The notes beneath the pieces are model-generated. The model had not been told where the DNA came from and ran no database searches. It saw only the letters and a list, made by a program, of their open reading frames with translations. Below, in pieces: positions 1 to 64,000 of a stretch of DNA of 64,000 bases. A program made the translations under genes and the position numbers. The stretch's first letter is position 1. Each line of letters begins with the position of its first letter. Source of the DNA: Rhodococcoides kroppenstedtii (GTDB lineage Bacteria; Actinomycetota; Actinomycetes; Mycobacteriales; Mycobacteriaceae). Where the stretch lies: assembly GCF_900111805.1 (NCBI RefSeq), contig NZ_FOJN01000009.1, positions 62,001 through 126,000 of the forward strand, read 5' to 3'.

Positions 1-51
1 GTGCGCGGCACGGGCGACAGAGCTCCGCCCGAGAAACCTACTGCCGAGTAG
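1..51 (+). CDS. possible 3' end of an upstream gene (partial)
   Basis: The frame starting at base 1 is open for 16 codons and ends in TAG at 49-51, 26 bases before the ogt start. The peptide end (RAPPEKPTAE) has no recognisable family feature. It could be the tail of a gene lying mostly outside the window, or chance. The ribosome-binding site of ogt follows directly, so an operon is possible but not shown. Confidence 0.25.
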   Translation: MRGTGDRAPPEKPTAE

Positions 52-77
52 CACCGGTCATCACCGGGAGGGGACGA

Positions 78-560
78 GTGCCGGTCCACACCATCGTCGA
101 GTCTCCGATCGGTCCGCTCACCGCCGTCCGTGACGGCGCCGCGATCACCGGGCTCTACTTCCCCGCGCATGCTCCCGCCCCGGCGCCCGCCCGGCTGGGC
201 GAGCGTGACGACGCCGGGTTCGACGACCTCCGCGACCAGCTCGCCGAGTACTTCGCCGGAACGCGCCACGCGTTCGATCTCGAGCTCGCGCCGTCGGGAA
301 CCGACTTCCAGGTCGACGTCTGGGGCGCGCTGCGCACCATCCCCTACGGGACGACGTGGACCTACACCGAGGTGGCGACGGCCGTCGGTCGGCCGGGGTC
401 GGTCCGCGCCGTCGCCGCGGCCAACGGTCGCAATCCGCTGTCGATCGTGGTGCCGTGCCACCGGGTGATCGGGGCGTCGGGCTCCCTCACCGGCTTCGCC
501 GGCGGTCTCGAGCGGAAGCGGTTCCTCCTCGACCTCGAGAGCGGCGACCGGTTGTTCTGA
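78..560 (+). CDS. ogt: methylated-DNA--protein-cysteine methyltransferase
   Basis: Suicide DNA-repair protein that takes the alkyl group from O6-alkylguanine (and O4-alkylthymine) onto its own cysteine. The 160-residue product has the short N-terminal ribonuclease-like domain and the C-terminal DNA-binding domain. The invariant PCHRV motif is present, with the acceptor Cys at residue 127, followed by the G-x-S-G-x-L-T-G-F-A-G-G loop. Length is normal for the Ogt class and there is no fused Ada or AlkA part. The GTG start is chosen because the purine-rich stretch GGGAGGGGACGA lies just upstream. The 3' end overlaps the convergent membrane-protein gene by 74 bases. The identification is sure; the substrate range is known only from the family. 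Confidence 0.95.
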   Translation: MPVHTIVESPIGPLTAVRDGAAITGLYFPAHAPAPAPARLGERDDAGFDDLRDQLAEYFAGTRHAFDLELAPSGTDFQVDVWGALRTIPYGTTWTYTEVATAVGRPGSVRAVAAANGRNPLSIVVPCHRVIGASGSLTGFAGGLERKRFLLDLESGDRLF

Positions 561-1167
561 GGGGCTCCGACAGGCCCCGCACCAGCCGCCATTGCGCCGC
601 CGCGTAGGTGACGAGCACCGCGGCTTCCAGGGCGTCGGCGTACCGGGGCGAGCCGGCCCGGCGGGCGAGCACCAGGGCGTCGGAGATCAGGAACAGGGTC
701 GAGCCCACGGCCGCGTCGCGAGAGCCGTCGGCCCCCAGCGTGGCCGTCGTCGCCACCAGCCCGCCGTACGTGGCGGTGACGGGCAGCATTCCGGGAGCCC
801 GTCGTCGGGCGATCGCGACACCGCCGGCCCACCCGGCCGCACGGGTCGCCGCGACGACCGGCCGAACCCGAGAACCGGTGCGCCACAACCTTCTCGACCA
901 CGTCGACTGCATCACGGCGAAACAGGCGGCGCCGAGACGGACCCGACGGTCGTCGTCGGGCTCGATCATCGCGACGTCGCCCAGCGTGGCCGCGGCGAGC
1001 CCGAGCGCGAGAGTCGGATCGCCGGTCGCCCGTGTCCGGAAGGCGAGGATCGGCATCATCGCCGGCTTGGCGACGTACTGCAGTCCAGGTCGGTGCGTGA
1101 CGGCGCCGACCACGGTCGCGGCGGTCGCGGCGACGTACGCGAGGGCGTTGCGGTCCCGATCCGACAT
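487..1167 (-). CDS. YhhN/TMEM86 family membrane protein (putative lysoplasmalogenase)
   Basis: A 226-residue hydrophobic protein with about seven to eight membrane segments, rich in Ala, Val and Gly. The pattern of small polar residues in helices (GDVAMIEPDDD, STLFLISDALVLARR, VLVTYAAAQWRL) matches the YhhN family, whose studied members hydrolyse the vinyl-ether bond of lysoplasmalogens. The family core ends near residue 190. The last 30 or so residues are basic and low in complexity and are encoded inside the convergent ogt gene, so this tail may simply be readthrough to the first stop. The ATG start has no strong ribosome-binding site. Enzyme activity is inferred from the family only. Confidence 0.7.
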   Translation of the reverse strand: MSDRDRNALAYVAATAATVVGAVTHRPGLQYVAKPAMMPILAFRTRATGDPTLALGLAAATLGDVAMIEPDDDRRVRLGAACFAVMQSTWSRRLWRTGSRVRPVVAATRAAGWAGGVAIARRRAPGMLPVTATYGGLVATTATLGADGSRDAAVGSTLFLISDALVLARRAGSPRYADALEAAVLVTYAAAQWRLVRGLSEPLRTTGRRSRGRGGTASARDRRRSR

Positions 1168-1204
1168 GGCGTCACCGTACGCGGAGGAATATCATTAGCA
1201 TCGG

Positions 1205-1212
1205 TAACGTTA
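1205..1212. promoter_or_regulatory. TAACGTTA palindrome in divergent promoter region
   Basis: The 83 bp between the YhhN gene and the MFS gene contain the perfect 8-bp palindrome TAACGTTA in an AT-richer patch. It could be part of an operator or a promoter for the transporter. No regulator gene is adjacent, so this is only a candidate. Confidence 0.25.
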
Positions 1213-1250
1213 TGCCGTCTCGTCCCGTCGATCGAGGAGAGGAAGCCGTC

Positions 1251-2486
1251 GTGCACGGATCGGTGAACCAGGAGCAACAGGGCAGCCTGCTGCAGCAGCC
1301 GCGGGCGGTCTGGGCCGTCGCCTTCGCGAGCGTCATCGCCTTCATGGGCATCGGGCTCGTGGATCCGATCCTCAAGCCCATCGGCGAACAGCTCGACGCC
1401 ACGCCCAGCCAGGTGTCACTGCTCTTCACCTCGTACATGCTGGTCACGGGCATCGCCATGCTCATCACGGGCGTCGTGTCCTCGCGCTTCGGGCCCAAGC
1501 GGACGCTCATCGCGGGGCTCGCGATCATCATCGTGTTCGCCGCCCTCGCGGGATCGTCGTCCACCATCGGGCAGATCGTCGGCTACCGCGCCGGCTGGGG
1601 CCTGGGCAACGCCCTGTTCATCGCGACCGCCCTCGCCGCCATCGTCGGCGCCGCGAGCGGCGGAGTCGCCCGCGCCATCATCCTCTACGAGGCCGCCCTC
1701 GGCATCGGCATCGCCACCGGTCCGCTGGTCGGCGGACTGCTCGGCAGCATCTCCTGGCGCGGACCGTTCTTCGGCGTCGCGGTTCTCATGGCCGTCGCGG
1801 TGATCCTGCTCGTCGTCATGCTGCCCGATACGCCCGCACCCGCCCACCGCACCTCGCTGGCCGATCCGTTCCGTGCCCTGCGGCACCGCGGTCTGCTCAC
1901 CGTCGGCATCACCGCGCTGCTCTACAACTACGGCTTCTTCACCCTGCTCGCCTACACGCCGTTCCCGTTGGACCTCGGCACCTACGCGGTCGGGTTCATC
2001 TTCTTCGGGTGGGGTCTCGCCCTCGCGGTGGCGTCGGTGTTCCTCGCCCCGCGTCTGCAGCGCCGCTTCGGCACTTTGCCGATGATGATGGTCGCCCTCG
2101 CCCTCTTCGCCGCCGACCTCGCCGTCATGGCAGCGTTCACGGAGTCGAAGCCCGTCCTGATCGTGTGCGTGGTCCTCGCCGGACTCTTCCTCGGCGTCAA
2201 CAACACCCTCATCACCGAGACGGTCATGGTGTCGGCGCCCGTCGAGCGGTCCACTGCCTCCGCGGCCTACAGCTTCGTCCGCTTCGTCGGCGGCGCCGCT
2301 GCCCCGTACCTGGCCGGCAAGCTCGGGGAAAGCCATGCGTCCCTGCCGTTCTGGATCGGCGCGGCCTGCACCGTCGCCGCCATCGCGGTCCTCTCCACCG
2401 GCCGCCGCGTCCTCGCGCACGTGGACGAGCACGAGCCCGCCCCGCACAGCATCGACGAGGCGCGTGCGGTGACAGTGGGCGACTGA
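1251..2486 (+). CDS. MFS transporter (drug/metabolite exporter type)
   Basis: A 411-residue membrane protein with about twelve predicted helices and the layout of DHA1-type major facilitator exporters. The N-terminal half has the family motif after helix 2-3 (GVVSSRFGPKRT, in the position of GxxxDRxGRR) and a glycine-rich helix 5 (GPLVGGLLGSISWRGPF), the motif C seen in antiporters. Proton-coupled export of a small molecule across the inner membrane is the likely role; the substrate cannot be read. An in-frame ATG at 1212 exists, but the GTG at 1251 is preferred because GAGGAGAGG lies 8 bases before it. A strong terminator follows. Confidence 0.85.
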   Translation: MHGSVNQEQQGSLLQQPRAVWAVAFASVIAFMGIGLVDPILKPIGEQLDATPSQVSLLFTSYMLVTGIAMLITGVVSSRFGPKRTLIAGLAIIIVFAALAGSSSTIGQIVGYRAGWGLGNALFIATALAAIVGAASGGVARAIILYEAALGIGIATGPLVGGLLGSISWRGPFFGVAVLMAVAVILLVVMLPDTPAPAHRTSLADPFRALRHRGLLTVGITALLYNYGFFTLLAYTPFPLDLGTYAVGFIFFGWGLALAVASVFLAPRLQRRFGTLPMMMVALALFAADLAVMAAFTESKPVLIVCVVLAGLFLGVNNTLITETVMVSAPVERSTASAAYSFVRFVGGAAAPYLAGKLGESHASLPFWIGAACTVAAIAVLSTGRRVLAHVDEHEPAPHSIDEARAVTVGD

Positions 2487-2503
2487 GGGTGTTGCGCGCG
2501 ATC

Positions 2504-2542
2504 GTGGAACCTCGGCATCGAATTCCGGTGCCGAGGTTCCAC
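2504..2542. terminator. bidirectional terminator hairpin between convergent genes
   Basis: A perfect 14-bp inverted repeat, GTGGAACCTCGGCA at 2504-2517 and its complement at 2529-2542, around an 11-base loop. It sits in the 59-bp gap between the MFS gene and the convergent reductase gene, where it can serve both. There is no long T run, as is usual for this group. Confidence 0.8.
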
Positions 2543-2545
2543 GGT

Positions 2546-3094
2546 TCACGCGACGAGGCGGTAGCGGTGAAGAGCCGCGCCGCTGGGGAACTGCCGGAGT
2601 TCGAGCGGCTCGAGCCGCTGCGGCGGGGTGCCGTCGAACAGCCGGGCACCCGATCCGCGGGCGTAGGGCTGCACGAACAAGCGCACCTCGTCGACCAATT
2701 CCGTCGCCAAGAGAGCACGGCACAGCGAGATGCTGCCGGTGCAGACGATGTCCGATCCGGGACCGTTCTTGATCTCCCGCAGGTCCTCGCGCCAGGTGGG
2801 TCCCAGCACGGTGGAATTGCCCCAGCCCGGGTCCGTGAGCGTCGAGCTGACGACGAACTTCTGCACCGCATTCAGATGCGCGGTGACGCCCGTCGTGTCG
2901 TCGGTCTTCGGGCCCCAGTAGTCGCGCATGCCCTCGAAGGTGATGCGACCCACCAGGAACCCGTCGGACGCGTCACGCTGGGCGGCCAGAGCCGCGTCGG
3001 TCTCCGGATCGGAGCCGGCTCTGCCGAACCAGTCGTCCGTGGCCTCGACGACACCGTCGACCGTGATGTTCTGGGTGATCACGACAGTGCGCAC
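2546..3094 (-). CDS. dihydrofolate reductase family protein (RibD C-terminal-like)
   Basis: A 182-residue protein of the RibD_C/DHFR superfamily. It shows the N-terminal strand and substrate loop (NITVDGVVEATDDWF), the FLVGRITFEGMRDYW segment that forms the nucleotide fold, and the C-terminal DEVRLFVQPYARGSGARLF strand typical of these NADPH-dependent reductases. Many members lie outside folate and riboflavin pathways and have no known substrate. The gene is alone, reads from a GTG, and converges on the MFS gene across a shared terminator. A second member of the same superfamily lies at 37913-38446. It is not the housekeeping folA. Confidence 0.85.
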   Translation of the reverse strand: MRTVVITQNITVDGVVEATDDWFGRAGSDPETDAALAAQRDASDGFLVGRITFEGMRDYWGPKTDDTTGVTAHLNAVQKFVVSSTLTDPGWGNSTVLGPTWREDLREIKNGPGSDIVCTGSISLCRALLATELVDEVRLFVQPYARGSGARLFDGTPPQRLEPLELRQFPSGAALHRYRLVA

Positions 3095-3183
3095 CGGAAC
3101 AGTCTGTCCGATCTTCGCAGCTACTGGGTCCGATCGGGGTTCTCAGCGTCACTACAGTCACAATGGCCTCACCGTTCCCTTTG

Positions 3184-3227
3184 GTAACCATTCGGTGACG
3201 ATGTAATCCTCGGGTAAAGGTTTACCC
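3184..3227. promoter_or_regulatory. candidate OmpR-type box and palindrome before the surface protein
   Basis: In the 207-bp gap upstream of the surface-protein gene, GTAAC (3184-3188) and GTGAC (3195-3199) are spaced exactly 11 bp, the helical repeat used by OmpR-family regulators such as MtrA, PhoP and GlnR. Immediately downstream GGGTAAA and TTTACCC form a 7+7 bp palindrome with a two-base centre (3212-3227). Which protein binds is unknown. Confidence 0.35.
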
Positions 3228-3301
3228 CGACCGACAGGTACGTTTCCTCGTGGTCGGGGGACCACGCACACACCGTGCCCGTAGAACCGAGGACCCACTT
3301 C

Positions 3302-4780
3302 ATGTCGCAGTCGACACTCCGCTCACGGCGTCGCCGTCTCGCCGCTGCCGGCGCACTCGCCGTGTCCATCGCCCTCGCCGCGCCCAGTGTCGCTGTGGCA
3401 GAGCAGCCTTCGGGGTCGGAGACCACCTCGCCGTCCGTCACCCCCGCCCCGGAGAGCACCGCGAGCGAGACACCCGCACCGGCCGCCGAGACGCCGGCGG
3501 AGACCACCACGCCGACCACCACCGAGGCCGCTCCGACCCCGCCGGTCACGGGCGCCGTCGTCGTCGACGAGGACGGCAACACCACCATCACCATCGACAT
3601 CCGCCCGCAGCTCACCGACGAGCAGAAGGCCGCCCTCGACAACGCGGGCAAGGCCACCAAGGCCGCCGCCGAGGCGCTGGCCAAGGCGCGCGCCGCGTTC
3701 GAGGAGGCCGTCGCCGCCCTGCGTGACGCCGCCGATCCGGCCGCCGAGGCCAAGGCAGAGGACGCCAAGGCCGAGGTCGAGAAAGCGGAGACCGAGGAGG
3801 CGAAGTCGATCGCGGAGCAGGAAGCGATCGTCGCCGAAGGCCTTGCCGCACAGGCCGAAGAAGACAAGAAGGCGGCCGACGAGAAGGCCGCCGCCGCGCA
3901 GGAGGAGGCCGACAAGGCCGCCGCCGACGCCGAGGCCGCCGCGAAGGACGCGGACGAGAAGGAGTCCGACGTCGAGGCCGGCACCGGTGACCCCACCGCC
4001 GCCGAGGCGGCCCGCGCCGACGCCGACGCCAAGGCCGCTGCGGCCGAGGAGGCCCGAACGAAGGCCGACGAGGCCGTGAAGGAGGTGCAGGACGCCGCCG
4101 CAGCCGTGGGCGACGCCCTCGCCACCCTCGACGCCGCCAAGATCACCGAAGCACTGCAGTCGGCACGCGCCAAGGTCGCGGCAGTCGTCTCCGCCGCCGT
4201 GAAGGCCGCCTCCGCGCAGGTCGCCGCCACCGTCGCCGAGGAGCGCGCGAAGGCCCTCGAGGCCACCGCGAGCGCGGAGGAGAAGGCCGCCGCCGAGAAG
4301 GACGCCGCCGAGAAGGACGCCGCCGACGCCAAGGCCGCCGCCGACGAGGCACAGAAGGAAGCCGACGACGCCAAGGCCGAGCAGGATGAGGCCGTCGAGA
4401 ACGGGGAGAAGGAGGAGACCGACGTCGAGATCGGCGAGGAGACCACCGAGGACGTGCCGGTCACCGTCGTCGACGAGAACACCGTCTCCGTCGACGCCAC
4501 CGGCACCCAGCTGATCGGCGTCTTCACCGAGTCCGACACCGGCCGCACCTTCCGTGCGGTCGACTACTTCACCACCGACGCCGACGGCAATCCTGCTGTG
4601 GCAGGACAGCTTCCGGCGGTCAGCCTCGCGCTGGGCGACGGCTCGTCGACGACGACGGCGGCCGGCTCGTCCGACTCCGACTCGTCGGTGGTCCCGGCCG
4701 TCGTCGCCGGTGTCGTGGTGGTCGGCGCCGCCGCGGCCGGTGGCACGCTGCTGGTGCGTCGTCGTCGCTCGGCGCAGTAG
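3302..4780 (+). CDS. secreted Ala/Glu/Lys coiled-coil surface protein with C-terminal membrane anchor
   Basis: A 492-residue exported protein of unknown function. A Sec signal peptide (basic start, hydrophobic core, cut near AVAE around residue 35) is followed by a Thr/Pro/Glu-rich linker. About 270 residues of alanine, glutamate and lysine repeats (EAKAEDAK, AADEKAAAA, EKDAAEKDAADAKAAADE) predict a long helical rod. A small folded region (ENTVSVDATGTQLIGVF...) and a Ser/Thr-rich stretch precede a C-terminal transmembrane helix ending in RRRR. This is the layout of a wall-anchored protein, yet no LPxTG is visible; LPAVS lies about 25 residues before the helix. The next gene is a sortase starting on the base after the stop. 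The start is the second in-frame Met, which begins the signal peptide. Confidence 0.75.
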   Translation: MSQSTLRSRRRRLAAAGALAVSIALAAPSVAVAEQPSGSETTSPSVTPAPESTASETPAPAAETPAETTTPTTTEAAPTPPVTGAVVVDEDGNTTITIDIRPQLTDEQKAALDNAGKATKAAAEALAKARAAFEEAVAALRDAADPAAEAKAEDAKAEVEKAETEEAKSIAEQEAIVAEGLAAQAEEDKKAADEKAAAAQEEADKAAADAEAAAKDADEKESDVEAGTGDPTAAEAARADADAKAAAAEEARTKADEAVKEVQDAAAAVGDALATLDAAKITEALQSARAKVAAVVSAAVKAASAQVAATVAEERAKALEATASAEEKAAAEKDAAEKDAADAKAAADEAQKEADDAKAEQDEAVENGEKEETDVEIGEETTEDVPVTVVDENTVSVDATGTQLIGVFTESDTGRTFRAVDYFTTDADGNPAVAGQLPAVSLALGDGSSTTTAAGSSDSDSSVVPAVVAGVVVVGAAAAGGTLLVRRRRSAQ

Positions 4781-5368
4781 ATGATCCGACCGGCCGGCGC
4801 GACACTCGCGGCACTCGCGTTCGTCGGGCTGGTCGGTTGCGGAACTTCCGAGTCGACCGGTCCGGTGGCCCCACCGGACCGGTCGCCGGTCGCGTCGCAG
4901 CTGACGGCGGCACCACCGTCGGAGCCCGCTCCCCCGACGTATCTGGAACTGCGGGGGGCCGACGGCGCCACGTACCTGAGCACGTCGCTGCACCCGGACC
5001 CGGTCGTTCGCGACGCCGACGCGGTCCTGAACCCCGTCGACGAGCGGCCGGCGTGGTGGGGCGAGAGTGGTCTGCCCGGCTCGGCGGAGACCGTTGTGGT
5101 TGCGGGACACAACTATTCGCAGAGCGCGGCGCCGTTCCGCGCACTGCGGGTGGTGCAGGCCGGGGACCTCGCTCTCCTGGCCACCCCGGCGGGGACCCAC
5201 ACCTACCGAGTCGAGTCGGTGGGACCCGTCGCCAAGGGAGCGCTGTTGTCCGACAACGCCCTTCGCGCCCAGGTGCCCGGCCGGCTGGTGTTGGCCAACT
5301 GCGACGTGCGGGACGGGCGCCCCACCGACGACAACTACCTGGTGGTGGCACAGGCCGTCGTCGACTGA
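4781..5368 (+). CDS. class E/F-like sortase made as a lipoprotein
   Basis: A 195-residue transpeptidase-like protein. A short signal ends in a lipobox LVGC (Cys20), so the enzyme should be lipid-anchored rather than held by the usual N-terminal helix. A Pro/Ser-rich linker leads to the sortase barrel: WWGESGLPG, then the catalytic His in VVVAGHNY (His110), F-x-x-L and GD, and the catalytic Cys in RLVLANC (Cys174). The catalytic Arg normally placed just before the last strand (RDN-VVV) reads DDN-LVV here. Arg177 or Arg180 could replace it, or activity may be altered. The ATG follows the stop of the surface-protein gene with no gap, so the two are almost certainly co-translated and that protein is the obvious substrate candidate. 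Confidence 0.8.
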   Translation: MIRPAGATLAALAFVGLVGCGTSESTGPVAPPDRSPVASQLTAAPPSEPAPPTYLELRGADGATYLSTSLHPDPVVRDADAVLNPVDERPAWWGESGLPGSAETVVVAGHNYSQSAAPFRALRVVQAGDLALLATPAGTHTYRVESVGPVAKGALLSDNALRAQVPGRLVLANCDVRDGRPTDDNYLVVAQAVVD

Positions 5369-5414
5369 GGGGGCATACTGGAGTGTCCGCGTCAGCCTCG
5401 ACCAGGAGTTCCCC

Positions 5415-6206
5415 ATGCCGACACTCGCCTACGTCATCGCCGGATCCGAAGCCACCGGCGGCGCCGGCCTGCAGGCGGACCTGAAGACCTTCGAGCGGCT
5501 CGGGGTCTACGGCGTCGGCACGATCACCTGCATCGTCTCGTTCGACCCGAAGGCCGACTGGGGCCACCGCTTCGTGCCCGTCGACGGCGGCGTCATCGCC
5601 GACCAGATCGAGGCCGCCACCTCCGCGCACGCACTCGACGTCGTGAAGATCGGCATGCTCGGCACACCGAACACCGTTGCCGTCGTGGCGGACTCGCTGG
5701 GCACACAGTCGTGGCGGCACGTCGTGGTGGACCCGGTGCTGATCTGCAAGGGCCAGGAGCCCGGCGCCGCCCTCGACACCGACAACGCTCTGCGTGCCGA
5801 CATCCTCCCCCGCGCCACCGTGGTCACCCCCAACCTCTTCGAGGCGCAGACCCTGTCCGGCATGGACAGCATCACCACCGTCGACGACCTCGCCGAGGCA
5901 GCCCGGCGCATCGCGGACCTCGGGCCGCAGTACGTCGTCGTCAAGGGTGGGGCCGGCCTGCCCGGCGACGAGGCCGTCGACGTGCTCTGGGACGGCACCG
6001 ACGTGCACGTCTTCCGCGCACCCAAGGTCGGTGAGGAGCGGGTCTCCGGCGCCGGCTGCATCTTCGCCGCCGCCATCACGGCCGAGCTGGCCAAGGGGTC
6101 GTCGGTGTACGACGCCGTCCGGGTGGCCAAGGACTTCGCTCACGCCGGGATCGTCGGCCGGGTCACCACCGCAGCCCCCTTCACCGCCGTCGGGTGGCAG
6201 GGGTAG
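5415..6206 (+). CDS. PfkB-family pyridoxine / hydroxymethylpyrimidine kinase
   Basis: A 263-residue ribokinase-fold enzyme that phosphorylates a vitamin B6 or B1 precursor with ATP. Visible marks are the N-terminal substrate loop (IAGSEATGGAGLQADLKTF), the conserved VKIGMLG and VVDPVL segments, TPNLFEA, VVKGGAG and the C-terminal anion-hole motif SGAGCIFAAAI with its Gly-Ala-Gly-Cys. Enzymes of this subgroup can act as ThiD or as the Bacillus-type PdxK, and the sequence alone does not decide. It has its own AGGAG ribosome site 8 bases before the ATG and stands 46 bases after the sortase gene. A -10-like CATACT lies in that gap, so it may be transcribed separately. Confidence 0.85.
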   Translation: MPTLAYVIAGSEATGGAGLQADLKTFERLGVYGVGTITCIVSFDPKADWGHRFVPVDGGVIADQIEAATSAHALDVVKIGMLGTPNTVAVVADSLGTQSWRHVVVDPVLICKGQEPGAALDTDNALRADILPRATVVTPNLFEAQTLSGMDSITTVDDLAEAARRIADLGPQYVVVKGGAGLPGDEAVDVLWDGTDVHVFRAPKVGEERVSGAGCIFAAAITAELAKGSSVYDAVRVAKDFAHAGIVGRVTTAAPFTAVGWQG

Positions 6207-6229
6207 TCGTTCCGATCTGGCGGCAGCCC

Positions 6230-6780
6230 GATCCGCGCGTGTTTCAGCAATACGCGTGAGTTGTAGCTAGGGCGGATCGCTGGAAGTTGCGCGGATCAGT
6301 GGCAGTCGGCCGTCCGGCCCGATCCGCGCAGTTTCAGTCGGGCGTAGGCGCAGCAGCCCGACCCCGACCCGATCCGCGCGCGTTCCAGCCGAGAACACCG
6401 CGGCGGAGTCTGATCCGCGCGGGTTCCAGCGATCCGCGTGAGCTGTAGCGAGGGCGGATCCCTGGAAGTCGCGCGGATCAGTGGCAGTCGGCCGTCCGGC
6501 CCGATCCGCGCCGGTTTCAGTCGGGCGTAGGCGCAGCAGCCCGACCCCGACCCGATCCGCGCGCGTTCCAGCCGAGAACACCGCGGCGGAGTCTGATCCG
6601 CGCGGGTTCCAGCGATCCGCGTGAGCTGTAGCTCCGGCGGATGCCTGAAAGTCGCGCGGATTGTCGGCACTCTCGACGCCGCCGGGTCCGGACACCTCGT
6701 GGGCAGCGCGCCGCGATCCGCTGCCCGTCCAGTCATCCGCCCGTGTTGCAACCGGCGCGGATGACTGGAGGGAGCGCGGA
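6230..6780. repeat. intergenic cluster of GATCCGCG-type motifs with a 182/183-bp tandem duplication
   Basis: No gene is supported between 6207 and 6780. The region is built from about a dozen copies of a short motif, roughly GATCCGCGC-NN-TTCCAG or TTTCAG, in both orientations; the reverse form reads CTGGAAGTCGCGCGGATC. On a larger scale a block of 182-183 bp is present about 2.3 times: matching points are 6271/6453/6636 and 6299/6481, with a one-base insertion between copies. Neighbouring opposite copies can pair into hairpins. The last copy runs into the stop codon of the next gene. Open frames here repeat with the DNA block and look like by-products. Confidence 0.85.
6729..6768. terminator. 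hairpin downstream of the Pro/Gly-rich gene
   Basis: CCAGTCATCCGC (6729-6740) and GCGGATGACTGG (6757-6768) form a perfect 12-bp stem with a 16-base loop, 13 bases beyond the stop of the minus-strand gene. It is the repeat-cluster motif folded back on itself and may act as its terminator. Confidence 0.55.
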
Positions 6781-7200
6781 TCAGGCCGACGGGGTGGGAG
6801 CACCCTCGGACGGTGCGGGCGGGGTGGGAGCACCCTCCGGCGGTGCCGGCGGGGTGGGAGCACCCTCCGGCGGGGTCGGTGCACCTTCAGTCGGTGCCGG
6901 CGCACCCTCCGGCGGCGCGGGCGGAGCACCCTTGCCCGGTCCACCCGGCCCACCCGGTCCACCCGGCCCGCACTGACCCGGCCCGGGCGGGGCGGGCGGC
7001 GCGGGGTGCTCGCCCGACTGAGGCGCGGGCTGATCCGTACCCGGCGCCTGGTCGGAGCTCGGGGCCTGTTCGGTCGTGGTGGGGGCGGGCGGCGTCTGGC
7101 CGGGTCCGTCGGCGAGCGCAGTACCGGTCACACCGAGGGCGAGGCCGCCGGCGAGGGCGGCGCCCACGACGACACGGCGGGAACGCAGTGACAACTTCAC
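6781..7200 (-). CDS. secreted Pro/Gly-rich low-complexity protein
   Basis: A 139-residue exported protein of unknown function. A signal peptide (MKLSLRSRR, hydrophobic core, cut near ALAD around residue 31) is followed only by low-complexity sequence: a Thr/Gln/Pro stretch, a collagen-like GPG run carrying the single cysteine, and repeats of about ten residues of the type PPEGAPTPPA. No folded domain is seen. The GTG start has AAGGAG about 8 bases before it. The gene is divergent from a two-component system and shares its promoter region with it. The HisKA sensor of that system also has a proline-rich outer loop. Repeat number is likely to vary between strains. Confidence 0.65.
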   Translation of the reverse strand: MKLSLRSRRVVVGAALAGGLALGVTGTALADGPGQTPPAPTTTEQAPSSDQAPGTDQPAPQSGEHPAPPAPPGPGQCGPGGPGGPGGPGKGAPPAPPEGAPAPTEGAPTPPEGAPTPPAPPEGAPTPPAPSEGAPTPSA

Positions 7201-7267
7201 GAGCTACTCCTTCTCGGTCGGGCACCCGGTCGGGCGCCGCTGTCGAGAACCGACGATCGGCGGCGAA

Positions 7268-7313
7268 CCTGAAGTGGCCCTGAATTCGGTGCCGTCTTCA
7301 GCGAGCCTTCAGG
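7268..7313. promoter_or_regulatory. doubled 11-bp-spaced response-regulator box
   Basis: Two direct repeats CCTGAA at 7268 and 7279 (11 bp apart) face two inverted copies CTTCAG at 7296 and 7307 (also 11 bp apart). This is the arrangement expected for two OmpR-family dimers on opposite faces. The box lies between the divergent secreted-protein gene and the response-regulator gene, close to the start of the latter. It is the likely site of autoregulation and of control of the neighbour. Confidence 0.6.
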
Positions 7314-7335
7314 AGCGCACCCGCACACTGGTGAG

Positions 7336-8022
7336 GTGACGGAACCACGCCCCGCTCCCCGCATCCTGGTCGTGGAGGACAACGACGCCCTCCGCCTGTC
7401 CGTGGCGACGGCCCTGGAGAGCACGGGGGCACGGGTCCGCGCGGCGGCGGACGGTGCAGACCTGGAGCGGCATCTCACCGAGTTCACCCCGCATCTGCTG
7501 GTGCTCGACGTGATGTTGCCGGGCCGCAACGGTGTCGAGTTGTTGCGCGCAGCGCGCTCGCGCCGAGACGTGGCGGTGATCCTGTTGACCGCACGGGACA
7601 CGGTGGACGACAGGGTCGCGGGTCTGACGGCCGGCGCGGACGACTACGTGGTCAAGCCCTTCGCGATGGCGGAACTCCTTGCGCGCGTGACCTCGGTTCT
7701 GCGCCGCTACGACGCGGTGGCCACGACGATCGAGTGCGGGGATCTGGTGGTGGACACCGAGTCCGGTGACGCGACGCGGGCGGGACACACCCTGGATCTG
7801 ACGGCGACGGAGTGGAAGCTGTTGTCGTACCTGGTCTCTCAGCGAGGGCGCACGGTCAGCAAGACCCAGATCCTCACGCAGGTATGGGGTTACGACGCGT
7901 ACGACGAGAACCTGGTCGAGGTCCACGTCAGCGCCCTGCGTCGGAAGCTCGAGGAGCACGGCGATCGCATCCTGCACACGCGCCGCGGCATCGGCTACGT
8001 CCTCACCGCGAGCCCGACATGA
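7336..8022 (+). CDS. OmpR/PhoB-family response regulator
   Basis: A 228-residue two-component regulator. The receiver domain (residues about 9-120) has the acidic pair in VVEDND, the phospho-acceptor Asp in LLVLDVMLPG, Thr in ILLTARD and Lys in VVKPF. The winged-helix domain (about 130-225) carries the recognition helix region ENLVEVHVSALRRKLE and the closing RGIGYVL. It should be phosphorylated by the kinase encoded next, whose ATG overlaps its stop. The GTG start lacks a ribosome-binding site and follows a CACACT hexamer by 5 bases, so the message may be leaderless. A doubled CTGAA/TTCAG box lies upstream. The signal and regulon are unknown. Confidence 0.93.
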   Translation: MTEPRPAPRILVVEDNDALRLSVATALESTGARVRAAADGADLERHLTEFTPHLLVLDVMLPGRNGVELLRAARSRRDVAVILLTARDTVDDRVAGLTAGADDYVVKPFAMAELLARVTSVLRRYDAVATTIECGDLVVDTESGDATRAGHTLDLTATEWKLLSYLVSQRGRTVSKTQILTQVWGYDAYDENLVEVHVSALRRKLEEHGDRILHTRRGIGYVLTASPT

Positions 8023-9464
8023 CCGGCCTGCGCACCCCGTCGCTACGCCGCCGCCTCGTCCTGTCCGTGATGGCGGTGGTGCTGGCCCTGCTCGTCGGAA
8101 TCGCCGTGGCCGCAACGCTGTTGCTGCGTCACCAGCTCGAGGCGTCGGCGGGCGACAGTCTGGCCGGACGCGCGCAGACCGCGCAGCGTCTGCTGGACAA
8201 CGGAGCCGACGCGGCGGAAATCGTCTCGGCCACCCAGGGCGAGAACGTCGCGGCCCAGCTGGTCACCACCGACGGCCGGGTCGTCGGTGACCTCACGCTC
8301 CGAGCGACGACGCCACCGCCCGCCCTGCGCCCACCGAACGGCGGCCCGCCCGGACCACCACCACCGGGTGACGACGTGCCGCGGACGGTTGCCACGCGCG
8401 TGTCGACGACGACGCTGTCGGACGGATCGGTCCTCACCGTCGCGGTGGACGCGTCGGGTATCGCCGCGGTGCAGCGGCAGCTCCTGCTGGTCCTGATCCC
8501 GCTGGTCACCATCGCGGCGTTGGTGGCGGCCGCTCTCCTCACCGTCGTCGTGGGCGCGTCGTTGAAACCGTTGCGCGGCATGACCTCTCTCGCCCGATCG
8601 ATCACACGCGGCCGCCGCGGCGAGCGGCTCTCCCCCACCAGAACGGACACCGAACTGGGCGAGACCGCGTTGGCGTTCGACGAGATGCTCGACGAGCTCG
8701 AGGGGGCGGAGGCGCGAGAGCGTGCCGAAGCGGAGCGCACCCGACGATTCGTCGACGACGCGGCGCACGACCTCCGCACGCCGGTGGCAGGGATGTCGGC
8801 TGCGGCGGAGACCCTCCTCCGCGCGTCCGACGCGGAACGGGAGACACGAGAACGGCTGCTGACAGCGATGATTCGCGAATCCCGTCGGGCGTCGGCGTTG
8901 ATCGACGATCTGCTGACGGTCGCCCGGTCGGCGGACGAGGTGACCCTGGACCGTCGCCCGCACGACGTGCTGGAGATCGCACGTGCGGACGCCGAGCGGG
9001 TCCGGATCGGCCGACCGGGAACGACGGTGGTCGTCGCCGGGCAGCCCACGACGGCGATGATCGACGCCCCCCGCGTCGCGCGAATCCTGGCCAACCTCAC
9101 GGACAACGCCGTCCGGTACGGGCCGCCCGGCGGGGCGGTGACCGTCACCGTCGACCGCGACGGACCCGACGCCCGCATCCGCGTGCACGACGACGGGCCC
9201 CCGCTCGACGACGCGGACCGCGAACGCATCTTCGATCGCCTGGTGCGCCTCGAGACTGCCCGGTCGACAGCGGGATCGGGGCTCGGGCTGACCATTGCCC
9301 GCCGGTTCGCGCGCGCCCACGGCGGCGATGTGCGCTACGACGGGTCGGCGTTCGTCGTCACCCTCCCGATCGACGGCCGACCGAACGACGGCCGAGCGAA
9401 CGACGGCCGAGCGAGCGACGACCGACCGACCGGCCCACGACCGGGCGGCGAACGACCCGCTTAA
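8019..9464 (+). CDS. sensor histidine kinase
   Basis: A 481-residue membrane kinase paired with the regulator before it (ATGA overlap). Layout: helix one at about 12-35; an extracytoplasmic sensor region of about 110 residues with a strongly proline-rich loop (TPPPALRPPNGGPPGPPPPG); helix two near 150-175; HAMP; HisKA with the phospho-acceptor His in DDAAHDLRTPVAGM; and HATPase with N box NLTDNAVRYG, the DDG box and GSGLGLTIA. The last 35 residues are a hydrophilic pentapeptide repeat (DGRPN, DGRAN, DGRAS, DDRPT) encoded by 15-bp repeats at 9372-9431. Its stop TAA overlaps the stop of the convergent pyrE by three bases. The signal is unknown. Confidence 0.93.
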   Translation: MTGLRTPSLRRRLVLSVMAVVLALLVGIAVAATLLLRHQLEASAGDSLAGRAQTAQRLLDNGADAAEIVSATQGENVAAQLVTTDGRVVGDLTLRATTPPPALRPPNGGPPGPPPPGDDVPRTVATRVSTTTLSDGSVLTVAVDASGIAAVQRQLLLVLIPLVTIAALVAAALLTVVVGASLKPLRGMTSLARSITRGRRGERLSPTRTDTELGETALAFDEMLDELEGAEARERAEAERTRRFVDDAAHDLRTPVAGMSAAAETLLRASDAERETRERLLTAMIRESRRASALIDDLLTVARSADEVTLDRRPHDVLEIARADAERVRIGRPGTTVVVAGQPTTAMIDAPRVARILANLTDNAVRYGPPGGAVTVTVDRDGPDARIRVHDDGPPLDDADRERIFDRLVRLETARSTAGSGLGLTIARRFARAHGGDVRYDGSAFVVTLPIDGRPNDGRANDGRASDDRPTGPRPGGERPA

Positions 9465-9994
9465 AGCCCCAGATCCCCGAGCCCGAGCAGCGACCGGTAT
9501 TCGAGGCCTTCCGCTGCGATGACGGCGTCGGCACCGGTGTCGCGGTCCACCACCGTGGCCACGCCGACCACCTCGGCACCGGCGTCGCGCAGCGCACGCA
9601 CGGCGGTCAACGGCGAGTTGCCGGTGGTGGTGGTGTCCTCGACCACCAGCACCCGCGTGCCGACGACGTTCGGCCCCTCGATCTGCCGCTGCATGCCGTG
9701 TGCCTTGGCCGCCTTGCGGACCACGAAGGCGTCGATCGGACGCCCGGGGGCGTGCATGACGGCGAGCGCGACCGGATCGGCACCCATGGTGAGTCCGCCG
9801 ACCGACGCGAAGTCCCAGTCGGACACCAACTCTCGCATGAGCACGCCGATGAGGGCCCCCGCGCGATGGTGCAACGTCGCGCGGCGCAGGTCGACGTAGT
9901 AGTCGGCCTTCTTGCCGGAGGACAGGGTCACCTCGCCGTGGACCACGGCGAGCTCACGGACCAGTCGGGCCAGTTCGGCGCGTTCGTTGCTCAC
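9461..9994 (-). CDS. pyrE: orotate phosphoribosyltransferase
   Basis: Cytosolic enzyme of de novo pyrimidine synthesis that joins orotate to PRPP, giving OMP. The 177-residue product has the substrate loop VTLSSGKKADYYVDLR, the Lys pair in VVRKAAKAHG and the PRPP-binding signature RVLVVEDTTTTGNS. It begins with GTG and ends in a TTAA shared with the convergent kinase gene. In M. tuberculosis pyrE also sits near the Rv0383c-like gene and clpB, and here these genes lie in the same order with insertions. The 28-bp gap before it suggests no strong promoter of its own. Confidence 0.95.
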   Translation of the reverse strand: MSNERAELARLVRELAVVHGEVTLSSGKKADYYVDLRRATLHHRAGALIGVLMRELVSDWDFASVGGLTMGADPVALAVMHAPGRPIDAFVVRKAAKAHGMQRQIEGPNVVGTRVLVVEDTTTTGNSPLTAVRALRDAGAEVVGVATVVDRDTGADAVIAAEGLEYRSLLGLGDLGL

Positions 9995-10013
9995 GACCGG
10001 TCAATCTACTCAC

Positions 10014-10610
10014 TCACGCCGCGAGCGCCGGGGCGGGCACGTCCGGTACCTCGAGGACGCGGACGGGGGCCGTGGCCGTCTCGACGAACAGGTCGGGGGC
10101 GCCGATGCCGAGCGTCCGCACCACCGGCCCGGTCAGCGGTGAGCGCACCAGACCGGACAGGGCCGCCGCGTGCGCGTTGTAGACGCGGACCGCCCCGGCG
10201 ATCCGCCGCTCGAGCGCGTCGAGTTCGGATGCGGCCGAGGTGAAATCCCACCGGACGCGGCCCGATTCCCGACCCGCGCAGACCAGGTGGTGCACGGCCG
10301 CCGACAGGGCGTTCTCTGCAGCGGCACGGGTGCCGAGGTCGACGCGGCGCTCGCGCACGATCGCCGACCAGGACCGCGCGCCCACCGCCTGGTTGATCGC
10401 CTCGCGGTCGAGTTCGGCGCCGACGGCGGCGCGGGCGAGCTCGGGGACCAGCAGTCGGCGGTGGTCGAGCGCCACCTCGAGCAGATGGAGCCCGGCCACC
10501 ACCGTGTCCACCGTGCGACGCGCACGACGCACCACGGAGACCAGCCACGCCAGCGTCACGACCAGCGTCGCCGCCACCACCGTCAACACCACAGGAGCCA
10601 CAGAAGTCAC
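10014..10610 (-). CDS. LemA-like membrane-anchored protein
   Basis: A 198-residue protein with one N-terminal membrane helix (VVLTVVAATLVVTLAWLVSVV) followed by a helical domain. The C-terminal part reads ALERRIAGAVRVYNAHAAAL and then a Pro-rich end, which resembles the ARRAYN-type helix of the LemA family. The match is partial, so the family call is tentative. It lies 20 bases upstream of pyrE on the same strand. Function is unknown; LemA-fold proteins are usually envelope-associated. The start is GTG at 10608-10610; no clear alternative is seen. Confidence 0.5.
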   Translation of the reverse strand: MTSVAPVVLTVVAATLVVTLAWLVSVVRRARRTVDTVVAGLHLLEVALDHRRLLVPELARAAVGAELDREAINQAVGARSWSAIVRERRVDLGTRAAAENALSAAVHHLVCAGRESGRVRWDFTSAASELDALERRIAGAVRVYNAHAAALSGLVRSPLTGPVVRTLGIGAPDLFVETATAPVRVLEVPDVPAPALAA

Positions 10611-10683
10611 ACGACGAACATAAACCGGCCAAACCCCAACCGTCGACCTGAGGTCGAGAGTCAGTGAGATGTACCCGGGACGC

Positions 10684-11478
10684 CTACGTCCGTCCCCGCG
10701 CGCTCCCCACGCTCGAGGCGCTCCGACGTGCGAGCGACCGCGGGATCAGCCGCGACGCCGTCGTGAGTGCCTTGTACTGCAGCCCGGGCACGCTGAGCAC
10801 CCGGCCCTTGTCGAGGTCGGCGAGCGAGGCGTCGACGACCTGGTCCACCGACAGGTACATGAACGAGGGGATCGACGACATCTCGATGCCCGCCCGCTGG
10901 TGGAACTCCGTCCGGACGAAGCCGGGGCACAGCGCCTGAATGCGCACACCGGTTCCGGCGAGGCCCCCGGACAGCCCCTCGGTGAGAGAGACGACGTACG
11001 CCTTGGAGGCCGAGTAGGTCGAGCCGCGCCCCGAGAGCAGGCCGGCCACGCTGGCCACGTTGACGATGGTTCCCGACGCCGCCTTCACCATCGACGGCAG
11101 CGCGGCGCGGGTCAGCTGCACGACGGCGGTGACGTTGACGTCGAGCTGCGACTGCAACAGTGCGGGGTCGGCGCTCCAGAACTCGCCCGACGTCCCGAAG
11201 CCCGCATTGTTGACAAGGAAGTCCACCCCGGCGGCGGCGCGCTCGACGGTCGCGTCCCGGCCGTCGGCGGTGGCGAGGTCGGCCACCAGCACCTCGGAGT
11301 CGGCGCCGTGCCGGTCCTTCAACTCCGCGGCGAGGGCCTGCAACCGGTCCTCGTCGCGGGCGACGAGCACCAGATCGTGGCCCCGAGAGGCGAGGCGGCG
11401 GGCGAACCCGTCACCGATGCCCGACGTGGGGCCGGTGACGAGCGCGACGGGCTTTCCGGACCGAGAGGGACGCGTCAT
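10684..11478 (-). CDS. short-chain dehydrogenase/reductase
   Basis: A 264-residue classical SDR, NAD(P)-dependent oxidoreductase of unknown substrate. It shows the cofactor motif [10 protein letters not shown] (TGxxxGxG), the NNAGFG motif, the catalytic Ser in VASVAG and the YSASK tetrad residues Tyr and Lys. An Arg after the first strand (VARDEDR) favours NADP. The C-terminal region ([23 protein letters not shown]) resembles mycobacterial SDRs of the DltE/YqjQ group acting on lipids or fatty acids, but that is only family resemblance. The basic C-terminus ([18 protein letters not shown]) is unusual but common in this group. Confidence 0.88.
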
Positions 11479-11505
11479 GAGCTCGACCCTAATCGGTGAG
11501 GTTGC

Positions 11506-12150
11506 TCACTCGTCGGCCGCGGAACGGCTTTCGGAGATCGCACGACGGGGTGGGAGGACGTGAAGGAGTCCCGACAACCGGGTGACGGTGTCGATCGCCG
11601 CGTCCCAGTCGCGTCCGGAGCTCTGCAGCGGAAGGGTCCCGAGGGTCCATTCGCCCTCGCTCCAGAGCAGCTGCACCGCGCTCGGGACCGACTCGGTGAA
11701 CGCCGCCATCCGGCGGTCGCACACCCGACGCGCGACGTCCAGATCCGTCGCGAAGACGATGCGGGGGCCGAGCGCGCCGAGCAACGCGAGATCGGCGTCC
11801 TTGGGCGGCGGATCGGTGCGCGAGCGCAGATCGAGGTCGACGTCGGAGCCCACCTCGCGGCGCACCGCGACCACCGTGACCGTGTCCTCGAGGTCGAACA
11901 ACAGGAACTTCTCGCCCCGGCGCACGCCCTCGACGACGTCGACGGCGGTGAGGAATTCCTGGTTCGCGAGGGCCGCGCGGGAGAACTGCCCGGGCAGTGC
12001 GCGGTCGGACGGGGTGTAGCGGTAGCCCTGCGCCTTGGCCCACATCTGACGCACCCGGCCGAGCTGCCCGCGGCGGGCGTGGTCGATGTACAGCAGCGCG
12101 ATCGCACCCGCGAGCGCGATCAGAGCGAGGCCGAACCACACAGCTGTCAT
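11506..12150 (-). CDS. membrane-anchored conserved protein (Rv0383c-like)
   Basis: A 214-residue protein with one N-terminal helix (VWFGLALIALAGAIALLYI) and a soluble domain of about 190 residues containing QGYRYTPSDRALPGQFSRAAL and several conserved acidic stretches. It resembles the conserved mycobacterial protein encoded between pyrE and clpB (Rv0383c). No catalytic motif is visible and function is unknown. It is transcribed away from the large carboxylase gene. The ATG start has no strong ribosome site. Orthology rests on position and general layout, not on an alignment. Confidence 0.6.
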   Translation of the reverse strand: MTAVWFGLALIALAGAIALLYIDHARRGQLGRVRQMWAKAQGYRYTPSDRALPGQFSRAALANQEFLTAVDVVEGVRRGEKFLLFDLEDTVTVVAVRREVGSDVDLDLRSRTDPPPKDADLALLGALGPRIVFATDLDVARRVCDRRMAAFTESVPSAVQLLWSEGEWTLGTLPLQSSGRDWDAAIDTVTRLSGLLHVLPPRRAISESRSAADE

Positions 12151-12254
12151 CGCCCGCAGTCTAACGCCCGGGCGACACTCCCCCGTCCCGCCGGGCGGCG
12201 CTGGCGCGGGCCTTCTCTACCCGTCGGTATACCCGCCGGTAACGCATTTTCCGA

Positions 12255-12309
12255 GGTCAGTGACCGATCATGACCTCCCGGCGGCGTCGTTGGTTGTACT
12301 CGCCAGTAC
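12255..12309. promoter_or_regulatory. candidate operators upstream of the carboxylase gene
   Basis: The 263-bp gap between the Rv0383c-like gene and the carboxylase gene holds GGTCA-g-TGACC (12255-12265) and GTACT-cgcc-AGTAC (12296-12309), two small palindromes in the likely promoter region. They could be sites for a fatty-acid-type regulator. No consensus is matched with confidence. Confidence 0.3.
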
Positions 12310-12413
12310 GGTTCGAGGCCGTCACACTGGTCCGCGAGAGTCGACGAGGACACGCGGAAGCGAGCGTCGGCCAGACCACACCGAGACCCATTCCCTGACA
12401 CCCGGCGGAGCGC

Positions 12414-15400
12414 ATGTTCACACGTATTGCAGTTGTCAACCGAGGCGAGGCCGCAGTGCGCCTCATCCGAGCCGTACGCGAACTCAACGCCGACGCCCCG
12501 GAGCACCCCCTCACGGTGATCGCGCTGCACACCGACGCCGAGCGTCGGGCGATGTTCGTGCGCCAGGCGGACGAGGCCGTGACCCTCCGCAAGGCCGGCC
12601 CCGGCAACCCCTACCTCGACCACGCCGAGCTCGAACGCGCCCTGATCGAGGCGCGGGCCGACGCCGTGTGGGTCGGCTGGGGCTTCGTCGCCGAGGACCC
12701 CGCCTTCCGCGAGGTGTGCGACCGACTCGGCATCACGTTCATCGGTCCGACCGCCGAAGCGATGCGTCTGCTCGGCGACAAGGTCGAAGCCAAGATCCTC
12801 GCCGAGAAGGTGGGCGTCCCCGTCGCCCCGTGGAGTGGCGGTCCCGTCGAGACGCGTGCCGACGCGCGTCGTCACGCGGCGGCCATCGGCTACCCGTTGA
12901 TCATCAAGGCGCGCAGCGGTGGTGGCGGTCGCGGCATCCGCAAGGTCTACGCCGAGGACGAGCTCGAGCTGGCGCTCGAGCGCACCCAGGGCGAGGCCGA
13001 GCGGTCCTTCGGCGACCCGGTGGTCTTCCTCGAGCGGCTGGTCACCGAGGCCCGCCACGTCGAGGTGCAGGTGATCGCCGACCAGCACGGCAACGTGTGG
13101 GCGCCCGGTGTGCGCGACTGCTCGATCCAGCGTCGCAACCAGAAGGTCATCGAGGAGTCCAGCTCGGCCGTCCTCACCGCCGAGCAGGCCGACCACCTCC
13201 GCGCGGTCTCCGCCGACCTGGTCCGCGCGGCGGGCTACCACGGCGCCGGCACCGTCGAGTACCTCTACCAGCCGGATCAGAAGATCTTCACGTTCCTCGA
13301 GGTCAACACGCGTCTGCAGGTCGAGCACCCCATCACCGAGGTCACGACGGGCATCGACCTGGTGAAGCTGCAGATCCGCACCGCCCGCGGCGAGAAGCTC
13401 GAGGGCGACTGCCCCGGCGAGTTCGGCCACGCCGTCGAGGCCCGCCTCAACGCCGAGGACGCCGACAACGGCTTCGCCCCGGCCCCGGGCAGCGTGCAGC
13501 TGCTCAAGTTCCCCCTCGGCTCGGGTCTGCGCGTCGACACCGGTATCGCCCAGAACGACGTCATCCCACCGGATTACGACTCCATGGTCGCCAAGGTCAT
13601 CGCCTGGGGACGTGATCGCAGCGAGGCGCTCGCCCGCCTGCGGACCGCCCTGCGCGAGACCACCGTCGTCATCGACGGCGGCACCACCACCAAGTCGTTC
13701 CTCCTCGATCTGCTCGACCGCGAGGAACTGATCGACGCGACCGCCGACACCGGCTGGCTCGATCGCACCGGCGCCGGGACGGCCGACGGACCGACCCGTG
13801 TCGCCGACATCGCGCTCGTCGCGGCGGCCGTCGACGCGTACGACGCCGACGAGGCCCGCGAGCGCGCCAAGTTCCTGCTCTCCGCCCGCGGCGGACGCCC
13901 CCGCGCGAGCCACGACATCGGCCGCACGGTCGAGTTGAACTACCAGGGCCAGGGTTACCGCATCACGGTCGGCCAGATCGGTCCGCACCGTTACCTCGCC
14001 GTGGTCGACGGCCAGGAACTCACCATCGACCTCGAGCGGCTCGGCGAGTTCGAACGTCGCGCCGAGGTCGACGGCACGCGGTACTCGCTGGTGACGGTGC
14101 CCGGCCCGGCCGGCTACCTCGTCGAGGTCGACGGTGTCAGCCACCAGATCACGCAGGACGAGGCCGGCCTGGTCCGCGCTCCCGCACCCGCCGTGGTCGT
14201 CGCCGTGCCGGTCGCCGTGGGCGACGAGGTCGAGGCGGGCGCCACGCTGGTGGTGCTCGAGGCCATGAAGATGGAGACCGCCGTCCGCGCCACGACGGCC
14301 GGTCGGGTCACCGAGGTGCTGGCCACGGTCAACGCGCAGGTGGACAACGGTGCGGCACTGCTGCGGGTCGAGCCCGTCGGCGAGCAGGCCGCGGCGTCCA
14401 CGACCGCGCGGGTGGAGTTCCGCACCCCGTGCAGCGACGTCGACCGCGACGACCGCGCCGCGGCGCTGGCCCTCCTCGACGAGGTGCGCGCGCTGATCGG
14501 CGGCTTCGACGTCTCCGCGGCGCGGGCCCACGCCGTGCTCGGCGAGTACGACGCGCTGCGCGGCGCCCTGCCGCGACGCGACGCCGATCTGGTGCGATCC
14601 GAGCTCGACCTGCTGACCACGTTCGCCGACGTGTGCGAGCTGACGCGCAACCGGCCGACGATGGACGAGGAAGGCACCGACGAGCGCGTGCACAGCCCGC
14701 GCGAGCACTTCCACGCCTTCCTCGGCTCGCTCGACCCCGACGTGCACGCGCTGCCGGACTCGTTCCGCGACAAGCTGACTCGCGCGCTGCGCCACTACGA
14801 CAAGACCGATCTCGAGCGCGGCCGCGATCTCGAGGAAGCCGTCTACCGGCTCTTCCTCGCCCAGCAGCGCATCGAGAATCAGGTCCCCGTCATCGCCGCC
14901 CTGCTCGACCGCTGGATCGCCGACCCGTCGGTGGCACCGGACGCCACCCGTGACGTGGCCGAGGTGCTGGACCGGCTGGTCGTCGCCACGCAGGTGCGCT
15001 ACCCGGTGATCGGCGACGTCGCCCGCAACCTCCGCTTCCAGCTGTTCGACGAGCCGCAGATCCGCAAGGCCCGCGAGCAGGTGTACGACGGCGTGCGGGG
15101 CTCGCTGCAGTACCTCGCCGAGCGTCCCGACGCGGACGATCACCAGGAGCGCATCGACGCCCTGGTGGCCACCGAGGAGCCCCTGGTCGAACTGCTGTCC
15201 CAGCGGGTCTCGGATCCGGGCGCGCTGCTCGAGGTCATCACCCGGCAGTACTACGAGATCCGCGACTTCGAGGACGTCAAGGCGTTCGATCGCGAAGGGC
15301 GGCACTACGTCTCGGGCACGTTCACGCTCGTCGGCGGCAAGGTCTCCCTCCTCGCCACGATGACCGATCGCGCCGGCCTCGCCGACACGCTCGACGCCGT

Positions 15401-17882
15401 CGCCACGACGGCCGGACCGGAGCCGCAGAACCTCGCCGTCGACCTGTACCTCTCGTGGGCCGACGCGCCGGAGGACGGCGACGCCCTGGCCGCCGATCTG
15501 CAGACCTCCCTCGCCGCGCACACCGCGGTCACCGGCTGGCGCCGGGTCACCGTCACCGTCTTCGGTCGCGGCACCGGCATCACGCACCAGGTCACCTTCC
15601 GCCCGACGGCGGACCGCTCCGCGCTCGCCGAGGACTCGTCGCTGCGCGACCTGCACCCGCTCACCGGGCAGCGTCTGGATCTGTGGCGCCTGAAGAACTT
15701 CGACGGCGTCCGCATCCCGTCGACGCCGGGCACGTTCCTGTTCGACGTCGTCGCCAAGGACAACCCGAAGGACGAGCGCCTCATCGCGCTCGCCGAGATC
15801 CGCGACGCCACGGTGCAATTCGACGCCGCGGGCAACGTGCTGTCGGTCCCGGCGATCGAGCGCACGCTGTCCGCGTGCCTCGACGGCATCCGTCGGGCGC
15901 AATCGCGTCGCGGCAACCGCCGTCTGGATCACAACCGCGTGGTGCTCTACGTCTGGCCGGTGCTGGACCTGCCGCTCGAGAAGTTGCGCACCGTCGCACG
16001 GCATCTCGCGCCGCTGACGGTCGCGGCCGGCCTCGAGGAGATCACGATGATGGCGCGGGTGTCGGTGCGTCCCGGCGCCGAGCCCACCCGCCAGGCCCTG
16101 CGGTTCTCCTACCGCCCCGGCACGGGCGTGGTCACCCGCATCACCGAGCCGCCCACCGAGCCGATGCGCCCGCTGGACACCTACACCCAGAACGTGCAGC
16201 GGTCCCAGGCCCGCGGCACCGTCTACCCGTACGAGTTGATTCCCGTGCTCACCAAGCGCGACGGATCGTTCACCGAGTACGACCTGGACGAGACCGGTGC
16301 CCTGCAGCCCATCGCCCGGCCGTACGGCCAGAACACGGCCGGCATCATCGTCGGCCTGATCTCCACGCCGACGGCGCTGTACCCCGAGGGCATGACCCGC
16401 GTCGTGCTGTTCGGCGACCCGACCAAGGCGCTCGGCACCGTCGCGGAAGCCGAGTGCGCCCGCGTCGTCGCCGCCATCGACCTCGCCGAGGAGATGGACG
16501 TCCCCGTCGAATGGTTCGCGCTGTCCTCCGGCGCCACCATCTCCATGGACTCGGGCACCGAGAACATGGACTGGGTCTCGCGCGCCCTGCGCCGCATCAT
16601 CACGTTCACCCAGGCCGGTCACGAGATCAACGTGGTGGTCGCGGGCATCAACGTCGGCGCGCAGCCGTACTGGAACGCCGAAGCCACGATGCTCATGCAC
16701 ACCAAGGGCATCCTGGTGATGACGCCCGAGAGCGCGATGGTGTTGACCGGCAAGCAGTCGCTCGACTACTCCGGTGGCGTCTCCGCCGAGGACAACTTCG
16801 GCATCGGTGGGTACGACCGCGTCATGGGCCCGAACGGGCAGGCGCAGTACTGGGCCCCGAACCTCGGTGCTGCGTGCGACGTGCTCTTCGCCCACTACGA
16901 GCACGCGTACCGCGCACCGGGCGAACGCTTCCCGCGTCGTGCCGCCACCACCGACCCCGTCGACCGCGACGTGCGGACGTACCCGCACGTGCACCCGTCG
17001 AGCGACTTCGAGACCGTCGGCGACATCTTCTCCGCCGAGCGGAACCCGGAGCGCAAGAAGCCCTTCGACATTCGCACGGTCATGCGCTCGGTGGTCGACC
17101 AGGACCACGCGGTGCTCGAGCGGTGGGCCGACATGGCCGACGCGGACACCTCCGTCGTCTTCGACGCTCACCTCGCCGGCTACCCGGTGACGGTCGTCGG
17201 CATCGAGTCCCGCGCCATCGCCCGCAAGGGATGGTTCCCGACGGACGGGCCGGACCAGTGGACGTCGGGAACGCTCTTCCCGCGTTCGTCGAAGAAGACC
17301 GCGCGAGCGATCAACGCGGCCAGCGGAAACCGTCCGCTGGTGGTGTTGGCCAACCTCTCCGGCTTCGACGGCTCGCCGGAGTCCCTGCGCAACCTGCAGC
17401 TCGAGTACGGCGCCGAGATCGGTCGCGCCATCGTCAATTTCGACGGCCCGATCGTCTTCTGCGTGGTCTCGCGCTACCACGGCGGTGCGTTCGTGGTCTT
17501 CTCCGGAGCGCTGAACGAGAACATGGAGGTGCTCGCGGTCGAGGGCTCCTTCGCCTCGGTGCTCGGCGGTGCCCCCGCCGCGGCCGTGGTCTTCACCCGC
17601 GACGTCAACAAGCGCACCGCCGGCGACCCGTCGGTGCGTGACCTCGAGGCGCGGATGAACGACGCCGAGGACGACGCGGAGCGCGCACGACTGCAGGTCG
17701 AGCTGTCCGCGACCCGCACCGCCGTGCGGTCGCAGAAGCTGGGCGAGGTGGCCGCGGAGTTCGAGGCGGTGCACAACATCGAGCGTGCCCGCGAGGTCGG
17801 GTCGGTCCACCACATCGTGGCCGCCGCCGAACTCCGTCCGCAGATCGTCGCCGCGATCGAACGGGGTATGGCCCGGAGCTGA
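12414..17882 (+). CDS. single-chain biotin-dependent acyl-CoA carboxylase (BC-BCCP-central-CT)
   Basis: A 1,822-residue multifunctional carboxylase joining CO2 to an acyl-CoA. The biotin carboxylase domain (about 1-445) has the ATP-grasp glycine loop KARSGGGGRGIRK and EVNTRLQVEHPITE. The biotin carrier domain follows, with VLEAMKMET and the biotinyl Lys at 619. A long central region of some 550 residues has no counterpart in the split bacterial enzymes. The C-terminal carboxyltransferase carries both CoA and biotin halves (VYPYELIPVLTKRDGSF, SGATISMDSGTENMDW, TPESAMVLTGKQSLDYSGG). This order is that of eukaryotic ACC rather than of AccA3/AccD pairs. It stands alone with its own promoter region and terminator. 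The substrate (acetyl-, propionyl- or longer acyl-CoA) cannot be read. Confidence 0.9.
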   Translation: MFTRIAVVNRGEAAVRLIRAVRELNADAPEHPLTVIALHTDAERRAMFVRQADEAVTLRKAGPGNPYLDHAELERALIEARADAVWVGWGFVAEDPAFREVCDRLGITFIGPTAEAMRLLGDKVEAKILAEKVGVPVAPWSGGPVETRADARRHAAAIGYPLIIKARSGGGGRGIRKVYAEDELELALERTQGEAERSFGDPVVFLERLVTEARHVEVQVIADQHGNVWAPGVRDCSIQRRNQKVIEESSSAVLTAEQADHLRAVSADLVRAAGYHGAGTVEYLYQPDQKIFTFLEVNTRLQVEHPITEVTTGIDLVKLQIRTARGEKLEGDCPGEFGHAVEARLNAEDADNGFAPAPGSVQLLKFPLGSGLRVDTGIAQNDVIPPDYDSMVAKVIAWGRDRSEALARLRTALRETTVVIDGGTTTKSFLLDLLDREELIDATADTGWLDRTGAGTADGPTRVADIALVAAAVDAYDADEARERAKFLLSARGGRPRASHDIGRTVELNYQGQGYRITVGQIGPHRYLAVVDGQELTIDLERLGEFERRAEVDGTRYSLVTVPGPAGYLVEVDGVSHQITQDEAGLVRAPAPAVVVAVPVAVGDEVEAGATLVVLEAMKMETAVRATTAGRVTEVLATVNAQVDNGAALLRVEPVGEQAAASTTARVEFRTPCSDVDRDDRAAALALLDEVRALIGGFDVSAARAHAVLGEYDALRGALPRRDADLVRSELDLLTTFADVCELTRNRPTMDEEGTDERVHSPREHFHAFLGSLDPDVHALPDSFRDKLTRALRHYDKTDLERGRDLEEAVYRLFLAQQRIENQVPVIAALLDRWIADPSVAPDATRDVAEVLDRLVVATQVRYPVIGDVARNLRFQLFDEPQIRKAREQVYDGVRGSLQYLAERPDADDHQERIDALVATEEPLVELLSQRVSDPGALLEVITRQYYEIRDFEDVKAFDREGRHYVSGTFTLVGGKVSLLATMTDRAGLADTLDAVATTAGPEPQNLAVDLYLSWADAPEDGDALAADLQTSLAAHTAVTGWRRVTVTVFGRGTGITHQVTFRPTADRSALAEDSSLRDLHPLTGQRLDLWRLKNFDGVRIPSTPGTFLFDVVAKDNPKDERLIALAEIRDATVQFDAAGNVLSVPAIERTLSACLDGIRRAQSRRGNRRLDHNRVVLYVWPVLDLPLEKLRTVARHLAPLTVAAGLEEITMMARVSVRPGAEPTRQALRFSYRPGTGVVTRITEPPTEPMRPLDTYTQNVQRSQARGTVYPYELIPVLTKRDGSFTEYDLDETGALQPIARPYGQNTAGIIVGLISTPTALYPEGMTRVVLFGDPTKALGTVAEAECARVVAAIDLAEEMDVPVEWFALSSGATISMDSGTENMDWVSRALRRIITFTQAGHEINVVVAGINVGAQPYWNAEATMLMHTKGILVMTPESAMVLTGKQSLDYSGGVSAEDNFGIGGYDRVMGPNGQAQYWAPNLGAACDVLFAHYEHAYRAPGERFPRRAATTDPVDRDVRTYPHVHPSSDFETVGDIFSAERNPERKKPFDIRTVMRSVVDQDHAVLERWADMADADTSVVFDAHLAGYPVTVVGIESRAIARKGWFPTDGPDQWTSGTLFPRSSKKTARAINAASGNRPLVVLANLSGFDGSPESLRNLQLEYGAEIGRAIVNFDGPIVFCVVSRYHGGAFVVFSGALNENMEVLAVEGSFASVLGGAPAAAVVFTRDVNKRTAGDPSVRDLEARMNDAEDDAERARLQVELSATRTAVRSQKLGEVAAEFEAVHNIERAREVGSVHHIVAAAELRPQIVAAIERGMARS

Positions 17883-17894
17883 CGCTCTCCCCTC

Positions 17895-17938
17895 CCCTGC
17901 CCCCGCCGGGCCCCGCCCCGGTGCGGGACGGGGCAGGG
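17895..17938. terminator. GC-rich hairpin after the carboxylase gene
   Basis: CCCTGCCCC (17895-17903) pairs perfectly with GGGGCAGGG (17930-17938), with an inner GCCCCG/CGGGGC pair. It lies 12 bases after the stop, between convergent genes, and could serve both. Confidence 0.6.
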
Positions 17939-17972
17939 CGGGTCGGGGCAGGGCGGGTCGGATCAGGGCAAG

Positions 17973-18776
17973 TCAGAACCCGCCGCTGACGATGACCTCC
18001 GCGGTGATGGTGCCGTTCTCGAGCGGCGACCCTTGCACCACGACGGACGTGCCGGGCCGCAGATCACCGACGGACCCGGCGCCGAGGGCGAGGACCCGCG
18101 TCTGCGGGGTGGTCGCGACGGTCACCGTCGACCCCCCGATCGCCTCGAGCACCAGGGTCGTGCCGTCGTTGGAGACGATGCGTCCCACTGTCGCGCCCTG
18201 CGTCCCGAGCGCCTCGCCCAGACCACCGGGCAGCTGCTCGAGGCCCGGCACCGACGGCGTCGTCTCCGGTGCCGTGGTGGGCGGAACGGTGGTCGTGGTG
18301 GACGGCGCGGAGGACCGCGGCGTGATGGCGGGTGCGGCGGTGGTCGTCGACGACTGCGAGTCGTAGAGCAGCCAGGCTCCCAGCCCGACCAGGGCGATGA
18401 CCAGGGCGGCGACGACGCCGACGATCAGTCCCTTGTTCGGCCCGCGACCGCCCCCACCGGACCCGTCGAGCGGCGGCGCCTCGCCGTACCGCTCGGGCGG
18501 GTACTGGCCGGGCGGGTACTGGCCGGTCGGATACTGCCCCGTCGCGTAGGGATCCGCCGGGTACTGGTCGGGTGGATACTGCCCCGTCGCGTAGGGGTCG
18601 GACGGGTACTGCCCGGCGGGCAGGGCCTCGGTGGGTCGGTAGCCGGTCTCGCCCCAGGCTCGGCCCGTTCCCTGCGACCCGTACGCCTCTGTCGGATCGG
18701 AGGTGTGGCCGAGGTACTCGGTGGGCTGATCGCCCCGGCCCTCGCGTCCGTCGCGGCCGTCGGATGTGCTGCTCAT
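17973..18776 (-). CDS. membrane protein with Tyr/Pro repeats and DUF5666-like domain
   Basis: A 267-residue protein of unknown function. The cytoplasmic N-terminal half is low in complexity with repeated TGQYP, PDQYP and ADPYATGQYP units. One membrane helix (LIVGVVAALVIALVGLGAWLLY) leads to a Thr/Ser/Pro linker outside. The last 75 residues look like a small beta domain of the DUF5666/OB type (G-x-V-x-x-I, GSTVTVATTPQTRVL, LRPGTSVVVQG, ITAEVIVSGGF). The ATG at 18774-18776 is preferred to a TTG 33 bases earlier, because coding-like repeat sequence starts after it. The domain call is by pattern only. Confidence 0.6.
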   Translation of the reverse strand: MSSTSDGRDGREGRGDQPTEYLGHTSDPTEAYGSQGTGRAWGETGYRPTEALPAGQYPSDPYATGQYPPDQYPADPYATGQYPTGQYPPGQYPPERYGEAPPLDGSGGGGRGPNKGLIVGVVAALVIALVGLGAWLLYDSQSSTTTAAPAITPRSSAPSTTTTVPPTTAPETTPSVPGLEQLPGGLGEALGTQGATVGRIVSNDGTTLVLEAIGGSTVTVATTPQTRVLALGAGSVGDLRPGTSVVVQGSPLENGTITAEVIVSGGF

Positions 18777-18918
18777 AGGGACGAGGGTAGGGAGCCGACG
18801 GCCCGACAATCACGTGCCCGGACGGGAATCGGGGCAAATGGGACGACTTCGGGCACCGGCGCGGCGGAGACGGGGCCGGTGTGGTCGACTCGGATTCTCA
18901 CCTCTCACCAGGAGTGCC

Positions 18919-20331
18919 ATGTCCACGGACCGGAGCCTCGATCCCCACACCGGATCGCTCGGGACCTCGCTGAAGCCCCGCCACGTCACCATGATCTCGA
19001 TCGCGGGGGTGATCGGCGCGGGACTGTTCGTCGGGTCCGCGACGGCCATCAACCTCGCGGGGCCCGCGGTCCTGCTGTCCTATCTCTTCGCCGGTGTCCT
19101 CGTCGTCCTCGTGATGCGCATGCTCGGGGAGATGGCGACGGCCAATCCCGACACCGGCTCGTTCTCCACCTACGCGCACCGCGCGCTGGGGCACTGGGCC
19201 GGCTTCTCGGTCGGCTGGCTTTACTGGTGGTTCTGGGTGCTGGTCATCCCGGTCGAGGCGACGGCCGGGGCGTTGATCCTGAACTCGTGGCTCGGCGGCG
19301 AGCAGTGGATCTGGGCCCTGGCGATCACCCTCGCGCTGACGGTGACCAACCTGCTCAGCGTCGGCAATTACGGCGAGTTCGAGTTCTGGTTCGCGTTGAT
19401 CAAGGTGGTGGCGATCGTCGCGTTCATCGCACTCGGCGTCCTCGCCATTCTCGGATTGCTGCCGGGCAGCAGCGTCAGCGGCGTGTCCAATCTGTGGGAC
19501 AACGGCGGCTTCATGCCGTTCGGATTCGGCGCGGTGATCGCCGCGATGCTCACGACGATGTTCTCGTTCATGGGCACCGAGATCGTCACCATCGCCGCGG
19601 CCGAGTCCCCGGATCCGAAGAAGGGCATCACGCGCGCCGTCAATTCCGTCATCTGGCGCATCATGATCTTCTACCTGGGATCGATCTTCGTGATCGTGGC
19701 ATTGGTGCCGTCGCAGGAACTCGACGCGCGCACCGGGTCGTACCAGTTCGTGTTGAGCGCCATGAACATTCCGCACGCGGACCGCATCATGGACGTCGTC
19801 ATCCTCACCGCCGTCGCGTCGTGTCTGAACTCGGCGCTCTACACCGCGAGCCGCATGCTGTTCTCGCTGTCCGAACGCGGCGACGCCCCCGCGGCGGTCC
19901 GTCGGGTGTCCGGCCGCGGCGTTCCCTACGTCTCGGTGCTGGCGTCGACGGCATTGGGATTCGTTGCCGTCGTGGGCAATTACGTGCTGCCGGAGAAGCT
20001 CTTCGGCTACCTGCTCGCCACCACCGGGGCGGTGGCGTTGTTCGTCTACCTCACCATCGCGGCCAGCCAGCTGGTGCTGCGACGCACCCTCGACAGCGAG
20101 GGACGTCGGCCGCCGGTCCGCATGTGGCTGTACCCGTGGCTGACGTATCTCGCGATGGGCTTCATCGTGGTGGTCCTGGTGATGATGGCGATTCTTCCCG
20201 ATCAGCGAACGGCCATCCTGTTCTCCGGCATTCTGGCCGCCGCCACGGTCGCGGCCGGAGTTCTCCGGCAACGGCACGGAACCTCGTCCGCGGCCGTCGA
20301 CAACAGCGGCGAAACGACGGCGGCGCGGTAG
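18919..20331 (+). CDS. amino-acid permease of the APC superfamily (AAT/GABA-permease type)
   Basis: A 470-residue inner-membrane secondary transporter with twelve predicted helices. The first helix has the family signature MISIAGVIGAGLFVGSATAI, where the unwound glycine stretch binds the amino group. ARMLGEM-like (MRMLGEMATANPDTGSF) and MGTEIVTIAAAESPDPKKGI segments are typical of GABA, aspartate and aromatic amino-acid permeases. It should import an amino acid with protons. The substrate is not decided. The ATG has AGGAG 5 bases before it. No linked metabolic gene hints at the substrate. Confidence 0.88.
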   Translation: MSTDRSLDPHTGSLGTSLKPRHVTMISIAGVIGAGLFVGSATAINLAGPAVLLSYLFAGVLVVLVMRMLGEMATANPDTGSFSTYAHRALGHWAGFSVGWLYWWFWVLVIPVEATAGALILNSWLGGEQWIWALAITLALTVTNLLSVGNYGEFEFWFALIKVVAIVAFIALGVLAILGLLPGSSVSGVSNLWDNGGFMPFGFGAVIAAMLTTMFSFMGTEIVTIAAAESPDPKKGITRAVNSVIWRIMIFYLGSIFVIVALVPSQELDARTGSYQFVLSAMNIPHADRIMDVVILTAVASCLNSALYTASRMLFSLSERGDAPAAVRRVSGRGVPYVSVLASTALGFVAVVGNYVLPEKLFGYLLATTGAVALFVYLTIAASQLVLRRTLDSEGRRPPVRMWLYPWLTYLAMGFIVVVLVMMAILPDQRTAILFSGILAAATVAAGVLRQRHGTSSAAVDNSGETTAAR

Positions 20332-20390
20332 TTTCGTCGCACCACCCGCGCAGCCCGCGTCGAGGTCAGGCCACCCGAAGCGAGTCCGAC

Positions 20391-22136
20391 GTGATCAGTC
20401 AGCGGATCAGCCCCGATCCGGTTCTGTCGTTCCTGGTGATGACACCGAAACCGGCGGAGCGGTCGCGACTGATCATCGCCCTGGTGACCGTCCTCGTCGG
20501 CGCGTCCGGCCTGACGTTACTTCCGGCGGATGCCCTGCGACCGGGTGGGAACGTGGTGGTGATCGTTGCGGCGGCGACGACCCTCCCGGTGGCCGCGTTC
20601 TGGATCGCCGGGCGCCGGCCGCCGTGGTTCGAGACGGCCTTCGTCGCCTACGCCACGGTGGGTGTGGTCTCGGTGCTCGCGGTGTACTCCTCACCGTTCT
20701 CCGCGATCCCCTCGTGCTCGGCGCTGGTGCTGATCTCGATGTACGCGGCGGCGTTCACCTCGCCGCGCATCCTGCTGATCCAGGTGACGGTCTCGGCCGT
20801 CGTCCTGACGGCGTTCGCGGTGGGAGCCCTGACCTCGAACGTCGACCGATGGTTCGTGGTGACGCACCTGCTGTCGGTGGCGGCGCTCTTCGCCGCCCCC
20901 TTCGTGATGCGCTACTACGTGGCGTTCCTGCGACGTCAGGTGGACGAGTCGCAGCGCGATCCGGTGACCGGCCTGCTCACCCGGCGCGGGCTCTACAACC
21001 GGGTCACCGCCCTCGCCCGCGCGGTCCCGCCGGGACGGGCGCTCGGCGTCGTGACGGCGGAGGTCGTCGCCTTGTCCGACCTCGAGGAACGCTACGGACA
21101 CGCCGTCGTCGACGATGTCGTGGTGGAGATGGCCGAGCGGCTCACGGCGTCGTCACCCGACGACGCCCTGGTCTCGCGTCTCGACGCCGACCACCTTCTC
21201 TCGGTCTTCCCGGTGACCGAGAATCGCGCCGAGTCCGCCGTGCAGCACGTCGCGGCGACGGTGACGACGACTCCGCTGCGCAGCGCACCCGCCGGCGTCC
21301 GTGTCGGGTCGGTCGTCGAACCCTTCACCGCCGCCGAGGATCCCGGCACACTTCTGCACCGCGCACTGTCGCGGGCGCAGGCCGCGATGCATCGAACCGC
21401 GCCGTCCCGGTCCGACGGCGACGTCCACCGCGCCGTGTCGACGTTGGTGGCCGACGGCGGGCCGCGCATCGTCTTCCAACCCGTGTGCGCCACAGCCGAT
21501 CTCGCGATCGTCGGCTACGAAGCGTTGTCGCGCTTCCCCGCCGGCAGCGGATCCCCGGTCACGTGGTTCGCCGACGCCGAGACGGTCGGTCTGCGGGTGC
21601 AGCTGGAGATGGCCGCGATCACCAACGCCCTCCGCGACTCGACCGCGTTGCCGGCCGATGCTTTCCTGTCGGTCAACGCCTCGTCGGCCACGCTCGTCTC
21701 CAGCGAGCTGGCGGCGGCGATGACCGCCCACCTTCCCGTACGGCGGCTGATCCTCGAGATCACCGAGCACGACCGGATCGACGACTACGCGTCCGTGCGG
21801 GCAGCGATCGCGGCTCTGCGGGCGGCGGGGGTGGTGATCTCGGTGGACGACGTCGGGTCCGGGTACTCCGGACTGCGTCAGCTGGTGGAACTGGAACCCG
21901 CGGTGGTCAAGCTCGACGCCTCGATCGTGCGCGGGGTCGACCGCGACCCCATGCGACGCGCGGCGGCGGTGTCCATCACCACCTTCACGCGCGAGATCGG
22001 GGCGCGATCCGTCTTCGAGGGTGTGGAGACCGAGGCGGAGCTGGCCGTCGCCGCCGAGGTCGGAGCCGACATGGTGCAGGGATACCTGCTGGGTCGACCC
22101 GCGCCGCCACCTCTTATCGATAACCATTGTCGATAA
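20391..22136 (+). CDS. membrane EAL-domain protein with degenerate GGDEF (c-di-GMP phosphodiesterase)
   Basis: A 581-residue membrane signalling protein. Five or six helices occupy the first 190 residues. A GGDEF-fold domain follows (RDPVTGLLTRRGLYNRV), but its active-site loop reads RLDADH instead of GGDEF, so cyclase activity is not expected. The C-terminal EAL domain keeps the catalytic set: EAL in VGYEALSRF, Asn in SVNASS, Glu in LEITEHD, Asp-Asp in VDDVGSGYSG, Lys in VVKLD, Glu in FEGVET and QGYLLGRP. It should hydrolyse cyclic di-GMP. The start may be GTG 20391 or ATG 20439; the longer form is given. The last codons overlap a Zur-like palindrome. Confidence 0.85.
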   Translation: MISQRISPDPVLSFLVMTPKPAERSRLIIALVTVLVGASGLTLLPADALRPGGNVVVIVAAATTLPVAAFWIAGRRPPWFETAFVAYATVGVVSVLAVYSSPFSAIPSCSALVLISMYAAAFTSPRILLIQVTVSAVVLTAFAVGALTSNVDRWFVVTHLLSVAALFAAPFVMRYYVAFLRRQVDESQRDPVTGLLTRRGLYNRVTALARAVPPGRALGVVTAEVVALSDLEERYGHAVVDDVVVEMAERLTASSPDDALVSRLDADHLLSVFPVTENRAESAVQHVAATVTTTPLRSAPAGVRVGSVVEPFTAAEDPGTLLHRALSRAQAAMHRTAPSRSDGDVHRAVSTLVADGGPRIVFQPVCATADLAIVGYEALSRFPAGSGSPVTWFADAETVGLRVQLEMAAITNALRDSTALPADAFLSVNASSATLVSSELAAAMTAHLPVRRLILEITEHDRIDDYASVRAAIAALRAAGVVISVDDVGSGYSGLRQLVELEPAVVKLDASIVRGVDRDPMRRAAAVSITTFTREIGARSVFEGVETEAELAVAAEVGADMVQGYLLGRPAPPPLIDNHCR

Positions 22137-22137
22137 G
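22113..22137. promoter_or_regulatory. Zur-like palindrome before a CobW remnant
   Basis: Arms CTTATCGA (22113-22120) and TCGATAAG (22130-22137) are perfectly inverted around a nine-base centre. The core CGATAACCATTGTCG matches the palindromic TGATAATCATTATCA form of actinobacterial Zur boxes at 11 of 15 positions. It overlaps the stop of the EAL gene and lies directly upstream of a gene fragment of the CobW (COG0523) family, a typical Zur target. Confidence 0.55.
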
Positions 22138-22152
22138 GGTACCGTGCCCGGC

Positions 22153-22455
22153 ATGCCTGCACCCCTCCCCGTCACGGTCCTCGCCGAGATCTCCCGCGGT
22201 GACACCCTCGACAGCCGCGGCGCCGGCGTCGTCCCCGGTGACGATCGGTCCATCGCCGATCTTCTCGTCGACCAGGTCGAGTTCGCCGACGTCGTCCTGC
22301 TCACCAAGACCGACCTGGTCTCGGACACCCTCGCCGGGGCCACCGAAGCCGCCGTCCGCCGGCTCAACCCGGTGGCGGGCCCGGACACCTGGCGACGGTG
22401 GCCGGACCCGCTCCCACCCTGGACGGTGGAGACCCACCTGCACGCGGTGGGCTGA
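22153..22455 (+). pseudogene. remnant of a CobW/COG0523 G3E GTPase (zinc-responsive metallochaperone type)
   Basis: An open frame of 100 codons that looks like pieces of a much longer gene. The start MPAPLPVTVLAE resembles the first strand of CobW proteins. The GxxGxGKT nucleotide loop that should follow is missing, and the sequence jumps to SRGDTLDSRG and then the family core IADLLVDQVEFADVVLLTKTDLV, where the NKxD guanine motif reads TKTD. It ends after RRLNPVAGPDTWRRWP, far short of the 350-400 residues expected. Internal and C-terminal deletions best explain this. The zinc-type operator directly upstream is still intact. A short functional peptide cannot be excluded but seems unlikely. 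Confidence 0.7.
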
Positions 22456-22458
22456 TAC

Positions 22459-25005
<2,547 letters not shown>

Positions 25006-25056
25006 CGGTCACCTTCCTTCGTGTCGTGTTCCGTCGACGGGAACAACACTACCGCA

Positions 25057-25077
25057 CCTGAGTCCATTCCACTCAAC
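25057..25077. promoter_or_regulatory. HAIR element (HspR operator) of clpB
   Basis: CCTGAGT-N7-ACTCAAC matches the HspR consensus CTTGAGT-N7-ACTCAAG at 12 of 14 positions with the exact seven-base spacer. It lies in the promoter region of clpB, an established HspR target in Streptomyces and mycobacteria. No hspR gene is in the window. Confidence 0.8.
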
Positions 25078-25199
25078 TTTCCTGCCGTCGCTCCGCGCAG
25101 GGGGTGCATCCGCGCACGTGGTGGCCCGCGAGACCGGCGCCCGATAGCATCGTGGTTCGCCACATCCGTCACATTCGGCCACCGTCGGGGGGGTGCTCC

Positions 25200-26363
25200 A
25201 TGCTCGACGCCCGCGCGCTCGCGGCCGTGCGCGGCGGGCTGTCCTGCGTCCTCGACGACGAGCAGCGGCGCGACGCCGTCGCCCGCTCCTTCTACGCCCG
25301 CCTGTTCGCCGAGTACCCCGACTTCCGGGCCTTCTTCCCCGCCGGCATGGACCAGCAGCGACACCGACTGATGCGCGCGATCGCCCACGTCGTCGACCAC
25401 GTCGAGGACGGGGCGTTCGTCCCGTTCCTCCACCAGCTCGGGCGCGACCACCGCAAACACGGCCTGACCGGGGCGCACTTCCTGGCCGCGTCGAACGCCC
25501 TCGCCGCCGCCGTGCGCGAGAACGCCGACACCTGGAATCCCGAGATCGACGCCGCGTGGCGACGCGTGGTGTCGGCCGTGTGCAACGCGATGGCGGTGGG
25601 AGCGGACTCGGAGGAACTGCCCCCGTACTGGAGCGCGACCGTCGTCGAGCATCACCGCGTGCTCGACGATCTCGCGATCGTGCGACTCGAGACCGACGGC
25701 GACATTCCCTTCGAGGCGGGGCAGTACCTCAGCGTCCAGATCCCGCAGCGCCCCCGACTGTGGCGGTACCTTTCGCCCGCCATCGCCCCGAACACGTACC
25801 GCGGCATCGAGTTCCACGTCCGTCGCGTCTCCGCGGGCTGGGTCAGTCCCGCCGTGGTCTCGGAGACGACGGTGGGCGATCGCTGGCTGCTCGGGCCACC
25901 GCTCGGCGGCCTGTCCGTCGACACGTCACCGAGCGCGGAGGACGTGCTCATGATCGCGAGCGGCACGGGCGTCGCCCCGCTCCGCGCCCAGCTGATGGCG
26001 CTGGCGATGCGGAGCAGCCCACCACGGGTCCACCTCTTCGTCGGCGGCGCCCACCCCAGCGACCTCTACGACCTCGACACCCTGCTGGCCCTGTCCCGCA
26101 CCAATCCGTGGCTCACGGTCGTCCCCGTGGTCGAGAACACCGAGGAACCGTGGTGGCGCCCACCGACCGGCCGCGAACTCCCCCTCGGCGTCCACCGCAT
26201 GCTCGTGGGCAAGGTGGGACCCGTGGTCACCCGCTTCGGCTCGTGGGCCGATCGGCAGATCCAGGTCTGCGGGTCACCGTCGATGGTGCGCAGCACTCTC
26301 TACGCACTGCGGAAGGCCGGGACGCCGATGACGAACGTCCAGCACGATCCCCTGGGGTACTAG
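25200..26363 (+). CDS. globin fused to FAD/NAD(P) oxidoreductase (flavohemoglobin-like)
   Basis: A 387-residue protein with an N-terminal globin-like domain (about 1-135: FYARLFAEYPDFRAFF, proximal-His candidate in RDHRKHGL) and a C-terminal ferredoxin-reductase-like module. The FAD strand reads WRYLSPA in place of the usual RxYS, the NAD(P) loop is MIASGTGVAPLRAQL, and the last strand is VCGSPSMVRSTL. The plan is that of nitric-oxide dioxygenases, but the FAD motif and short globin differ from Hmp. Mycobacteria carry a comparable gene (Rv0385) next to clpB. A -10-like TAGCAT lies at 25145-25150. NO or O2 chemistry is inferred. Confidence 0.82.
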   Translation: MLDARALAAVRGGLSCVLDDEQRRDAVARSFYARLFAEYPDFRAFFPAGMDQQRHRLMRAIAHVVDHVEDGAFVPFLHQLGRDHRKHGLTGAHFLAASNALAAAVRENADTWNPEIDAAWRRVVSAVCNAMAVGADSEELPPYWSATVVEHHRVLDDLAIVRLETDGDIPFEAGQYLSVQIPQRPRLWRYLSPAIAPNTYRGIEFHVRRVSAGWVSPAVVSETTVGDRWLLGPPLGGLSVDTSPSAEDVLMIASGTGVAPLRAQLMALAMRSSPPRVHLFVGGAHPSDLYDLDTLLALSRTNPWLTVVPVVENTEEPWWRPPTGRELPLGVHRMLVGKVGPVVTRFGSWADRQIQVCGSPSMVRSTLYALRKAGTPMTNVQHDPLGY

Positions 26364-26372
26364 TCGGTCCGT

Positions 26373-26633
26373 CTAGGCCGTCGCGGCGCTGTGGGCCAGG
26401 CGACGGAGCGGGGGCTCGGTCTTTGGCGGCTGTCGGCGCGGCGGCAATGTCGCGAGCAGCCGACGGGTCGATGCCGTGACCTCCGCCACGGCAGCCTCGA
26501 ACGGCTCACGGCTGGCCTCGGACAGGGTGCGCAGTCCGCTGACCTTCCGCACGTACTGCCGCGCCGCGGCTTCGATCTCGTCCTCCGTCGCCGCCGGTTC
26601 GAGTCCGCGCAGCTCGGTGATGTTCCTGCACAT
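26373..26633 (-). CDS. DUF2277 family protein
   Basis: A small protein of 86 residues beginning MCRNITELRGLEPAATEDEI and continuing AAARQYVRKVSGLRTLSEA, the hallmark of the DUF2277 family. The family is widespread in actinobacteria and has no known function. The Met before CRN is chosen because family members begin there; an upstream in-frame start would add 13 unrelated residues. The C-terminal third is Arg/Pro-rich. It converges on the globin-reductase gene with a 9-base gap and lies downstream of the whiB gene on the same strand. Confidence 0.85.
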   Translation of the reverse strand: MCRNITELRGLEPAATEDEIEAAARQYVRKVSGLRTLSEASREPFEAAVAEVTASTRRLLATLPPRRQPPKTEPPLRRLAHSAATA

Positions 26634-26818
26634 GCTCTCGACGGTAGACCCGCGGCCGCTCGGAGGGAACACCCGAGAATCAGCGAATCACCCGATTCCC
26701 GTTCGATTCCGCCGCGAACCGCCCTGCGGTCGAATTCCCGACACTTCGTCCGGCAATTCGGTATTTCTCCCGATTCTCGCGGTCGAAATACGGGCGACGA
26801 CGCTGCCGTGTGGCTCGT
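26634..26818. other. intergenic stretch with GATTCCCG-like motifs
   Basis: The 185 bp between whiB and the DUF2277 gene hold several related short motifs (CCCGATTCCCG, TCGAATTCCCG, CCCGATTCTCG). No gene or clear hairpin is seen. Confidence 0.3.
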
Positions 26819-27139
26819 TCAGCCTATTGCGCGATTGTCCTGAATACTCTCCGCGACCATCCGCTCCGTCACACTCTCCGCGAGCATCCGCTCCGGCGCC
26901 GACATTCCGCCCCAGACGCCGTACGGCTCGCCCGCGGTCACGGCGTACTCGCGGCATCGCTGCAGCACGGGGCACTGCGCGCACACGCGCTTGGCCTGCT
27001 CTTCTCGTGCGGCACGCTTGTGTCCGCGTTCACCTTCGGGGTGGAAGAAGACCGCCGAATCCATGCCTCGACAGAGGCCGTGCATCTGCCACTCCCACGT
27101 GGTGGTCACCGGCTCCGGCAAACGAACGGGCTTGGACAT
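26819..27139 (-). CDS. WhiB3-type iron-sulfur transcription factor
   Basis: A 106-residue WhiB protein. Four cysteines at 23, 53, 56 and 62 (C-x29-C-x2-C-x5-C) bind the [4Fe-4S] cluster, and GVWGG with the basic tail forms the DNA- or sigma-contact end. The stretch GMDSAVFFHPEGERG and the GEPYGVWGG turn match WhiB3 rather than WhiB1 or WhiB2, and the cysteine numbers equal those of M. tuberculosis WhiB3. That protein senses redox state and NO and controls lipid metabolism; the same role here is inference. The Met before SKPVRLPEP is chosen because it sits one short tail before the WEW motif. An AT-rich promoter region with a 14-bp palindrome lies upstream. Confidence 0.88.
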   Translation of the reverse strand: MSKPVRLPEPVTTTWEWQMHGLCRGMDSAVFFHPEGERGHKRAAREEQAKRVCAQCPVLQRCREYAVTAGEPYGVWGGMSAPERMLAESVTERMVAESIQDNRAIG

Positions 27140-27220
27140 GACACTCCTCGAACTCCGGCACTTACGACGCGCTCGACACAGTGGCAGTATGACATTACGC
27201 AGAAACAACTCAGAAGTTAA

Positions 27221-27234
27221 CGGAGAATTCTCCG
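27221..27234. promoter_or_regulatory. perfect 14-bp palindrome CGGAGAATTCTCCG
   Basis: A perfect palindrome in the AT-rich 201-bp region between the divergent whiB and OtsB-GH15 genes, 82 bases upstream of the whiB start. It looks like an operator; the binding protein is unknown. Confidence 0.4.
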
Positions 27235-27327
27235 AAACAATCATCGGAGCCGAATGTCGTCGTCACGGGGTCGACGGCCTCGCCCGGTCGGCCCTCTCCC
27301 GATGCGCCACCGACCGCCTCGGTGGCC

Positions 27328-27333
27328 TAGATT
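27328..27333 (+). promoter_or_regulatory. -10 element TAGATT of a leaderless promoter
   Basis: TAGATT followed by 7 bases and the GTG start of the OtsB-GH15 gene. No ribosome-binding site is present, so transcription probably begins at the start codon. Confidence 0.55.
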
Positions 27334-27340
27334 CTGTCCG

Positions 27341-29899
27341 GTGAGCGCCGCCGACCTCCCCCTGACACTGCGCCGCGCCCTCGTCGGCATCGCGAGGGTG
27401 CCTCGACTGCTGGTCGCCTCGGACTACGACGGCACCATGGCGCCGCTGGTGTCCGATCCGCAGAAGGCCTTTCCGCACCCGGAGTCCGTACGCGCGCTCC
27501 GTGCGCTCGCCGGGCTCGACCACACCGACGCCGCCGTCATCTCCGGCCGCGCCCTGCGCGATCTCGCCATCCTCTCCCGCCTCCCCGTCGAGGTGCAGCT
27601 GGTCGGCAGCCACGGGTCGGAGTTCGACGCGGGCTTCGTGACCGAGCTCGGCGACGACGCGAAGGAACTCCTCGACCGGCTGATCGCGGAGCTCCGCAGC
27701 ATCGCGTCGCAGGGCGAGCACATCACCGTCGAGACCAAGCCCGCGAGCGTCGCGCTGCACGTCCGCAACGCCGAGCCCGAGGTGGGCGAACGCGCCCTGA
27801 CCGCCGTGCGCGACGGCGTCGCGCAGTGGGACGGCGTGCAGGTCACCGAGGGCAAGTCGGTGATCGAGCTCGCCGTCATCGTCACCGACAAGGGGCAGGC
27901 GCTCGACATCCTCCGCCACCGCGGGGGCGCGTCCGCGGCGATCTTCTTTGGCGACGACGTCACCGACGAGAAGGCGTTTCGTCGTCTGCACGGGCCCGAC
28001 ATCGGCGTCAAGGTCGGCCCGGGCGACTCCCTCGCCGAGTACCGCGTCGAGAGCACCGAGGACGTCGCGGCCGCACTCGCCTTCCTCACCGAGGAGCGTC
28101 GTCGGTGGCTTTCCGGCGCCGACGCGCCGCGCATCGAGCGACTCACCATGGTGGCCAGTCCGCGGTCCGTCGGACTGCTCACTCCCGACGCGTCCCTCAC
28201 CTGGCTCTGCCACCCGGAGCCCGACTCGGCCGCGGTCTTCGCGCATCTGCTCGGCGGCGACGAGGCCGGCCACTTCACCGTGGGCCCGGCGCGGCCGTCC
28301 CTGCCGCTCAGTCAGCAGTACCTCGACAGCACGATGACGGTGCAGACACGCTGGGCCCGCCTGCAGGTCACCGACTACCTCGCGCACGATGTCGCACCGG
28401 GACGCACCGACTTCACCCGCGTCGTCACCGGGACGGCGAAGGCCGTGGTGACGTTCGCGCCGCGGCCCGAATTCGGCCAGGCGCGCATGCGTCTCGAACC
28501 GGAGGACGACGGACTGCGCATTCACGGCACCAACGATCCGATGGTGCTGCGGGCTCCGGGTCTCGACTGGTCCATCACCATCGAGCACGGGCAGGAGACC
28601 GCGCGCGCCGAGATCGATCCGTCGGACGGGCCCGTCGTGCTCGAATTACGCTGTGGGAGCGAAGATCTGGGACCCTCCGAGGTTCCGGAGCCGGAGCGCC
28701 GTGCGCAGGCGGAGGCGTACTGGAGCGACTGGGCGGCCGGCCTGTCCCTCCCGCCGCTCAAGCCGGACCTGATGAAGCGCTCGGCGCTGACCCTGCGTGG
28801 CCTGGTCCACGCCGATTCCGGGTCGATCATGGCGGCGGCCACCACCTCGCTGCCCGAGGAGATCGGCGGTGTCCGCAACTGGGACTACCGCTACTGCTGG
28901 CTCCGCGACGCCGCCCTCACGGCCTCGGCCCTGGTCTCGCTCGGGTCGACCGTCGAGGCCGAGGCCTACCTCGGCTGGGTGCACGACGTGCTCGCCACCG
29001 TCCCGGGCCCCGAACGCCTGCACCCGCTCTACACGCTGTGGGGGCAGACGCTGCCGCCCGAGGCCGTCATCGACGTCCTGCCCGGTTACGCCGGGTCCCG
29101 CCCGGTGCGCGTCGGCAACGCGGCCAACCAGCAGGTGCAACTCGACGTCTTCGGCCCGATCGTCGACCTGATCCACACCCTCGCGACCACCCGCAGCGCG
29201 GCCGGCGTCACCGACGCCGCCGAGGCCCTTCCGGACCGGGACTGGGAGTTGGTGCGTGCCATGGTCGATGCCGTCGAGCGGCGCTGGTCCGAGCCGGACC
29301 ACGGCATCTGGGAGATCCGCGGCAACCCGCGGCACCACGTCTACTCGAAGGTCATGTGCTGGTTGACCGTCGACCGCGCCCTCACCCTCGCCGACGCCTA
29401 CGGCCGCGAGGCGCAACTCGGCTGGACCACCCTCCGCGACGTCATCGCCCAGCAGGTCCGCGAGGAGGGCTGGAACGAGGAGGCGCAGTCCTACACGGCG
29501 GCCTACGACGGCACCGATCTCGACGCCGCCACCCTGCACATCGGCCTGTCCGGCCTCATCGACCCGGACGATCCCCGATTTCACGCCACCGTCCTGGCCA
29601 CGGAAGCCGAATTGCGCAGCGGCGCCACGGTCTACCGCTACCACCACGACGACGGCCTGCCCGGCGGCGAGGGCGGTTTCCACCTCTGCGCGGCCTGGCT
29701 GGTCGAGGCGTACCTGCTGATCGGGCAGCGGCAACCGGCGGAAGCCCTCTTCACCCAGCTGGTCGCGGCCGCCGGACCCACCGGACTGCTCAGCGAGGAA
29801 TACGACCCCGTGGCCGAGCGATCCCTGGGCAATCACCCGCAGGCGTACTCGCACCTCGGGTTGCTGCGGTGCGCGCAGCTCCTCTCCGCGGAGCGGTAG
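27341..29899 (+). CDS. trehalose-6-phosphatase (OtsB) fused to a GH15 glucoamylase/trehalase
   Basis: An 852-residue two-enzyme fusion. The N-terminal HAD domain (about 1-250) has the nucleophile motif ASDYDGTMAP and the metal motif FGDDVTDEKAF of trehalose-6-phosphate phosphatases. From about residue 270 a GH15 protein follows: a beta-rich N-terminal domain, then the (alpha/alpha)6 barrel with VRNWDYRYCWLRDAALT, the likely general acid in HGIWEIRG and the likely general base in LLSEEYDP. GH15 enzymes of this actinobacterial type include trehalases. One chain could therefore both make trehalose from its phosphate and break it down. Start GTG 27341 is set by a -10 element 7 bases upstream and by the start of OtsB homology. 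Confidence 0.9.
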   Translation: MSAADLPLTLRRALVGIARVPRLLVASDYDGTMAPLVSDPQKAFPHPESVRALRALAGLDHTDAAVISGRALRDLAILSRLPVEVQLVGSHGSEFDAGFVTELGDDAKELLDRLIAELRSIASQGEHITVETKPASVALHVRNAEPEVGERALTAVRDGVAQWDGVQVTEGKSVIELAVIVTDKGQALDILRHRGGASAAIFFGDDVTDEKAFRRLHGPDIGVKVGPGDSLAEYRVESTEDVAAALAFLTEERRRWLSGADAPRIERLTMVASPRSVGLLTPDASLTWLCHPEPDSAAVFAHLLGGDEAGHFTVGPARPSLPLSQQYLDSTMTVQTRWARLQVTDYLAHDVAPGRTDFTRVVTGTAKAVVTFAPRPEFGQARMRLEPEDDGLRIHGTNDPMVLRAPGLDWSITIEHGQETARAEIDPSDGPVVLELRCGSEDLGPSEVPEPERRAQAEAYWSDWAAGLSLPPLKPDLMKRSALTLRGLVHADSGSIMAAATTSLPEEIGGVRNWDYRYCWLRDAALTASALVSLGSTVEAEAYLGWVHDVLATVPGPERLHPLYTLWGQTLPPEAVIDVLPGYAGSRPVRVGNAANQQVQLDVFGPIVDLIHTLATTRSAAGVTDAAEALPDRDWELVRAMVDAVERRWSEPDHGIWEIRGNPRHHVYSKVMCWLTVDRALTLADAYGREAQLGWTTLRDVIAQQVREEGWNEEAQSYTAAYDGTDLDAATLHIGLSGLIDPDDPRFHATVLATEAELRSGATVYRYHHDDGLPGGEGGFHLCAAWLVEAYLLIGQRQPAEALFTQLVAAAGPTGLLSEEYDPVAERSLGNHPQAYSHLGLLRCAQLLSAER

Positions 29900-29931
29900 C
29901 TGCCTCCGATCGCGGGGCGGTCACCGCTCGA

Positions 29932-29958
29932 CGACCCCGCGGCGATTGCCGCGGGTCG
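29932..29958. terminator. hairpin after the OtsB-GH15 gene
   Basis: CCGCGGC-gatt-GCCGCGG (29937-29954) extends outward to an 11-bp stem with one bulged C. It lies 33 bases past the stop and is a good terminator candidate. Confidence 0.65.
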
Positions 29959-29992
29959 GCCGTCACGGCCGCACGACTCGGCCCCATCGAAA

Positions 29993-30064
29993 GTCGGGTT
30001 ACGAACCCGGCTCGAAAGGAGCTATCGAGCCTCGGGCGAGGGGTACGACGCCTCGCTCGGCTCG
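29993..30064. other. structured intergenic region with alternative hairpins
   Basis: Within the roughly 300 bases without a gene (29900-30203), CGGGTT-acg-AACCCG forms one small stem. CGAGCC at 30026-30031 can pair either with GGCTCG at 30009-30014 or with GGCTCG at 30059-30064, the latter enclosing GCGAGG/CCTCGC (30036-30056). Mutually exclusive stems suggest an RNA element or the scar of an insertion. No tRNA cloverleaf is present. Confidence 0.35.
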
Positions 30065-30191
30065 TGACCAGTAGTTTTCGTGCCGGGCCGTTCCCGACTC
30101 GCGCATTCTCGAAAAGAACTCGAAAGCCCCGAGGCCAGACCGTGCTGGCTGCCATGGCCCGTCGCTCAGCCGGATCGACTCTAAGAATTTG

Positions 30192-30197
30192 TAAGCT
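30192..30197 (+). promoter_or_regulatory. -10 element TAAGCT of a leaderless promoter
   Basis: TAAGCT lies 6 bases before the ATG of the Schlafen-like gene, with no ribosome-binding site. The local sequence is AT-richer than the window. Confidence 0.45.
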
Positions 30198-30203
30198 TCG
30201 GCC

Positions 30204-31634
30204 ATGACGTCGAATCAGGTCGATCACTGCCTCAACCTGACGATCGACAAGCGAGGCAGCGCCCTGGCTACGATCGACGAGGATCAGTGGTACGAGCGCA
30301 AGAGTGCTCGAGTCGACCCGCGCAAGCTCGCGGAAGCGATGGTCGCCATGGCGAACGCAGAGGGCGGCGTCGTCGTGGTGGGCTTGTACGACAAGGCCGT
30401 GGAGGGCATCGACGCATTCCGCCCGAAGACGAACAATCTCAGGCAGGCGTCGATCGACCATTGCACACCTCCCGTCCGGGCAACAATCGACGAAACAGAA
30501 TGCATCGACGATCGAGGACACCCGAACCACCTTCTGGTCGTGCGGATCGATCCGAGCGAAACTGTCCACGAACTCATGAACGGCGACTGCTATCTGCGGG
30601 TGGGCGACGAGTCTCGCAAGCTCAACTACAGCCAACGGCGTGAGTTGACGTACGACAAGGGCACAGCGCAGTTCGACGGAGTAGCCGTACCGTTCACCGA
30701 ATCGAGCGATCTCCAAGGGCCCGTACTCGACAACTATCGTCGCGTCACGGGGGCGGTGTCGGATCACTCCATCCTCCGAGCGCGAAACCTGATCACCCGC
30801 GACGGCAATGCCACGGTCGCGGGGTACCTGCTCTTCGCGGCCAATCCGCAAGAACATTATCCCGAGGCGTACGTGCGGGTGCTTCGATTCTTGTCCGACG
30901 AGCGCGGAAGCGGGGCTCGCCTCAGCCTGGACGACAACGCGGATTTCCGGTTCGAAGGGCCGATCCCGGAGGTTCTCGCCCGGGCGACCGCCCAGATCGA
31001 CAGTATGGCACCACGTCGTCGGCGACTCGATGCGGATGGCTCGTTCACGGGTCAGGACCTTGTGCCCCGCGAGGCTTGGCTCGAGGGTCTGGTCAATGCG
31101 GTGATTCACCGCAGTTACAGCCTCGCCGGCGACCACATACGGGTCGAGATCTTCCCCAGCCGAATCGAGATAGAAAGCCCCGGGCGGTTCCCCGGGTTGG
31201 CCGATCCGAGCAAACCCACCTAAGTCAGTCGCTTCGCCCGCAACCCTCGCATCGCGCGTGTCTGCGCTGACTTGAGGATCGGGCAGGAACTGGGCGAGGG
31301 CATCAGGAGGATTTTCGACGAGATGCGGCGCGTCGGTCTGACGGATCCTGTCTACACCCAGTCCTCCGGGAGCGTTCGACTCGTGCTCGCATCGACCGCA
31401 CGCCTGGACCCGTCCGTCGCCTCGCGAATGCCTCGAGGTGCTCAGCGCGTCCTCGATCTTCTACGCGCCGCGGACACACCGCTCGGAACGGGTGACATAG
31501 CCGAACACCTCGAATGGACACGACCAACGGTCCTGACGAGGCTGCGTGCGCTCCAGGCCGAAGGGCTGATCGAGTGGTCGGGGACGTCGACCCGCGATCC
31601 CCGCGCGGTCTGGTCTTTCAAGGCGTTGCCATGA
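30204..31634 (+). pseudogene. Schlafen AlbA_2-type ATP-binding/regulatory protein, interrupted by an in-frame stop
   Basis: The frame encodes a COG2865-type protein of 476 codons split by one TAA at 31221-31223. The first part (339 residues) has the AlbA_2 domain (YERKSARVDPRKLAEAMVAMANAEGGVVVVG) and the start of the GHKL-like module (VNAVIHRSYSLAGDHIRVEIFPSRIEIESPGRFPG). After the stop the same frame continues without shift: RFARNPRIARVCADLRIGQELGEGIRR, then a winged-helix end (GDIAEHLEWTRPTVLTRLRALQ). Homologs read straight through this point, so a single nonsense change is the simplest reading. Truncated products, readthrough, or a sequencing error are alternatives. Codon use is less GC-rich than the neighbours, suggesting transfer. 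Full-length members are linked to defence, toxin-antitoxin or transcription control without a settled role. Confidence 0.75.
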
Positions 31635-31665
31635 GTCCTCCCCCGTACGTCGCACGCGAGAGACA

Positions 31666-32757
31666 TCACGAACTTCGTCGCGGCGGGCCCAGCGTGCGCC
31701 CCGGCACCAGCGTCGTCGGCAGGTGCTCGGTCCGGTCGACCCCGGAATGGCTGACGCCCAACACGATCTCGCCGACCAGGCGACCCTTCTCGACGACGGG
31801 CTGACGGACCGTCGTCAGGCCCGCCCGTTCGGCGTCGTCGACGCCGTCGAAGCCGGTCACCGAGAGCGCGTCCGGTATCGAGATGCCCTGCGCGGCACAG
31901 TGATCGAGCGCGCCGAGGGCGAGCACGTCCGACGTGCAGATCACGGCGGTGGCGCCGGGGACGGCGGCGAGCGCCTCGGCGGCGGCGGACCGCCCGGCCG
32001 GGCGGGTGTTCTCGAAGCGTTCCACCACGGTGAACTCCGCGGACACGCCCGCGGCGACGGCGGCGTCGCGCACCCCGGCGATACGCTCACGCTGGACGTG
32101 AAAGGTGATCGAGGACAGTCGATCTGCATCGACGACGCCGTCGTGGCGGTCGCGGCGCAACCGCATGCACAGCACGACGATGCGCCGGTGACCCCGCGCG
32201 AAGACCTGATCCGCGAGTTCTCGCATGGCCGTGCGGTCGTCGATACCGACGAGCGAGGTGTCGGCCGCGTCGCGCGGCTGGTCGCACACCACCGTCGGCA
32301 GGTGTCGCTCTCGGACGGCGGTGAGGTGCGGATCGTCGTCGGAGACCGAGTAGACGACGAAGGCGTCGACCCCCGCCTGTTGCACCACGGCCGCCGCGTC
32401 CTCGGGTGTGGCCGCGGGGCCCGCCGGGATGAGGAGCAGTCCGCGGCCCGCCGATTCGCACTCCTCGGCGAGACCCGTCAGGAACCGCACGGCGGCGGGG
32501 TCGCTGAAGGAGTAGCTGAGCGCCTCGGTCAGCACCAGGCCGACGGCTCCGGCCCGCCGGGTGCGCAGCGACCGCGCGACCGGATCAGGACCGGGATATC
32601 CGCGCGCACGGGCGGCGTGCAGGACCCGTTCGCGCATCTCGGGCGAGAGCTGGTCGGGCCGGTTGTAGGCGTTGGACACCGTGGTCCGCGAGACGTTGAG
32701 CTCGGCGGCCAGCGACGCGAGTGTCGCCACTCGTCGCGGTTCCTTCGACCTCGCCAT
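31666..32757 (-). CDS. LacI-family transcriptional regulator
   Basis: A 363-residue repressor-type protein. The N-terminal helix-turn-helix and hinge (VATLASLAAELNVSRTTVSNAYNRPDQLSPEMRERVLHAA) is followed by a periplasmic-binding-protein-like effector domain (GLVLTEALSYSFSDP, DAFVVYSVSDDDP, GIDDRTAMRELADQ, TAVICTSDVLALGALD, GFDGVDDAERAGLTTVRQP). It should bind a sugar-like or related ligand and an operator. Start ATG 32757 is chosen as the Met just before the helix-turn-helix. It converges on the broken Schlafen gene and is divergent from the zinc transporter operon; no sugar gene is adjacent, so its target is not evident. Confidence 0.9.
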   Translation of the reverse strand: MARSKEPRRVATLASLAAELNVSRTTVSNAYNRPDQLSPEMRERVLHAARARGYPGPDPVARSLRTRRAGAVGLVLTEALSYSFSDPAAVRFLTGLAEECESAGRGLLLIPAGPAATPEDAAAVVQQAGVDAFVVYSVSDDDPHLTAVRERHLPTVVCDQPRDAADTSLVGIDDRTAMRELADQVFARGHRRIVVLCMRLRRDRHDGVVDADRLSSITFHVQRERIAGVRDAAVAAGVSAEFTVVERFENTRPAGRSAAAEALAAVPGATAVICTSDVLALGALDHCAAQGISIPDALSVTGFDGVDDAERAGLTTVRQPVVEKGRLVGEIVLGVSHSGVDRTEHLPTTLVPGRTLGPPRRSS

Positions 32758-32833
32758 GATGCGACGGTATCCGGTGCCCGGGCCCTCGTCACCAGGGGCG
32801 CGGATTCGTGATCGGGGCCGGGTCGGGGTTACA

Positions 32834-32860
32834 GTTGCGACAACGATTCCCATTAGCAAC
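32834..32860. promoter_or_regulatory. weak Zur-like site before the zinc transporter
   Basis: GTTGC and GCAAC (32834-32838, 32856-32860) flank CGACAACGATTCCCA, which resembles the TGAAAACGATTTTCA type of zinc-repressor box at 11 of 15 positions. The position, 23-49 bases before the start of a zinc-binding protein gene, suits an operator. The right half of the palindrome is poor. Confidence 0.4.
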
Positions 32861-32882
32861 TGAGCCTGCCAGGAGTACCCCC

Positions 32883-33890
32883 GTGTCCGCATTCTCGCCC
32901 CGCACCGGCATCGCTGCGATCGCGCTGACCGCTGCCGCCACCACCGTTCTGGCCGGCTGCAGCTCGTCGGAGTCGTCCGGGTCGTCGGGCGGCGAGACCG
33001 GCGGTCGCCCCACCGTCGTCGCCTCCACCAACGTCTGGGGCTCGGTGGCCGAGGCCGTGGCGGGCGACCGTGCCGACGTCCAGGCCATCATCGCGGATCC
33101 GTCGGCCGACCCGCACTCCTACGAGGCCAGCCCGGCCGACGCCGCCGCCCTGTCCCGCGCGTCGCTCGTCGTCTACAACGGCGGCGGGTACGACGAATTC
33201 GTCGACGACGTCCTGGCCTCCGAGTCCGACGTCCCCAGCGTCGACGCCTACTCGTTCCTCGGGGACCACGGTCACGACCACGCCGACGAGACGAGCGAGG
33301 CGAGCAGCGACCAGGCCGACGGGGACCACGCCGACGGCGACCACGCCGGGCACGACCACTCCGGCGAGAACGAGCACGTCTGGTACGACCCCGAGGTCGC
33401 CGCCGCCACCGCCGAGGCCGTCGCCGAGCAGCTCGGCACGATCGATCCCGACAACGCGTCGTACTACACCGCCAACGCCGAGGCGTTCCACGAGGACATG
33501 CACCAGGTCTCGGACATCACCGACCGGATCGCGCAGCAGCGCCCCGGCGCCCCCGTCGCCCAGACCGAGCCCATCGCGCACTACCTCCTCGAGAACGCCG
33601 ACCTCGACGACCGCACCCCCGAGGACTTCGAGAACGCCATCGAGGAGGGCAACGATCCCTCCCCCGCCGCCATCGCTGCGACCCGCGACCTGCTCACCTC
33701 GCGATCCGTGGACGTGCTCGTCTACAACGTGCAGACCGAGGACAACGTGACGGCCGACGTGCGACGCGTCGCGGAGGAGAACGGCGTCCCCGTGGTCGAG
33801 GTGACCGAGACCCTGCCCGAGGGCGTCACCTACCTGGAGTGGCAGCGCGGCGCCGCGCAGAGCCTCGCCGACGCGCTCGGCGTCGCGTAG
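32883..33890 (+). CDS. zinc ABC transporter substrate-binding lipoprotein
   Basis: A 335-residue cluster A-I solute-binding protein, lipid-anchored through the lipobox LAGC near residue 25. The fold marks are VVASTNVWGSVAEAVAGDRADVQAI, the metal ligand His in DPHSYEASPAD, and a His/Asp-rich mobile loop (DHGHDHADE, GDHADGDHAGHDH) inserted before EHVWYDPE, which is typical of zinc-specific ZnuA proteins. It delivers Zn(II) to the permease encoded downstream. The GTG start is chosen for AGGAG 7 bases upstream and for the signal peptide. The next genes encode the ATPase and permease, giving the order znuA-znuC-znuB. A weak Zur-like site precedes it. Confidence 0.9.
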   Translation: MSAFSPRTGIAAIALTAAATTVLAGCSSSESSGSSGGETGGRPTVVASTNVWGSVAEAVAGDRADVQAIIADPSADPHSYEASPADAAALSRASLVVYNGGGYDEFVDDVLASESDVPSVDAYSFLGDHGHDHADETSEASSDQADGDHADGDHAGHDHSGENEHVWYDPEVAAATAEAVAEQLGTIDPDNASYYTANAEAFHEDMHQVSDITDRIAQQRPGAPVAQTEPIAHYLLENADLDDRTPEDFENAIEEGNDPSPAAIAATRDLLTSRSVDVLVYNVQTEDNVTADVRRVAEENGVPVVEVTETLPEGVTYLEWQRGAAQSLADALGVA

Positions 33891-33936
33891 GGCACTCTGT
33901 ATCGGTGACACGCTCGTGCTCGACGACGGAGGCCCG

Positions 33937-34737
33937 GTGACCGCGGTTCGACTCCAGGGCGCCACGCTGGCCTACGGGGAGCGGGTGCTGTGGTCCGATC
34001 TGGACCTCGAGGTCGCCCCGGGCGAGTTCGTGGCGGTGCTCGGACCCAACGGCTCGGGCAAGACGTCGCTGCTGAAGGTGCTGCTCGGCCAGAACCGGTT
34101 GACGTCCGGGACCGCCGAGATCGGGGGCGGACGCGCGTCGGTCGGCTACGTGCCGCAGCAGAAGGCAATTGACGAGGGCGTCCCCCTGCGCGGACGCGAC
34201 TTCGTGGGTCTGGGCTGGGACGGTCATCGCTGGGGCATCGGCCTGCGGGGCCGCGCCGCCCGTCGGGAGGCGGTCGACGCCGCCATCGCCTCGGTAGGTG
34301 CCGAGCAGTTCGCCGACGCCCCGCTCGGGCAGTTGAGCGGCGGCGAGCAGCAGCGGCTGCGCGTCGCCCAGGCGCTGGTCGGCGACCCCGCGGTCCTGCT
34401 GTGCGACGAGCCGCTGCTCAGTCTCGACCTGGCCAACCAGCAGGTGGTGGCCCACCTCATCGACCGACGACGACGCGCCCACGGCACGGCCGTGGTGTTC
34501 GTGACGCACGAGATCAACCCGATCCTGCCGATCGTCGACCGCATCGTCTACCTCGTGGACGGCAAGTTCCGCATCGGTACCACCGACGAGGTCATGACCT
34601 CCGAGGTGCTCTCCGAGCTCTACGACACCGACGTCGACGTGCTCCGGGTGCGCGGCCGCCTGGTCGTCGTCGGCACGGGCGACGCCATGGACGCGCTCGG
34701 CGCCGCGGGAGCCCACCACCCGACGGAAGAGATCTGA
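33937..34737 (+). CDS. metal ABC transporter ATP-binding protein
   Basis: A 266-residue ATPase of the zinc/manganese uptake family. It has Walker A GPNGSGKTS, the Q-loop VGYVPQQK, the signature LSGGEQQR, Walker B VLLCDEPLLSLD and the H-loop His in VTHE. It powers the permease encoded next. The GTG at 33937 is preferred because GGAGG lies close upstream and homology begins there; a GTG 21 bases earlier is possible. The gap to the binding-protein gene is 46 bases and to the permease gene one base, so all three should form one operon. Confidence 0.93.
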   Translation: MTAVRLQGATLAYGERVLWSDLDLEVAPGEFVAVLGPNGSGKTSLLKVLLGQNRLTSGTAEIGGGRASVGYVPQQKAIDEGVPLRGRDFVGLGWDGHRWGIGLRGRAARREAVDAAIASVGAEQFADAPLGQLSGGEQQRLRVAQALVGDPAVLLCDEPLLSLDLANQQVVAHLIDRRRRAHGTAVVFVTHEINPILPIVDRIVYLVDGKFRIGTTDEVMTSEVLSELYDTDVDVLRVRGRLVVVGTGDAMDALGAAGAHHPTEEI

Positions 34738-34738
34738 C

Positions 34739-35608
34739 GTGGACAAGGTCCTCGACGCGCTGAGCAAGGCGTTCGACTTCGGCACGACGGCCGACCTGCT
34801 GACCTACGACTTCGTCCAGCAGGCTCTGATCGCCGCTGCCGTGCTCGGCGTGCTGGCGGGGGTCCTCGGTCCCCTGATCGTGAGTCGGCAGTGGTCCTTC
34901 GCCGTCCACGGCTCGTCCGAGCTGTCCCTGACGGGTGCGTCCGCGGCGCTGCTCGCCGGACTCGCCGTCGGAGTCGGCGCCATCCTGGGCTCGGTCATCG
35001 CCGCGGTGCTCTTTGCGCTGCTCGGTCGGCGTGCGCGCGAGCGCGATTCCGTCATCGGCGTCATCATGAGCTTCGGCCTGGGCCTGTCGGTGCTGTTCCT
35101 GTGGGCGTACCCCGGCCGCACCGGCACCTCCTTCTCCCTGCTGGTCGGCCAGATCGTCGGGGTCGGCAGCACCGGCCTGGGGTTGCTTCTCGGCGTGGCC
35201 GTGGTGGTCCTGCTGGTGCTGCTCGTCGTCTACCGCCCGCTGCTCTTCGCCAGCACCGACCCGGAAGGCGCCGAGGCTCGGGGCGTCCCCATGCGTGCGC
35301 TGTCGATCGTCTTCGCGGTGCTGGTGGGCGTGGCCTGCGCGCTGGGCGTCCAGATCGTCGGGGCGCTGCTGGTGCTCTCCCTCCTCATCACCCCGGCCGC
35401 GGCGGCCTCCCGAGTCACCGCGAACCCCGTCACCGCCACCGTCCTGTCGGTCGTGTTCGCCGAGGTCGCCGCGGTGGGCGGAATTCTGCTGTCCCTGGCG
35501 CCGGGGGTGCCCGTCTCCACCTTCGTCACCACCATCTCCTTCGTGATCTACCTCGTCTGCCGGGCCGTCGGGCGTCGGACACCGGCGCGGGTGCCGGCGG
35601 CGGCCTGA
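34739..35608 (+). CDS. metal ABC transporter permease (ZnuB type)
   Basis: A 289-residue ABC-3 family membrane protein with eight to nine helices. It has the family marks FVQQALIAAAVLGVLAGVLGPLIVSRQWSFAVHGSSELSLTGAS and the coupling region GALLVLSLLITPAAAASRVT near the C-terminus. It forms the channel through which zinc enters the cytoplasm. The start GTG follows the ATPase stop after one base (TGACGTGG), implying translational coupling. It is the last gene of the transporter unit; the oxoprolinase genes 42 bases downstream have their own promoter. Confidence 0.92.
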   Translation: MDKVLDALSKAFDFGTTADLLTYDFVQQALIAAAVLGVLAGVLGPLIVSRQWSFAVHGSSELSLTGASAALLAGLAVGVGAILGSVIAAVLFALLGRRARERDSVIGVIMSFGLGLSVLFLWAYPGRTGTSFSLLVGQIVGVGSTGLGLLLGVAVVVLLVLLVVYRPLLFASTDPEGAEARGVPMRALSIVFAVLVGVACALGVQIVGALLVLSLLITPAAAASRVTANPVTATVLSVVFAEVAAVGGILLSLAPGVPVSTFVTTISFVIYLVCRAVGRRTPARVPAAA

Positions 35609-35637
35609 CCCGCCCCCGCCGGCAGCGCGCGAACCTC

Positions 35638-35643
35638 TAGGCT
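35638..35643 (+). promoter_or_regulatory. -10 element TAGGCT of the pxpABC leaderless promoter
   Basis: TAGGCT stands 6 bases before the ATG of pxpA and no ribosome-binding site is present. The pxp genes are therefore probably a transcription unit separate from the zinc transporter. Confidence 0.5.
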
Positions 35644-35649
35644 CGGATC

Positions 35650-36402
35650 ATGGTGGACCTCAATGCGGATCTCGGTGAGGGCTACGGCACCTGGACCCTC
35701 GGTGACGACGCCGCCATGCTCGCCGTCGTCACCAGCGCCAACATCGCGTGCGGCTTCCACGCCGGGGATCCGGCGACGCTGCTGCGGACCTGTAGCGAGG
35801 CGGTGGCCGCCAACGTGCGGATCGGCGCCCAGGTGGGCTACCACGATCTGGTGGGGTTCGGTCGGCGGTTCGTGGACGTCACAGCCGAGGACCTCACCGC
35901 CGACGTGATCTACCAGATCGGCGCGCTCGACGGGCTCGCCCGGGCGGCTGGCGGACGGGTGTCCTACGTCAAACCCCATGGCGCGCTGTACAACACGATC
36001 GTCCGGCACGAGGCGCAGGCACAAGCGGTGGTCGACGCCGTGACGGCGTACGACGCGTCCCTTCCGGTCCTGGGCCTGCCCGGCTCGGAGTTCCTGCGCC
36101 GAGCCGAGACGGCCGGGTTGCGCGCTGTCCCCGAGGCGTTCGCCGACCGCGCCTACACCCCGGAGGGGACCCTGGTGTCCCGACGGGAGCCGGGCGCGGT
36201 GCTGCACGACGTCGACGAGGTCGCTCGGCGCGTTCTGCAGTTGGTCACCGAGCGGACCGTCTCCGCCGTCGACGGGTCCGTGGTGGCGGTCGACGCCGCG
36301 TCGGTATGCCTGCACGGGGACACTCCGGCGGCCGTCGACATGGCCCGGTCGGCGCGAGAGCTGTTGCAGCGCCACGGTATCGAGCCGGCCCCGTTCGCAT
36401 GA
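35650..36402 (+). CDS. pxpA: 5-oxoprolinase subunit A (LamB/YcsF family)
   Basis: A 250-residue subunit of the ATP-dependent bacterial 5-oxoprolinase, which opens pyroglutamate to glutamate. Family signatures are the start [13 protein letters not shown], the metal and active-site region [23 protein letters not shown]-x-GFGRR, and VKPHGALYN. Length is normal. Genes for subunits B and C follow with overlap or a single base between, the standard pxpABC set. The Met at 35650 sits exactly where family proteins begin and where a leaderless transcript would start. Confidence 0.95.
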
Positions 36403-36992
36403 AGATCCACCGCGTCGGCGACCGCGCACTGCTGGTGGACCTCGACGACACCCGCGACGTCGCCCGGCACCACGCCGGCTGGGCCGTCGGTCACACGGGC
36501 ATCGGCGAACTGGTGCCCGCCGCCGCGACCGTGCTCGCCATCCTCACCGACGACGCCGATCCCGCGGTCGTCGCACGGTGGCTCGAGTCGACTCCACCCG
36601 TGGACCCCGCCGACACCGCGGGCGACCTGGTCACCATCGACGTGGTGTACGACGGACCCGACCTCGAGGCCGTCCGGGACGCCACCGGGCGCGATGTCGT
36701 GGCGGACCACACCGGCTGCGTCTGGACCGCCGCGTTCTGCGGCTTCTCCCCCGGATTCGCCTATCTGGTGAGCGATCTCGCTCTGAACGTGCCGAGACGA
36801 CGCGACCCCCGCACCTCCGTCCCGGCCGGCTCCGTCGCGCTCGCCGGCGACTTCTCGGCCGTCTACCCGTCGTCGTCACCCGGTGGGTGGCAGTTGATCG
36901 GGACGACCGATGCCGCACTGTGGTCCGTCGACCGCGATCCACCCGCGCTCGTCGTCCCCGGCACGCGAGTGCAGTTCCGGCAGGTGGGCTGA
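36399..36992 (+). CDS. pxpB: 5-oxoprolinase subunit B
   Basis: A 197-residue protein of the KipI/PxpB family, the partner of PxpC in the ATP-using step of 5-oxoproline cleavage. It shows the N-terminal [11 protein letters not shown], the middle [13 protein letters not shown] and the strongly conserved [12 protein letters not shown]-x-L with [21 protein letters not shown]. The ATG overlaps the pxpA stop (ATGA), and the next start follows after one base, so the three are translationally coupled. Length is slightly short of the usual 200-220 residues but no motif is missing. Confidence 0.93.
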
Positions 36993-36993
36993 C

Positions 36994-37842
36994 GTGGCGT
37001 CGCTGACCGTCGTCGCCGCCGGCCCGTCCACGACGGTGCAGGATCGCGGGCGCCCCGGGTGGGCGTCACTCGGGGTCGGCCGGTCCGGCGCTGCCGATCG
37101 CTGGTCCCACGACGCCGCGAATCGGTTGGTGGGCAACGACGTCGACGCTGCCACCCTGGAGGTCACCCTCGGCGGACTCGTCGTCCGCGCCGACGCCGCC
37201 CTCCTCGTCGCGCTGACCGGCGCACCCGTCCCGTGGTTCGTCGACGGCGTACGCCAGGGGCCGGGGACGGCGGTCGTCGTCCCGGCCGGCGCCGAGATCC
37301 GACTCGACGTCGCCCCGACCGGACTCCGTGCCTACGTCGCCGTGCGCGGGGGCATCGATGTGCCGCGCGTGCTGGGCAGCCGCGCCACCGACGCGCTGTC
37401 CGGGATCGGACCACCGCCCGTCGCCGCGGGGAACGTGCTGGACGTCGGAACGGACCATGCCGACGAGCCCGCCACCGACCTCAACCCGTACGCCCTGCCC
37501 GACCGGTCACTGCGCCTCGTCCCCGGCCCGCGCGCCGACTGGTTCGCACCCGACGCCCTCGACCACCTGCTCGGTACCGCATGGACGGTCACCGCCGACA
37601 GCAACCGCGTCGGTGCCCGGCTGACGGCCGACGAGCCCCTTCGCCGCAGCCGCGACGACGAACTCGCCAGCGAGGGCATGATGCCGGGCGCACTGCAGGT
37701 CCCGCCGTCGGGCATGCCCGTGCTGTTCCTCGCCGATCACCCCGTGACCGGCGGTTACCCCGTGATCGCAGTGGTCGTGGCCGCGGACGTCGACCTCGCC
37801 GCGCAGGCCCGGCCCGGCAGCGTTCTCCGCTTCACCCGCTGA
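36994..37842 (+). CDS. pxpC: 5-oxoprolinase subunit C
   Basis: A 282-residue protein of the KipA/urea-amidolyase-related family. Conserved parts are TVQDRGRPGWASLGVGRSGAADRWSHDAANRLVGN, the YVAVRGGIDVPRVLGSRATD strand, TVTADSNRVGARL and EGMMPGALQVPPSGMPVLFLADHPVTGGYPVI. With subunits A and B it makes the functional 5-oxoprolinase. The GTG start lies one base after the pxpB stop. A long terminator hairpin follows the gene. Confidence 0.94.
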   Translation: MASLTVVAAGPSTTVQDRGRPGWASLGVGRSGAADRWSHDAANRLVGNDVDAATLEVTLGGLVVRADAALLVALTGAPVPWFVDGVRQGPGTAVVVPAGAEIRLDVAPTGLRAYVAVRGGIDVPRVLGSRATDALSGIGPPPVAAGNVLDVGTDHADEPATDLNPYALPDRSLRLVPGPRADWFAPDALDHLLGTAWTVTADSNRVGARLTADEPLRRSRDDELASEGMMPGALQVPPSGMPVLFLADHPVTGGYPVIAVVVAADVDLAAQARPGSVLRFTR

Positions 37843-37860
37843 CCGGCTCCCCGGTTGCGC

Positions 37861-37907
37861 AGCGGCTCCCCCGATCGAGGGTGCCCGATCGGAACCGGGG
37901 AGCCGCT
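37861..37907. terminator. strong two-part hairpin between convergent genes
   Basis: AGCGGCTCCCC (37861-37871) pairs with GGGGAGCCGCT (37897-37907), and inside it CCGATCG pairs with CGATCGG (37871-37892). It lies between pxpC and the convergent reductase gene and can end both transcripts. Confidence 0.8.
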
Positions 37908-37912
37908 CGCGT

Positions 37913-38446
37913 CTACCGCACCACCGAGTACTCCGCGCACACGAAGTCCTGATTCCTCATCACGTCGACCAGCGCGAAATCTTGCAGGCGCGGCAGGAGC
38001 GGACGCCCGGCACCCAGGGTCACCGGCGCGTACTGGACCAACATCCGGTCGAGGTGACCGGCGTCGGCGATCTGACCGGCCAGGTCGCCTCCGCCCACCA
38101 CCCAGATCTCCCGGTCCCCGGCCGACGCGGTCACGTCCGACCACCAGGAATCGACGCTCCCGGACACGAACCGCACGTCGTTCTCCGTCGGAGGGAACTG
38201 TCGGTGGGTGACCACCCACGTCGGCACGGTGTACGCCCAGGGCTCACCGGTGCGCTCACCGTGATCGACCACCCAGCCGTAGGTGGTCGCGCCCATGACC
38301 AGGGCGCCGACGCCCGCCATGAAGGCGCCGTGGTTCATGGGGCCGTCCTCGTCGATGCGCTGGCGGAACAGCCAGTCGAGCGAGTCGTCCTCCGTCGCGA
38401 GGAATCCGTCGAGGGAACAGGCGGTGTAGTACGTGACGCGGTTCAT
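37913..38446 (-). CDS. dihydrofolate reductase family protein (RibD C-terminal-like)
   Basis: A 177-residue member of the RibD_C/DHFR superfamily. It has the start YYTACSLDGFLATEDDSLDWL, GALVMGATTYGWV, the cofactor stretch IWVVGGGDLAGQI and the closing VQYAPVTLGAGRPLLP. It is probably a NADPH-dependent reductase, but the substrate is unknown; this is not folA. It is a different subfamily from the one at 2546-3094 (EDDSLDWL type). It stands alone with an ATG start, and converges on pxpC. Confidence 0.87.
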   Translation of the reverse strand: MNRVTYYTACSLDGFLATEDDSLDWLFRQRIDEDGPMNHGAFMAGVGALVMGATTYGWVVDHGERTGEPWAYTVPTWVVTHRQFPPTENDVRFVSGSVDSWWSDVTASAGDREIWVVGGGDLAGQIADAGHLDRMLVQYAPVTLGAGRPLLPRLQDFALVDVMRNQDFVCAEYSVVR

Positions 38447-38509
38447 GCTGTCAGTGTGCGACGGGGGTCCGACAGACGACGGCTTGCTACCGACCCCGGC
38501 GCTGCCGCG

Positions 38510-39484
38510 CTACCGTCCCCGGCGCTGCCGCGCGATGTCCGCGAGGACAACGCCCGCCGCCACGGACGCGTTCAACGACTCCACCTCACCGGCCATCGGG
38601 ATCGACAGCACGTGGTCGCAGGTCTCGCGAACCAGTCGCGAGAGTCCCTTGCCCTCGGACCCGACCACGACGACCACCGGGCCGGACCCGTCGTACGCGT
38701 CCAGCGAGGTGTCGCCGCCCGCGTCGAGCCCGACCACCTGCACGCCCTGATCGGCCCAGCTCTTCAGCGTTCGGGTCAGGTTGGTCGCGCGGGCGATCGG
38801 CAGACGCGCGGCGGCGCCGGCGCTGGTGCGCCACGCGACGGCCGTGACGCTGGCGCTGCGCCGCTGCGGGATGACCACGCCATGGCCCCCGAACGCGGCG
38901 ACCGAGCGGACGACGGCGCCGAGATTGCGCGGGTCGGAGATGTTGTCCAGCGCCACGAGCAGCGCCGGCTCCTGCCGACTGCGGGCCTGCGCGAGCAGAT
39001 CGTCGGGGTGGGCGTAGCGGTACGGCGGGACCTGCAGGGCGATGCCCTGGTGCATGCCGTTGGCGCTCATCCGGTCGAGGTCCGTGCGGGAGACCTCGAG
39101 GATCGAGATGCCGTTGTCCGCGGCGATCTGCACGCTCTCCTTGAGCCGATCGTCCGCCTCGGTGCCCGACGCCACGTACAGCGCGGTGGCCGGCACCCCG
39201 GCGCGCAGGCATTCGAGGACCGGGTTGCGACCCAGGACGTTCTCGGGACCGTCCTCGGTCTTGCGCACGGGCGGACGGCCCCGGCCGCCGGACGCCGCCG
39301 GCCCGGTCGCCTTGGCCGCGGCCCGCGCCCGACGCGCCGCGGGATGCTTGGTGCGCTCGGATGCGGGGGGCGTCGCGCCGCGGCCCTCGAGCCCCTTACG
39401 ACGCTTGCCTCCGGAGCCGACGACCTGGCCCTTCTTGGTTCCCGACTTGCGGACGGCGCCGCGTCGAGCCGAATTGCCTGCCAT
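38510..39484 (-). CDS. rlmB: 23S rRNA 2'-O-methyltransferase of the TrmH/SpoU family
   Basis: A 324-residue SPOUT methyltransferase, probably modifying G2251-equivalent of 23S rRNA. A basic Arg/Lys/Gly-rich N-terminal extension of about 75 residues precedes the RNA-binding domain ([22 protein letters not shown]) and the knotted domain with [43 protein letters not shown] and [18 protein letters not shown]. The ATG overlaps the cysS stop by one base (TAATG), as in mycobacteria where the homolog is Rv3579c. A 17-bp sequence at its 3' end is duplicated just downstream. Confidence 0.93.
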
Positions 39485-40887
39485 TACTTCTCCACATCCT
39501 TCGCCGCGATCGACCACTCGGGGCCGTCGGGGGTGTCGGTGATCTGCACGCCGGCGTCGGCCAGGCGATCCCGGATCCGATCCGCGGTCGCCCAGTCCTT
39601 CGCGGCCTTGGCCGCCGCGCGCCGATCGAGGTCGTCGGCGACGAGCGCACCCAGCGCGGCGTGCTCCGCCGAGGTGTCGGTGCCGGGACCACGCCAGTGC
39701 GGATCGAGGGGGTCGACGCCGAGCACGGCCGCCATCGCGCGGACCGACGACGCCGCGTCGACGGCCGCGGGGAGGTCACCGGCGGCCAGCGCCGTGTTGC
39801 CCTCGCGGCGCAGTCGATGGATCTCCGCCAGCGCGCGCGGGACCGCGAGATCGTCGTCGAGCGCCTCGGCGAACGCGTCCGTCCACGTGCCGACGGGGAC
39901 GTCGCCGGCGCGCTCGGCGGTGCGGGTGACGAAGGCCTCCACGCTCCGGTAAGCCGAGGCCGCTTCCTGCAGGGCCTCGAACGAGTACTCGAGCATCGAC
40001 CGGTAGTGGGCACTGCCGAGGTAGTACCGAAGTTCCTGCGGGCGAACCGATTCGAGCATCGTCGGGATGGAGACCACGTTGCCCAACGACTTGGACATCT
40101 TCTCGCCGCTCATGGTGACCCAGCCGTTGTGCAGCCAGTACTGGGCGAAATCACTTCCCGCGCCGCGTGATTGAGCCAACTCGTTCTCGTGGTGCGGGAA
40201 CACCAGATCGAGACCGCCGCAGTGGATGTCGAACGCCCGGCCCAGATACGCCTCGGCCATCGCCGAGCACTCCAGGTGCCAGCCCGGACGGCCGGGCCCC
40301 CACGGGGTCGGCCACGACGGCTCACCCGGCTTGGCGGCCTTCCACAGCGTGAAGTCGCGGGGATCCCGCTTGCCCTCGGCGGCGGACTCGCCCTGATGCA
40401 CGTCGTCGAGCTTGTGCCCGGAGAGCGCGCCGTACGCGGCGTAGCTCTGCACGTCGAAATACACGTCGCCCGCTGCGGCGTAGGCGTGTCCCGCGTCGAT
40501 CAAGCGCTGGATCAACTCGACCATCTGCGTGATGTGCCCGGTCGCACGCGGCTCGGCGGACGGCGGGAGCACCCCCAACGCGTCGTACGCGGCGCCGAAC
40601 GAGCGCTCGAAGGTGGCGGCCCACTCCCACCACGGCCGGCCCGCGGCCGCGGCCTTGGTGAGGATCTTGTCGTCGATGTCGGTGACGTTGCGGACGAAGG
40701 CCACGTCGAAACCCGTTGCCGTCAGCCATCTCCGGAGGACGTCGAACGCGACACCGCTGCGAACGTGGCCGATGTGCGGATGGCCCTGCACCGTCGCGCC
40801 ACACAGATACACCGAGGCATGTCCGTCGGCCAACGGAACGAAGTCCCGAACGGCCCTGGTCGCGGTGTCGTAGAGGCGCAGGGTCAC
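39484..40887 (-). CDS. cysS: cysteinyl-tRNA synthetase
   Basis: A 467-residue class I aminoacyl-tRNA synthetase that charges tRNA-Cys. The HIGH motif ([11 protein letters not shown]) follows the first zinc-ligand Cys in YLCGATVQG, other ligands lie in HLECSAMA and HHENE, and [10 protein letters not shown] is the KMSKS loop. It is not MshC, which has a different active-site pattern and is shorter. It starts at GTG and overlaps rlmB. It lies 11 bases after ispF in the carD-ispD-ispF-cysS-rlmB unit conserved in mycobacteria. Confidence 0.97.
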
Positions 40888-40898
40888 GACGGCCGATT

Positions 40899-41375
40899 CT
40901 ACCGGGAATCCGGTCCGTCCAGGACCAGGGCGGTGGCCACGGCCGCGATGCCCTCGCCGCGGCCGGTGAGTCCCAATCCGTCCGTCGTGGTGGCCGAGAC
41001 CGACACCGGCGCTCCCACCACCGCCGAGAGCACCTGCTGCGCCTCCGCCCGACGGGGGCCGATCTTGGGGCGGTTGCCGATGATCTGGACCGCGGCGTTG
41101 CCCACCCGGAACCCGTGCTCGACCAGCAGCTCACGCACGTGCGTGAGCATGGTCGCGCCGCTCACCCCGTCCCACTCGGGCTTGCCGGTGCCGAACACCG
41201 AGCCCAGATCGCCGAGCCCGGCGGCGGACAGCAGCGCGTCGCACAGCGCGTGCGCGGCGACGTCGCCGTCCGAATGGCCCGAGCACCCGTCGGCGTCGTC
41301 GAACCGCAGCCCGGCCAACCAGCAGTCCCGGCCCACCTCGATCGGGTGGACGTCCGAACCGATTCCCACGCGCAT
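40899..41375 (-). CDS. ispF: 2-C-methyl-D-erythritol 2,4-cyclodiphosphate synthase
   Basis: A 158-residue enzyme of the MEP isoprenoid pathway that closes CDP-methylerythritol phosphate to the cyclic diphosphate, releasing CMP. Metal ligands are the Asp and His in [10 protein letters not shown] and the His in [14 protein letters not shown]. The [11 protein letters not shown] and [19 protein letters not shown] segments are typical. The trimer forms the active site. The stop of ispD lies one base before its ATG, so the pair is coupled; IspD makes a substrate two steps upstream. Confidence 0.96.
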
Positions 41376-41376
41376 C

Positions 41377-42075
41377 TCAGTGGCTCTCGCTTCCGACCGG
41401 GTGTCGCGCCGCGAGCACCGCGCGGGCCAGCACCAGGTCCATCGGGGTGGTGATCTTGAAGGCTTCGGGATGACCGGCGACGGTGGTCACCGGGACACCC
41501 AGCCGCTCCACCAGGCCGGCGTCGTCGGTGGCGTGGTCGGCGGCGGCGTGGGCGCGACGGAGCACATTCGCGTCGAAGCCCTGGGGCGTCTGCACCGACC
41601 GCAACGACGCGCGGTCGACGGTGCCGGTGACGACGCCGTCGGCATCGACGGACTTCATGGTGTCGACCACCGGGAGCACCGGCACCACCGCCGGCGACCC
41701 GGCGATCACGGCGTCGACGACGCGGGCGACGGTTTCGGGCGGGGTCAGGCACCGGGCGGCGTCGTGCACCAGGATCACGTCGGCCCGGGCGGCGGCGCGC
41801 AGACCGGCACGCACCGAGTCGGCGCGCTCGGCGCCCCCGACGACGACGTCGATCGGAAGGTCGCCGGACAGTCGAGCGCAGATGTCCTGTGTGCGGTCCA
41901 CCAGCCGGTCGGGGACGACGACCACCACATGCGACAGGGCGCCGGAGGCCAGCAGGCCGTCCAGCGCCCAGTCGAGAAGAGTGCGTCCACCCAGATCCAC
42001 GAACGCCTTGGGGAGGTTCTCGCCGAGGCGAAGCCCCATCCCCGCAGCCGGAACCAGAGCAGCGACGGACGCCAT
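41377..42075 (-). CDS. ispD: 2-C-methyl-D-erythritol 4-phosphate cytidylyltransferase
   Basis: A 232-residue nucleotidyltransferase of the MEP pathway that joins CTP to methylerythritol phosphate. The CTP loop reads [19 protein letters not shown], followed by [30 protein letters not shown] and the [14 protein letters not shown] and [16 protein letters not shown] segments. The Met before [11 protein letters not shown] is used; upstream codons would overlap carD. It lies 25 bases after carD and one base before ispF. CarD-linked transcription with the MEP genes is conserved in mycobacteria. Confidence 0.95.
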
Positions 42076-42100
42076 CAGCGGTACTCGGTGCAGCTCGTGG

Positions 42101-42619
<519 letters not shown>

Positions 42620-42689
42620 TTAACACGCCCTCCGATGGGCTTCCGGCCAACGGTGCAGGTCAGAGCGTGCAGGGGGTTTGCCTTCGGGG

Positions 42690-42717
42690 TTGACACCACC
42701 TCGGATCCGTGTATCGA
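42690..42717 (+). promoter_or_regulatory. sigma-A-like promoter upstream of lpqE
   Basis: TTGACA at 42690-42695 is followed after 16 bases by TATCGA at 42712-42717, a near-consensus housekeeping promoter reading toward lpqE. A second -10-like TACGCT lies at 42764-42769. Both are in the 253-bp gap between carD and lpqE. Confidence 0.45.
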
Positions 42718-42777
42718 GGGGGCCCGGGAGTGCCCCAGCGGGAAACGCGGGGGGTTCGGCTACTACGCTCTCCCGTA

Positions 42778-42846
42778 GTGGACGCGCAGCGCCGCGACGG
42801 CGAGTATCGGCCGACGGTGCTCATACATGGAGGACGAACCCAGTGA
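42778..42846 (+). CDS. possible 22-codon upstream ORF coupled to lpqE
   Basis: GTG at 42778 opens a 22-codon frame (starting VDAQRRDGEYRP) whose stop overlaps the GTG start of lpqE (GTGA). It begins 8 bases after TACGCT, which suits a leaderless start. Its last codons contain the GGAGGA ribosome site of lpqE. Whether it is translated is unknown; coupling of lpqE translation to it is plausible. Confidence 0.35.
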   Translation: MDAQRRDGEYRPTVLIHGGRTQ

Positions 42847-43400
42847 CCGCAACGCTTCGCCCCTTCCGCCCGGCTCGCGTCGCGGCCGCCGCCGTGGCCG
42901 TCGGTGCCGCCCTGTCACTGTCCGCGTGCGGCGCCGGACAGATCGCCCAGACCGCCACGCAGGTCGCCGCCATCAACGGCAACGGTGCGGACCAGGCGAA
43001 CATTCAGTTGCGCAACGTGCACGTGCTCTTCCCCACCAGCTCGGAGTTCCGCCTCGAGGAGGGTGGCCGCGCCGAGCTCGTCTTCACCGCGATCAACACC
43101 AGCGCCACCGAGGCCGACCGCCTCGTGTCCATCGAGACCGAGGACGCGGCCGACGTCGTCCTCGAGGGCGCGCCCGCCTCGGGCGTCGAGATCGCCCCGC
43201 AGGCCTCGGTCACCGGCGGCGTCCCGGCCGGCCAGATCACCGACCCGGAGAGCGACGAGCTCACCGTGATCCTCGAGGACCTCAGCGATCAGGTCCGCCC
43301 AGGCCTCACCGTGCCCGCCACGTTCGTCTTCGAGAACGCCGGCGAGGTCCGCGTGGACGTGCCGGTCGACGCCGGCCCCGTCACCCCGCGCGCGGAGTAG
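42843..43400 (+). CDS. lpqE: LpqE-like lipoprotein
   Basis: A 185-residue exported lipoprotein. The basic start (TATLRPFRPARV) and hydrophobic core end in the lipobox LSAC, giving a mature protein that starts at the Cys near residue 24. The mature part is one beta-sandwich-like domain (IQLRNVHVLFPTSSEFRLEEGGRAELVFTAINTS when read in pieces, ending TVPATFVFENAGEVRVDVPVDAG), in the conserved position of mycobacterial lpqE (Rv3584) between carD and radA. The domain resembles copper-chaperone-like PCuAC folds but lacks clear Met/His ligands. GTG is chosen for GGAGGA 8 bases upstream. Function is unknown. Confidence 0.88.
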   Translation: MTATLRPFRPARVAAAAVAVGAALSLSACGAGQIAQTATQVAAINGNGADQANIQLRNVHVLFPTSSEFRLEEGGRAELVFTAINTSATEADRLVSIETEDAADVVLEGAPASGVEIAPQASVTGGVPAGQITDPESDELTVILEDLSDQVRPGLTVPATFVFENAGEVRVDVPVDAGPVTPRAE

Positions 43401-43438
43401 TCCCTCGGCTCGCGCCCGGTCCTGTCGGACCGGCCGTC

Positions 43439-43444
43439 TAGGGT
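43439..43444 (+). promoter_or_regulatory. -10 element TAGGGT of radA
   Basis: TAGGGT lies 7 bases before the GTG at 43452, suiting a leaderless radA transcript and deciding the start codon. Confidence 0.45.
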
Positions 43445-43451
43445 GCGACCC

Positions 43452-44942
43452 GTGGCCAAGACTCGCACCAGCTATCGCTGCTCCCACTGTTCGCACGTCG
43501 TCGCGAAGTGGGTGGGCCGCTGCCCGGAGTGCGAGACCTGGGGCTCCATGGACGAGGTCACCCTCGCCGTCCCGGTGACCGGCCGGGCCGGCTCCAGCGC
43601 CGCGAAAGTCGGTGCGGGATCGATGATCCCGACGTCGCCCGCGCGGCGGATGACCGAGATCTCCAGCACGTCGTCGGTCGCGCGCCCCACCGGCGCCGCG
43701 GAGCTCGACCGCGTGCTCGGCGGCGGCATCGTGCCCGGCTCGGTGGTATTGCTCGCCGGTGAGCCCGGCGTCGGCAAGTCGACCCTGCTCCTCGAGGTCG
43801 TTCGACGCTGGGCCGAACGCAGCCCCGAGGACGTCGCGCTCTACGTCACGGGCGAGGAGTCCGCGGGCCAGGTACGCCTGCGCGCGGACCGCACCGGGGC
43901 GGTTCACGAACGGGTCTACCTCGCGGCGGAGAACGATCTGGCGACGGTCTTCGGTCACGTCGAGCAGGTGTCCCCGACCCTCGTGATCGTCGACTCGGTA
44001 CAGACCATGCAGGCCTCCGACGTCGACGGGGTGATCGGCGGCGTCACGCAGGTACGGGCCATCACGTCGGCGCTCACGTCGCTGGCCAAGGGCCACGGGG
44101 TGGCGGTGATCCTGGTCGGCCACGTCACCAAGGACGGCGCGGTGGCCGGGCCGCGGTCGCTCGAGCACCTGGTGGACGTGGTGCTGCACTTCGAGGGGGA
44201 CAAGCACTCGACGCTGCGCATGGTCCGCGGCGTGAAGAACCGCTTCGGCGCGGCCGACGAGGTGGGGTGTTTCGAGTTGCGCGAGGGCGGAATCGAGGGC
44301 ATCGGCGACCCGTCCGGCCTGTTCCTCCACCACCGATCCGACTCGGTCCCCGGCACGGCGGTGACGGTCACCATGGACGGCAAGCGCGCCCTGCTCGCCG
44401 AGGTCCAGGCGCTGGTCGCCCCCACCCAGATGCCGACGCCGCGCCGTGCAGTCAGCGGTCTCGACGCGGCGCGGGTGGCGATGAACCTCGCCGTACTCGA
44501 GCGGCGATGCGGCATCAAGGTCGGCAGTCACGAGGTCTACGCCGCCACGGTGGGCGGCATGCGGACCACCGAGCCGGTGGTCGATCTCGCGGTCACCCTC
44601 GCCGTGGCGTCGGCGGTTCTCGACGTCGCCCTGCCGCCGGACACCGTCGTGCTCGGCGAGGTCGGACTGGCCGGGGAGGTCCGCCGAGTGGCGGGCGTCG
44701 ACCGGCGGTTGGCCGAGGCCGCGCGCCTCGGTTTCACGCGGGCGGTGGTACCGCGCGACACCGCGGGCGGCGAGCGACCCACCACGGCCCCGCGCGGGAT
44801 GCGCCTGCTGCCGGTCGGCACCGTGGCCGAGGCCCTGGCCGCCACGGTCCGTTCTCGACGCGGCCGAGCCGACCCGTCGTCGGACGCTCGTCGGCCGTCG
44901 GACCGTCGCGCGGAGACCGGGGAGTCCGTGGCGGTACCCTGA
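43452..44942 (+). CDS. radA: DNA repair protein RadA
   Basis: A 496-residue RecA-like helicase that helps process recombination intermediates by branch migration. The N-terminal zinc finger is CSHC...CPEC, the ATPase has Walker [13 protein letters not shown] and Walker B VIVDSVQ, the RadA-specific KNRFG motif is present ([13 protein letters not shown]), and the C-terminal Lon-protease-like domain ends near VGTVAEAL. The GTG at 43452 is preferred to one 9 bases earlier because it agrees with the usual start of family proteins and with a -10 element 7 bases before it. The gene precedes disA, as in many Gram-positive bacteria. RadA is reported to restrain DisA activity in some species. Confidence 0.96.
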
Positions 44943-44975
44943 GCGGGAGAAAACCGGCGCCAGGAGGGAGTACGG

Positions 44976-46106
44976 GTGACCGAGACCGTGTCCGTGCCTC
45001 CGTTCGCGGGCCCGACCGACGACGATCGACCGCGGGTGTCCGCCACCCTGCGCGACGCCATCGCCGACCTGGCGCCGGGCACAGCTCTGCGCGACGGACT
45101 CGAACGCATCCTGCGCGGCCGTACCGGCGGCCTGATCGTGCTGGGGTACGACGCCGAGGTGGAGTCCATCTGCGACGGCGGCTTCGTCCTGGACGTCGAG
45201 TTCGCCCCCACCCGCCTGCGCGAGTTGTCCAAGATGGACGGGGCGGTGGTGCTGTCCACCGACGGGACGCGCATCGTTCGCGCCAACGTCCAGCTCGTGC
45301 CGGACCACACCATCCCCACGGTGGAATCGGGCACCCGGCACCGGGCCGCCGAGCGCACCGCGATCCACACCGGCTACCCCGTGGTGTCGGTGAGTCAGTC
45401 GATGAGCATTCTCAGCGTGTACGTCGGCGGGACTCGGCACGTCATCGAAGGGTCCGCCACGATTCTCTCGCGCGCCAATCAGGCCGTCGCCACGTTGGAG
45501 CGCTACAAGGCCCGGCTGGACGAGGTGAGCCGTCAGCTCTCCGTCGTCGAGATCGAGGACTCGGTGACCCTCCGCGATGCCCTCACGGTGGCGCAGCGAC
45601 TCGAGATGGTGCGTCGGGTGTCGGTGGAGATCGAGCAGAACGTCCTCGAACTCGGCACGGACGGGCGGCAATTGGCGCTCCAGCTCGAGGAGTTGGTGGG
45701 CGACAACGACATCGCACGCCAACTGGTGGTGCGCGACTACCTCGCCGGCACCGAACCGCCCACCACGGCCGCCGTCGAGCGAGCGCTGGCCGCCCTCGAC
45801 CGCCTCACCGACGTCGACCTGCTCGACCTGACCGTGCTCGCGCGCGCCCTGGGGTACCCCGGCACCATCGAGGCCCTCGACGCGCCGATGAGCCCCCGCG
45901 GCTACCGGCTGCTCACGCGGGTTCCCCGGCTGCAGTTCGGTCAGATCCACCGGCTGGTGACCTCGTTCGGCACGCTGCAGACCCTGCTCGCGGCCACGGC
46001 GGCGGACCTGCAGTCGGTGGAGGGGATCGGCGGACTGTGGGCCCGCCACATTCGAGAAGGCCTGTCGCGCATGGCCGAGGCCAGTATCTCCGGACCCTTC
46101 GACTGA
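44976..46106 (+). CDS. disA: diadenylate cyclase / DNA-integrity scanning protein DisA
   Basis: A 376-residue octameric enzyme that makes cyclic di-AMP from two ATP and scans DNA for branched structures. The DAC domain (about 20-150) carries the catalytic motifs DGAVVLS and [10 protein letters not shown] helical spine follows, and the C-terminal helix-hairpin-helix domain ([27 protein letters not shown]) binds branched DNA. The GTG start has a strong AGGAGGGAG 5 bases upstream. It lies 33 bases after radA and is probably co-transcribed with it. No c-di-AMP phosphodiesterase gene is in the window. Confidence 0.97.
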
Positions 46107-46119
46107 CCCTCCCCGACCC

Positions 46120-46183
46120 GCTGCGCAGCGCACCTCATCGCGCGCTGGCTGCAACACACGCGGATCCGGCTGCGCAGCGCACC
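46120..46183. repeat. 15-bp direct repeat GCTGCGCAGCGCACC
   Basis: Two exact copies at 46120-46134 and 46169-46183, each containing the palindrome GCTGCGCAGC, lie between the convergent disA and Rv3587c-like genes. They can pair with each other and may form the shared terminator. Confidence 0.5.
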
Positions 46184-46200
46184 GCGCGGGGGGGACGGGC

Positions 46201-46920
46201 TCAGGTGAGGTTGAAAGGCTCCGGGGCGCTGCGCAACTGGCCCAGCTGGCCGACCACCGAGTAGGCGCCGGCGCCGACGGGTTCGCGCGGGGCGGTGCAG
46301 CCCGGCTCGGAGGTGGTGCCGGACCACTTCACCGTGAAGGGCGCCTGCTCGCCCGGGCGCAGAGTGCGCAGGTCGGCCGCGCCGGCGGGGAAGCAGTCGG
46401 TGTTGGACCACAGCCGACGGCCCTCGAGGGTGTACACGAGGACCTGCTGCAGACCCGATCCGAGATCCCGCTCGCACGCGGTGGTCCCGATGTTGGTGAC
46501 CACGACCGTGAACCCCGGTTCCTGACCCGCCGGATAGGACGGCTGATCGGGCGTGGCCCGGACCGCCAGGGAGGAATCGGGGCACTGGCCGGGCGGAACG
46601 GGCGTGGACGACGTCGTGGTGGTCGTCGTGGTTCCGCTCGAGGATGCGTCGTCGTTCGCCGCGGCCCCACCGCCACCGCCGCCCGAACCGCCGGAACCTT
46701 GGTTGGATCCGGTGGCCGAGGCGTCGGGACGGTAGGTGGTGGCCGCGGACGGGGCCAGCGAGGCGGAGGCGGCTGCGGACTGCGTGTCCGACGATCCGCC
46801 GCCGGTCAGCGAGACGACGAGCCAGACGACGAGCCCGATGACCACCACCGCGCCGCCGATCGCCAGCGCACGACGGCGCCAGTAGATCTCGGGGGGCAAA
46901 GGTCCATTGGGCTCGAGCAC
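46201..46920 (-). CDS. membrane-anchored conserved protein (Rv3587c-like)
   Basis: A 239-residue protein with a short cytoplasmic start (EPNGPLPPEIYWRRRALAI), one membrane helix and a long Ser/Thr/Gly-rich outer linker. A C-terminal domain of about 130 residues follows (PDSSLAVRATPDQPSYPAGQEPGF in pieces, ACERDLGSGLQQVLVYTLEGRRLWSNTDC in pieces). Four cysteines suggest disulfides. It lies where mycobacteria carry Rv3587c, between disA and the carbonic anhydrase gene. Function is unknown. The start is GTG. Confidence 0.7.
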   Translation of the reverse strand: MLEPNGPLPPEIYWRRRALAIGGAVVVIGLVVWLVVSLTGGGSSDTQSAAASASLAPSAATTYRPDASATGSNQGSGGSGGGGGGAAANDDASSSGTTTTTTTSSTPVPPGQCPDSSLAVRATPDQPSYPAGQEPGFTVVVTNIGTTACERDLGSGLQQVLVYTLEGRRLWSNTDCFPAGAADLRTLRPGEQAPFTVKWSGTTSEPGCTAPREPVGAGAYSVVGQLGQLRSAPEPFNLT

Positions 46921-46993
46921 ATTACAACCGTAGGTGCAGCGTCGCGACGAACCCCGAAACCGGCGCGGCGTGTCGGGGTCCGCCCTTCACGCG

Positions 46994-47653
46994 TCAGGCG
47001 TTCGCCGTGGCCCGTCGCTCGAACCCGCCGACGCCGGTCTCCCCGACGTCACCGATGGCGCCCTGGAGTTCGATACGCCCGTCGGACAGCTTGTAGGTGG
47101 CGCCGACGATCGCGAGCTTCCCGGATTCGATGCGGCGCTCGATGATCGGGGAACGCTGCGTGAGCAGGTTGCCGGTCTCGAGGACGTGGCGGGCGACCAC
47201 CTCGTCGACACCGTCGATGCCCTCACGACGGGCCTCGAGCACCGACGGGGTGACACGCTCGACGATGTCGCGGATGAACCCGCCGGGCACGGTTCCGGCC
47301 TCGAGCGCATCGATGGTGGCCTTCACGGCGCCGCAGCTGTCGTGACCGAGCACAACGATGAGCGGGGTGTTCAGCACCTCGACGCCGAACTCGATGGAGC
47401 CGAGCACCGCGGAGTCGACGACGTGGCCGGCGGTACGCACGACGAACATGTCGCCGAGGCCCTGGTCGAAGATGATCTCGGCAGCCACGCGGGAATCCGC
47501 ACAACCGAAGACGATGGCGGAGGGGTGCTGACCGCCGACCAGCGAGGCGCGATGGTCGATTCCCTGACTGGGATGCTCGGGGGTGTCGGCGACGAAGCGC
47601 CGGTTCCCTTCGACGAGTGCGGTCCAGGCTTCGCGGGGACTCGTGTTCGACAT
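46994..47653 (-). CDS. canB: beta-class carbonic anhydrase
   Basis: A 219-residue zinc enzyme that interconverts CO2 and bicarbonate, and so feeds carboxylases such as the one at 12414-17882. Zinc ligands are Cys51 in VFGCADSR, His104 and Cys107 in GHDSCGAV, with Asp53 and Arg55 as the catalytic dyad; these numbers equal those of M. tuberculosis Rv3588c. The Met before SNTSPREAW is used, since homology begins there and an earlier start would run into the mutY promoter. It is divergent from mutY. Confidence 0.95.
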   Translation of the reverse strand: MSNTSPREAWTALVEGNRRFVADTPEHPSQGIDHRASLVGGQHPSAIVFGCADSRVAAEIIFDQGLGDMFVVRTAGHVVDSAVLGSIEFGVEVLNTPLIVVLGHDSCGAVKATIDALEAGTVPGGFIRDIVERVTPSVLEARREGIDGVDEVVARHVLETGNLLTQRSPIIERRIESGKLAIVGATYKLSDGRIELQGAIGDVGETGVGGFERRATANA

Positions 47654-47737
47654 GCTTACAGTGTGACCGACGCATGGGTTACCCGCACGTAGCCCTCGGC
47701 GCATTCGACATCGTCACTGCCCAGGGGAGGTCTTTCG

Positions 47738-48637
47738 GTGACCGGTTCCGGTTCGTCCGGTGTGCTCACGGAGACACTCGTCGAGTGGTTCCGCACCGAC
47801 GCGCGTGATCTGCCGTGGCGCCGTCCCGGCGTCACCGGCTGGCAGATCCTGGTCAGCGAGGTCATGTTGCAACAGACCCCCGTTGCGCGGGTCGCTCCGA
47901 TCTGGCAGGAGTGGATCGAGAGGTGGCCGGTGCCGTCGGCGATGGCGGCCGCCGGACGCGGCGAGGTCCTGCGGGCGTGGGGCAAGCTCGGTTACCCGCG
48001 CCGCGCGATGCGCCTGCACGACTGCGCCGCGGTGCTCGCCGAGCAGCACGGCGACCGGACACCCGAGGACGTCGAGACGTTGCTGACGCTGCCGGGCGTC
48101 GGTGCCTACACCGCCCGCGCCGTGGCTTGTTTCGCCCACGGTCAACGAGTTCCCGTCGTGGACACCAACGTTCGCCGCGTGATCGCCCGCGCGATCCACG
48201 GCCGCGCCGACGCCGGGAACCCCAGTACCACCAGAGATCTCGCCGATGCGCAGGCTTTGTTGCCGACGGACGTTCCCACCGCGGTGACGTTCTCGGCCGC
48301 GCTCATGGAACTCGGTGCGGTGATCTGCAAGGCCCGAACGCCGGACTGCGGCCGCTGTCCGCTCCCAGAGTGTGCGTGGGTCTCGGCCGGTCGGCCGCCC
48401 CTCGAGGGCCCCGCGCGCTCCGTCCAGAAGTTCGCCGGGACCGACCGGCAGGTGCGCGGACTGCTCATGGACGTGTTGCGCGGCAGCGATTCTCCGGTGG
48501 CCAAGCCGCGGCTCGACCAGGTGTGGACCATCGATCCCGGTCAGCGGGAGCGAGCCCTGGCCTCACTGCTCGACGACGGATTGATCGAGCAGACGGCGCA
48601 CGGGGACTTCGCCCTGGCCGGGGAGGCCGGGCGCTGA
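47738..48637 (+). CDS. mutY: A/G-specific adenine glycosylase
   Basis: A 299-residue base-excision enzyme that removes adenine mispaired with 8-oxoguanine. The catalytic Glu lies in SEVMLQQTPVARV, the helix-hairpin-helix is LPGVGAYTARAV followed by the catalytic Asp in VVDTNVRR, and the [4Fe-4S] cysteines are C-x6-C-x2-C-x5-C (CKARTPDCGRCPLPEC). The C-terminal NUDIX-like domain of longer MutY proteins is reduced to about 80 residues, which is normal for mycobacteria and relatives. GGGGAGG lies 7 bases before the GTG. Confidence 0.95.
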   Translation: MTGSGSSGVLTETLVEWFRTDARDLPWRRPGVTGWQILVSEVMLQQTPVARVAPIWQEWIERWPVPSAMAAAGRGEVLRAWGKLGYPRRAMRLHDCAAVLAEQHGDRTPEDVETLLTLPGVGAYTARAVACFAHGQRVPVVDTNVRRVIARAIHGRADAGNPSTTRDLADAQALLPTDVPTAVTFSAALMELGAVICKARTPDCGRCPLPECAWVSAGRPPLEGPARSVQKFAGTDRQVRGLLMDVLRGSDSPVAKPRLDQVWTIDPGQRERALASLLDDGLIEQTAHGDFALAGEAGR

Positions 48638-48650
48638 CGCGCGACAACGG

Positions 48651-49409
48651 TCAGCGGGCGCGAAGGAAGTCGGTGACGATCCGGCGGTAGTCCTCGGGGC
48701 GGTCGTCGTGGACCAGATGCCCGGCGCCGGTCACCACCACGTGGGTCGACAACGGTTGCAGTGCATGCATTCTCGCCATCTGTCCCGACGGTGTCACGGA
48801 GTTCTCGGCCTCGATCAGCAGCACCGGGGCGCGGACGGACGTCCACTCCGACCAGAAGTCGCGGCGACCCCACTCGTCCGCGATCGCGCGAAAGGTCGCC
48901 ACGTCCCCGTGCAGCCACCAACCGTCGTCCCGTCGCTCGAACGAGTCGAGGAAGTACCGACCGGCGACGTCGCCGAACCAGGACCGGACCGCGTCGGCAT
49001 CGGGAAACGGCTGCGGCCACGCCTCGATCGAGGCCGCCCACCCGGCCGACGTGAGACCGCGGAAATCGGGCGCCATGTCCTCGACCACCAACGCGCGCAC
49101 CAGATCCGGCCGTCGTGCCGCGAGGCACCACCCGTGCAGCCCGCCCATCGAATGACCGATCACCGTCGCGGGTCCGACGTCCCCCAGCACGTCCACGAGG
49201 TCGTCGACGAAGTCGTCCGTCGTCGGCACCGCACGAGATTCTCGCGCACCGCGATGTCCCTCGGCGTCGACGACGTACACCTGTCCGAACGCGCGCAGCC
49301 AGGGCACCTGACGACCCCAGGTTCGTCCACTGCCCATCAGCCCGTGCAACAGCACGATCGGCTCGCCCGTTCCCCCGACGTCGGTCAGCACGGCCACCAC
49401 GACGCCCAC
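48651..49409 (-). CDS. alpha/beta hydrolase (Rv3591c-like)
   Basis: A 252-residue alpha/beta-hydrolase-fold protein. The oxyanion region reads VLLHGLMGSGRTW, the nucleophile elbow GHSMGGLHG, and the catalytic His lies in GAGHLVHDDRPEDY; the acid is likely in LLIEAENS. It may be an esterase or related hydrolase; the substrate is unknown. Its place between mutY and mhuD equals Rv3591c. The GTG start is uncertain because further GTG codons follow in frame within four residues. It converges on mutY with a 13-base gap. Confidence 0.85.
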   Translation of the reverse strand: MGVVVAVLTDVGGTGEPIVLLHGLMGSGRTWGRQVPWLRAFGQVYVVDAEGHRGARESRAVPTTDDFVDDLVDVLGDVGPATVIGHSMGGLHGWCLAARRPDLVRALVVEDMAPDFRGLTSAGWAASIEAWPQPFPDADAVRSWFGDVAGRYFLDSFERRDDGWWLHGDVATFRAIADEWGRRDFWSEWTSVRAPVLLIEAENSVTPSGQMARMHALQPLSTHVVVTGAGHLVHDDRPEDYRRIVTDFLRAR

Positions 49410-49441
49410 CGTAGCCCCGCCGGCCTCGGTCGACCGCCCGG

Positions 49442-49447
49442 TAGCCT
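49442..49447 (+). promoter_or_regulatory. -10 element TAGCCT of mhuD
   Basis: TAGCCT lies 6 bases before the ATG of mhuD with no ribosome-binding site, suggesting a leaderless transcript. Confidence 0.5.
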
Positions 49448-49453
49448 CGCGGT

Positions 49454-49780
49454 ATGCCAGTGGTGAAGATCAATGCCATCGAGGTTCCCGACGGCGCGGG
49501 ACCGGAACTCGAGAAGCGCTTCGCGGCGCGCGCCGGCGCGGTCGAGGGCTCGCCGGGCTTCCTCGGATTCCAGTTGCTGCGCCCGGTCAAGGGAGAGGAC
49601 CGCTACTTCGTCGTCACCCAGTGGGAGGACGAGGAGTCGTTCCAGGCCTGGTCGAGCGGACCCGCCCGCGCCGCCCACTCAGGGGAGCGTGCCAAGCCGG
49701 TCGCGTCGGGTGCGTCGTTGCTCGAGTTCGACGTGGTCCTCGACGTCCCGGCCACCCGAACGGGCGACACGCCCGAATAA
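49454..49780 (+). CDS. mhuD: heme-degrading monooxygenase MhuD
   Basis: A 108-residue IsdG-fold enzyme that breaks down heme to mycobilin and frees iron. The sequence is close to M. tuberculosis MhuD (Rv3592) throughout, with the heme-site residues Asn7 (VVKIN), Trp66 (FQAW) and His75 (AAH) at the same positions, and the shared GFLGFQLLRPVKGE stretch. The MhuD product, without CO release, is known from the family. It acts in the cytosol after heme uptake; no heme transporter lies nearby. It lies between Rv3591c- and lpqF-like genes, as in mycobacteria. Confidence 0.94.
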   Translation: MPVVKINAIEVPDGAGPELEKRFAARAGAVEGSPGFLGFQLLRPVKGEDRYFVVTQWEDEESFQAWSSGPARAAHSGERAKPVASGASLLEFDVVLDVPATRTGDTPE

Positions 49781-49891
49781 CCCGGCCGTACCGGACCTCG
49801 GGACGGTCCCGCGGGACGGAATCGCTAGGGTCGGAGGCGACATCCCGGTCGGGGCACCCGCCTCGATCTCCCGACGGACGAGGCGGCGCAC

Positions 49892-51301
49892 ATGCGGCTG
49901 GCACTACCCCGGAACGGCGGCCACCGCACGATCGTCGCCGTCGTGGTCGCCCTCGGTCTGACCGCGTGCGGCAGCGTCGATCCCCTGCTCGAGTCCGGGG
50001 CGGCCCGCGGCGCCGCCACCACCTCCGCCGAGTCGGAGCCCGTCGAGCGCCCGGCCGCCGCGGTCACGCCCGTCGCCGACACCCTGCTCGGGTGGATCAC
50101 CACGACCGACCCGCTGTCCATCGACCCCGTCGCCGTCGACGCCCTCGCGACCCCCGAACTCACCGGTGAGCTGGCCCCCATCGGCGGACTGCTGGGCCCG
50201 ATCGCCCAGATCCAGCAGAGCGCGCCGATCACGGTCACCGATCGCGTCGACGAGGGATCGGAGTCCACGGTAACCCTGCGGACGGGTCGGGGCACCGCAG
50301 TGACCCTCCGACTCGCCGCCGAGGGCGGTCGTCTGGCCGGAATCCAGGCGCTGCCCGACACCCCCGACGTGGCGACGTTCGCCGACGTCGACGCCGCTCT
50401 GCTCGCCCTCGGCGCCCGGACCTCCTTCACCGTCTCGCGGGTCGACGCCGGGAGCTGCACCACCGTCCACGACCTGAACTCGGGCGAGACACTCCCCCTC
50501 GCGTCCGTCGCCAAGCTCTACGTCCTGGGAGCCGTCGCTCGCGCGGTCGACGCCGGCACGCTGACCTGGGACGAACCGCTCACCGTCACCGACGCCCGCA
50601 AGTCGGCCCCGTCGGGACGATTACAACTCGCACCCGAAGGCACGGTCGTCACCGTGCGCGAGGCCGCCGACGCCATGATCGCGATCAGCGACAACACCGC
50701 CACCGACCTGCTGATCGATCGCGTGGGCCGCGCGGCGGTCGAGGCGGAGGTGGCCGCGACGGGCAGTTCCGACGTCGCTGCGCTCACGCCGTTCCTCACC
50801 ACCCGCGAGTTCTTTCTGCTCGGTTGGGGCCGCCCCGACGGCCGGGCGCAGTGGCGCGACGCGAGCACCGCCGAACGACGGCAGATCCTGGCCGGGATCG
50901 CCGACCGGACCATCGACAGCAATCCGGTCGACCCCGCGACGGCCGATCTCGACTACGTCGGCATCGCGACGCGGCCGGCCACCGCGGATGGTATCGGGTG
51001 GTACGCGAGTGGGTCCGACCTCTGCGCGGCACTCGCGTCGCTGTCGGTCGGGCCGCAGAACGACGTCGTCCGGCAGATCCTCGCCCAGAATCCGGGTGGG
51101 CAGTTCGACCCGACGCGGTGGACCTACGCGGGATACAAGAACGGCAACGCCCCCGGCGAGGTCGCCGGCGCCTGGTTGCTGACGGACACGGCAGGGCAGG
51201 ACTGGGTGATCTCGACCCAGCTCGCCTCCGACACCCCGATCGGCCCGCTGGACAACGCGTACGCCTTCGAGCTGGTGACGCGCAGCAGCGCGTTCCTCTG
51301 A
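49892..51301 (+). CDS. lpqF: LpqF-like lipoprotein with serine beta-lactamase fold
   Basis: A 469-residue lipoprotein (lipobox LTAC, Cys26). After an N-terminal domain of about 140 residues comes a class A beta-lactamase/penicillin-binding fold: SVAK with Ser205 and Lys208, SDN in AIAISDNTATD, and a KNG box in YAGYKNGNAPGE. It matches mycobacterial LpqF (Rv3593) by position and layout. It may be an esterase or carboxypeptidase-like envelope enzyme; beta-lactamase activity is not implied, since the Omega-loop Glu is not evident. A TAGGGT hexamer lies at about 49826. A terminator follows the gene. Confidence 0.87.
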   Translation: MRLALPRNGGHRTIVAVVVALGLTACGSVDPLLESGAARGAATTSAESEPVERPAAAVTPVADTLLGWITTTDPLSIDPVAVDALATPELTGELAPIGGLLGPIAQIQQSAPITVTDRVDEGSESTVTLRTGRGTAVTLRLAAEGGRLAGIQALPDTPDVATFADVDAALLALGARTSFTVSRVDAGSCTTVHDLNSGETLPLASVAKLYVLGAVARAVDAGTLTWDEPLTVTDARKSAPSGRLQLAPEGTVVTVREAADAMIAISDNTATDLLIDRVGRAAVEAEVAATGSSDVAALTPFLTTREFFLLGWGRPDGRAQWRDASTAERRQILAGIADRTIDSNPVDPATADLDYVGIATRPATADGIGWYASGSDLCAALASLSVGPQNDVVRQILAQNPGGQFDPTRWTYAGYKNGNAPGEVAGAWLLTDTAGQDWVISTQLASDTPIGPLDNAYAFELVTRSSAFL

Positions 51302-51308
51302 CACGCGA

Positions 51309-51346
51309 ACGCCCCGCGCCACATCCTCGGGATGCAGGCGGGGCGT
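51309..51346. terminator. hairpin between lpqF and the OsmC gene
   Basis: ACGCCCCGC (51309-51317) pairs with GCGGGGCGT (51338-51346), with an inner CATCC/GGATG pair. It lies 8 bases past the lpqF stop and just beyond the convergent OsmC gene. Confidence 0.75.
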
Positions 51347-51357
51347 CGGGAACGGTG

Positions 51358-51792
51358 TCAGTCGAGCGAAGCGTCCAGCGTGATCTCGACGCCGGTGAGC
51401 GCCTTGCTGACCGGGCAGGTGTCCTTGGCGTCCTGCGCCGCCTTGGCGAACCCGTCGGCGTCCAGACCCTCGACCTCACCACGCACGGTGAGTGCGATAC
51501 CCGTCAGCTTGAAGCCCTGCGTGTCCGGGCCGAGCGAGACGTCAGCACTGACCTCGAGGCTCTGCGGCGTGCCGCCGGCCTCGGCGATGAGGGCCGAGAG
51601 CTGCATCGCGTAGCACGACGTGTGAGCCGCGGCGATGAGCTCCTCGGGGCTGGTGGTGCCCCCCGCGTCCTCGGCGGCGCGCTTGGGGAACGAGACATCG
51701 AACGTCCCGGCCTTGGAGCTGGACAACTCCACCTGGCCGGACCCCTGCTCGAGGGTGCCATTCCAGGCGGTGCGTGCGGTACGAGTAGGCAT
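51358..51792 (-). CDS. OsmC/Ohr family peroxidase
   Basis: A 144-residue thiol peroxidase of the OsmC family. The two active-site cysteines are in TSCYAMQLSALI and DTCPVSKAL. The fold marks GTFDVSFPKRAAEDAGGTTSPEELIAAAH support OsmC rather than Ohr. It should reduce organic hydroperoxides in the cytosol. The Met before PTRTARTAW is used because it is the family start; a longer reading adds 15 unrelated residues. This gene and the following VOC gene are additions to the mycobacterial lpqF-clpC order. Confidence 0.92.
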   Translation of the reverse strand: MPTRTARTAWNGTLEQGSGQVELSSSKAGTFDVSFPKRAAEDAGGTTSPEELIAAAHTSCYAMQLSALIAEAGGTPQSLEVSADVSLGPDTQGFKLTGIALTVRGEVEGLDADGFAKAAQDAKDTCPVSKALTGVEITLDASLD

Positions 51793-51887
51793 CTGCGGGT
51801 GAACCTTCCGATCGGGTGACAAGGATTCCGACATCACGAGGATGCCCGAACGGGCCGATTTTCATGCCTCGCCGCGGTCCCCGCCCG

Positions 51888-52646
51888 TCACTGCGGCGGC
51901 GGTCCCGCGGCGAGAACGGACACGACGTTGCCGGACGGGTCCGTGAACCACGCGATATCGGGCCCACGGCCCCGCATGACTCCGTGCTCGTCCTGCGGGA
52001 AGCCGTCGTACCGCAGGAAGTCGACTCCCTTGCCCGCGAGGTCCGCCACGGCGCTCGCGACGTCGGCGACCGGCAGATTGAGGACCGTGTGCTGCGCCGG
52101 GACGTGGTCCGGCTTCGGATAGAGCAGCACCGTCGTTCGACGGTCGATCCGCAGCCAGGCCGTGCCCATCGCGGTCGGCAGAACGCGCATGCCCAGCACG
52201 TCGCGGTAGAAGGCGGCGGCCTCCTCGATGTTTCGCACCGCGACCCCGCAGAACGGGGTGGTGGGCGCACCCATCTCCGCTTCCGCCTCGTCGCTCAGAC
52301 GGATCAGTTGGATCCAGTTGCCGTCCGGATCCCGGGCGGTGGCGAACAGATGGCCGTCGCGGTTCTCCAGGGGACTCACCCAGGTGCCACCGAGGTCGTC
52401 GATTCGTGCCGCCACGGCCGCCGGGTCGTCGGGCTCGAGATTGAGGATGGACCGGGCGCCGTCCCGGTTGGGCCCGGTGACGTCGTCACGCTTGTCGAAC
52501 ATGACGAAGAAGCCGTCCAGGTCGAGCACGGCGTACGGCCCCATATCGCGGTACACGGGCGCGTCGAACACCGCGCTGTACCACTCGGCGAGCGCGTCGG
52601 GGTTCTCGCTCGACAGAAGCATGCTGTTCACGGTTGCGGTAGCCAT
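51888..52646 (-). CDS. tandem VOC (glyoxalase/bleomycin-resistance fold) protein
   Basis: A 252-residue protein made of two VOC domains. Each has the beta-alpha-beta-beta-beta units: N-terminal NSMLLSSENPDALAEWYSAVF to PDGNWIQLIRL, and C-terminal GVAVRNIEEAAAFYRDVLGMRVL to DPSGNVVSVLA. Such proteins bind a metal and act as isomerases, dioxygenases or drug binders. The substrate is unknown. The ATG start is clear. It lies upstream of the OsmC gene on the same strand with a 95-base gap and may be transcribed with it. Confidence 0.85.
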   Translation of the reverse strand: MATATVNSMLLSSENPDALAEWYSAVFDAPVYRDMGPYAVLDLDGFFVMFDKRDDVTGPNRDGARSILNLEPDDPAAVAARIDDLGGTWVSPLENRDGHLFATARDPDGNWIQLIRLSDEAEAEMGAPTTPFCGVAVRNIEEAAAFYRDVLGMRVLPTAMGTAWLRIDRRTTVLLYPKPDHVPAQHTVLNLPVADVASAVADLAGKGVDFLRYDGFPQDEHGVMRGRGPDIAWFTDPSGNVVSVLAAGPPPQ

Positions 52647-52776
52647 ACCAGTACCGACTCCGCCGGGGCCGGGAACTCATCGGCCCCTCGCTCCCGCACT
52701 GTGGTTTCCCCCGGCGCTGCGAACGAGCAGCGCGGCTGCACGGTCGCAGCGCGGGAATGCACGGCCGGACACGACG

Positions 52777-52810
52777 AACGGGCCGCACCTCCTGAGAGGT
52801 GCGGCCCGTT
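52777..52810. terminator. terminator of clpC
   Basis: A perfect 15-bp stem, AACGGGCCGCACCTC (52777-52791) and its complement (52796-52810), closes a four-base loop 10 bases past the clpC stop. It separates clpC from the VOC gene on the same strand. Confidence 0.85.
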
Positions 52811-52820
52811 CTCGTGACGT

Positions 52821-55358
52821 CTACTCCGAGCTCTCGCCCGACTTCGCCAGATCCACCGTGAGGTCGTCGGGAAGCGTGATCGGCTTCTTCTCGCCCCGGA
52901 AGGTGAACACGGCGTCCTCGCCCTGGCCCTCGCCGTCCCAGTTGTCGACGTCGACCAGCACGATCTGACCGGGCTCGACCTCGCCGAAGAGAATCTTCTC
53001 CGACAGCTGGTCCTCGATCTCGCGCTGGATGGTCCGACGCAACGGGCGGGCACCGAGGACCGGGTCGAAGCCGCGCTTGGCCAGCAGAGCCTTGGCCTTG
53101 TCGGTGACCTCGATGGCCATGTCCTTGTTCTTCAGCGCCACCTCCACGCGGCTCAGCATGAGGTCGACCATGCGAATGATCTCGTCCTGCGTGAGCTGGT
53201 GGAACACGACGATGTCGTCGATGCGGTTGAGGAACTCGGGCCGGAAGTGCTTCTTCAGCTCGTCGTGCACCTTGAGCTTCATGCGCTCGTAGTTCGAGCT
53301 GTTGCCCTCACCCGAGCTGAAGCCGAGGCCGACGGCCTTGGAGATGTCCGACGTACCGAGGTTCGAGGTGAAGATCAACACGGTGTTCTTGAAGTCGACC
53401 GTGCGTCCCTGACCGTCGGTGAGACGGCCGTCCTCGAGGACCTGCAGGAGCGTGTTGTAGATCTCCTGGTGGGCCTTCTCGATCTCGTCGAACAGCACCA
53501 CGGAGAACGGCTTGCGACGCACCTTCTCGGTGAGCTGGCCGCCCTCTTCGTAACCCACGTAGCCGGGAGGCGCACCGAACAGACGCGAGGCGGTGAACCG
53601 GTCGTGGAACTCGCCCATGTCGATCTGGATGAGGGCGTCGTCCTCGCCGAAGAGGAAGTTCGCCAGGGCCTTCGACAGCTCGGTCTTACCGACACCCGAG
53701 GGGCCGGCGAAGATGAACGAGCCCGACGGGCGCTTGGGGTCCTTCAGACCGGCGCGGGTGCGACGGATCGCCTTCGACACGGCCTTGACGGCCTCGACCT
53801 GACCGATGATGCGCTTGTGGAGCTCGTCCTCCATGCGCAGCAGACGGGTGGTCTCCTCCTCGGTCAGCTTGAACACCGGGATGCCGGTCCAGTTGCCCAG
53901 GACCTCGGCGATCTCGTTGTCGTCGACCTCGGCGATGACGTCCAGGTCACCGGAACGCCACTGCTTCTCGCGCTCGGCGCGCTGCGCGACGAGCTGCTTC
54001 TCCTTGTCGCGCAGGTTCGCGGCCTTCTCGAAGTCCTGCGCGTCGATCGCGGACTCCTTCTCCCGACGCGCGTCGGCGATCTTGTCGTCGAACTCGCGCA
54101 GGTCCGGCGGCGCGGTCATCCGGCGGATGCGCATGCGCGCGCCCGCCTCGTCGATGAGGTCGATCGCCTTGTCCGGCAGGAACCGGTCGTTGATGTAGCG
54201 GTCCGCCAGCGTGGCGGCGGCGACCAGTGCGCTGTCGGTGATGGAGACGCGGTGGTGCGCCTCGTACCGGTCGCGCAGACCCTTGAGGATCTCGATGGTG
54301 TGGTCGACCGACGGCTCGCCCACCTGCACCGGCTGGAAGCGGCGCTCGAGTGCGGCGTCCTTCTCGATGTACTTGCGGTACTCGTCCAGCGTGGTGGCAC
54401 CGATGGTCTGCAGCTCGCCACGAGCCAGCTTCGGCTTGAGGATCGAGGCGGCGTCGATCGCGCCCTCGGCGGCACCCGCGCCGACGAGCGTGTGCAGCTC
54501 GTCGATGAACAGGATGATGTCGCCGCGGGTGTTGATCTCCTTGAGCACCTTCTTCAGGCGCTCCTCGAAATCACCGCGGTACCGGCTGCCGGCGACCAAC
54601 GACCCGAGGTCGAGGGTGTACAGCTGCTTGTCCTTCAGCGTCTCCGGAACCTCGCCGTTGACGATGGCCTGTGCGAGACCCTCGACGACGGCGGTCTTGC
54701 CGACGCCGGGCTCGCCGATGAGCACCGGGTTGTTCTTGGTGCGGCGGCTCAGCACCTGCATCACACGCTCGATCTCCTTCGAGCGGCCGATGACCGGATC
54801 GAGCTTGCCCTCGAGGGCGGCCTGCGTCAGGTTGCGTCCGAACTGGTCGAGCACCAGCGACGTGGACGGCGTGCCGGCCTCGCCGCGGCCGCCGGTTCCG
54901 GACTCGCTGGGCTCCTTGCCCTGGTAGCCGGACAGCAGCTGAATGACCTGCTGGCGCACGCGGTTGAGATCGGCGCCCAGCTTCACCAGGACCTGGGCGG
55001 CGACGCCCTCGCCCTCGCGAATGAGGCCGAGCAGGATGTGCTCGGTGCCGATGTAGTTGTGTCCGAGCTGCAGCGCCTCGCGGAGGCTGAGCTCGAGGAC
55101 CTTCTTGGCACGGGGCGTGAACGGGATGTGCCCGGACGGCGCCTGCTGGCCCTGGCCGATGATCTCCTCGACCTGGCTGCGCACACCTTCGAGGGAGATC
55201 CCGAGCGACTCCAGGGACTTCGCCGCCACGCCTTCACCCTCGTGGATGAGGCCCAGCAGGATGTGCTCCGTGCCGATGTAGTTGTGGTTGAGCATCCGGG
55301 CCTCTTCTTGGGCCAGGACGACGACGCGCCGTGCGCGGTCGGTGAACCTCTCGAACAT
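52821..55358 (-). CDS. clpC: ATP-dependent Clp protease ATPase subunit ClpC
   Basis: An 845-residue Hsp100 unfoldase that feeds substrates to ClpP1P2. Two Clp N repeats ([15 protein letters not shown] and [15 protein letters not shown]) open the protein. AAA-1 has GEPGVGKT and FIDELH. The short middle domain contains a UVR motif ([27 protein letters not shown] in pieces), and AAA-2 has [12 protein letters not shown] and LFDEIEK. The LGF loop (AVGLGFSSG) is the ClpP docking site that ClpB lacks. It has GGGAGAG before the ATG. Gene order with lsr2 and lysS equals Rv3596c-Rv3598c. The promoter must lie in the 381-bp gap upstream. Confidence 0.97.
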
Positions 55359-55739
55359 CGCTCTCCCTCACACTCATGGCGGGCAGGTTCCGACACTCTG
55401 GTGCATCGAACCCCGGTCCCCCACGACTCACTCTAGTTGTCGTGACCGGGAGGGTGCCGGTCAGCGGGGAAGTTCCGCCGACGGCGAACGACATGCATTC
55501 CGCACGTGCGCTCCGCCGGGGCGACAGGCCGCCCCGCGGCGAACCCTCGTACCGGACACAACGCACGGGGCGGGCCGATCGTTACCAGTCGGCGGGTGCG
55601 ACATGGGACGCGGCCGTCCGCCGTCAGCAAACGGCCGCGGAGACACTAGTGACCGAGAATAACGAATGCGCCGTAGGATTGGATGTCGTGTCATTCGTCC
55701 GAATGACGACGGACGACGAGCCGCATTCCTGCCGACCGA
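55359..55739. other. 381-bp intergenic region between clpC and lsr2
   Basis: No gene is supported. It should hold the clpC promoter and the end of the lsr2 transcript. A perfect inverted repeat GTCATTCG-tc-CGAATGAC lies at 55690-55707, 33 bases past the lsr2 stop. The two-base centre is too short for a hairpin loop and fits a protein site better. No HAIR element was found here. Confidence 0.5.
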
Positions 55740-56093
55740 TCAGTTACGGCGTTCCCAGGCGCGCACGATCTCCGACGATATGCGGCCGCGCTCGCTGATC
55801 TCGAAACCCTGTTCCTTGGCCCATTCCCGGATCGCCGCGCTCCGGGCCCGATCCGCCGCGCCGCGCGGTCGCGACCGTCCCGCGGTCGGCGCCGTTCCCG
55901 GCTCCGAGTTCCCCCGCGACGTGACGCGACGCGCGTGATGGATCCACTTGTCCATGTGTTCACGCAGATCAGCGGCGTTGGATTCGGACAGGTCGATCTC
56001 GTACCACGTGCCGTCGAGACCGATGGAAATCGTCTCGTCGGCGGGGACGTCGTCCATGTCGTCAACCAACGTGACAGTGACCTTTTTGACCAT
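55740..56093 (-). CDS. lsr2: nucleoid-associated xenogeneic silencer Lsr2
   Basis: A 117-residue H-NS-like protein that coats AT-rich DNA and silences acquired genes. The N-terminal dimerisation domain reads KKVTVTLVDDMDDVPADET and GLDGTWYEIDLSE; a Ser/Pro/Arg linker follows; and the C-terminal DNA-binding domain has IREWAKEQGFEISERGRI with the RGR AT-hook and ends SEIVRAWERRN. The Met before VKKVTVTL has GGGGGAA 7 bases upstream. It lies between lysS and clpC as in mycobacteria. Confidence 0.97.
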   Translation of the reverse strand: MVKKVTVTLVDDMDDVPADETISIGLDGTWYEIDLSESNAADLREHMDKWIHHARRVTSRGNSEPGTAPTAGRSRPRGAADRARSAAIREWAKEQGFEISERGRISSEIVRAWERRN

Positions 56094-56203
56094 TTTCACA
56101 TTCCCCCGATCCCCGATCACGGCGGCTTTGTGTACCGTGCCAGACCATATTACGCGGAAAGCCCGATCGAGGGCACCTCTCGGACCGAAAAGCCCGTTTC
56201 GGG

Positions 56204-57724
<1,521 letters not shown>

Positions 57725-57756
57725 GGACGTTCAGCCTAGTGCGCCGGTCACCGGGC

Positions 57757-58179
57757 CTAGTGCGCGACCAGCGCACGCCCCTCACGGAGGCAGTGCCGCG
57801 CCCGGCCGACGACGCCCAGCAGACCGGCCGCGCGAATGGCCTGGTACCCGCCGACGACGTCCGTCGCCCGGTGCAGTCCGAGCTCCTGCAGCGCGGCGGC
57901 GGCGAGCGAGGAGGTGTATCCCTCCGAGCACATTACGATCCACTCGACGTCGTGATCGACCGCGGCCGCGAGGCGTGCGGAGGACAGCGGGTCGAGGCGC
58001 CACTCGAGCACGTTGCGTTCGACGGCGAGCGCACCGGGCATCGTGCCCTCCACCGCCCGCTGCGCCTGCGGCCTGATGTCCACGAGGATCGCCCCGCGAG
58101 CGACGGCGGCGGGCAGGTCCGCCGCCGGCATGCGGCGGTAGGTCGCGCGGGCCCGGTCGAGCATCTCGTCGATGGTCAT
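57757..58179 (-). CDS. single-domain rhodanese-like protein
   Basis: A 140-residue rhodanese domain (sulfurtransferase fold). LVDIRP near the N-terminus matches the LIDVR entry motif, and the active-site loop is MCSEGYTSSLAA with the persulfide Cys at 84. It should carry sulfane sulfur. The start is either GTG 58182 or ATG 58179; both overlap the stop of the cysteine dioxygenase gene (GTGATGA), so the two are coupled. A role in handling sulfur from cysteine breakdown is inferred from this pairing. Confidence 0.88.
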   Translation of the reverse strand: MTIDEMLDRARATYRRMPAADLPAAVARGAILVDIRPQAQRAVEGTMPGALAVERNVLEWRLDPLSSARLAAAVDHDVEWIVMCSEGYTSSLAAAALQELGLHRATDVVGGYQAIRAAGLLGVVGRARHCLREGRALVAH

Positions 58180-58799
58180 CACGCGCTGCCCTCCGGGACG
58201 TCGGTGAGTTCGGTGCGCGTGCGACGCAGCCCGCCGCCGGCTCCGATGTCGTAATACGACATTGCCGTGAGCGGCGGTGAGTAGGCGTGCACGCTGAGGG
58301 TCGGCGTGGACTGCGCTGCGGCGGACCCGTCGTCCGTCGGCGCGTGCGTCACGTCGTGGACCCAGCCGAGCGGGAACGACGCCTGGTCACCGGCACGAAG
58401 AAGCCTGTGCTGCAACGTGGTTCCGTTCCAGCGGTACTCGCTCAGCGCGCCGGAGAGCACGGTCAACGCACCCAGCGACCCGGCATGATCGTGCAGTTCG
58501 GTCGACCGATCGGGGACCCAGCTGATGAGCCAGAGGTCGACGATGTCGTCGGAATGGATGCGCGCGGACCACCGCTCGTCCAGCGGGAAGCCGCCCGGGG
58601 GCAGCAACGCGTCGTGACGACCGTCGAGCACGTCGGCGGCGCTCTGATCGGTCAGTCGGAGCAGGTCCGCCGGCCGCAGTGACGTGGGTGCCAGCGTGGT
58701 CGGCACTGCCTCGGGGGCGAAAGCGCCGGGCCGGGACACGGCCGAGCGGGAGGAGGGACGACGAGAAGGGGTGCGCGTACGCGCAGGGAGGGACAGCAC
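58179..58799 (-). CDS. cysteine dioxygenase type I
   Basis: A 206-residue cupin iron enzyme that oxidises cysteine to cysteine sulfinate. The three iron-ligand histidines lie in ELHDHAGSLGALTVLSG (two) and GWVHDVTHA (one); SVHAYSPPLTAMSYYD is the conserved substrate-side strand. An N-terminal tail of about 35 residues is Arg/Ser-rich and may be disordered. The GTG start has GGAG 8 bases upstream. A rhodanese gene overlaps its stop, and a 12-codon Cys-rich upstream ORF lies 43 bases before the start, suggesting control by cysteine supply. Confidence 0.9.
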   Translation of the reverse strand: MLSLPARTRTPSRRPSSRSAVSRPGAFAPEAVPTTLAPTSLRPADLLRLTDQSAADVLDGRHDALLPPGGFPLDERWSARIHSDDIVDLWLISWVPDRSTELHDHAGSLGALTVLSGALSEYRWNGTTLQHRLLRAGDQASFPLGWVHDVTHAPTDDGSAAAQSTPTLSVHAYSPPLTAMSYYDIGAGGGLRRTRTELTDVPEGSA

Positions 58800-58842
58800 A
58801 GCGGAACTCCAGGGAGATGTGACGACGAGTCGGGGGCAGGCG

Positions 58843-58881
58843 TCAGCCCCGACAACACTCCCGGTTCGCGCAGTAGGTCAC
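58843..58881 (-). CDS. 12-codon Cys-containing leader ORF before the cysteine dioxygenase gene
   Basis: GTG at 58881 opens a frame encoding VTYCANRECCRG and then TGA. Three of twelve codons are Cys, two of them adjacent near the end. It begins 7 bases after a CACACT hexamer and has no ribosome-binding site, so it is probably leaderless. The layout equals the polycysteine leader ORFs of mycobacteria, which sense charged tRNA-Cys by ribosome stalling and change expression of downstream sulfur genes. Here the downstream genes encode cysteine dioxygenase and rhodanese. Translation is not proven. Confidence 0.65.
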   Translation of the reverse strand: MTYCANRECCRG

Positions 58882-58947
58882 GGCGACCAGTGTGGCAGAG
58901 ACCCGACGAGTCCGCCACCCCTCCCGATCCGACACCGACCGACTCGA

Positions 58948-59742
58948 TCAGCGACGCCGGGCGCGGTTCCGCTCGTGCACCAGCTGCAGTCCGTCCAACG
59001 TGAGGGTCGGCTCGACCCGATCGATCACCGTCGATTCCGGTGCCACGAGCGACGCACTGTCTCCCGTCGCCACCACGACCACGCCGGGTGACTCCATCCC
59101 CGGCACCTCGGCGCGAATTCGGGCGACCACTCCGTCCACCAGACCGGCGAATCCGATGACCGCACCGGACTGCATGGCTTCGACGGTGTTCTTGCCCAGC
59201 ACGTGTCGAGGACTGACCAGCTCCACCTTCCGAAGCGCGGCGGACCGCGACGCCAGCGCGTCCATCGAGATCTCGAGCCCCGGGGCGATGACGCCGCCCA
59301 GGAACTCACCCTTGCCGGAAACCACGTCCACACACGTCGAGGTGCCGAAATCGACCACGATGCAGGGGGTTCGGAACTTCTCGTACGCGGCCAGGCAGTT
59401 CACGATGCGGTCGGCCCCGACTTCCTTGGGGTTGTCGACCAGCAGCGGCACACCGGTACGCACACCGGGCTCGACGACCACCTGCGGGACGTGGGACCAG
59501 TAGCGCCCCAACATGGTTCGCATCTCGCGCAGCACCGACGGCACAGTCGACAGAGCGGCGACGGCGGTGATCCGGTCGACGTCCGGGCCCAGGAGACCGC
59601 GGAACGCGAGCGCGATCTCGTCCGCCGTCATCGCCGGATCCGTCCGAAGGCGGCGCTGGACCGTCAGGCTCGCATGGACACCGCTGCCGGTGAAGACGCC
59701 GAGGACCGTCGTGGTGTTCCGAACGTCGACGGCCAGCAACAT
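58948..59742 (-). CDS. coaX: type III pantothenate kinase
   Basis: A 264-residue kinase for the first step of CoA synthesis from pantothenate. The ASKHA fold shows [12 protein letters not shown] (phosphate 1), the [15 protein letters not shown] motif, and the phosphate-2 motif [13 protein letters not shown] with [15 protein letters not shown]. In Bacillus-type enzymes the first motif reads DIGNT; here it is DVRNT, as in mycobacterial CoaX, for which activity is disputed. The ATG overlaps the panD stop (ATGA), so panC-panD-coaX are probably one unit. Confidence 0.93.
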
Positions 59743-60176
59743 CAGTAGGACACCGCGACGTCACGCCCCAGGGTGCGCGGCGAGATCAGCCCCGAGTCGG
59801 CCGGCACGTCGGCCGGGTCCGCGCCGAGATGAACGGGGCGGTTGTCGGCGTCGACGAAGACGACCCGGGGCGCGTAGTCGAGGACCTCCTGCTCGTTCAG
59901 GATGCCGTAGGCGATGATGATGACCAGGTCTCCGGGATGCACCAGATGTGCTGCAGCCCCGTTGATTCCGATCACGCCGGACCCGCGGGTTCCGGCGATC
60001 GCGTAGGTCTCGAGCCGGGCGCCGTTGTCGATGTCGACGATGGTCACCTGCTCGCCCTCGAGCAGACCCGCCGCGTCCAGCAGGTCCTGGTCGACGGTGA
60101 CGGACCCCACGTAGTGCAGGTCGGCGTGCGTGACGGTGGCGCGGTGGATCTTCGACGTCATCATGGTGCGAAGCAT
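59742..60176 (-). CDS. panD: aspartate 1-decarboxylase
   Basis: A 144-residue pyruvoyl enzyme that makes beta-alanine for pantothenate. Self-cleavage occurs between Gly24 and Ser25 in HYVGSVTVD, and the new N-terminal Ser becomes the pyruvoyl group. TGSR-like [16 protein letters not shown] and [10 protein letters not shown] are the conserved active-site strands. The C-terminus ([12 protein letters not shown]) resembles the mycobacterial tail implicated in pyrazinamide action. It lies 40 bases after panC and overlaps coaX. Confidence 0.96.
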
Positions 60177-60216
60177 GGCGTGGTCCTCGGTGTGTGGGGG
60201 TGTCGTGAGGTGGGGA

Positions 60217-61128
60217 TCAGGAGTGGCCGAGATGACGATCGCCGGTGGGGTCCGCGGGCGAACCCAGGGCCACTCCGACGTTGTCGATCAGGCGGGTCGT
60301 GCCGACGCGCGCGGCGACCAGGAGTCGGCCTCGCCCCTCGTCGGGCGGGTCACGCAGGTCGGCGCCGCGCAACTCCAGGTAGTCGACGTCCACGTCGGGC
60401 GCGGCGGCGAGCACGGCACTCGCGGTCGACAGCACGGCGTCCGCACCGCGATCACCCGCGTGCTGACCGGCCACCAGCGCCGCGGACAGGACGACGGCGG
60501 CCTCCCGCTGCTCCGGCGTCAGGTAGCGGTTGCGCGAGGACAGGGCCAGTCCGTCCGACTCGCGCACCGTCGGGACACCGACGATCTCGACGTCGAGGTT
60601 CAGATCGCGCACCATCTGGTGGATCAGCACCAACTGCTGGTAGTCCTTCTCACCAAAGTACGCGGCGTCCGGGCCGACGATGGTGAGCAGCTTTGCCACC
60701 ACCGTCAACATCCCCGCGAAATGGCCGGGGCGAGAGGCACCTTCGAGTTCCGAGCCCAACGGACCCGGGTGCACCGTGGTGCGCGGACCGTCCGGGTACA
60801 TGTCCGACACCGAGGGCACGAAAGCCAACTCCACACCGGCCTCACGCAGGACGTCGAGGTCGGCGTCGAGCGTCCGCGGATAGGCGTCGAGATCCTCGCC
60901 CGCGCCGAACTGCAGCGGGTTGACGAAGATCGAGACCACCACGACGGCGCCCGTCCGGCGCGCCATCTCCATCAACTGGACGTGCCCCGCGTGCAGCGCA
61001 CCCATGGTGGGCACCAGAACCACCCGTCGTCCGGACGTACGCAGGACACGCGTCACGGTCCGAATCGCGTGCGGCGCATGATGCGTCGTCAATTCACCCG
61101 GCACGAACATGCCGCTCTCTCCGGTCAC
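60217..61128 (-). CDS. panC: pantothenate synthetase
   Basis: A 303-residue ligase joining pantoate and beta-alanine with ATP. Class I-type nucleotide motifs are [10 protein letters not shown] and [17 protein letters not shown]-like SIFVNPLQF and [12 protein letters not shown] are substrate-site marks. GTG 61128 is chosen because GAGGAGG lies 5 bases before it; an ATG six codons later is possible. Its start overlaps the stop of the DUF2520 gene (GTGA), giving a coupled unit with the pantothenate genes. Confidence 0.95.
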
Positions 61129-62033
61129 GACTGCCTCCTCAGGCGATCGACGATGTGGGTGGCACCCGTGCGTTGCGCGCTGCGCAGGGACAGCGCGCGA
61201 TATCCGGCGGCAAGATCGTCGTCGAAGGCCGTCAGCGCCTGCAGATGCGCGTCGACCATGTCGGCGTCGCCCCGCGCCACCGGACCGGTCAACGCGGCGG
61301 GCCCGCTGCGCAGGACGTTGTCGAGCGCCGCCGACAACAACGGCGCGAGCACCCGTTCCGCCACGCCGCCGGGGCGCGACTCCACCGGCTGCTGCCCCGT
61401 TAGTTCCGTGTCGGCGAGCGCGGTACGAAGCGCGTCGAGAGCGTCGTTGACGACGGTCACCAGATGGTTGCTGCCGTGCGCCAACGCGGCGTGGTACAGC
61501 GTGCGGGCGTCCTCGCGGACCCCGACCGGCTCGCCGCCGATCTCGAGCACGAGCGACTGAGCGATGGCGAACCCGATCTCGTCCGCGGCGGTGATGCCGA
61601 AACACGCCGACGCGAGTCGCTCGGTGTCCTCCGGCTTGCCGCTGAACGTCATCGCCGGATGGACGGCCATGGTGACGACGCCGTTGCCCGCGAGCGGCGC
61701 GAGAACACCGACGCCGTTGGCCCCGGACGTGTGCAGGACGAGAGTTCCCGGGCTGACGGCACCGGTCCGGGCAAGTCCTTGGACCAGGGCGGGCAGTTCG
61801 GCGTCCGGCACGGCGAGAACCAGCAATTCGCTACGAGCCGCGACCTCGGCGGCGGGGAGAACGGCGGCGTCCGGGAGACGGGTGCGCGCCCGCGCGAGCG
61901 AGGCGTCCGACACGGCGGAGCAGCCGAAGACGACGTGACCCACGCGGTCCAGGGCTTCTCCGAGCGCGGTACCGACGCGCCCCGCCGAGACGATGCCGAC
62001 GGACAGACGCGCCGGCGCAGGATCGGTGGTCAC
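61125..62033 (-). CDS. Rossmann-like and DUF2520 domain protein
   Basis: A 302-residue protein with an N-terminal NAD(P)-binding fold ([23 protein letters not shown] in pieces, [13 protein letters not shown]) and a C-terminal helical DUF2520 domain ([21 protein letters not shown]). It resembles ketopantoate reductase and pyrroline-carboxylate reductase in outline. It sits upstream of and overlaps panC, as Rv3603c does in mycobacteria, so a dehydrogenase role near pantothenate or folate metabolism is plausible but not shown. GTG 62033 is chosen for GGAG 8 bases upstream. Confidence 0.85.
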
Positions 62034-62152
62034 CGATAATCTCCGTTCGTTCCAGTCCCGCCTGGCGGGTACCGGACTACTCGTGAGTGATCGAGCGCCA
62101 CAGTAGTGCCGGGGACCGCACGGACGCCATGCGATGCACGTCACATGCCGGA

Positions 62153-62275
62153 TCGGTCGGCGGCGCGACCGTATCGGCTCAGTCGGCGGCGCGACGGTGC
62201 TCAATCAGTCGGCGGCGCGACGGTGCTCAATCAGTCGGCGGCGCGACGGTGCTCAATCAGTCGGCGCGACGGCGG
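62153..62275. repeat. 26-bp tandem repeat array
   Basis: Five imperfect copies of a 26-bp unit (TCAGTCGGCGGCGCGACGGT plus GCTCAA) start at 62153, 62179, 62205, 62231 and 62257. Copies two to four are identical. The last copy supplies the stop codon and the Arg-rich end of the DUF6779 gene. Copy number is likely to vary. The rest of the 223-bp gap holds the DUF2520 ribosome site. Confidence 0.9.
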
Positions 62276-63282
62276 CGCCGACCCCCACCCGACGCCGTGT
62301 CCGCCGACCCCACCGCGGCGAGAATCTCCGCCACCGACCGCCCCTGGCTGTGGGACCCGGGTCGCGGATCCTCGGCGGCGGGGGCCTGCTCGTCGGTGGG
62401 CACGCTGCGCGCCACGCGCGGGGGCGGGGCGACGTCCGGAATCGGGTTCGGCTCCGGTGCGGGCTCGGGTTGCGGCTCCGGCGTGGGCTCGGGCACCGGC
62501 TCGGGCTCCGGGACCGGTGTGGGCTCGGGCTCCGGAACCGGTGTCGGCTCGGGATCGGGCAGCGGCGCGGGCTCGGGCGGCGTCGGCACGGTCTCGGCGG
62601 CGACGGCGGGGCGCACCGGGGCCGGGCGGAAGGTGCCGTCGGCGTCGAACTCGCCGCCGATGATCGAGGTCTCGGCGGTCACCGGATCGTCGAACGGTCC
62701 CGCGAACCCGGCGTGTCCGTACGACGGCTCCGGGCTGTAGGCGGGCGCACGGCCCCGCGAGTTCCCGGGGACGTACAGGCCGGACGGAGCGGCCTCGTAT
62801 CCGTGCGCGCGGTCGGCGATCTCGCGCATCCGATGTGCTTCGGCGAGGGCCGCGCGATCGTCCGGCAGGTCCCCGTCGAACAGCATCTCGAGGCTGCGAC
62901 GCAGCGCGACGAGTTCGGCCCGCAACGCACGCACCTCGTCCGAGCTCTCTCCGACCTCGGCACGCACCCGGTTCTCGACGCCCAGTTCGTACTCGCGCCG
63001 CGCCGCGATCTCGCGCTCGAGCTGGAGTTCGTAGACGGTCTGGAGGTCACGGGCCTTCATGCGATCGGCCGCGGCATCGCGTCGATACTTGGTCATCGCG
63101 AAGGCGCCGACGATGGCCGCCCAGAGCGCGGCGACGATGCCGACCCGCAGCAGCGGAACGCTGTCGCTGAGAATCAGCACCACGCTCGCGACGACGCCGA
63201 GAAGCACCAGACCAGCAAGAACGGTGTGATCGCCGCCACGTTTCGTGCGACGGTTCGCCTTGCCACGCCCGGTCTCCGTCAT
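62257..63282 (-). CDS. DUF6779-type membrane protein with Pro/Glu repeats
   Basis: A 341-residue protein like mycobacterial Rv3604c. Two close membrane helices (about 20-60: VLAGLVLLGVVASVVLIL and VGIVAALWAAIVGAFAM) are followed by a coiled-coil-like region (LQTVYELQLEREIAARREYELGVENRVRAE in pieces). A long low-complexity part has PEPTPVPEPEP repeats, and the end is RRRRRAD. Function is unknown; the layout suggests an envelope or division-associated scaffold facing the cytoplasm. The C-terminal codons and stop come from a 26-bp tandem repeat. Confidence 0.75.
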   Translation of the reverse strand: MTETGRGKANRRTKRGGDHTVLAGLVLLGVVASVVLILSDSVPLLRVGIVAALWAAIVGAFAMTKYRRDAAADRMKARDLQTVYELQLEREIAARREYELGVENRVRAEVGESSDEVRALRAELVALRRSLEMLFDGDLPDDRAALAEAHRMREIADRAHGYEAAPSGLYVPGNSRGRAPAYSPEPSYGHAGFAGPFDDPVTAETSIIGGEFDADGTFRPAPVRPAVAAETVPTPPEPAPLPDPEPTPVPEPEPTPVPEPEPVPEPTPEPQPEPAPEPNPIPDVAPPPRVARSVPTDEQAPAAEDPRPGSHSQGRSVAEILAAVGSADTASGGGRRRRRAD

Positions 63283-63344
63283 GTGTTCCAGGGTAACGGC
63301 AGCGAGGTCTGTTGCCTGTCACCAACCCGCCCGGAACGACGAGG

Positions 63345-63815
63345 TCAGGACGGGGCGGGATCGTCACCGGGTTCGTCGGGTGTGCGGCAGCAGTGCTCGA
63401 CCCACAATGCGGCGCCCACGGTCACGACACCGGCGACGGCTCCGACGACGACGCCCGGCAGGTCCTCGCTCGCGGCCCGCAGAACCCCGCGCAGCGGCAC
63501 GAGGTGGACCAGGACACCGGCCCAGACCCCGGCAGCGGCGGCGCCCACCAACGCTGCGGCCTTGGCCAACGCCGCAGCCCGCGCGACCGTGATCGGATGC
63601 AACTGCCCGGGCCCCGGCCCGATCCGTCGCGAGCGCAACCGCGATCGCACGACGACGCCGACCACCACCAGCACGACCGCCACCGGATAGAGCGACGCCC
63701 CCGCAAAGGGAGAGATCGGCGGGACGGTGCCGTAGAACGTCCGGATCAACAGCCATGCGGCGACGGCCGCGGTGACAGCGATCACCGCGAGGTCGCGGAG
63801 TCGGGTCGCCGTCAT
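63345..63815 (-). CDS. DUF3180 family membrane protein
   Basis: A 156-residue protein with four membrane helices (LAVIAVTAAVAAWLLI, SLYPVAVVLVVVGVVV, AAALVGAAAAGVWAGVLV, VVVGAVAGVVTVGAALWV) and the family signature PGPGQLHPITVARAAALAKAAAL between helices two and three. It is the homolog of Rv3605c, always found next to folK in this order. Function is unknown. The ATG overlaps the folK stop (ATGA), so it is translated with folK. The C-terminus has two adjacent cysteines before a short acidic tail. Confidence 0.9.
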   Translation of the reverse strand: MTATRLRDLAVIAVTAAVAAWLLIRTFYGTVPPISPFAGASLYPVAVVLVVVGVVVRSRLRSRRIGPGPGQLHPITVARAAALAKAAALVGAAAAGVWAGVLVHLVPLRGVLRAASEDLPGVVVGAVAGVVTVGAALWVEHCCRTPDEPGDDPAPS

Positions 63816-64000
63816 CGCACGGCGTCCACGCGTCGGACACCGTCCCGGTCGGCGGGACTCAGCGCGGCCAGATGATCACGGACCGGCACCCCGCCGAGGA
63901 CGGCGTCGGGGTCGACGTCGAGCCACGGCCGCAGTACGAAGGCCCGCAGGTGAGCGCGGGGGTGCGGCAGGGTGAGGTCGGGATCGTCGCTGAAGACGTC
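63812..64000 (-). CDS. folK: HPPK, 2-amino-4-hydroxy-6-hydroxymethyldihydropteridine pyrophosphokinase (3' part)
   Basis: The last 62 codons of a gene running off the window. The fragment DPDLTLPHPRAHLRAFVLRP is the C-terminal HPPK signature (LxLPHPRxxxRxFVLxPL), part of the ATP and pterin site. The rest (WLDVDPDAVLGGVPVRDHLAAL) matches the usual end. It makes the folate precursor pyrophosphate for dihydropteroate synthase. Its stop overlaps the start of the DUF3180 gene. folP and folB are expected beyond the window edge but cannot be seen. Confidence 0.9.
   Translation of the reverse strand, partial: DVFSDDPDLTLPHPRAHLRAFVLRPWLDVDPDAVLGGVPVRDHLAALSPADRDGVRRVDAVR

Follow-up and report, generated by a model that had tools for sequence, protein, structure and literature searches.

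A candidate cysteine-sensing attenuator upstream of a thiol dioxygenase-rhodanese operon in Rhodococcoides kroppenstedtii

In the 64,000-nucleotide stretch of Rhodococcoides kroppenstedtii DNA that was analysed here (the window), a very short ORF with three Cys codons precedes the genes for a thiol dioxygenase and a rhodanese-fold protein, which raises the question of what a Cys-rich leader might control at the head of a catabolic-looking operon, and in which direction. The tiny ORF probably switches the operon on at cysteine shortage. With a rough probability of 0.6, the locus is a cysteine-sensing translational attenuator placed before an ergothioneine-dioxygenase-like and rhodanese operon that recovers sulfur from thiols.

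The leader ORF (58843-58881, minus strand) has 12 codons followed by a stop, GTG ACC TAC TGC GCG AAC CGG GAG TGT TGT CGG GGC TGA at 58881-58843, and encodes VTYCANRECCRG, with Cys at codons 4, 9 and 10 (58872-58870, 58857-58855 and 58854-58852); its start appears to be leaderless. A -10-like hexamer, CACACT (58889-58894, minus strand), is located 7 nt 5' of the leader GTG. The gap between the leader stop and the dioxygenase GTG (58799) is 43 nt; an earlier note on this DNA had described a 12-codon GTG ORF 43 bases before the dioxygenase, and its coordinates and gap were confirmed in the sequence. The thiol dioxygenase gene (58179-58799, minus strand, PF05995) is preceded by the Shine-Dalgarno (SD) sequence GGAG (58807-58810, minus strand) and overlaps by 4 nt with the gene for the rhodanese-fold protein (57757-58182, minus strand, PF00581). 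The gene for a type III pantothenate kinase (58948-59742, PF03309) lies on one side of the pair, and that for a class II tRNA synthetase (56204-57724, PF00152), taken to be lysS, on the other. Among named records, Rhodococcoides corynebacterioides is nearest, with an identity of 91% in the dioxygenase.

A total of 201 genomes of the family were searched, of which 128 carried the dioxygenase at E 1e-30 or better, and the upstream regions of all 128 (the window's genome included) were read for a CC leader, i.e., an ORF with adjacent Cys codons whose end lies 25-75 nt 5' of a candidate start codon for the dioxygenase. Such a leader was present in 98 of the 128 genomes (again including the window's), as compared with 8 of 1280 dinucleotide-shuffled regions, which bears out the claim of the earlier note that the Cys content is far from chance. 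That note had also proposed a look at Cys-codon conservation in close relatives, and all 15 genomes sampled from the genus, that of the window included, keep the CC pair. Regarding the 22 sampled genera carrying the dioxygenase, CC leaders were found in 17 and were absent from every sampled genome in five. The 30 genomes without CC are distributed over g46 (14), g34 (8), g24 (4) and, with one each, g22, g28, g33 and g45. The residues around the pair vary by genus (ECCRG, NRMCCR, MCMCCR, CECCRP), ECCRG being common to many genera; because the peptides differ between genera, the Cys-Cys pair and its position constitute the conserved feature. An arrest peptide, or a small protein with its own job, in which ECCRG would act as a peptide and not through its Cys codons, could draw on the wide occurrence of ECCRG, but is highly improbable given that the flanking residues change in the other three motifs whereas CC and its position stay constant.

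Variants of the leader were also observed. In g34, all eight genomes keep a one-Cys leader with Arg-Cys plus two residues at its end, e.g. VIHHPTSRRCRS (examples are L119, L128 and L136), and in L109 a stop stands in place of the second leader Cys codon (MTTGRQEC, then stop). In g46 (e.g., L164), all 14 genomes have the dioxygenase and no CC leader, and 13 of them lack egtD; inspection of L164 by eye showed a rhodanese-like end upstream of the dioxygenase. The records L006 (Kitasatospora arboriphila) and L007 (Williamsia muralis) are identical over 140 nt around the leader and equal in their dioxygenase match, so one of the two is probably mislabelled or contaminated.

For structural work the 98 CC leaders were filtered for a stop-to-start gap of 30-60 nt and the presence of an SD sequence, which 74 leaders (70 distinct) passed; the 24 leaders outside this set come from g38 (13), g37 (5), g45 (4), g44 (1) and g24 (1), those of g38 and g37 having gaps mostly >60 nt. 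The motif [TC]ANNNT lies exactly 7 nt 5' of a possible leader start codon in 54 of the 70 leaders, as compared with at most 14 of the 70 at any other spacing of 3-12 nt, and in g25 the leader start is GTG or ATG at the same position. This -10 spacing and the GTG/ATG interchange fit a transcript beginning at the leader start codon. The suggestion of a leaderless Cys-codon ORF behind CACACT is thereby backed by sequence, through both the hexamer at 7 nt and the spread of CC over genera. A consensus scan of 58700-59000 yielded no sigma-70 consensus pair. The Cys pair is spelled TGT TGT in 66 of the 70 distinct leaders, in contrast to seven genes of the window's genome, in which TGC occurs 13 times and TGT twice.

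Three helices, all on the minus strand, are predicted for the window leader. A local hairpin (58829-58853) is formed by the second Cys-Arg-Gly codons (GUCGGGGC) with CCCCCGAC; a middle helix (58812-58862, MFE fold) by GGGAG(UGU) in the leader ORF and (ACA)CUCCC just 5' of the SD; and a long-range helix (58797-58875, MFE fold) by leader codons 3-6 and the segment 58807-58797, which holds the SD end and the dioxygenase start codon, the start GUG pairing with the leader Tyr codon. When 20 nt of downstream sequence were added, the window start codon paired downstream instead. A search of 58600-59100 against Rfam gave no hit, even at E values up to 5.

Of the 70 leaders, 46 from 9 genera with gaps of 38-44 nt were aligned. 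In the RNAalifold structure, the leader ORF (typically GCAYGAG) pairs with the dioxygenase start region (CTCRTGC), start codon included, and the second element is the local hairpin at the leader stop; the window leader keeps five of the seven pairs of this long-range register. Double changes occur in the homologue of the long-range helix and also in the local hairpin, where 7 of the 46 leaders have G-C in place of A-U at columns 51:67; the middle helix, which was added by hand, was not predicted by RNAalifold and has no double changes in this alignment. The first base of the start codon is engaged in U-A in 24 leaders, U-G in 11 and C-G in 8, and is unpaired in 3. Under a shuffle control that ignores the relatedness of the 46 leaders, 92.7% of the 950 cells of the three helices are standard pairs (shuffles 90.5%), 26 cells carry double changes as compared with 11.0 (sd 2.5), a number reached by 0 of 500 shuffles, and the covariation score is 0.202 versus 0.171 (0 of 500). 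Slid versions of the helices gave 2-16 double-change cells. Two of the five covariation measures do not exceed the shuffles: double changes are found in 5 pairs (shuffles 4.0), and there are 20 pair types (shuffles 20.4).

The local hairpin at the leader stop is strong, as would suit transcription attenuation (intrinsic or Rho-dependent) in place of translational masking, and an excerpt of PMC1262725 proposes Rho for mycobacterial cys leaders. A scan of 58700-59000, however, finds no intrinsic-terminator-like site, and the conserved pairing covers the dioxygenase start codon, which such control would not need; this alternative is rather unlikely.

For the preferred translational attenuator, the direction of control was assessed from the predicted cost of opening the start site. 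The mean cost over the 70 leaders is 14.6 kcal/mol without a ribosome, and 7.2, 8.6 and 12.3 with a ribosome placed at either Cys codon, at the stop and at the start, respectively. A ribosome at the first Cys codon lowers the cost in 65 of the 70 leaders (63, 65 and 60 of the 70 for three choices of the 3' end), and with a ribosome at Cys the unpaired probability of the start codon rises on average from 0.20-0.22 to 0.38-0.48. Real leaders cost more to open than shuffled ones (mean 14.56 vs 9.72), and in 36 of 70 cases they exceed every one of the 20 shuffles; opening is no costlier than in shuffles for the leaders of g45, g30 and g23, and barely costlier for those of g24. The window leader, too, is no harder to open than its shuffles (8.3 vs a mean of 9.8; 14 of 20 shuffles equal or exceed its value), and its cost falls from 11.1 to 4.3, 8.3 to 6.6 or 10.1 to 5.2, depending on the choice of the 3' end. 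A conserved hairpin is thus predicted to shut the dioxygenase start region without a ribosome and to open it with a ribosome at the Cys codons.

The unpaired probability of the SD was tried as a read-out of release and showed none: on stalling it rose in only 8 of 37 leaders, and slightly, and in the window it fell from 0.54 to 0.25. Opening cost and start-codon accessibility were computed after this test, and both outcomes stand. Weighing opening cost against SD unpaired probability, the leader anatomy predicts induction by cysteine shortage. The earlier note had reasoned that expression must rise when cysteine is plentiful; the opening cost, with its predicted opening by a ribosome at Cys, points the other way, and the SD unpaired probability disagrees with it. 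In a reversed arrangement, completion of the leader ORF would be needed for reinitiation or coupling, and cysteine plenty would raise expression. Such a device would be helped by the stop-to-start gap, which is short and regular (38-49 nt in 65 of the 70 filtered leaders), by the opening of the start site with a ribosome at the stop and by the 29 of 37 leaders in which the SD unpaired probability is not raised at Cys codons. It is quite unlikely, however, as the mean opening cost is highest without a ribosome and drops most with one at Cys, and the Cys leaders of mycobacteria reportedly work in the opposite direction.

Regarding the enzyme, the window dioxygenase matches PF05995 with 39.6 bits (cut-off 23), and all 20 aligned sequences share its residues H103, H105, H148, H171 and Y173, as well as R76, which aligns with an Arg of ergothioneine dioxygenase. 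The substrate-binding Arg of rat cysteine dioxygenase (CDO) is R60, and the alignments with the rat and B. subtilis enzymes begin after this position. Closest in fold and sequence is the ergothioneine dioxygenase of Thermocatellispora tengchongensis (PDB 8qfl-8qfr, 32-33% identity), in which the mutated residues H147 and Y149 align with H171 and Y173 of the window enzyme; an identity of about 33% does not fix the substrate. The statement that the genes break down cysteine is doubtful in view of this nearest relative. The egtD gene is present in the window's genome and in 115 of the 128 dioxygenase genomes, 13 being without it. In the rhodanese-fold protein, C85 and GYTSS are invariant in 17 of 17 aligned sequences, and at all 24 named-record loci such a gene lies 3' of the dioxygenase gene; in ORF lists inspected by eye for four other loci (L024, L050, L051 and L054), the rhodanese was the only clear sulfur gene among the neighbours. 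The operon resembles a system for stripping sulfur from a reserve such as ergothioneine more than one for cysteine destruction.

The same attenuator might control an ordinary cysteine dioxygenase that is induced by cysteine shortage for another reason, for example to obtain sulfite or cysteine sulfinate from protein-turnover cysteine. This is unlikely: the PF05995 score, the five invariant His and Tyr residues and the 13 genomes with the dioxygenase gene but without egtD would agree with it, but both sequence and fold are nearer to ergothioneine dioxygenase, and burning cysteine during cysteine shortage would seem self-defeating.

The window's genome also has Cys leaders at a sulfur-assimilation locus, as indicated by two leaders over NCBIfam cut-offs. 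At this cysH-type locus (PF01507, contig C21), MTVVEIMLVARRHVDLARVCSCLGPIV is encoded upstream of the first long gene (L177:1685-1768, plus strand), with Cys-Ser-Cys and with CAGAAT 7 nt 5' of the leader; it matches the NCBIfam model cis_reg_atten (28.9 vs cut-off 27 bits), its Ms4527A and Ms5788A scores being below their cut-offs. At the other end of the locus (L177:11477-11566, minus strand), a 29-aa leader ORF ending in DCR matches leader_Ms4533A (48 vs cut-off 31 bits). The NCBIfam families Ms4527A, Ms4533A, Ms5788A and cis_reg_atten comprise Cys-bearing leader peptides, like the window leader, which at 12 aa is below the 20-aa limit of the NCBIfam scan; four longer in-frame dioxygenase leaders from relatives yielded no matches to the NCBIfam leader models.

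Mycobacteria are said to possess leaderless polycysteine short-ORF attenuators, in which mRNA structure reportedly masks the start site and a stalled ribosome relieves the masking. The window leader resembles these in being a short, apparently leaderless ORF that ends in Cys codons before a sulfur-metabolism operon and in the masking of the start site by mRNA structure, which is predicted here across the relatives; unlike them, it has a catabolic-looking thiol dioxygenase-rhodanese operon as its target. The study of the mycobacterial polycysteine attenuators, Canestrari et al. 2020, is cited in excerpts of PMC9094748 and PMC13236596 and is found in the reference list of PMC7790235. Conserved leaderless Cys-rich uORFs before cysA2, Rv0485/Msmeg_0932 and nirA are described in an excerpt of PMC4633059; these likewise head operons, the target genes being different, and the words 'dioxygenase' and 'rhodanese' are absent from the text of that paper. 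Leader peptides before cys operons and cbs of Actinobacteria, as given in the excerpt of PMC1262725, share the Cys codon runs near the leader ORF stop, and the word 'dioxygenase' is absent from its text. Among the best-matching papers in open-licence PMC, judged by title and abstract start, none was seen that links a leader ORF to a dioxygenase of either type (cysteine or ergothioneine), which is weak evidence. As far as checked, the device is an attenuator of the kind known from mycobacteria, and the controlled operon is the part of interest.

The proposed mechanism is as follows. The mRNA would start at the leader GTG. With plentiful Cys-tRNA, the ribosome would run through the leader ORF, which would fold back onto the dioxygenase's SD and start codon, resulting in weak translation of the operon. 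With scarce Cys-tRNA, the ribosome would wait at Cys9-Cys10, the hairpin would melt and the start site would become free, turning the operon on. Its products, most likely an ergothioneine-dioxygenase-like enzyme together with the rhodanese-fold partner, would then liberate sulfur from a thiol reserve, probably in the form of sulfite, for new cysteine synthesis.

A wider proposal, that many bacteria of the mycobacterial order store sulfur as ergothioneine and that cysteine shortage, sensed by ribosomes at a Cys-Cys leader whose RNA would lock the start codon of the following gene, induces ergothioneine dioxygenase and a rhodanese-fold lyase to feed the sulfur back into cysteine synthesis, is put forward tentatively, at somewhat under even odds. 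The leader is one whose sensor ORF appears to covary with the start codon of the downstream gene, and it may offer a simple system in which to study ribosome-driven control free of protein regulators. If the reading is true, it would account for an operon that would otherwise waste cysteine, and ergothioneine (or another thiol) would be a sulfur store used by actinobacteria when cysteine is exhausted.
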